Shown here: piece by piece, positions 1-23,452 of the stretch
Position numbering within the stretch: the first letter of the stretch is position 1
Layout of the letters: the number at the start of each line of letters is the position of its first letter
Origin: a virus
IMG/VR virus record: IMGVR_UViG_3300027734_000324
Coordinates: 1-23,452 of that record
Length of the DNA stretch: 23,452 nucleotides
Direction: 5' to 3' (one strand)
Notes under the pieces: model-generated
Databases searched by the model: none
Seen by the model: the letters and a program-made list of their open reading frames with translations, nothing else
What the model was told of the DNA's origin: nothing
Position numbers and translations under genes: made by a program

Positions 1-1
1 A

Positions 2-49
2 GCAAATTCAACTGCCAGTAAAACATATAAATATGTTGTTATTGGTTAA
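2..49 (+). CDS. C-terminal end of an upstream gene (partial)
   Basis: One frame is open from the left edge and stops with TAA at 47-49, giving about 15 residues ending in KYVVIG. The hydrophobic, beta-like end and the tight gene packing make it plausible as the tail of the preceding virion gene. The other two frames give less protein-like ends. Too little is left to identify a function. Confidence 0.3.
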   Translation, partial: ANSTASKTYKYVVIG

Positions 50-64
50 CTTTCAATCTATAAT
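36..64 (+). promoter_or_regulatory. Sigma70-type promoter before the late structural genes
   Basis: TTGTTA (36-41), a 17-bp spacer and a perfect TATAAT (59-64) lie about 50 bp upstream of the first full gene. The -35 matches the consensus at four of six positions. A transcript from here would begin near 70, inside the inverted repeat at 65-94. The promoter call rests on sequence match alone. Confidence 0.55.
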
Positions 65-94
65 GGATTCCGTGGATGACCCATCTTGGAATCC
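65..94 (+). other. Inverted repeat / mRNA 5' hairpin
   Basis: GGATTCC (65-71) and GGAATCC (88-94) form a perfect 7-bp stem. A second inner stem, GATG/CATC, is possible in the 16-nt loop. It sits between the promoter at 36-64 and the ribosome site AGGAG at 103-107. No T-run follows, so it is not a terminator; a stabilising 5' hairpin is more likely. Confidence 0.45.
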
Positions 95-113
95 GAAACT
101 CTAGGAGTAAAAG

Positions 114-977
114 ATGGCTACGACTACTACATCACAAGTTGACCCAACAATTCAACCATTTTTACAGTATGGTTTGACTGAAGCGCAGAAGCTATATCAA
201 GGTGGCGGCCCTCAGTATTATGGAGGACAAACTTATGTTGGCCCATCAAGTGCAACTCAAACAGGCTTACAGGCTTTAGAGGCTCGTGCTTTTCAGGGTA
301 ATCCCTTGCTTCAGTCTGCACAAGGTCAACTGCAAAATACTATTTCTGGTGGGTTTTTGCAAGGTAATCCATTTTTCCAAGGTGCTTTTCAACCTGCGGC
401 ACAAGCGGCTCAGTCTCGTTTTGAGCAAACATTGGGTGATGTAGGTTCTGCGGCATCTCGTGCGGGTCGCTATGGTGGTGGTGCTATGCAGACATTGCAA
501 GATCGTGCAAGTGGTCAATTTGCTAAGAGTTTGGCTGATACAGCGGGAACTTTGGCTTACCAAAACTACGCTGATGAGAGAGCAAGACAGCAAGCCGCTA
601 CGATGGCTGCTCCTGCGATGGCTTCTGCTGACTACCAAGATATTCAGAATATGTTGGCGGCAGGTCAGGCTCGTGAGGGTTATACAGGCGCACAGCAACA
701 GGCTGACATGGCTCGATTTAACTTCTTGCAAAACCAACCACAACAGAACTTGCAGAACTATCTGTCATTGGTTTACGGCAACCCATTAGGTCGTGTTGCT
801 TCAACTACTACAAGTGGTGCGGCAGATACATCAGGACTGCAAAACTTGCTAGGTGTTGCTTCTGTCGCTGGTGGCTTGTATAAGAATCTTGGCGGTACTT
901 GGTTGAACAATTTATGGGGAGGTTCAGCAAATGAATCTGCCGTAATTGACCCATACTTTACGCCAATTGGAGGCTAA
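114..977 (+). CDS. Probable virion protein (internal/tail type), 287 aa
   Basis: AGGAG lies six bases before this ATG and supports the start. The protein is rich in Gln, Ala and Gly. An N-terminal segment (QYGLTEAQKLYQGGGPQYYG, about residues 18-37) is followed by long Ala/Gln-rich, probably helical stretches (about 50-220) and a Gly/Leu-rich tail. I recognise this composition from unnamed proteins that sit just upstream of tail fibres in environmental podovirus-like phages. No enzymatic motif, signal peptide or clear membrane span is visible. It is the first of three adjacent late genes of similar style (114-4189), which suggests a set of internal or ejection proteins or tail-tube-associated proteins. 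The phage structural call is fairly safe; the exact role is inference. Confidence 0.6.
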   Translation: MATTTTSQVDPTIQPFLQYGLTEAQKLYQGGGPQYYGGQTYVGPSSATQTGLQALEARAFQGNPLLQSAQGQLQNTISGGFLQGNPFFQGAFQPAAQAAQSRFEQTLGDVGSAASRAGRYGGGAMQTLQDRASGQFAKSLADTAGTLAYQNYADERARQQAATMAAPAMASADYQDIQNMLAAGQAREGYTGAQQQADMARFNFLQNQPQQNLQNYLSLVYGNPLGRVASTTTSGAADTSGLQNLLGVASVAGGLYKNLGGTWLNNLWGGSANESAVIDPYFTPIGG

Positions 978-980
978 ATC

Positions 981-2258
981 ATGGCTGGATTATTAGACAT
1001 TTTTGGTACTAGCGGAGCAGATACATTAGGTCTTCTCGGTATGTCACCTGCTGATATTCAGCGTAATCGTGACGATGCCCAAGCACAAGCCTTGTATGCC
1101 CTAGCAGGTCGTTTGTTCCAAGGTGGTAATACTGGTGCATCTATTGCTCAAGGTTTGCAACAAGGTCAGCAAGCCTACAAAGGTGCAATGCAAGGTACTT
1201 TGCAAGATGTACTGCAAAACGCACAATTGCAAGAAGTATTGAAAAAGCGCAAAGAAGAAGAGTTTGCAAAGCAACAACAACTTCAAGCACAGCAAGTTTT
1301 GGCTAGGGCATACAGACCTGAGACATTTGCTGAGACACCATTGACAGATATTACTGGTCAACAAATAGCTGGCCCTAATCAACCACAGGCAGCAGGCGGT
1401 GGATTAAAGTCAGTTACTCGTGAATTGATGGGTCTTGGCCCTGCTGGTATGACTGCATTGCAAACTGCATCAGGTGTAGAAAAGGCATTGCGCCCTGAAG
1501 GTTATACGCTTGGTGAAGGCCAGATTCGTTATGAAATTGGTGTTGATGGTAAACCAGTTTCTGTTGCTACTGGCGCACCTAAGAAAGAAGACATTGCTGG
1601 TGATGTAAAAGAAGCAAGGCAAGTTCTTGGAATTATGACTCCAGTTAATGAAATGACTGTTACTGAGAGAGCATTGGTTAAGGCTTATATTGATCGCAAA
1701 GATGCAGGGAAAGCACCTAAAGTTTCTATAGATTTAAATGATAAAACGGCAGTCGCTAAACAACAACTTGCTACTATAAATCAATGGCAAGGAACTTTAA
1801 AAGAAACTGGTGATACTACTGTTGCTGGTCGTGCTTCAGCATTTTACGATGCTTATGGAAAAGCAAAGCAAGGAAATACAAGTGCTGATGGTGCATTGAT
1901 CTATAACATTGCAAAAGTGTATGACCAAACTGGTGCTGTTCAGCAAGGTGACGTAAACACAATTATTGGCAATCGTTCTATCCCAACAAACATTCAATTG
2001 TTTGCAGAAAAACTTGCTAAAGGTGGAACATTTACACCTAAAGAACGAGATAACCTAAAACTAATTGTTGATGGCATTGTTGAAGAACGTCAGAAAGCAC
2101 TAGAGCCAACAATTAAAGTTTATCGTGGACTTAATAAAACTCTTGGTGGAAAGCCAGAGGAAATTATTAATCCTTACGATACTGTAAGACAGTCTGGCGG
2201 TTCAGGAGACTTGGCTGCACAAGCAAGAGCTGAACTTGAGCGCAGAAAGAAACAATAA
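981..2258 (+). CDS. Probable internal virion protein, 425 aa
   Basis: It begins three bases after the previous stop, with GGAGG just upstream. The N-terminus (MAGLLDIFG) leads into a Gln/Ala-rich helical region, with LQQGQQAYKGA near residue 60 and a charged KKRKEEEFAKQQQ segment near residue 90 that looks like coiled coil. The middle and C-terminal parts (about 200-420) are mixed and soluble, ending in a basic ELERRKKQ tail. No known catalytic motif is seen. Its stop overlaps the next start by one base (TAATG), so the two are probably translationally coupled. By position and composition it may be a DNA-ejection or internal core protein, but no family assignment can be made from the sequence. 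Confidence 0.55.
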   Translation: MAGLLDIFGTSGADTLGLLGMSPADIQRNRDDAQAQALYALAGRLFQGGNTGASIAQGLQQGQQAYKGAMQGTLQDVLQNAQLQEVLKKRKEEEFAKQQQLQAQQVLARAYRPETFAETPLTDITGQQIAGPNQPQAAGGGLKSVTRELMGLGPAGMTALQTASGVEKALRPEGYTLGEGQIRYEIGVDGKPVSVATGAPKKEDIAGDVKEARQVLGIMTPVNEMTVTERALVKAYIDRKDAGKAPKVSIDLNDKTAVAKQQLATINQWQGTLKETGDTTVAGRASAFYDAYGKAKQGNTSADGALIYNIAKVYDQTGAVQQGDVNTIIGNRSIPTNIQLFAEKLAKGGTFTPKERDNLKLIVDGIVEERQKALEPTIKVYRGLNKTLGGKPEEIINPYDTVRQSGGSGDLAAQARAELERRKKQ

Positions 2259-4189
2259 TGGACTTGACTAAACTGTCAGATGAAGACTTGATGGCTTTGC
2301 AGTCAGGTGACTTGTCAAAAGTCTCTGAAGCAGGTTTAGTTGTACTTAGTGGTAGTGAAGTACCAAAGCCTACTAAGAATATGACAAGGGAAGAAGCCTT
2401 TAAAGACTTGCTAACCCCTCCTCGTGCAGAGCAAATGCAAATTGGTAGCGCAAGTGATTTTGGTCGCCAATTGGGTTTGACAGGCAGAGCCGCAATAACT
2501 GGTGCTTTGTCAATTCCTACTATGGGTGCTGATGCGCTTACAGGATTAATTAACATTTTGGCAGGTCGCCAAGTCATGCAGCCATCGAGTCAAGGTTTGC
2601 AGAGTTTAATGACTCAACTTGGTGTTCCTACTCCACAAAATGCACAAGAGCGTGTAGTTCAAGATGTAACAAGCGCAGGTTTTGGTGTTGCAGGGCCAGC
2701 AGCTATTGCTAAAAGTTTTTCTCCTACTGCTCAAGAATTTTTTACTAAGAGTTTAGAGACTCAGGGTGCTGCGGCTACTGCTGGAGCATTGGCATCAGGT
2801 GCGGCTCGTGAAAGCGATGTTGGCCCTATTGGTCAAACCTTAGGTGCATTGGCTGGCTCTTTAACAGGTGGCGGTGCAGTAGGCTCTGCCCCTATCCTTG
2901 CTAGAACTTCTAGAGAAATTGTGCGCCCATTCACAGAGGCTGGTCGCCAAGTAATTACTGGTAATGTATTGCGTAACTTAGCGGCTGATGCTGAACAAGC
3001 AATTAAATCTGCTGAAACTTATGTTCCTAAAGTTGGTGGATACACACCGACTACTGCACAAGCTACTCGTGATATTGGATTGATTAATTCTGAGTCTGGA
3101 ATTAAAGGACTTGATGTAACTGGTGGTAGATTTGCTACACAAGCATTAGAAGCTAATCAAGCGCAGATGGCTATTCTTAACCGCATGGCTAAAGATGATG
3201 ATGTACTTAAAGCGGCTATTAAAAAGCGTGAAGAAGTTACTGCTCCACTAAGAGATGAGGCATTTGCTAACTCTACTGTTGACCCAGATACATTTCAATC
3301 AGCTATTGCTTTAACAGTTAATAAGACTATTGATGACATTCTTGCTTCGCCAGTAGGAAAGCGTCAGACTGTTATATCTGTTCTAAATAATGCAAAAGAT
3401 GATATTGCTCGTGCATCTACACCTGCTGAATTGTATGAAATTCGTAAAGACTTGAGGGCGGCTGCTCAAGGTTTGTTAGATAAATCTAGCACAGGTGGCC
3501 CAACTGCTGGCGCATATAAAGCCGCTAAAGAGCCACTCAATTCAGTTATTCGTTCAGTAGATGATGCTATTGAGGCGGGTGCTACTGGCTACAAAGACTA
3601 CTTATCTAAGTATGCGGCTTCTAGTCGTGGTATTGAGCGTCTTGAGGCGGCACAACAGTTTAAGGGTAAGGTTCTATCAACTACTCCTGACCCATCAAGG
3701 GTTAACGATTACTTGATTTCTCAACCTGCATTTACTCGTGCTATTCGTGCTGCTGAAAAAGAAACAGACCTTTCGCCTACACAACTTGCAGTTTTAAAGC
3801 GTGTTGCTGAAGACTTAGATGGTGGTGTATTGCCAAGAGCAACAAAGCCAAGTGGTTCTGATACATTTAAAAACATGAGTACCGCTAACGTCATTGGTGG
3901 AATGATTGGTAAACAGATGTTTGGTGAAGTTCCTCCTGCTTTGCAAAAAATAGCTGCACCAATGAACTGGCTTTATAACGGCACAGATGACGCTATTCGT
4001 GAGTTATTGGTTAATGCAATGCTTGACCCTAAGTTGGCTGCTACATTGATGAAACAAGCATCTGTAATGACTGTAGAGCCTCTTAGCAAAGAGCTACAAC
4101 GAAAAGCACTTCAATTAGGATATGGGGCTACGTTTGGACTAACTGAAAAACCATATCGTGTTGATTTAACTGGAATGGCTAACCCCTAA
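2258..4189 (+). CDS. Probable internal/ejection virion protein, 643 aa
   Basis: The start ATG overlaps the stop of the upstream gene by one base. The N-terminus is acidic (LTKLSDEDLMALQSGDLSKV). An Ala/Gly-rich hydrophobic region (about residues 75-215) follows, of the kind that could cross or perturb a membrane. The remainder is a long, mostly helical region rich in Ala, Lys and Asp. There is no lysozyme or transglycosylase signature that I can identify. A large helical protein with an Ala/Gly-rich hydrophobic patch next to the tail-fibre gene fits a podovirus ejection protein; this is inference. AAAGGA at its stop codon serves as ribosome site for the tail fibre. Confidence 0.55.
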   Translation: MDLTKLSDEDLMALQSGDLSKVSEAGLVVLSGSEVPKPTKNMTREEAFKDLLTPPRAEQMQIGSASDFGRQLGLTGRAAITGALSIPTMGADALTGLINILAGRQVMQPSSQGLQSLMTQLGVPTPQNAQERVVQDVTSAGFGVAGPAAIAKSFSPTAQEFFTKSLETQGAAATAGALASGAARESDVGPIGQTLGALAGSLTGGGAVGSAPILARTSREIVRPFTEAGRQVITGNVLRNLAADAEQAIKSAETYVPKVGGYTPTTAQATRDIGLINSESGIKGLDVTGGRFATQALEANQAQMAILNRMAKDDDVLKAAIKKREEVTAPLRDEAFANSTVDPDTFQSAIALTVNKTIDDILASPVGKRQTVISVLNNAKDDIARASTPAELYEIRKDLRAAAQGLLDKSSTGGPTAGAYKAAKEPLNSVIRSVDDAIEAGATGYKDYLSKYAASSRGIERLEAAQQFKGKVLSTTPDPSRVNDYLISQPAFTRAIRAAEKETDLSPTQLAVLKRVAEDLDGGVLPRATKPSGSDTFKNMSTANVIGGMIGKQMFGEVPPALQKIAAPMNWLYNGTDDAIRELLVNAMLDPKLAATLMKQASVMTVEPLSKELQRKALQLGYGATFGLTEKPYRVDLTGMANP

Positions 4190-4198
4190 AGGAATAAT

Positions 4199-7100
4199 AT
4201 GCCTCGTACAAAAATCTCGGAATTTAGCGCAACTGCTGCTAGTAACACAGACATTGATTCTATTAACATTGCTGAAGGATGCGCTCCTAGTGGTATCAAC
4301 GATGCTATTCGTGAGTTAATGAGCCAACTGAAGGACTTTCAGACAGGTGCTGTTGGCGACTCGTTTAACGGCCCTGTAGGTACATCTACGGCTGCGGCAG
4401 GTGCGTTCACTACTTTGTCAGCATCTGGTACGACTACATTGTCTGGTTTAACAGCATCTACTGCTTTAGCATTAGACGCAAGCAAGAATGTTGTTTCTGT
4501 GACCAACACAGGTACTGGTAATAATGTTTTGGCAACAAGTCCTACATTGGTAACTCCTGCACTTGGAACGCCAAGCGCATTGGTAGGCACAAACATTACT
4601 GGTACAGCTACTAGCTTTAACATCAATGGTACTGTTGGCGCTACAACTCCTACGACTGGTGCGTTTACGACTCTGAGTGCTTCTAGCACTTTGAGCGTTA
4701 CTGGTGCAGGTTCTATCCAAGGTCTGACAGTAGGTAAAGGCACAAACGCTATTACTACAAATTCAATCTTTGGTGTTGCCGCAGGATTAGATATTTCTAC
4801 TGGAAATCAAAATACAGGAATTGGATATACAGGTCTTCGTTATACAACCACAGGAAATGATAATTCTGCTGTTGGTTATAACGCAATGCAAAGTAACACT
4901 ACTGGCTCAAACAATACCGCAGTTGGTTCACAAGCATTAGTATTAAATACCACAGCCTCTAACAATACCGCAGTAGGGTATCAAGCGTTAGACTCAAACA
5001 CTACTGGTGCTACAAATACTTCGGTTGGAAGTCAGGCTCTTCAAGCCAACACTACCGCATCAAACAACACTGCTGTTGGTTATCAAGCGGCTTACGCAAA
5101 TACCACGGGTACAAACAACGTGGCGATGGGCGTTCAAGCGGGGTATGGAACTACCACAGGCTCTTACAATGCCTCTTTTGGCACAGCGGCTTTGTCTAGC
5201 AACACCACAGGCGCAAACAACACCGCCATCGGCCAGCAAGCCCTGACGTTTAATTCCACCGCTTCTAACAACACTGCTGTAGGTTATCAGGCGGCATACA
5301 GCAATACTACTGGAAGTATTACAGCATTGGGACAAACTGCTGGATATGCAAACACAACTGGAGCTTTAAATACAGCAATCGGACAAGCGGCTTTATCCAC
5401 AAATAGTACTGGTAATTACAACACTGCCGTTGGTTACACCGCACTGCAATATACAACTGGCAGTGGTAATACTGCTGTTGGTACTCAAGCCCTTAATACC
5501 AACACCACAGCATCTAACAATACTGCTGTAGGTTACCAAGCCGCATACACAAACACCACTGGTGCAAACAACGTTTCAGTAGGTCTTCAGGCTTTGTACA
5601 GCAACTCAACTGGTGCGGCAAATACTGCGGTTGGTTACTTTGCATTGAAAGCTAATACTACTGATGGCAATACCGCATTTGGATATTTAGCCGCTACTGC
5701 AACTACATCAGGCACAGCTAATGTGGCTGTTGGTCGAGAGGCGCTTGCTTCAAATACTACAGCCTCTAATAATACAGCCGTTGGTTATCAAGCTGGTTAC
5801 TCAAATGTAACAGGTGGCGCACTTACAGTTTTTGGCGATAGGGCTGGTTACAATTCTACCGCTGGTAGTAATGCAGCTTTTGGTAATGTTGTTATGTTTG
5901 CTACAACTACTGGAACTGGTAATGCTGCTTTTGGCGGTGCTGTTTCTGGCGGTAGTGAAGCAACCATGCGTTTTAATACAACTGGTTCAAACAACACCGC
6001 TTTGGGTATCAGCGCATTAGCAAGCAACACCACAGCATCCAATAACACGGCTGTTGGTTATCAGGCTCTTTACTCCAACACAACTGCCGCAGACATGACA
6101 GCCGTTGGTTGGCAAGCTGGTTACTCTGCTACTGGTACAGGCTCAACATATCTTGGTTCTTATGCTGGCAATACAACAACAGGCGTGTACAACACATTTG
6201 TTGGTCATACAGCAGGATATTTGATTACATCAGGAACTAAAAACACCATCATTGGTCGCTACAACGGCAATACTGGTGGATTAGACATTCGCACATCAAG
6301 CAACTACATCGTGCTGTCTGATGGGGATGGGAATCCACGGGGTATTTTTGATGGCTCTGGTAACTTCTCGGTAGGGACTACAAGCAACCTCGGCAACGGT
6401 TCGCGCCTCTCCGTGCAAGTAGATGGTTCTTATGGTTCTGTAGGATTCGCAAGAAACACTGACAACACATATGCTGTTGCGATGGATTACTACAAGTCGC
6501 GTGGCTCTGCCGCATCTCCGACTGCTGTTCAAAATGGCGATGATTTATATCAATTGAGATCAGTTCCTTATCAAGGGTCTGCCTATACTTATCTCAACTC
6601 AATGGTTATTCAGATTGATGGTGCATATACTTCTGGTCAAAACCCGCCCACAAGAATTTCGTGGTACACGAATACAGCAAATGGTTCTGCTACAGAGCGT
6701 GCCCGCATAGATTCGAGCGGAAATTTACTTGTTGGTTCTACAAGTAACGCACCCGCTGGTACACAATCACAAATTGTTAATAAATGGAGTGGTGGTTCTA
6801 AATGGGGTGCTTCATTTGACCAAACAGTTAGTAGCGCAACTCAATACACACATATAAACTTCAGTACCAATGGAACAACTGTTGGTTACATCAATGCAAA
6901 CAACTCTATAACAACCTACAACTCTGTTTCTGATTACAGACTAAAAACAGTTATTGGCGCTGTATCAGGCTCAGGAGAGCGTATTGATGCACTTGAGCCT
7001 ATTGAATACGAGTGGAAAGTTGATGGGTCACGCACTCGTGGTTTCTTGGCTCACAAATTCCAAGAAGTCTATGCAGGAAGCGTTAGTGGTGATAAAGACG

Positions 7101-7222
7101 CTGTAGATGCTAATGGCAATCCTGTTTATCAAGCAATGCAAGCAAGCACATCTGAAGTTATTGCAGACCTTGTTGCTGAAATTCAATCACTCCGTAAACG
7201 CCTTGCAGACGCTGGCATCTAA
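4199..7222 (+). CDS. Tail fibre with 17-residue repeat shaft and C-terminal Peptidase S74 chaperone
   Basis: AAAGGA precedes the ATG at good spacing. Residues 1-60 (MPRTKISEFSATAASN..., AEGCAPSGINDAIRELM) form an N-terminal module seen on many phage fibres and probably attach it to the virion. Residues about 60-198 are Thr/Ser/Gly-rich. Residues 199-691 are a ladder of about 29 imperfect 17-residue repeats (NTTASNNTAVGYQALxS), like the YadA-head/adhesin fold, which trimerises as a beta structure. Residues 692-910 are a beta-rich part. The end, from SDYRLK at 911-916, is an S74 intramolecular chaperone: S911 and K916 have the Ser-x4-Lys spacing of the known catalytic dyad, followed by RIDALEPIEYEW and GFLAHKFQEV. 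Self-cleavage before S911 would release about 97 residues after trimer folding. Role: host receptor binding. Confidence 0.9.
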   Translation: MPRTKISEFSATAASNTDIDSINIAEGCAPSGINDAIRELMSQLKDFQTGAVGDSFNGPVGTSTAAAGAFTTLSASGTTTLSGLTASTALALDASKNVVSVTNTGTGNNVLATSPTLVTPALGTPSALVGTNITGTATSFNINGTVGATTPTTGAFTTLSASSTLSVTGAGSIQGLTVGKGTNAITTNSIFGVAAGLDISTGNQNTGIGYTGLRYTTTGNDNSAVGYNAMQSNTTGSNNTAVGSQALVLNTTASNNTAVGYQALDSNTTGATNTSVGSQALQANTTASNNTAVGYQAAYANTTGTNNVAMGVQAGYGTTTGSYNASFGTAALSSNTTGANNTAIGQQALTFNSTASNNTAVGYQAAYSNTTGSITALGQTAGYANTTGALNTAIGQAALSTNSTGNYNTAVGYTALQYTTGSGNTAVGTQALNTNTTASNNTAVGYQAAYTNTTGANNVSVGLQALYSNSTGAANTAVGYFALKANTTDGNTAFGYLAATATTSGTANVAVGREALASNTTASNNTAVGYQAGYSNVTGGALTVFGDRAGYNSTAGSNAAFGNVVMFATTTGTGNAAFGGAVSGGSEATMRFNTTGSNNTALGISALASNTTASNNTAVGYQALYSNTTAADMTAVGWQAGYSATGTGSTYLGSYAGNTTTGVYNTFVGHTAGYLITSGTKNTIIGRYNGNTGGLDIRTSSNYIVLSDGDGNPRGIFDGSGNFSVGTTSNLGNGSRLSVQVDGSYGSVGFARNTDNTYAVAMDYYKSRGSAASPTAVQNGDDLYQLRSVPYQGSAYTYLNSMVIQIDGAYTSGQNPPTRISWYTNTANGSATERARIDSSGNLLVGSTSNAPAGTQSQIVNKWSGGSKWGASFDQTVSSATQYTHINFSTNGTTVGYINANNSITTYNSVSDYRLKTVIGAVSGSGERIDALEPIEYEWKVDGSRTRGFLAHKFQEVYAGSVSGDKDAVDANGNPVYQAMQASTSEVIADLVAEIQSLRKRLADAGI
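4793..6271 (+). repeat. Degenerate 51-bp tandem repeat array inside the tail-fibre gene
   Basis: About 29 units, most of them 17 codons (51 bp) and a few of 14-18 or 24 codons. The best conserved unit encodes NTTASNNTAVGYQA and recurs nearly unchanged at least six times, for example near 4949, 5051, 5264, 5510, 5756 and 6029. Synonymous codons differ between copies, so the protein pattern is conserved more than the DNA. Unit number could change by recombination. Confidence 0.9.
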
Positions 7223-7236
7223 CTTAAAGGAAAATC

Positions 7237-7455
7237 ATGTCTGAAATTACTACACCTACCGCAGAAGAAATTGCTCATCACTACAGCGCAGCAATGGACT
7301 CAGTAAACCTGATTAACGCAGGTCAACCAGAAGGCATGGAAGATGTTGACTGGGCTGATACTGTTGCTCGTAACAAAGAGCATTTAAAGATCATGCTTGC
7401 TAAAGACTTCTGGACAACACAAGATTTGTCTGCAATTCGTTCAGCATCAGTTTAA
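7237..7455 (+). CDS. Small hypothetical protein downstream of tail fibre, 72 aa
   Basis: It starts 14 bases after the fibre stop, with AAAGGA before the ATG. The protein is acidic and soluble, with probable helices (EEIAHHYSAAMDSVNLIN and ARNKEHLKIMLAKDFW). It has no membrane segment, signal peptide or cysteine. Position directly behind the fibre gene suggests a late gene, possibly linked to fibre or tail assembly, but no motif shows this and I do not recognise a named family. The coding call rests on good start signals, tight packing and an ordinary amino acid mix. Confidence 0.6.
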   Translation: MSEITTPTAEEIAHHYSAAMDSVNLINAGQPEGMEDVDWADTVARNKEHLKIMLAKDFWTTQDLSAIRSASV

Positions 7456-7462
7456 ACAGGAA

Positions 7463-7484
7463 GCCATCACCTGATCTTGATGGC
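7463..7484 (+). other. Intergenic hairpin without T-run
   Basis: GCCATCA (7463-7469) pairs perfectly with TGATGGC (7478-7484) around an 8-nt loop. It lies between the 72-residue gene and the next ribosome site AGGAG. Without a T-run it is more likely an mRNA-stability or attenuation element than an intrinsic terminator. Confidence 0.4.
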
Positions 7485-7500
7485 ACACTAGGAGAAACTC

Positions 7501-7719
7501 ATGGGCGAGAAAAAAACAAACCCTGTGACAATAGATGGAGTTGAGTATATTTTTGAGGATATGACGATTGAACAGCAGACCATGCTGAATCACGTTATTG
7601 ACTTGGAGAGGAAACTTAACTCTGCTAAATTTAATGTTGACCAACTTCAGGTAGGTAGAGATGCTTTCTTTACCATGTTGAAGCAGTCTCTTGAAACAGT
7701 TACAGATGTAAAAGAGTAA
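7501..7719 (+). CDS. Small phage protein, DUF6447-like, 72 aa
   Basis: TAGGAG stands eight bases before the ATG. The pattern VTIDGVEYIFEDMTIEQQ is followed by a helix with LERKLNSAKFNVDQLQVGRD and a final FFTMLKQSLE. This matches my memory of a small phage family (DUF6447) with an 'I-D-G-x-x-Y' beta start and two coiled-coil-like helices; the family name is from memory and not checked. The protein is soluble with no signal peptide. It precedes the lysis genes, but the family has no known function, so none is given. It lies three bases upstream of the XhlA-like gene. Confidence 0.6.
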   Translation: MGEKKTNPVTIDGVEYIFEDMTIEQQTMLNHVIDLERKLNSAKFNVDQLQVGRDAFFTMLKQSLETVTDVKE

Positions 7720-7722
7720 ATC

Positions 7723-7947
7723 ATGGATGAAGTAACCCACAAGCAAATTTACGATAGGCTCGTTGCAGTCGAAAGTAAGGTAGATAGCATAGACAAGAAC
7801 ACTAAAGGGCTTGTAGAGGCGTTTGATGCGCTTCAAGGGGCTTTTAAAGTGCTTGGCTGGGTTGCTTCAGCCGCTAAACCTATTCTGTGGATTGGCGGGT
7901 TAATCATGGCGGCTGGTGCTGTTTGGCAGACATGGATTAAAAAGTAG
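7723..7947 (+). CDS. XhlA-like membrane protein of the lysis region, 74 aa
   Basis: Residues 1-42 are charged and helical with a heptad-like pattern (IYDRLVAVESKVDSIDKN). Residues 43-68 are a single hydrophobic span (VLGWVASAAKPILWIGGLIMAAGAVW) followed by a basic WIKK end. An N-terminal coiled coil plus one C-terminal span is the plan of XhlA-type proteins that accompany holins. It may be a holin, a holin partner or an inner-membrane anchor. It lies in the lysis region with the 3TM holin at 8480 and the endolysin at 8884. Without a topology test or profile search the exact family is uncertain. Confidence 0.6.
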   Translation: MDEVTHKQIYDRLVAVESKVDSIDKNTKGLVEAFDALQGAFKVLGWVASAAKPILWIGGLIMAAGAVWQTWIKK

Positions 7948-7952
7948 GTCAT

Positions 7953-8237
7953 GTGAAATGGCTTCTTTTATTATTTCTTTGTTTTGTTTTTTGGGTGAGT
8001 GCAAAAGCACCTTGCACAGTTTCCGACTTCTACGCTCTGAGTTGGCTGGGAAACCCATCGGAGAGGCATCAGAGATTGTCAGAATGGCTTACCACAAATG
8101 GTGATAACTGCTCATCTGAACAACTGGTAGGAATTTGGAATAACTTAGCTGCTTGGACAGGTACGGCAGATAGTCAAGAATTAAGGGGAAAAGTTCTTTA
8201 CTACTACGCTCGTGCGGTTGAAAGGGAAAAGAAGTGA
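7953..8237 (+). CDS. Small secreted protein in the lysis region, 94 aa, GTG start
   Basis: The frame starts with GTG at 7953, six bases after the upstream stop. An ATG at 7951 is out of frame and ends at once. The N-terminus MKWLLLLFLCFVFWVSAKA is a signal peptide or membrane anchor, with AKA as a plausible signal peptidase I site. The mature part holds two cysteines (C21, C53) that could form a disulphide, and several tryptophans. There is no lipobox, so it is not a classical Rz1 spanin. The lysis context and predicted export suggest a periplasmic role, but none can be named. The downstream gene starts inside its stop (GTGA), so the pair is coupled. Confidence 0.6.
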   Translation: MKWLLLLFLCFVFWVSAKAPCTVSDFYALSWLGNPSERHQRLSEWLTTNGDNCSSEQLVGIWNNLAAWTGTADSQELRGKVLYYYARAVEREKK

Positions 8238-8470
8238 TAACTCTCAACAAATGGTATCCAATGGTTCAACCAAACTATGACGCAAGAATGGTTGCGTTTG
8301 ACAAGGCAATGGAAAAGAAACTAGAGCAATACAAAGAAGCCGTGGAATGTAAGAAACTAGCCATCAAGACGCAAGAATTAGAAGTTGAGCTTTACAACAA
8401 AAAAGCTAGTGAGAATACGATTTCGTTGGAAAATATCAACAATCACCGACGTTTTGCAATATTTGTATAA
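8234..8470 (+). CDS. Small coiled-coil hypothetical protein, 78 aa, GTG start
   Basis: The GTG overlaps the previous TGA in a GTGA junction, and AAGGGAAAA upstream is a fair ribosome site. The middle (about residues 20-60) is a highly charged helix (DKAMEKKLEQYKEAVECKKL) typical of coiled coil. There is no membrane span. Such a soluble coiled coil between a secreted protein and a holin could hint at a lysis accessory role, but it lacks the N-terminal anchor expected of an Rz-type spanin. Function unknown. Confidence 0.5.
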   Translation: MITLNKWYPMVQPNYDARMVAFDKAMEKKLEQYKEAVECKKLAIKTQELEVELYNKKASENTISLENINNHRRFAIFV

Positions 8471-8479
8471 GGATTAAAT

Positions 8480-8887
8480 ATGTTTGGATTAGATGCACTT
8501 TTAAGCGTGGGCAACAAGCTCATTGACAAACTTATTCCTGACCCTGAACAAAAAGCCAAGGCTCAAATGGAGTTGGCTAAAATGGCTCAAGATGGTGAGT
8601 TGGCTAAGATGGCTAACGAAACCAAGCTATACGAGGTAGAGCAAGAAAACGTCACTAAGCGCGTTGAGGCAGATATGGCATCTGACTCTTGGTTATCCAA
8701 AAATATACGCCCTATGACCCTCCTATTCCTTTTGGCGGCCTATTCTGGCTTTGCTGTAGCTTCTATCTTTGAATATGAAACTCGTGGTGCTTACGTTGAG
8801 TTGTTAGGCCAATGGGGAATGTTGGTTATGTCGTTTTACTTTGGCGGTAGGACTATGGAAAAGATTGCAGACAGGGTGAAGAAATGA
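8480..8887 (+). CDS. Holin, GTA-type 3TM superfamily, 135 aa
   Basis: The protein has a short amphipathic start (MFGLDALLSVGNKLIDKLIP), a charged helical middle with AKMAQDGELAKM, then WLSKNIRPMTLLFLLAAYSG and a second hydrophobic stretch (QWGMLVMSFYFGG, about 111-123). The conserved 'W-L-s-k-n-I-R-P' segment just before the first span is the hallmark of the 3TM holin family first described in gene transfer agents. It would form the inner-membrane lesion that lets the endolysin out. The endolysin follows directly and its ATG overlaps this stop (ATGA), the usual coupling of holin and lysin genes. AAGGA lies upstream of the start. Confidence 0.85.
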   Translation: MFGLDALLSVGNKLIDKLIPDPEQKAKAQMELAKMAQDGELAKMANETKLYEVEQENVTKRVEADMASDSWLSKNIRPMTLLFLLAAYSGFAVASIFEYETRGAYVELLGQWGMLVMSFYFGGRTMEKIADRVKK

Positions 8888-9312
8888 ACTTAACTGAACA
8901 CTTCACTTTAGAAGAACTAACGCATACTGACCACAGAGAATATGATAATACGCCAAATGATGCAGAACTGGAAAACCTCAAACGCCTCGCAGAATTCCTT
9001 GAGGATGTTAAAGAAGCCCTTGGTGGAAAGCCAATCATGGTTAACTCAGCTTTCAGGTCTAAGCAAGTCAATGATGCCGTGGGTTCTAAAGATAGCAGCC
9101 AGCATCGCATTGGTTGTGCTGTGGACATCCGAGTTCCTCAACTAACACCTAATGATGTGGTTAAGGCGGTAATCGCATCTGGCTTACCATACGATCAGAT
9201 TATCCGAGAGTTTGACAGATGGACACACATCAGCATACCTAACAATGTTGATGGAAAACCACGAAAGCAAGCACTTATTATTGATAAGTCAGGCACTAGA
9301 CCTTTTGTTTAA
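8884..9312 (+). CDS. Endolysin, M15 (D-Ala-D-Ala carboxypeptidase-like) peptidase, 142 aa
   Basis: The protein is a single M15_3-type zinc peptidase domain without signal peptide. The visible ligands are H74 and D81 in SSQHRIGCAVDI and H115 in FDRWTHISI. R58 in NSAFRSKQVNDAVG is the conserved substrate-binding arginine. The family cleaves peptide bonds in peptidoglycan cross-links or stems. The size of about 140 residues is normal for phage M15 endolysins. The lack of a SAR or signal sequence means it depends on the holin encoded immediately upstream, with which it shares an ATGA overlap. The exact bond cleaved cannot be told from sequence. Confidence 0.9.
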   Translation: MNLTEHFTLEELTHTDHREYDNTPNDAELENLKRLAEFLEDVKEALGGKPIMVNSAFRSKQVNDAVGSKDSSQHRIGCAVDIRVPQLTPNDVVKAVIASGLPYDQIIREFDRWTHISIPNNVDGKPRKQALIIDKSGTRPFV

Positions 9313-9347
9313 TAAAGTTGACATAAACAAAGTCTAATGTCTCGCCT

Positions 9348-9719
9348 ATGCCAAATATCCCCACAACAGAAGACGCACAATACTTTGCACAATGTGTAAA
9401 GAAGTGGCAAGAAGTCTTAAATCTTGGGGATTGGAGAATTGAAAAAGGGTTAAAACCTGCTAAACAAGCAATGGCCTCTGTCGAGTTTAACGAGGCCGCA
9501 AGACTTGCTGTTTACCGACTTGGTGACTTTGGTGCAGAGAAAATAACCCATCAATCCCTTGATTGCACAGCACTCCACGAGTTACTTCATGTGATGCTGC
9601 ACGATCTTTTGACTGCGGCTCAAGACCCTAAATCTTCGCAAGATGATATAGACAAGCAAGAGCATAGAGTGATTAACTTACTTGAACGACTCTTAAAGGA
9701 TTTTAATGGCCTCGCATAA
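9348..9719 (+). CDS. HExxH putative zinc metallopeptidase, 123 aa
   Basis: The motif CTALHELLHVMLHDL (about residues 73-87) contains HELLH, the zinc-binding HExxH of many metallopeptidases. A later acidic helix (EHRVINLLERLL) contains a glutamate that could be the third ligand. The domain resembles small phage proteins with a SprT/zincin-like core. No signal peptide is visible, so it acts in the cytoplasm if active. The start lacks a Shine-Dalgarno sequence, and no other in-frame start exists after the stop at 9324. The end overlaps the metallophosphoesterase gene by 14 bases. Substrate unknown; it may be a structural zincin rather than a protease. Confidence 0.7.
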   Translation: MPNIPTTEDAQYFAQCVKKWQEVLNLGDWRIEKGLKPAKQAMASVEFNEAARLAVYRLGDFGAEKITHQSLDCTALHELLHVMLHDLLTAAQDPKSSQDDIDKQEHRVINLLERLLKDFNGLA

Positions 9720-10689
9720 TCAAACTTGCACAGATGATGAGTTCATTGCTTTATGGGAACAACATCAGTCTGCTACAAAAGTAGCGAGAGCATTAGGTAT
9801 CGCTACTCGTAATGCGTATAACAGAAGACGCAACATAGAACTTGAATACAACATCAAACTGTTTAGTGCTGACCCTAGAGGGTATATGCACGATACTAGG
9901 CAAGCATCTTACTCACCACTAAAGCAAATTGACCTTGGCATATTAGATGGGGTAGTAATATGCTTCTCGGATGCGCACTTCATTCCCTCTGAGCGTTCTA
10001 CGGCATTTAAAGGGCTTCTATGGGCTATTGAGGCTCTTAAACCAGTAGCGGTGATAGCTAATGGTGACTCTTTCGATGGAGCGTCTATAAGCCGACATGA
10101 CCCAACTGACCAACCAGCTACAACTGTTTTACAGGAATTAAAGGCTACTCAGGCTTCATTAGGTGAGATTGAGGAACGAGCCAAAGCTGAACGTCATAAC
10201 GTGCGCCTAATTCATACTTGGGGCAATCACGATGCAAGGTTTGCAAATAGACTTGCTCAACACGCACCACAATATAAAGATGTACTTGGATTTAAGATAA
10301 CTGACCACATCCCTGATTGGGAGTTCTGCTGGGGTTGCTGGCCTACATCTAAAGTGATTGTTAAGCACCGATATAAGGGGGGAATTCACGCCACCCATAA
10401 CAATGCGCTTTCAAGCGGAGTTTCGATGGTGACAGGGCATTTGCACTCTTTGAAAGTTACGCCATACAATGACTATAATGGAATACGTTTCGGTATTGAC
10501 ACTGGAACATTAGCAGAGCCAGATGGCCCTCAGTTTACTTATGCTGAACTAAATCCATCTAACCACAGATCAGGATTTGCTGTGCTGACATTTTTTAATG
10601 GTGAACTATTGTGGCCTGAGCTAGTCCATTCGTTTAGTGAAGGACATATCCAGTTTCGTGGTGAAGTAATTGATGTGAGCGAATTTTAG
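9706..10689 (+). CDS. HTH-metallophosphoesterase, 327 aa
   Basis: AAGGA precedes the ATG, which lies inside the end of the HExxH gene. Residues 10-45 form a helix-turn-helix (SATKVARALGIATRNAYNRR) likely to bind nucleic acid. From about residue 80 comes a calcineurin-type phosphoesterase core: SDAHF (D89, H91), NGDSFD (D121), GNHD (N174, H175), then H228/H231 and GHLH (H245, H247). These are all the expected di-metal ligands in order, so it should be an active phosphoesterase or nuclease. Known relatives include Mre11/SbcD nucleases and many phosphatases; the HTH suggests DNA or RNA as substrate, which is inference. It is cytoplasmic. It lies between the lysis and early regions on the late strand. 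Confidence 0.85.
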   Translation: MASHNQTCTDDEFIALWEQHQSATKVARALGIATRNAYNRRRNIELEYNIKLFSADPRGYMHDTRQASYSPLKQIDLGILDGVVICFSDAHFIPSERSTAFKGLLWAIEALKPVAVIANGDSFDGASISRHDPTDQPATTVLQELKATQASLGEIEERAKAERHNVRLIHTWGNHDARFANRLAQHAPQYKDVLGFKITDHIPDWEFCWGCWPTSKVIVKHRYKGGIHATHNNALSSGVSMVTGHLHSLKVTPYNDYNGIRFGIDTGTLAEPDGPQFTYAELNPSNHRSGFAVLTFFNGELLWPELVHSFSEGHIQFRGEVIDVSEF

Positions 10690-10720
10690 TCCTCATAAGG
10701 ACAATTAACACTTAAATCAC

Positions 10721-10864
10721 ATGAGTTCTTGGTTAATTATCCTTACAGGGGCAATTTATGCCTATATCGCTGCTGAACAACTCTATAGAGGAAATCCCTC
10801 TATGGCGGTTGTATATGGCGGGTATGCGTTCAGTAATGTGGGGCTTTACCTGTTAGCCAAGTAA
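10721..10864 (+). CDS. Small membrane protein, 47 aa
   Basis: A 47-codon frame starts at ATG 10721 and stops at 10862-10864. It encodes two hydrophobic segments, about residues 4-18 (WLIILTGAIYAYIAA) and 28-46 (MAVVYGGYAFSNVGLYLLA), joined by a short EQLYRGNP loop. Similar two-span miniproteins are common in environmental phages; this is from memory. The AAGGA at 10697-10701 is too far upstream to be a standard ribosome site, so initiation may be weak. It is the last plus-strand gene before the convergent leftward operon. Function unknown. Confidence 0.6.
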   Translation: MSSWLIILTGAIYAYIAAEQLYRGNPSMAVVYGGYAFSNVGLYLLAK

Positions 10865-10870
10865 GCCCCA
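10839..10870. terminator. Bidirectional hairpin between convergent genes
   Basis: TGGGGCTT (10839-10846) pairs perfectly with AAGCCCCA (10863-10870). The stem extends by AC/GT with one bulged T. It straddles the end of the plus-strand membrane protein and lies just beyond the stop of the leftward operon, the expected place for a shared terminator. T-runs on both sides are poor, so intrinsic termination may be weak. Confidence 0.45.
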
Positions 10871-10875
10871 TCTAT

Positions 10876-11076
10876 TTACTCTGCGACTTCTTCTTCTTCT
10901 GTATCTTCTTCAAGTTCGACTTCAACTTCGTCAATAGCTTCATAGTCAACATCCCAACCATTTTCTTCTTGGAATTCAATAAATTCCTGAATGATCTGTA
11001 CTTTTTCAAAGTCATGTGAATGAACAGTAATCTTTTCTTCACCAATCCAGCCGATGTTAATTTCCAATGTGTACAT
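10876..11076 (-). CDS. Small very acidic protein, 66 aa
   Basis: The start is taken at 11076 because GGAG lies six bases upstream on this strand; a longer frame to 11094 has no such site. The N-terminal half is beta-like (MYTLEINIGWIGEEKITVH), followed by a helix and a long Glu/Asp run in the last 25 residues. Such acidic tails are seen in DNA mimics and small regulatory phage proteins, but no family is recognised. It is the last gene of the leftward set, about 65 bases after the MazG-like gene. The competing Lys-rich frame at 10872-11111 is an artefact of the GAA/GAG runs. Confidence 0.55.
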   Translation of the reverse strand: MYTLEINIGWIGEEKITVHSHDFEKVQIIQEFIEFQEENGWDVDYEAIDEVEVELEEDTEEEEVAE

Positions 11077-11090
11077 AATTTTCTCCATAC

Positions 11091-11105
11091 GCAACCGATT
11101 GTTGC
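11091..11105. other. Small inverted repeat upstream of the acidic gene
   Basis: GCAAC and GTTGC flank a 5-nt centre. An overlapping inverted repeat, GATTG/CAATC, is at 11097-11109. The pair sits in the gap between the MazG-like and acidic genes, about 15 bases upstream of the start codon. It could be an operator or an RNA hairpin; there is no clear promoter next to it. Confidence 0.25.
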
Positions 11106-11142
11106 AATCAAATGCTAGAGTAAATTTATGTCAGAAACAAGA

Positions 11143-11445
11143 CTATTCTTTTTTGAAAACACCATTAGGAAGTAAAGTTCCTTTTCGGTTCTTGATCTGG
11201 TCATAGGCTATTTCCATGCACTCTACAAGGTCTAAATCTTGTATGGCACAGTAGTTAACCAAGCAGACCATTACATCTCCTACAGAGTCGATAATTGCAT
11301 CTCTGTCATGCTTTATTGTTGCATCAGCTAACTCACCTATCTCTGATACTGCTTTGAGTAGTTGAGACTCAGGATTGCTGTACTGGATAATCTTACGAGC
11401 CTCTGCCCATTGGATAATTTTTATTTCGATAGCTGCGTATGACAT
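11143..11445 (-). CDS. MazG-like nucleotide pyrophosphohydrolase, 100 aa
   Basis: The start at 11445 has AAGGG at ideal spacing; an ATG two codons earlier (11451) is too close to it. The core SEIGELADATIKHDRD...IIDSVGDVMVCLVNYC shows the MazG-type acidic pattern: EIGE, then D-x3-D in a following helix, which bind magnesium. MazG enzymes hydrolyse nucleoside triphosphates to monophosphates, and phage forms are thought to adjust nucleotide or alarmone pools. The length of about 100 residues fits single-domain phage MazG-like proteins. It overlaps the upstream winged-helix gene by about 25 bases. Substrate cannot be told from sequence. Confidence 0.75.
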   Translation of the reverse strand: MSYAAIEIKIIQWAEARKIIQYSNPESQLLKAVSEIGELADATIKHDRDAIIDSVGDVMVCLVNYCAIQDLDLVECMEIAYDQIKNRKGTLLPNGVFKKE

Positions 11446-11753
11446 TCCCATTCCCTTTCGTTTCTTCCTGAGTTTGATTTAACTGTGTTACCAGTTAGCT
11501 GGATTAGACCTAACGCTTTCATCTCACTAAGCCTCCTAGCGACTTGATTTCCATCTAGGTTAGTCAGACTAGCAATACCATCTTTACCGAGCGCACCATG
11601 CGTTCTAAGGCACTCTAGGATGACGTTGTAGTGGTCTTTCGCCACTTCTTTAATTAACTCTGCTGCTTCAAAAGAAGTTAGCGGGTCTGTAGTCCTAACT
11701 CTTGGGAAGTCAGGCATAACAAATATTCTTTTAAATGCTTCTTTGTAGTTCAT
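11421..11753 (-). CDS. Winged-helix DNA-binding protein, 110 aa
   Basis: AAGGA lies five bases before the ATG. After a short N-terminus (PRVRTTDPLTSFEAAELI), residues about 38-92 form a winged helix: a first helix (HYNVILECLRTHG), a turn with KDGIASLTNL, a recognition helix (DGNQVARRLSEMKALGLI) and a wing (QLTGNTVKSNSGRNEREWE). This plan is common in phage regulators and replication accessory proteins. It follows the SSB-like gene after a G/C hairpin at 11769-11784. It may regulate the early operon or act on DNA during replication; the target is unknown. Confidence 0.65.
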   Translation of the reverse strand: MNYKEAFKRIFVMPDFPRVRTTDPLTSFEAAELIKEVAKDHYNVILECLRTHGALGKDGIASLTNLDGNQVARRLSEMKALGLIQLTGNTVKSNSGRNEREWECHTQLSK

Positions 11754-11768
11754 GTTTATCCTTGATGT

Positions 11769-11784
11769 GGGGGACTAAGCCCCC
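11769..11784. other. G/C hairpin in the leftward operon
   Basis: GGGGG (11769-11773) and CCCCC (11780-11784) close a 6-nt loop in an otherwise A+T-rich gap between the SSB-like and winged-helix genes. In the leftward transcript no T-run follows, so it may be a processing or partial attenuation site that sets relative expression of the two halves of the operon. Confidence 0.4.
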
Positions 11785-11791
11785 TATTAAA

Positions 11792-12049
11792 TTAAAATGG
11801 AATATCAGAATCGTCAAATTCTTCTTGCTTAGGCTTACTTGGCTTCTTGTTTAGAGAGGCATCAGCGTTCTTATTCTTGATAGACAGAGACATAAACTTC
11901 TGTCCATCTTTGCTGATCTTAATCCAAGCGGATAGCCAGTAGTCAATGCCCTCTACATTGATACTTCCTTTGTAGTCAGGGAACTTAGCATCGTCTTTTC
12001 TATCATTCTTAAAGAGCGAGCCTCGGTTATTGTTGTCGTATTCCATCAT
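11792..12049 (-). CDS. SSB-like small ssDNA-binding protein, 85 aa
   Basis: The start ATG overlaps the stop of ERF (ATGA), and a second in-frame ATG follows. Residues 1-55 show a short beta-rich pattern (FPDYKGSINVEGIDYWLSAW, then GQKFMSLSIKNK) like the small phage proteins that resemble DUF736 or compact OB folds. The C-terminus is a flexible Lys/Pro linker ending in EEFDDSDIPF. That acidic tip ending in Ile-Pro-Phe is the signature by which bacterial SSB recruits partner proteins. With ERF directly upstream, it probably covers single-stranded DNA during annealing or replication. At 85 residues it is far shorter than cellular SSB (about 170). Confidence 0.7.
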   Translation of the reverse strand: MMEYDNNNRGSLFKNDRKDDAKFPDYKGSINVEGIDYWLSAWIKISKDGQKFMSLSIKNKNADASLNKKPSKPKQEEFDDSDIPF

Positions 12050-12657
12050 TCTTCCTTTGCTTTTTTAATTGCGCTACGCACCTTGCTTGGCATTAGTGTC
12101 CATAGTGCTACCTTTTGTTCAGAGTCTAATTTCTCGGACTCCAGCTTTACCCAAGCAGCCTTGGGGTTTCCCTGTTCGCAAGTAGCAATCAAATCAATTG
12201 CTAATTCCTCTAGGTATCGTAATTCCTCTACAGGAATAGTATCTTTTATACCCTGTGTAGGCGTGATGATAACTTGCTCTTTAAGTGGCGCAGATGAGTC
12301 CAGAGCATCGTGTTCAACGATCTCCATTGCTGTGACCCAGAGATAGCGTCTGGTGTATGTCTCGACTGCACCTAGGTTCTGGATAGGATGACAGCCCTTG
12401 AGGTTAGCTTCTGCCATTGGTGAAGTAATAACGATGTTAGTACCATCGTCTGTGTCTGTGATGGTCAGGCTTGCAATCTCGGTATCGTAGGACACTACAC
12501 CGCAAAGACCGATATTATAAAAAATCTCTGTGATTGTTGGAATAAAGTCGCCTAACTCAAAATATGAGTAGCCAGCAAACTTATTGTGGCCTGACTTCTT
12601 TAGTGGTGCTTCTTGCAGACTTATTCGTGCTGCCATTAACTTCTTGTGGACTGACAT
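12046..12657 (-). CDS. erf: ERF-family single-strand annealing recombinase, 203 aa
   Basis: AAGGA inside the end of the upstream gene serves the ATG. Residues 1-120 carry the ERF domain: KSGHNKFAGYSYFELGDFIP near the start, then IQNLGAVETYTRRYLWVTAM (93-112), the most typical stretch of the family, and HDALD. ERF proteins such as that of P22 form rings on single-stranded DNA and anneal complementary strands, allowing circularisation and recombination of the phage genome. The C-terminal part (about 130-203) is a variable helical tail. Location in a leftward early operon next to an SSB-like protein matches the P22 plan. No exonuclease gene is visible beside it. Confidence 0.85.
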   Translation of the reverse strand: MSVHKKLMAARISLQEAPLKKSGHNKFAGYSYFELGDFIPTITEIFYNIGLCGVVSYDTEIASLTITDTDDGTNIVITSPMAEANLKGCHPIQNLGAVETYTRRYLWVTAMEIVEHDALDSSAPLKEQVIITPTQGIKDTIPVEELRYLEELAIDLIATCEQGNPKAAWVKLESEKLDSEQKVALWTLMPSKVRSAIKKAKEE

Positions 12658-12658
12658 T

Positions 12659-12844
12659 TCAATTTTCCTTTAAGTATTCTTCGATCATTGCTTCTTTATC
12701 TTCTTCGTACAAATCTGCGAAAGGTACAAAGTGGTTTTCTCCACAGCAACTAAAACTGCTACCTTGTGGCTCAGTACAGTAGCAACAGTAATTTCCTGAT
12801 AGGTCTTGTATTGCTTCTTCTCTTGTGACTAGCTTAATCATCAT
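12659..12844 (-). CDS. Small Cys-rich putative zinc-binding protein, 61 aa
   Basis: The start is placed at the ATGATG (12844 or 12841), which overlaps the TAA of the upstream gene; the longer frame to 12892 only adds a Lys-rich artefact. The protein holds CCYC and, ten residues later, CCGENH, so five cysteines and a histidine could bind zinc. A final acidic helix (EEDKEAMIEEYLKEN) follows. Its end contains the ribosome site of erf, so it is coupled to it. No family is recognised. Confidence 0.5.
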   Translation of the reverse strand: MMIKLVTREEAIQDLSGNYCCYCTEPQGSSFSCCGENHFVPFADLYEEDKEAMIEEYLKEN

Positions 12845-13025
12845 CTTCTTCTGGATATTCTTCTTTATTATTTTTTTCTGCTTCAGTTTCAATTGCTACA
12901 TGGGTTCTATCCCATTCACGCATTTTTGTAGTATTCAAAACCAAAACAAATTCTTCTGCTGCCGTCTTAGTTTGGTTTCTAAAGCCATCAGAATTTTCGT
13001 TTTCTAATTCGCCCATTGTTTTCAT
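12834..13025 (-). CDS. Small acidic hypothetical protein, 63 aa
   Basis: GGAGG eight bases upstream identifies the ATG at 13025 as the start; the longer frame to 13088 belongs to the preceding miniprotein region. The sequence is hydrophilic, with a beta-like core (AAEEFVLVLNTTKMREWDRTH) and a very acidic end (EEYPEEDDD). It begins two bases after the stop of the 30-residue gene and its stop overlaps the start of the Cys-rich gene. Early phage genes of this kind often target host functions, but nothing in the sequence shows one. Confidence 0.5.
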   Translation of the reverse strand: MKTMGELENENSDGFRNQTKTAAEEFVLVLNTTKMREWDRTHVAIETEAEKNNKEEYPEEDDD

Positions 13026-13027
13026 GG

Positions 13028-13120
13028 TCAACCCCTCCAAGCTAAAAGAACACCCCAACCACCAAAGATGATGATGGCTAACGTACACTCAACTACTGTT
13101 TGTATAATCTTACTTTTCAT
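13028..13120 (-). CDS. Tiny single-span membrane protein, 30 aa
   Basis: A perfect AAGGAG (13127-13132 on this strand) stands six bases before ATG 13120, the best ribosome site in the operon. The 30 codons encode a short basic start, a hydrophobic span (TLAIIIFGGWGVLLAW, about residues 13-28) and Arg-Gly at the end. It is the first gene of the leftward operon, directly behind the promoter at 13167-13194, so it should be among the first products made. The strong start signal is the main reason to regard it as real. Confidence 0.55.
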   Translation of the reverse strand: MKSKIIQTVVECTLAIIIFGGWGVLLAWRG

Positions 13121-13130
13121 TTGCTTCTCC

Positions 13131-13180
13131 TTAAAAAGACCCTCACGTTTTGTTTGGGCTGACTGAAGTATAGCAAACTA
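13131..13180 (-). repeat. Left copy of duplicated promoter-leader module
   Basis: Read on the minus strand, these 50 bp match 16631-16680 on the plus strand at 41 positions with no gap. They include TAGTTTGCTATACTT, the box TCAGCCCAA and the leader up to TTTTTAAGG. The distance to the start codon is also the same in both copies (10 bases). Confidence 0.85.
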
Positions 13181-13194
13181 AACAGACAGGTCAA
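13167..13194 (-). promoter_or_regulatory. Strong leftward early promoter
   Basis: On the minus strand TTGACC (13189-13194), a 16-bp spacer and TATACT (13167-13172) form a good sigma70 promoter. TGC just before the -10 adds an extended -10 element. It drives the recombination operon. A TAGTAAATA box (13199-13207) lies just upstream and recurs before the promoter at 16636-16644. Confidence 0.75.
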
Positions 13195-13198
13195 CAAT

Positions 13199-13255
13199 TA
13201 TTTACTAAGTATTTTCCCTAGTGTTGTATTTTGTTAACTAAGCTATACTGTCGGG
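13199..13255 (+). promoter_or_regulatory. Rightward promoter for a leaderless regulator mRNA, with putative operators
   Basis: TATACT (13244-13249) ends six bases before the A of ATG 13256, so the transcript should start at or next to the start codon. The -35 region (around 13221) is poor. The shared octamer GCTATACT also occurs in the leftward promoter and at 16637-16644. TATTTACTA at 13199-13207 is the inverse of TAGTAAATA found at 16615. These are candidate binding sites for the Cro-like protein encoded here. Confidence 0.5.
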
Positions 13256-13531
13256 ATGGACAAACAAACTGTTATCACACTTGCTGGCTCACAGAGTGAG
13301 CTTGCCAGAATCTTTGGCATAACAAGGGCTGCCGTCAACCATTGGAAGACAATCCCTCCATTACGCATCTATCAACTAAAAGAATTAAGGCCAGACTGGT
13401 TCAATGACTCAACTACAAGTAATACAAGCACTACAAAACGGCTCACTCACATCGAGGGAGATAGCAGAGAAAACAGGGATGACCAAAGAGACAGTTCTGT
13501 CAACGGCAAAGAAGCTACGCTACCAAGGTAA
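13256..13531 (+). CDS. Cro/YdaS-like HTH regulator, 91 aa
   Basis: The first 50 residues are a compact helix-turn-helix of the Cro/YdaS type: a first helix, SELARIFGITRAAVNHW as HTH (about 14-30), then IPPLRIYQLKELRPDWF. There is no ribosome site; the -10 hexamer ends six bases before the ATG, which points to leaderless translation. After about residue 50 the sequence turns into low-complexity Ser/Thr/Asp text (NDSTTSNTSTTKR) because the frame overlaps the next gene for 128 bases, so the folded part is probably only the N-terminus. As the first rightward gene beside the divergent promoters it is the likely controller of both. No CI-type peptidase domain is present. Confidence 0.75.
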   Translation: MDKQTVITLAGSQSELARIFGITRAAVNHWKTIPPLRIYQLKELRPDWFNDSTTSNTSTTKRLTHIEGDSRENRDDQRDSSVNGKEATLPR

Positions 13532-13781
13532 ATTGACCACAGAGCAAGTAAAAGTTGGGAATAAATGGTTAGCTAAATACACCTTAGCAGACTACATGAT
13601 TGAAGCACCTAAAGAAGCTAAAGAAGAAAAGCCTTGGGACAAGAACAATCCTTTCGATTGGCGTAATGCAAAGGGAATCTTTACATCAGATGAATACAGA
13701 GTTATGAAGCAGCAAGCCACTAGGATTTACAAAGGCAATCCATACTTTACTGATGGAATAACGAGTAATCAAAGTATCTGA
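13404..13781 (+). CDS. HTH DNA-binding protein, 125 aa
   Basis: Residues about 10-45 form a helix-turn-helix or winged helix (SLTSREIAEKTGMTKETVLS, then KKLRYQGKLTTEQVKVGNKW) like MarR or replication-accessory wHTH domains. The C-terminal half is charged, with WDKNNPFDWRNAKGIF and aromatic residues. The ATG at 13404 has only a distant AAGG; starting at the inner ATG (codon 26) would cut off the first HTH helix, so the longer form is kept. It overlaps the Cro-like gene by 128 bases in another frame. It lies just upstream of the replication protein, so it may be a regulator or helper of replication. Confidence 0.6.
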   Translation: MTQLQVIQALQNGSLTSREIAEKTGMTKETVLSTAKKLRYQGKLTTEQVKVGNKWLAKYTLADYMIEAPKEAKEEKPWDKNNPFDWRNAKGIFTSDEYRVMKQQATRIYKGNPYFTDGITSNQSI

Positions 13782-13786
13782 TACAA

Positions 13787-13823
13787 TGTTTTGAAACACG
13801 GCTAGGTGGGGGGTAGCTACCCC
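13787..13823. other. Intergenic palindromes before the replication gene
   Basis: The 104-base gap 13782-13885 holds TGTTTTGAAACA (13787-13798) and the perfect palindrome GGGGTAGCTACCCC (13810-13823). No T-run follows the second, and no good promoter is visible in the gap. They may act as an operator and an RNA hairpin controlling the replication gene. Confidence 0.35.
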
Positions 13824-13885
13824 ATCGAAAAGAGTTAACCCTTCTCCTGCCGCAGTTTCTTTCAAAGGGTGTTTAAAAAGCGGCT

Positions 13886-14656
13886 ATGCACTACTATCAA
13901 TTTCACATTGGTGACTACATGAGTCACACACGTCATCTTTCTCTTTTTGAGGATTTGGCATACAGGCGATTGCTTGATTTTTACTTTTTACATGAACAAC
14001 CAATAAAGCACAGAGATGTTGCTCGGCAGATTGGTATGCGTGAGCATGAAGAAGATGTTTTAACAGTCCTCAATGAGTATTTTCTTTCTACGCCAGAAGG
14101 ATTTGTTAATCCAAGGGCTGACAAGGAAATAAAGCAGTACAAAGAGTTCTCTGCGGCTGGAAAGCGTGGGGCGGCCAAGAGGTGGGGAACACCCCCTGAT
14201 GGGGAGGCTATTAGCCCCCCTAATGCTACCCCAATAGCAACCAATAACCATAAACCATTAACCATAAACCAAGAACCAAATATATCTATATGTCCACCTA
14301 GCGGTGAACTTGAAGACGCAAAAATTCCAAAATGTGAACATCAGTCAGTCATTGATATGTATCACAAGTATCTACCAACTCTGAGAAAGGTAGAAGTATG
14401 GAATTCTGCTAGACAGGGATACTTGAGACAGAGATGGCGTGAGGTGGCTATCGAGTTGTCAAAAGAAAAAGACATTACTGCTGGCGACATTCTTACTTGG
14501 TTTGCAGACTTCTTCCAGCACATTGGAGCATCTAAGTTTTTGACAGGTAAGGTCAATAGCAAAGATGGTAGAGCATTTACTGCGGATTTAGAGTGGATTT
14601 TGAAGCCAAGCAATTTTGCAAAAATCGTTGAAGGAAAATATCATGGCACTAACTAA
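13886..14656 (+). CDS. DUF1376 phage replication initiation protein, 256 aa
   Basis: Residues 1-90 are a typical DUF1376 domain (YYQFHIGDYMSHTRHLSLFE, then DLAYRRLLDFYFLHEQPI), a winged-helix-like module of phage replication proteins. Residues about 95-145 are a low-complexity linker (GTPPDGEAISPPNATPIATN). Residues 150-250 form a second helical domain ending in FTADLEWILKPSNFAKIVEG, the usual end of phage replisome-organiser proteins. The layout resembles lambda O: an origin-binding N-terminus, a linker whose DNA carries repeats, and a C-terminal partner domain. It probably binds the repeats at 14239-14280 and recruits the host helicase. The ribosome site is weak. No helicase gene is seen next to it. 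Confidence 0.75.
   Translation: MHYYQFHIGDYMSHTRHLSLFEDLAYRRLLDFYFLHEQPIKHRDVARQIGMREHEEDVLTVLNEYFLSTPEGFVNPRADKEIKQYKEFSAAGKRGAAKRWGTPPDGEAISPPNATPIATNNHKPLTINQEPNISICPPSGELEDAKIPKCEHQSVIDMYHKYLPTLRKVEVWNSARQGYLRQRWREVAIELSKEKDITAGDILTWFADFFQHIGASKFLTGKVNSKDGRAFTADLEWILKPSNFAKIVEGKYHGTN
14184..14292 (+). other. Putative replication origin: hairpins, 7-bp iterons and AT-rich segment
   Basis: Two G/C hairpins come first: GGGG/CCCC at 14184-14195, and 14201-14220, where GGGG-A-GGCT pairs with AGCC-CCCC around ATT. Then six tandem 7-mers of consensus AACCAWN run from 14239 to 14280, followed by an A/T-only-like segment (TATATCTATATG, 14281-14292). The order of repeats then easily melted DNA inside the replication gene is the plan of the lambda origin. 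Assignment as origin is inference. Confidence 0.55.
14239..14280 (+). repeat. Six tandem 7-bp iterons
   Basis: Six consecutive heptamers all begin AACCA and vary only in the last two bases. Within them the 12-mer TAACCATAAACC occurs twice, at 14245-14256 and 14259-14270. They encode the linker residues around NNHKPLTINQEP of the replication protein. Confidence 0.8.
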
Positions 14657-14861
14657 TTTCAAGAATCAGCAAGTTGAGTCTAGTTTTGATAAAAATTTAT
14701 GTTCTGCAGGTGGATGCAATAACTGGTGGACAGTAAAGATTGACAAACCTAAATGCTCATTCCATCAATGGGAAAGCGATGCAAAACCTAGAGCCGCTAA
14801 GTTGCCTGAATTAAAAGAAAAGACTGTGGCGCAATGGTATGACGACAGAGAGGTTTTTTAA
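14643..14861 (+). CDS. Small Cys/His protein, putative zinc binder, 72 aa
   Basis: The start is taken at 14643, where AAGGA stands at good distance; the frame is open further upstream but lacks such a site. Residues 20-41 contain CSAGGCNNWW and PKCSFHQW, so C20, C25, C38 and H41 could form a zinc site. The rest is charged. It overlaps the end of the replication gene by 14 bases and its TAA overlaps the methyltransferase ATG (TAATG), so all three are coupled. A role in replication is suggested only by position. Confidence 0.6.
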   Translation: MALTNFKNQQVESSFDKNLCSAGGCNNWWTVKIDKPKCSFHQWESDAKPRAAKLPELKEKTVAQWYDDREVF

Positions 14862-15787
14862 TGAACACGATTGAATTTGGAGATTGCAGAGAAACAATGC
14901 GTAAATGGACTAAACAAGGAGTTAAGGCACAAACTTGTGTAACTAGCCCTCCTTACTTTGGTTTGCGTGATTATGGACACGAAGGACAAATAGGTCACGA
15001 GGAAACACCAGAAGAATTTATTAAGCAATTGGTTGAAGTTTTCCGATGTGTCTGGGATGTGCTTGAGTATGATGGAACTTTGTGGGTAAACATGGGTGAC
15101 AGTTATTGCAACACAAATGGTTTTGCTAGAGCTAGTCCAGAATATCAGCGTGAGGGAAGAAACAATATGCCAGCCAATGATAGAAAACTGGACAAGCTAC
15201 ACGCTACTGGACTAAAAACTAAAGACTTAATTGGTATTCCTTGGATGCTTGCATTTGCACTAAGAGCAGACGGATGGTATTTGCGTCAAGATATCATTTG
15301 GCATAAACCAAATCCAATGCCTGAATCAGTACAAGACCGATGCACAAAATCTCACGAATACATTTTTTTGTTAAGCAAATCTCACAAGTATTATTTTGAC
15401 CATGTAGCTATTAAAGAGCCAGTTAAAGAAGATTGGGGCACTAGAGATAGAACAAATGGTAAATATCACAATGAAGGAACAGGCTTGCAACCCCACTCTG
15501 GGTTAGAAAAATCTTATGAAATGGCAAATAAACGAAGTGTTTGGACTGTAAATACAAAGCCTTATAAAGGAGCGCACTTTGCAACATTTCCTGAAGATTT
15601 GATTGAGCCTTGCATCCTTGCTGGAGCACCAATTGGAGGAATTGTTTTAGACCCATTTATGGGAAGCGGAACTACTGCACAAGTTGCTCAAAACCTTGGA
15701 AGACAATATCTTGGTTGCGAATTAAATCCTGAGTATGAAAAATTACAAAAGAAAAGAACAGCACAAACATCGTTGGATTTTGTATGA
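14861..15787 (+). CDS. DNA methyltransferase, beta class (N4-cytosine or N6-adenine), 308 aa
   Basis: The protein starts with a typical MNTIEFGDCRETM segment, followed by TSPPYFGLRDYG (SPPY at 29-32, motif IV) and, near the end, DPFMGSGTT (264-272, the SAM-binding motif I). Motif IV before motif I marks the beta class. SPPY is most common in N4-cytosine enzymes but also occurs in N6-adenine ones. The segment between holds the target-recognition region. It has no partner restriction gene, so it is an orphan phage enzyme that probably protects phage DNA from host restriction. It sits in the early replication block and is coupled to its upstream neighbour. Confidence 0.85.
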   Translation: MNTIEFGDCRETMRKWTKQGVKAQTCVTSPPYFGLRDYGHEGQIGHEETPEEFIKQLVEVFRCVWDVLEYDGTLWVNMGDSYCNTNGFARASPEYQREGRNNMPANDRKLDKLHATGLKTKDLIGIPWMLAFALRADGWYLRQDIIWHKPNPMPESVQDRCTKSHEYIFLLSKSHKYYFDHVAIKEPVKEDWGTRDRTNGKYHNEGTGLQPHSGLEKSYEMANKRSVWTVNTKPYKGAHFATFPEDLIEPCILAGAPIGGIVLDPFMGSGTTAQVAQNLGRQYLGCELNPEYEKLQKKRTAQTSLDFV

Positions 15788-15814
15788 ACGAATTTAACTG
15801 GAACACAAAAGAAA

Positions 15815-16030
15815 ATGACACCAGAAGAATTGGAACACTTCAAGGACTGCGAAGCGAAAGAGTGGCTGAGACGCTACCAAGCCAAAAAATTGACGAATGG
15901 CTCAAAGAAAGCGTTAAGTTGGTGGCAGGGTGTGTTAGGGGACTTGGAACGAATCAGAGGCGTGTACGCTACTTTGGATTTGAGACAACGAATGAACAGG
16001 ATTCAAAATGAGACGAGCCGCAAGAGTTGA
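15815..16030 (+). CDS. Small conserved-type phage protein, 71 aa
   Basis: Two frames compete here. This one has the better protein character: CEAKEWLRRYQAKKL, then KKALSWWQGVLGDLERIRG and LRQRMNRIQ, a helical pattern with paired Trp and a final Arg-Met-Asn that I recall from small phage proteins. The other frame (15784-16011) starts at an ATGA junction but reads like translated noise. Its stop overlaps the nuclease gene by 23 bases. Ribosome site is weak (AAAAGAAA). Function unknown; possibly nucleic-acid related because of its neighbours. Confidence 0.6.
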   Translation: MTPEELEHFKDCEAKEWLRRYQAKKLTNGSKKALSWWQGVLGDLERIRGVYATLDLRQRMNRIQNETSRKS

Positions 16031-16274
16031 TGCAAACCAAGAGCAGATAGTCTCAGCCCTGAGAGCCGCTGGCGCATATGTCTGGATTATTGGCCTACCT
16101 GTTGATTTGCTGGTTGGCTACAAGAATCACACCTTTCTGGTTGAAATAAAAATAGACTCTAAAAAGCGTTTAACGAAGCTACAAGCAGATTTTTTCGAAA
16201 ATTGGTCTGGTAGCACCTTGGCAAGAATAGATAGCCCAGAAGCGGCAATAAGAATGATCGGAGTAGTCAAGTGA
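16008..16274 (+). CDS. VRR-NUC-type nuclease, 88 aa
   Basis: AGGA six bases before the ATG supports the start. The domain carries the PD-(D/E)xK pattern of the VRR-NUC group: D33 in GLPVDLLVGYK, then E46 and K48 in HTFLVEIKIDS, followed by LTKLQADFFENW with the conserved Gln (Q59). The small size fits stand-alone phage VRR-NUC proteins, some of which resemble Holliday-junction resolvases. It lies in the replication block, and resolving recombination or replication branches before packaging would suit a phage with ERF. The substrate is inferred, not shown. Confidence 0.8.
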   Translation: MRRAARVDANQEQIVSALRAAGAYVWIIGLPVDLLVGYKNHTFLVEIKIDSKKRLTKLQADFFENWSGSTLARIDSPEAAIRMIGVVK

Positions 16275-16603
16275 AAGCACCCTACAAAGCCATCGAATAC
16301 ATCATTGAAAACGCACCAAAGTATGCTGAAGCTAAAGCGCAAAGAATCTATCTTGAGGAGTTTCGCAAAACAAAGAAGGCTCTCTTAATGAAGGAAGCGT
16401 TAGCCAAAGGGATAGATTCTGCCGTTGCCCAAGAGAGAGAAGCCTATGCGCATATCGAGTACGCTGATCTACTAAAGGGATTGATGGCTGCTGTTGAAAA
16501 AGAAGAAACCTTAAAGTGGATGCTCATTGCGGCTCAGATGAAGGCTGACATTTGGAGATCAGAGCAAGCAAGTGAGCGAGTTGGCGTAAAAACTACGGAG
16601 TAG
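16271..16603 (+). CDS. Conserved phage early protein, helical, 110 aa, GTG start
   Basis: The GTG overlaps the TGA of the nuclease gene (GTGA). The protein is almost wholly helical: YAEAKAQRIYLEEFRKTKKA, then AQEREAYAHIEYADLLKGLM and LKWMLIAAQMKADIWRSEQA. I recognise the pattern from unnamed early proteins of many phages of Gram-negative bacteria, often next to a VRR-NUC gene. No enzymatic motif is visible. Tight coupling to the nuclease suggests a common process in DNA metabolism. It is the last gene before the second promoter module at 16604-16690. Confidence 0.65.
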   Translation: MKAPYKAIEYIIENAPKYAEAKAQRIYLEEFRKTKKALLMKEALAKGIDSAVAQEREAYAHIEYADLLKGLMAAVEKEETLKWMLIAAQMKADIWRSEQASERVGVKTTE

Positions 16604-16614
16604 GTATAAACACC

Positions 16615-16644
16615 TAGTAAATACTTTGTTTAGTTTGCTATACT
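16615..16644 (+). promoter_or_regulatory. Extended -10 promoter, twin of the leftward early promoter
   Basis: TGC-TATACT (16636-16644) is an extended -10. No acceptable -35 lies 16-18 bp upstream, unlike the leftward copy. The box TAGTAAATA (16615-16623) is 11 bp closer to the -10 block than in the leftward promoter, about one helical turn. It should drive the gene at 16691 and its coupled followers. Confidence 0.6.
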
Positions 16645-16680
16645 TACGTCAGCCCAAGCAATTCGCAAGGGTACTTTTAA
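16631..16680 (+). repeat. Right copy of duplicated promoter-leader module
   Basis: It matches the minus strand of 13131-13180 at 41 of 50 positions without gaps, from TAGTTTGCTATACTT to TTTTAAGG. The two copies face each other across the regulator-replication block. It ends 10 bases before ATG 16691, as the left copy does before its own start codon. Confidence 0.85.
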
Positions 16681-16690
16681 GGGAAAAATT

Positions 16691-16933
16691 ATGAGCACAT
16701 GGGAATTTGATACGACAACAGGCCAAGGTAGCGAAGTTGTTAAAGTTGTTTACGACTACGAGTCTGACGAAGATGGAACTTACAACGAGTCAATCATTGA
16801 AGTCTGGTTTGAAGGCAGAGATGTTGTAGGTTTGTTTTCTGACGAGCAGATGAAGGAATTAGAGATTGAGGCGGCTATGCGTTTTAGAGAGCATAAGCAG
16901 AACTACAAATATACAGAAGAATACGTAGAATGA
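16691..16933 (+). CDS. Small acidic hypothetical protein, 80 aa
   Basis: AAGGGAAAAATT precedes the ATG. The first half is beta-like and acidic (GSEVVKVVYDYESDEDGTYN, then SIIEVWFEGRDVVGLF), the second half helical (EQMKELEIEAAMRFREHKQN). It is the first gene behind the promoter at 16636-16644 and so is expressed under the same control as the leftward operon. It is coupled by ATGA to a zinc-ribbon-like miniprotein. No family recognised. Confidence 0.6.
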   Translation: MSTWEFDTTTGQGSEVVKVVYDYESDEDGTYNESIIEVWFEGRDVVGLFSDEQMKELEIEAAMRFREHKQNYKYTEEYVE

Positions 16934-17079
16934 TACTTAATTGCAAACCATCTCATCCAGATGCAAAGTGTGCAAACTGCAAAAGGCCATTGTCTAAGCA
17001 TAAAACGACAGTTCATGTCATTAACAGCAAAGACAAGGCTTGCATCTATGTACCTATCTCATTACAGGTGAAGACATGA
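16930..17079 (+). CDS. Zinc-ribbon-like miniprotein, 49 aa
   Basis: The ATG overlaps the upstream TGA (ATGA), and its own TGA overlaps the next ATG in the same way. It contains C5, then C14 and C17 as CANC in HPDAKCANCKRPLSKHK, and C38. The Cys-x2-Cys with nearby His is typical of small zinc ribbons. It is too short for a long-frame gene search but the double coupling supports it. Function unknown. Confidence 0.6.
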   Translation: MILNCKPSHPDAKCANCKRPLSKHKTTVHVINSKDKACIYVPISLQVKT

Positions 17080-17297
17080 CTGATTGGACTCAAGAGGAAG
17101 ACGAAGCCTTTAACCAAGTGGAAAGGCAAAGCAATCTTGGTAAGCAGATTCTTAAAGCTCAAGGTCAGCCATACCATTGGACATCAGAGGCTACAAAGGC
17201 GGCTGTCCAGATTGAACGTGAGGAATGTGCAAGGATTGCTGAAAAACAACTTAATTGGAATACTGCCGTTGCTATTCGAGCAAGAAATGAACAATAA
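17076..17297 (+). CDS. Small hypothetical early protein, 73 aa
   Basis: The start is taken at the ATGA junction at 17076, with AGGTGA upstream, rather than at 17040. The sequence is soluble and helical (EEDEAFNQVERQSNLGKQIL and QIEREECARIAEKQ). The IEREECARIAE motif is common in small phage proteins of unknown function. It overlaps the start of the Ref-like nuclease gene by 11 bases. No catalytic motif. Confidence 0.6.
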   Translation: MTDWTQEEDEAFNQVERQSNLGKQILKAQGQPYHWTSEATKAAVQIEREECARIAEKQLNWNTAVAIRARNEQ

Positions 17298-17544
17298 ACC
17301 CAATGCTCGTGAGCGTCTGCATCTTGCAAGGATTAAAGAATTGCCTTGTGGGGTCTGTGGACAGTCTGGGCCATCAGATGCTCACCATATTGAACAACAC
17401 AAGCAATATCTTTGTATTCCGCTATGCAAGGACTGCCATCAAGGTTCATTTAATGGTATTCATGGGCAAAAGCGTATTTGGTCAGTTATGAAGCATACAG
17501 AGATGACTGTTTTAAACGAAACGCTAGGAAAGTTGCTAAAATAG
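17287..17544 (+). CDS. Ref/HNH-like nuclease, 85 aa
   Basis: The frame is open upstream but the real start is probably ATG 17287, just inside the end of the previous gene. The core reads KELPCGVCGQSGPSDAHHIE, then IPLCKDCHQGSFNGIHGQ: two Cys pairs (C21/C24, C47/C50) and histidines H33, H34, H51 and H59. This is the treble-clef HNH arrangement of Ref-type nucleases, first known from phage P1, where the protein cuts DNA in a RecA-dependent way. RecA dependence cannot be assumed here because the P1 N-terminal arm is missing. It ends the early rightward block right before a strong terminator. Confidence 0.75.
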   Translation: MNNKPNARERLHLARIKELPCGVCGQSGPSDAHHIEQHKQYLCIPLCKDCHQGSFNGIHGQKRIWSVMKHTEMTVLNETLGKLLK

Positions 17545-17547
17545 GTT

Positions 17548-17597
17548 AACTCAGTTGCCATTGAGTTTTTAGAGAGTCTTGTACTCTCTTTTTTTTT
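17548..17597 (+). terminator. Strong intrinsic terminator with tandem hairpins
   Basis: AACTCA (17548-17553) pairs with TGAGTT (17562-17567). Then AGAGAGT (17571-17577), a 5-nt loop and ACTCTCT (17583-17589) are followed by eight T (17590-17597). The second hairpin is a textbook rho-independent terminator and closes the early rightward block. Confidence 0.9.
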
Positions 17598-17607
17598 ATG
17601 AGATAAT
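17579..17607 (+). promoter_or_regulatory. Possible promoter overlapping the terminator
   Basis: TTGTAC (17579-17584), a 17-bp spacer and GATAAT (17602-17607) precede the gene at 17631. The -10 matches five of six consensus bases and the -35 three of six. The -35 lies in the terminator loop and stem. It would restart transcription for the packaging genes. Confidence 0.4.
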
Positions 17608-17630
17608 GAATAAACTCCATGAGGACTGTT

Positions 17631-18083
17631 ATGTCTGGTTTGCTCGCACCACAAGCTGAAATTACTATCGAGATTGCCAATCAAGAAGGCGAATCTATGA
17701 TTTCCGCAGAAGAAAATGCTAAAACTCGTGAATTCCTGATGGAAAACTGGAATCTCGGCCCAGAAAAGACAGCCCAGCCAAACATGGACTACTGGCGCAC
17801 TCTGTCAAAGGTATGGCGCATTGCTCCAGAACAAGCCAAGCGTAACTTATGCGCTAACTGCAAGTATTTCAACGATAGCCCTGATATGTTGGCTAAGATG
17901 GAATCCGTACCTGAAGACCAGTTTGATAAAGATGGTGGTGGTCGTGGCTGGTGTTCTAAGTGGGACTTTATCTGCCATAACCTTCGTACTTGCCGAGCAT
18001 GGGAAAAAGGTGAGCAACCAGAAGTAGAGTCAGAAGACTACGAAAATGGTGACATGGAACAATCAACTGGAGAATTTAAATGA
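17631..18083 (+). CDS. Cys-rich protein with HiPIP-like GWC motif, 150 aa
   Basis: GAGGA before ATG 17631 makes this start better than the one at 17619. Residues 1-70 are soluble and acidic. Residues 74-124 hold five cysteines: CANCKYF (C74, C77), GRGWCSKWDFIC (C108, C115) and TCRAW (C121). CxxC-x2-F followed by GWC-x2-W resembles high-potential iron-sulphur proteins, but the usual Cys between them is absent and two lie further on. It may bind an Fe-S cluster or zinc. The C-terminal 25 residues are very acidic. It is coupled by ATGA to the next gene and lies upstream of the packaging genes; function unknown. Confidence 0.65.
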   Translation: MSGLLAPQAEITIEIANQEGESMISAEENAKTREFLMENWNLGPEKTAQPNMDYWRTLSKVWRIAPEQAKRNLCANCKYFNDSPDMLAKMESVPEDQFDKDGGGRGWCSKWDFICHNLRTCRAWEKGEQPEVESEDYENGDMEQSTGEFK

Positions 18084-18394
18084 GTAAATTAGTTCGTGAT
18101 GATAATGGTCAATTGACGCAGATTTATGAACTTGGAACAACCCAAGTATTGACTGTTACTGCTTCTAGTGTTCAGTCTAATGCCGTTGATGCTGGTTGTA
18201 CAATCGTTCGCTTGGCTACAGGTAGCGGATCGCATTGTCACTTTCAGATTGGCTCAAACCCAACAGCTTCATTGACAACAAGCCCAATGATGCCTCCTAA
18301 TTCTGTTGGTTATTTTAAAGTTAATGGCGGTGATAAAGTAGCAGTTATCCGTGGCGGTACTGCTGTTGATATTTCTATTTCACAGGTGGTCTAA
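18080..18394 (+). CDS. Small beta-rich protein, possible virion decoration protein, 104 aa
   Basis: The ATG overlaps the previous TGA. The sequence is mostly beta-type (TTQVLTVTASSVQSNAVDAG, then CTIVRLATGSGSHCHFQIG and KVNGGDKVAVIRGGTAVDIS), with a Pro/Met loop (TTSPMMPPNSVGYF). Small beta-sandwich proteins of this type occur beside capsid and packaging genes of many phages, so a head decoration or stabilising role is possible; this is inference from composition and place. There is no signal peptide. TAATG couples it to the DUF6496-like gene. Confidence 0.6.
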   Translation: MSKLVRDDNGQLTQIYELGTTQVLTVTASSVQSNAVDAGCTIVRLATGSGSHCHFQIGSNPTASLTTSPMMPPNSVGYFKVNGGDKVAVIRGGTAVDISISQVV

Positions 18395-18573
18395 TGAAAA
18401 CTCCAAAGATGAACAAAGTTGGCAAGGCTAAGATGGCTACTGTCATGCATGAGTTTGGCAAGGGTGAACTGCACTCTGGCAAAGGCGGCAAGGTTGTTAA
18501 GAATCCTAAACAAGCAGTTGCAATAGCAATTTCGGAAGCTGCTAAGAAAATGGGTCGCTACAAAGGTAAATAA
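18394..18573 (+). CDS. DUF6496-like basic protein, 59 aa
   Basis: The ATG overlaps the upstream stop by one base. The protein is strongly basic, with VMHEFGKGELHSGKGGKVVK followed by NPKQAVAIAISEAAKKMG. This pattern, 'K-V-M-x-E-F-K-x-G-x-L-x-S-G-x-G-x-K-V' then 'K-Q-A-x-A-I-A-x-S-E-A', is that of the small DUF6496 family common in phages and bacteria (family name from memory). It may bind nucleic acid, given its charge. A terminator hairpin follows directly. Confidence 0.7.
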   Translation: MKTPKMNKVGKAKMATVMHEFGKGELHSGKGGKVVKNPKQAVAIAISEAAKKMGRYKGK

Positions 18574-18579
18574 ATCCTT

Positions 18580-18604
18580 GGCTAGTGGTGTAAACTAGCC
18601 TTTT
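18580..18604 (+). terminator. Intrinsic terminator
   Basis: GGCTAGT (18580-18586) and ACTAGCC (18594-18600) form a perfect 7-bp stem with a 7-nt loop, followed by TTTT. It lies seven bases after the DUF6496-like gene and ahead of the ParB-methyltransferase gene. The short T-run suggests partial termination. Confidence 0.6.
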
Positions 18605-18636
18605 AACTTCACCAACCCGAAAGGGAGTGATAAAAC

Positions 18637-19857
18637 ATGACACAAAATCGTAAATTAGAATGGCGTTCAGTATCTACATTGATTCCTTACGCTAGGAACT
18701 CACGCACACATTCTGATGAACAAATTGCCCAGATAGCGGCAAGCATTAAAGAGTTTGGGTGGACTAACCCGATTCTTATTGATGGCGACAACGGCATCAT
18801 TGCAGGTCATGGCAGACTTTCTGCTGCCCGTAAGCTAGGACATGAGGAAGTTCCAGTTATTGAGCTAAAAGACCTAACCGAAACCCAACGTAAGGCTTAC
18901 ATCATTGCCGACAACCGCCTAGCGTTAAACGCAGGGTGGGACAATGAAATGCTGACCATTGAGTTAAACGACTTGATTACTGATGGGTTTGCTTTAGACA
19001 TATTAGGGTTTGACCCTAAAGAGCTAAACGCATTGCTTGAGCCAGAAGTTGTTGTTGGTTTAACTGACGAAGATGATGCGCCAGCCTTACCTGAAGAACC
19101 AAAGACTAAGCTGGGCGACATTTATCAACTTGGAAAGCATCGTTTAATGTGTGGAGACTCTTGCAGTGTTCACGACATGGAAAAACTATGCAATGGTCAA
19201 TTGGTTGATATGTGGTTAACAGATCCACCTTATAACGTGGCTTATGAGGGAAAAACAAAAGACGCATTAAAAATCCAAAATGACAGCATGGAAGATGACC
19301 AATTCCGACAATTCTTGCGAGATGCTTATGTAACTGCCGACTTGGTAATGAAGCAAGGTGCTGTTTTCTATATTTGGCATGCTGATTCAGAAGGTTACAA
19401 CTTTCGAGGTGCTGCACAGGATGCTGGATGGAAAGTGCGTCAATGTTTGATTTGGAAAAAGTCTAGTATGGTTATGGGTAGACAAGACTATCATTGGAAG
19501 CATGAACCATGCCTATATGGATGGAAAGAAGGTGCTGGACACCTTTGGGCGACAGACAGAAAACAAACAACCATTTTGGAGTTTGAGAAGCCATCTCGCA
19601 ATAAAGAACATCCAACAATGAAGCCTGTTGCCCTATTTGAATACCAAATGCTTAACAATACAAAGGGTGGCGACATAGTATTAGATTCATTTGGTGGTAG
19701 CGGCACAACATTAATGGCGGCAGAAAAGCATGGTCGGCATGGGTACTTAATGGAGTTAGACCCAAAGTATTGCGATGTGATTGTAAATCGATGGGAAGAT
19801 TTTACAGGCAAGAAAGCCGTGTTAGTGAACGCTAACGAAGAACTTTCGGAGATATAA
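18637..19857 (+). CDS. ParB-like/DNA methyltransferase fusion, 406 aa
   Basis: GGGAG lies upstream of the ATG. Residues 5-130 are a ParB/Srx-type domain (VSTLIPYARNSRTHSDEQI, then GHGRLSAARKLG at 57-68). Residues 160-395 are a beta-class methyltransferase: DPPYNVAYEG (DPPY at 196-199), HPTMKP (325-330) and SFGGSGTTLM (motif I, 351-360). DPPY favours N6-adenine. The fusion is common in phages and mobile elements. The ParB part may bind CTP or DNA and guide methylation; this is not established for this protein. It touches the small terminase gene with no spacing, so it is co-expressed with packaging genes. It differs from the SPPY enzyme at 14861. Confidence 0.9.
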   Translation: MTQNRKLEWRSVSTLIPYARNSRTHSDEQIAQIAASIKEFGWTNPILIDGDNGIIAGHGRLSAARKLGHEEVPVIELKDLTETQRKAYIIADNRLALNAGWDNEMLTIELNDLITDGFALDILGFDPKELNALLEPEVVVGLTDEDDAPALPEEPKTKLGDIYQLGKHRLMCGDSCSVHDMEKLCNGQLVDMWLTDPPYNVAYEGKTKDALKIQNDSMEDDQFRQFLRDAYVTADLVMKQGAVFYIWHADSEGYNFRGAAQDAGWKVRQCLIWKKSSMVMGRQDYHWKHEPCLYGWKEGAGHLWATDRKQTTILEFEKPSRNKEHPTMKPVALFEYQMLNNTKGGDIVLDSFGGSGTTLMAAEKHGRHGYLMELDPKYCDVIVNRWEDFTGKKAVLVNANEELSEI

Positions 19858-20184
19858 ATGCAACAGGGCAAAAAATACACTCCTACTGATGAGAATAAGA
19901 AGCTAGTAAAGACACTAGCGGCTGTTGGCATTACTTTTGAAGACATAGCTACTAAGCTAGAGATTAGCTCTGACACGCTAGTGAAGTATTACAAGAAAGA
20001 ACTGGACGATGGGCGCATTGATGCTAACGCCAGTATTGGTCAGACCTTGTTTCAACAGGCAAAGAATGGCAATACTGCTGCGGCTATTTTCTGGCTAAAG
20101 ACTAGGGCTAGATGGAAAGAAACCCATGCTGTTGAACATAGTGGCCCTGAAGGTTCTGAACTGGTTATTAAATGGCAGAACTAA
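19858..20184 (+). CDS. terS: Terminase small subunit, 108 aa
   Basis: GGAG nine bases before the ATG supports the start, which follows the methyltransferase stop directly. Residues about 10-55 form a homeodomain-like HTH (NKKLVKTLAAVGITFEDIAT, then KLEISSDTLVKYYKKEL). Residues 55-85 are a helix for oligomerisation (QTLFQQAKNGNTAAAIFWLK) ending in TRARWKET. This is the plan of small terminase subunits that recognise the packaging site and hand the DNA to the large subunit. The following TerL gene overlaps it by 13 bases. The short size (about 108) fits the compact type. Confidence 0.8.
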   Translation: MQQGKKYTPTDENKKLVKTLAAVGITFEDIATKLEISSDTLVKYYKKELDDGRIDANASIGQTLFQQAKNGNTAAAIFWLKTRARWKETHAVEHSGPEGSELVIKWQN

Positions 20185-21431
20185 TTATTCCCTACAAGCC
20201 AAGGGAACACCAACTAAAGATTCATGAGTTATTGGAAGGCAAACGCTTTGCAGTAGTGGTTGCTCACAGACGATTTGGAAAGACTGTTGCGGCTTTAAAT
20301 CATTTAATTCGTGAGTCTGTGCTAAACCAAAGGGAAGCCCCTAGATACGCTTACATTGCCCCAACATACGGACAAGCAAAGCGAGTGGCATGGGACTACC
20401 TTGTTAAGTATGCAGAGCCTCTAGGCGGCACGACAAATATTTCAGAACTAAGGGTAGACTTCTGGGGTAGGCGCATCCAGTTATACGGCTCAGACAATCC
20501 TGATTCCTTACGAGGCCAATACTTTGATGGAGTAATCCTAGACGAAATTGGCGACCAAAATCCTAAGATTTGGACTGATATATGCAGACCCGCTTTAGCT
20601 GATCGTAAGGGCTGGTGTTTATTTATCGGCACACCTAAAGGACACAACCACTTCAAGGAACTGCGAGACAGAGCAGAGAAGGAAGATGGCTGGGGATTGC
20701 TAGAGTTCAAAGCATCAGAAACTGGCGTGGTGGATGATGTAGAGCTAAAGCAAGCCAAGAACGAGATGGGTGAAGATAAGTACCGCCAAGAGTTTGAGTG
20801 TTCTTTTGATGCGGCAGTAGAGGGTTCATACTATGGACAAATCCTGAATGAGCTAGAAGACAAGAAGCATATGCAGGAGATTCCCTGGGATGACATAAGC
20901 AGGACATTTACTGCTTGGGACTTGGGAATGGGTGACTCTACAAGTATCTGGGTGGCTCAGTTAGTGGGTTCAGAGATTAGATTGATTGACTACTACGAGA
21001 ATCATGGCGTAGGCTTAGACCATTATGTGAAGTGGATTAAGGATAATGATTATCTTAAAGCAGAGCATATCCTGCCGCATGATGTAAGGGTCAGAGAGCT
21101 AGGAACTGGTAAGAGCAGACTTGAGATGCTTGAGGAGGCAGGATTAGAGGTCAAGATAGCCCCTAGAATGGGTTTAGACGATGGTATTCAGGCGGTAAGG
21201 CGTATCCTACCTAGATGCTGGTTTAACGTGCCTAAAGTCCAGATAGGATTAAACTGCCTGAGAAACTACCGCAGAGATTACGATGAGAAGCGTAAGATAT
21301 TCTATGAAAGACCACTTCACGATTGGTCAAGTCATGGAAGTGACAGTTTTCGCTACTTAGCCCTTGGATTGGATGAAGGTCAATCAACGTGGTCTAAGCC
21401 TATTAACTCAGCACCGAAATGGATTGTGTAA
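20172..21431 (+). CDS. terL: Terminase large subunit, 419 aa
   Basis: The ATPase domain shows the Walker A variant AHRRFGKT (31-38), Walker B VILDE (121-125) and the coupling motif GTPKG (153-157). The nuclease domain has the RNase-H-like acidic residues D250 in TAWDLGMGD, D304 in LPHDVR and D391 in HGSDSFRY. All hallmarks of an active packaging motor are present. At 419 residues it is short but complete. The motor cuts concatemeric DNA and pumps it into the prohead through the portal encoded next. Its stop overlaps the start of the small coiled-coil gene (TAATG). Confidence 0.95.
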   Translation: MAELIIPYKPREHQLKIHELLEGKRFAVVVAHRRFGKTVAALNHLIRESVLNQREAPRYAYIAPTYGQAKRVAWDYLVKYAEPLGGTTNISELRVDFWGRRIQLYGSDNPDSLRGQYFDGVILDEIGDQNPKIWTDICRPALADRKGWCLFIGTPKGHNHFKELRDRAEKEDGWGLLEFKASETGVVDDVELKQAKNEMGEDKYRQEFECSFDAAVEGSYYGQILNELEDKKHMQEIPWDDISRTFTAWDLGMGDSTSIWVAQLVGSEIRLIDYYENHGVGLDHYVKWIKDNDYLKAEHILPHDVRVRELGTGKSRLEMLEEAGLEVKIAPRMGLDDGIQAVRRILPRCWFNVPKVQIGLNCLRNYRRDYDEKRKIFYERPLHDWSSHGSDSFRYLALGLDEGQSTWSKPINSAPKWIV

Positions 21432-21607
21432 TGTATGTAGAACGACAAGGGACTAATTTAGCCCCAAAAGTAAAAGAACTTGAAAACCGCATTGAACTAT
21501 TGGAAAATGTGGTAAAAGAGTTACAATTACCGACAAGACCGAAACTTGGTCGCCCTCCAAAGGATGCACATGGAAACGAACGACTTGAAGTCGGTACTAC
21601 AAGCTGA
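21431..21607 (+). CDS. Small coiled-coil protein with AT-hook-like motif, 58 aa
   Basis: The ATG shares a base with the TerL stop. Residues about 12-37 are a leucine-patterned coiled coil (KVKELENRIELLENVVKELQ). Then TRPKLGRPPKD follows, with the Gly-Arg-Pro core of an AT-hook, which could touch the DNA minor groove. It overlaps the portal gene by 38 bases. Lying between terminase and portal, it could be a packaging accessory, but this is inference. Confidence 0.55.
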   Translation: MYVERQGTNLAPKVKELENRIELLENVVKELQLPTRPKLGRPPKDAHGNERLEVGTTS

Positions 21608-23452
21608 GATTGACGATTCAATCGGATTTATTGAGAGCGAGACTGTTCAGCAGCGCAAGCAAGCGTTAGAAGCCTATTTGCGTCAGCCCTATGGTAATGA
21701 AGTCGATGGTAAGTCTCAGATCGTAACTGGTGAGGTAGCAGAGGCCATTGATGGTGCACTACCGAGCTTAGTGCGTATTTTCACAGGCTCAGATAATATC
21801 GTAGTATTTGAGCCGCAAGGCCCAAGGGATGAAGCGTCTGCTAAACAAGCTACTGACTACTGTAATTGGGTGTTCTCAAGGGATAACGAAGGCGTAGCTA
21901 TCCTGCACGATTGGTTTAAAGATGCCTTGCTACAGAAGAACGGCATTGTTAAGGCGTATTGGGAAGATAAAGAAGACATAACCAAAGAGCGTTACTATGA
22001 CTTGTCTAGCGATGAGTTAGCTATGCTTATGAGCGATGAGAGCATGGAAATTGTCGAGCAAGATACGACTGAGTTTCCAATATTTGACCCTAATGGTCAG
22101 CCAGTAGTTGACCCAATGGGTATGCCAGTTATGGGTGCTACTCATAACATCGTAGTTCAAAAGAAGAAAAATTCAGGTAAGGTTACGATTGAGAACGTGC
22201 CTCCAGAGGAGTTCTTGATTAGCAAGAAGGCTAGAACTATTGCTGATTCTCCTTTCATTGCTCACAGACAGATGTTAACTCGTAGCACTTTGATGGCTAT
22301 GGGCTTTAACAAGAAGCAAGTAGAAGGCTTGCAGATGGGCGATGCTTTGGCTTATACACCAGAGCGTGTGGCTCGTTTCTCAGCAGGTGAGCAGCCATAC
22401 CAAGTTCAGACTGATGACCCATCAATGCAAGAGATTGAGGTATTTGAGTGCTATGTCAAAACTGATATAGATGGAAAAGGAATTGCATCACTCGTTCAGG
22501 TGTTTTACGCATCAAACGAGATTCTTCAGGATGCTAAGGGTAAGGAAATGGTTGAGGAAGTGGACTATGTTCCTTTCCACTCTATTTGTCCTATACCAAT
22601 TCCGCATAAGTTCTTTGGTAACTCTTTGGCTGACAGAACGACAGACATTCAGTTAATCAAGACTACAATTACTCGCCAGATGCTGGATAACTTGTATCTG
22701 ACAAACAATGCTCGTGTTGTTGCCGTTGAAGGACAAGTAAACCTTGATGACTTGCTTACATCTACTGCTGGTGGTGTTATTCGTGCTAAATCTCAGGGAG
22801 CTGTTACGCAACTGAATGTTCAGAATGTGGCTGCACAGGCTTTCCCAATGCTTCAGTATCTGGATACAGTCCAGTCTAAGCGTACTGGTGTATCTGATGC
22901 TTCACAGGGCTTAGACCCATCTATCTTGCAGAACGTAACTGCTGCTGCCGTGGCCTCGATGCAACAAGCTGGCGCAGGTAAGATTGAACTAATTGCTCGT
23001 ATCTTTGCTGAGACAGGCGTTAAGTCTCTGTTTAAAGGCATCTTGCATCTCCTATGCAAATACCAAGACAAGCCTCGTTTGGTGCGTATGCGTGGAGAGT
23101 TTGTAGAGTTTGACCCTAGAACATGGGCTAACCAATACGATGTAGCTATCAACGTAGGATTGGGTGCAGGAAATCGTCAAGAGCAGATGGCTATGCTGTC
23201 TATGGTTCTTGCTAAACAAGAGCAGTTAATCGGTCAGTATGGCCCTGCTAATCCTTATGTGTCACCTGCTCAGTATCGCTCTACTTTAGGGAGAATGGTT
23301 GAGTTGGCAGGGTTTAAAGATAGTGCTGAGTTCTACAAAGCGATTACACCAGAGCAAGATCAAGCCTTGTCTAATCCTCCTCCACAACAACAACAGATGC
23401 CTCCAGAAGTTCAGGCATTGATGGCTAAGGTGCAGGCTGAGATTCAGGCTAA
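21570..23452 (+). CDS. Portal protein (partial, runs off right end), at least 627 aa
   Basis: The frame is open from ATG 21570, with AAAGG six bases upstream, to the window edge. The in-frame ATG at 21564 abuts that site and is less likely. Characteristic parts are the N-terminal helix with QQRKQALEAYLRQPYGNEVD, EVAEAIDGALPSLVRIFTGS, VPPEEFLISKKARTIADSPF, IPIPHKFFGNSLADRTTDIQ and the loop SKRTGVSDASQGLDPSIL. These match large portal proteins of the P22-like podovirus type, which form the dodecameric ring through which DNA is packed and ejected. Near the visible end it becomes Gln/Pro-rich and helical (PPPQQQQMPPEVQALM), as expected for the barrel or C-terminal region. The gene order TerS-TerL-portal is standard. 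Confidence 0.9.
   Translation, partial: METNDLKSVLQAEIDDSIGFIESETVQQRKQALEAYLRQPYGNEVDGKSQIVTGEVAEAIDGALPSLVRIFTGSDNIVVFEPQGPRDEASAKQATDYCNWVFSRDNEGVAILHDWFKDALLQKNGIVKAYWEDKEDITKERYYDLSSDELAMLMSDESMEIVEQDTTEFPIFDPNGQPVVDPMGMPVMGATHNIVVQKKKNSGKVTIENVPPEEFLISKKARTIADSPFIAHRQMLTRSTLMAMGFNKKQVEGLQMGDALAYTPERVARFSAGEQPYQVQTDDPSMQEIEVFECYVKTDIDGKGIASLVQVFYASNEILQDAKGKEMVEEVDYVPFHSICPIPIPHKFFGNSLADRTTDIQLIKTTITRQMLDNLYLTNNARVVAVEGQVNLDDLLTSTAGGVIRAKSQGAVTQLNVQNVAAQAFPMLQYLDTVQSKRTGVSDASQGLDPSILQNVTAAAVASMQQAGAGKIELIARIFAETGVKSLFKGILHLLCKYQDKPRLVRMRGEFVEFDPRTWANQYDVAINVGLGAGNRQEQMAMLSMVLAKQEQLIGQYGPANPYVSPAQYRSTLGRMVELAGFKDSAEFYKAITPEQDQALSNPPPQQQQMPPEVQALMAKVQAEIQA

Follow-up and report, generated by a model that had tools for sequence, protein, structure and literature searches.

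A twofold promoter-leader cassette with a predicted 5'-terminal mRNA hairpin at two variable early operons of freshwater phages

The DNA analysed here (the window) is an IMG/VR contig of 23,452 bases, which carries two similar promoter-leader segments in opposite orientation. A preliminary description of the sequence had reported that the minus strand of 13180-13131 and the plus strand of 16631-16680 agree at 41 of 50 positions without gaps, that both stretches stop 10 bases short of a start codon, and that they share TATACT, TAGTTTGC and TCAGCCCAA; direct reading of the two strands gave the same count, and the remaining points were likewise confirmed, both start codons being ATG (minus strand 13120 and plus strand 16691). 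The full repeat spans 56 nt (13129-13184 and 16627-16682), is inverted and 84% identical, and constitutes the longest among the 74 inverted pairs of the window, its match within the record being far beyond chance (blastn E = 1.1e-12). A search for more copies, proposed in the same description, returned only these two and no third by blastn within the 23,452-base record. Each cassette combines a TAGG...CCTA palindrome and an extended -10 element (TATACT) with a leader of 34 nt and a Shine-Dalgarno sequence (SD).

In the left cassette, located on the minus strand, the palindrome TAGGGAAAATACTTA (13206-13220) is a putative operator separated by a 33-nt gap from the -10 hexamer. The promoter (13167-13194) consists of TTGACC at 13194-13189, a 16-nt spacer and the extended -10 element TGCTATACT, with its hexamer at 13172-13167; the leader TCAGCCCAAACAAAACGTGAGGGTCTTTTTAAGG (13129-13162) follows, with a predicted start at A13160, a hairpin at 13159-13139 and the SD directly after it. 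The first gene of the left operon (13028-13120, minus strand) encodes a 30-aa hydrophobic peptide, MKSKIIQTVVECTLAIIIFGGWGVLLAWRG, whose family is the commonest left cargo (33 left sites). Further along the operon, sequence searches identified genes for an SSB-like protein and an ERF annealing protein (11792-12657, minus strand), in agreement with the leftward recombination operon previously proposed. On the opposite strand lies a cro-like regulator gene (13244-13531, plus strand; P22_Cro, E 7.6e-9), whose own -10 element, TATACT, is placed just 6 nt ahead of the ATG; in 73 of 89 relatives the cro ATG lies 5-6 nt past its -10 element, and because of this proximity the cro mRNA is predicted to be leaderless.

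The right cassette, on the plus strand, displays the palindrome TAGGTATAAACACCTA (16601-16616), a putative operator with a 22-nt gap to the -10 element, followed by the extended -10 TATACT (TTTGCTATACT, hexamer at 16639-16644). No good -35 element was found for this promoter, which was missing from the promoter-search matches. The right leader, TCAGCCCAAGCAATTCGCAAGGGTACTTTTAAGG (16649-16682), has its predicted start at A16651 and its hairpin at 16652-16672, and 84 of the 110 distinct right sites have exactly this leader sequence. The first gene of the right operon (16691-16933, plus strand; 80 aa) belongs to the largest right cargo family, and its product had no match in Pfam or PHROG. The operon ends at a composite terminator-promoter (17569-17607, plus strand), formed by AGAGAGTCTTGTACTCTCT and a T run, with a -35 element (TTGTAC) placed in the hairpin loop, a 17-nt spacer and a -10 element (GATAAT) at 17602-17607; elements of this kind were found at 76 right loci, 0.6-4.1 kb past the right leader. 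Given this conserved end, the right operon forms a cargo slot whose ends are fixed, and a more apt description of the 16691 gene set of the earlier account is a variable operon of cargo genes, closed by the terminator-promoter. An association of the leader with the 16691 gene itself was ruled out, as the homologs of this gene in a second phage group are without the leader.

The TerL protein of the window is closest to those of a Manatee Spring phage (63%) and Methylophilales phage Venkman (61%), followed by HTVC010P-type pelagiphages (about 46%), and the GC content is 41-44%; a betaproteobacterial host is plausible. Relatives were collected by searching IMG/VR with the cro-like and 16691 proteins, yielding 118 loci, and sites were classified as left or right by tblastn. 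The right-leader pattern alone matched at least 119 stretches in IMG/VR, and the leader is present on more than 100 freshwater viral contigs; an exact 25-base promoter-leader pattern was too strict and had no IMG/VR match. No bacterial genome contig displayed the leader pattern or a close TerL, no INPHARED phage matched the cassette, and Venkman and three Manatee Spring phages gave no real match to the leader model. This covariance model (R1) was built from an alignment of 33 leaders (A1), and scored the left and right leaders of the window at 51.3 bits (E 2.3e-9) and 56.5 bits (E 1.1e-10), respectively. Across 79 sources it returned 139 matches, at most two per source and all with E < 2e-5, one lying upstream of cro on the minus strand and the other farther right on the plus strand, with no third match in the loci searched. 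For 47 distinct right sites the sequence reached 6 kb or more upstream, and in all 47 a second copy was found on the opposite strand. The examination of related phages, also suggested in the preliminary description, thus revealed both copies throughout the cro relatives, the left copy being divergent from the leaderless cro gene and the right copy lying 2-4 kb off on the other strand.

In these relatives the leader is 34-37 nt long and contains a single 21-nt hairpin. Besides its stem, of the form (G/A)CCC-N(N) / (N)N-GGG(U/C), the hairpin comprises an internal loop rich in A, two inner base pairs and a loop of five bases. In A1, 95.7% of the cells were paired, and 21 pairs were changed on both sides, against 7.9 +/- 2.8 in shuffled alignments (0/500 reaching the observed value); when the partner was slid by 1-3 columns, only 20-35% remained paired. 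For instance, columns 8-23 vary among AU, GC and UA, columns 11-19 among AU, GC and GU, and columns 12-18 between CG and AU. At the base of the stem the pair is G-U, replaced in all 4 exceptions by A-C, an isosteric wobble. Individual leader folds agree with the hairpin, with only a modest advantage over shuffled sequences (z -0.5 to -2.4); the predicted unpaired probability of the SD is 0.69 versus 0.60 with shuffled leaders, and the stem is paired with a probability of 0.92. The SD and the ATG lie directly 3' of the stem, with the ATG 6-10 nt past TTAAGR in 202 of 203 contexts.

The leader is also fixed in relation to its promoter. The -10 hexamer is separated from the TCA at the head of the leader by 4 or 5 nt in 71 of 71 left and 130 of 135 right sites (4 nt at 184 sites, 5 nt at 17), and this holds for the hexamers TATACT, TACAAT, TACACT and TAGAAT. 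From this fixed spacing, the predicted first nucleotide is the A of TCA, one base ahead of the stem, leaving few unpaired nucleotides at the 5' end. Furthermore, the leader is kept in relatives where the promoter sequence has been replaced. Selection on the 5' end of the RNA, previously suggested from the similarity beyond the promoter, is hence supported by a covarying hairpin that is locked to the predicted start and outlasts promoter replacement. Rfam (release 15) returned nothing at the gathering score in the window, and nothing at E up to 5 in the 3 kb around the right copy; the leader looks like a well-supported RNA element that is absent from such listings. A role as attenuator or terminator was ruled out, since in many leaders the stem is not followed by a T run (GGGTAATTAAGG, GGGCAATTAAGG).

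Palindromes of the type TAGGGWAARYACCTA (TAGG-N-CCTA), as found in both cassettes, lie upstream of 87 of 89 left and 93 of 110 right promoters; of random 70-mers, 2.9% contained one. In 902 kb, 96 of the 98 strict palindromes were at cassettes, the listed exceptions with variant leaders having been counted by eye. Their gap to the -10 element is mainly 22 or 32-33 nt, rarely 42-43 nt, the classes differing by roughly one turn of the helix. Palindromes at these distances would be centred near -42, -52 and -62, positions suitable for a polymerase-contacting factor as well as for a repressor. The palindrome is a probable binding site of one regulator, to which both operons would answer, as judged from the shared cassette. 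The common control of the two operons that had been proposed stands at the level of sequence, with the palindrome preceding both promoters and hardly occurring elsewhere.

The genes behind the leaders are diverse. The first genes fell into 24 families, 10 of which occur at both sites, or 6 if the count is limited to contigs that carry both leaders. In association tests that ignore phylogeny, the left promoter class was independent of the first-gene family (z 0.9, p 0.17), while the leader type was associated with the gene (z 7.5-10.4) and, to a lesser extent, with the promoter (z 4.7-6.6). This combination points to an exchange junction at or near the leader, and by these associations promoter and gene reassort across it. 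As the leader is shared, recombination within it would swap cargo both between phages and between the two sites; the cassette looks like a standard docking point for gene exchange.

More distant loci, collected with the replication protein, provided a view of the history of the element. In these sister lineages the model gave weak matches in the left position only. A sequence-blind scan for a -10 element, a stem starting 6-10 nt later, an SD and an ATG detected a leader-like hairpin in 40 of 65 left regions, with strongly diverged stems (GCCG/CGGU, CCUC/GAGG, or the simple GCCCCGAACUUCUUGGGGU); the opposite strand gave 0 and Markov shuffles gave 3.6. Because the arms were picked by folding, the evidence lies in this contrast with the controls rather than in an independent test of covariation, and pair counts were confined to the lineage of the window, since a MAFFT alignment including the sister-lineage leaders misaligned the 3' arms. 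The shape and position of the predicted left hairpin are thereby kept across sister lineages, and its sequence is not. The right copy was absent from them at the sensitivity of the scan (2/46 versus 5/46 on the control strand), which indicates that the left element is ancestral and that the right one, judged from this distribution, is an old duplication specific to the lineage of the window and kept by selection.

From the observed cassette anatomy, covariation, fixed -10 spacing, two-copy layout, first-gene diversity and ancient duplication, we lean towards a twofold, co-regulated promoter-leader cassette that serves gene shuffling and places a protective, SD-presenting hairpin at the 5' terminus of the mRNA. 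The transcript from the extended -10 promoter is predicted to begin at the A of TCA, and the leader would fold at once into about one free 5' nucleotide, the hairpin, a U-rich stretch and the SD. RppH and RNase E are hindered by 5' structures (PMC3997798); assuming host machinery of this type, the hairpin would cap the 5' ends of early mRNAs and hinder 5'-end-dependent decay, while leaving the SD accessible, so that any gene behind the leader would be expressed from entry. This protective, SD-presenting role is favoured because position and shape outlast sequence, every hairpin is followed by an SD, and the downstream gene can be exchanged.

Within the lineage of the window, near invariance is seen in the CCC/GGG core and in the unpaired A's at A1 columns 10, 20 and 21. 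The conservation of these A's goes beyond what a plain protective stem needs and may reflect a protein or polymerase as target. Tentatively, and at a rather low probability, the leader may represent a start-site-anchored, single-hairpin class of regulatory RNA in freshwater phages, binding RNA polymerase or a dedicated factor and coordinating the two early operons, instead of a passive stem. Also of rather low probability is that the hairpin constitutes the site of a trans-acting RNA-binding protein, from phage or host, coordinating translation or decay of both operons. The same A's and core, the G-U to A-C basal swap in every exception, and the regulon-like sharing of one element by two operons are consistent with such a site; nevertheless, the sister lineages keep the place and shape but lose the loop, the internal loop and the core, some having plain stems, and no candidate gene for an RNA-binding protein was identified.

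An antitermination element of the put or nut type, in which the nascent RNA modifies the polymerase and the terminators of both operons are read through, is unlikely. Nut sites consist of a boxA octamer (consensus CGCTCTTA) upstream of a boxB hairpin; by inspection, no CGCTCTTA-like octamer occurs in the list of leaders, and at most 1 nucleotide lies between the predicted start and the stem. The layout does resemble that of HK022, where a pair of similar RNA elements, putL and putR, heads the opposed early operons and putL lies just downstream of PL (PMC9378689), and a strong, conserved terminator closes the right operon. However, put RNA is about 70 nt long with two stem-loops (PMC9378689), whereas the element described here is a single 21-nt hairpin with the SD fused to its 3' side; few terminators were detected downstream of the left leaders (15 genomes), leaving none evident to suppress; the right terminator has its own downstream promoter, so that read-through is unnecessary; and antitermination does not require the conserved SD spacing. 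Selection at the DNA level only, with the leader hitch-hiking on a duplicated promoter and operator, would agree with the conserved palindrome, extended -10 element and helical spacing, and is very improbable in view of the compensatory changes in the leader and its retention behind replaced promoters. Scarcely credible is a recent duplication inside this phage, an alternative raised in the preliminary description, or gene conversion: although the two copies are 84% identical, left and right leaders of one genome are no closer than cross-genome pairs (p 0.83), and both copies are lineage-wide.

The favoured reading, that of a protective and SD-presenting hairpin, adds an unlisted RNA element to an abundant and almost uncultured group of freshwater phages, and offers a concrete way for hypervariable early genes to be swapped yet always gain a promoter, a 5' UTR and a regulator site. 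A more general question becomes testable as well, namely whether start-site-anchored hairpins serve phages as portable expression heads. Because two variable cargo operons each begin with the leader, leader searches can be used to collect new small host-takeover genes from metagenomes.

Among known systems, pL and pR of phage lambda are likewise early promoters of opposite direction that surround a cro-like gene and have operators similar to each other; unlike in lambda, the second cassette lies 3.4 kb beyond cro, past the replication block, and the predicted leaderless cro lacks the element. Stabilising hairpins of the ompA type also combine an extreme 5' position with a following SD (general effect in PMC3997798), but the hairpin described here is portable, duplicated, conserved over many phage genomes and joined to a shared operator. 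A different comparison is provided by the promoter early stem-loops (PeSLs) of T4-type phages, whose stem-loops are reportedly transcription terminators present at high density. As in PeSLs, a sigma70-type early promoter and a stem-loop are joined in one small cassette common to several loci and probably associated with the exchange of nonessential early genes; modular gene shuffling of the PeSL type would fit the 6 to 10 families found behind both copies and the reassortment of promoter and gene, no recombinants having been directly seen. Unlike PeSLs, the present hairpin lies inside the 5' UTR, downstream of the promoter, is fused to the SD and is no terminator, and exactly two copies occur per genome region, in contrast to the many copies of PeSLs in shuffling regions. 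The separate element at 17569-17607, with its terminator stem-loop, is closer to a PeSL.

The right operon, whose first gene lies at 16691-16933 (plus strand), is closed by a composite terminator-promoter at 17569-17607, whose terminator hairpin contains the -35 element (TTGTNC) of the following promoter, with the -10 element (GATAAT) 17 nt further. This terminator-promoter was kept in 76 right loci (i.e., regions of relatives carrying the right copy of the hairpin-forming leader), and across right loci its stem covaries, displaying the pairs AGAGGG/CCCTCT, AGAGAG/CTCTCT and AGAGGGG/CCCCTCT. It is also the nearer match to the promoter early stem-loop (PeSL) of T4-type phages, the leader being less similar.

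In a second phage group (L089-L120), the leader was absent upstream of the 16691 homologs; the gene spacers of this group hold TAAGGGTAAGTCCCTATT-like palindromes, which resemble the putative operator of the promoter-leader cassette. In addition, the promoter spacer of the right promoters in L026, L036, L047, L057 and L069 contains a TCAACAAAGTGTTGA-type palindrome similar to that found in some cro promoters, a possible Cro site. In the start region of cro (13244-13258), as in most relatives, the start codon lies 6 nt past the -10 hexamer, and thus a leaderless mRNA is predicted. The first gene of the left operon (13028-13120) encodes a 30-aa hydrophobic peptide, the most frequent left cargo among relatives.

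Two DNA methyltransferases are encoded, one at 14861-15787 and another at 18637-19857, which has a ParB-like domain fused at its N-terminus. Within the DUF1376 replication gene, 46 bases (14238-14283) display 97.8% identity to two Acinetobacter phages, from which the rest of the gene has diverged. Finally, 4199-7222 encodes a 1007-aa protein with repeats spaced at multiples of 51 nt, probably a tail appendage.
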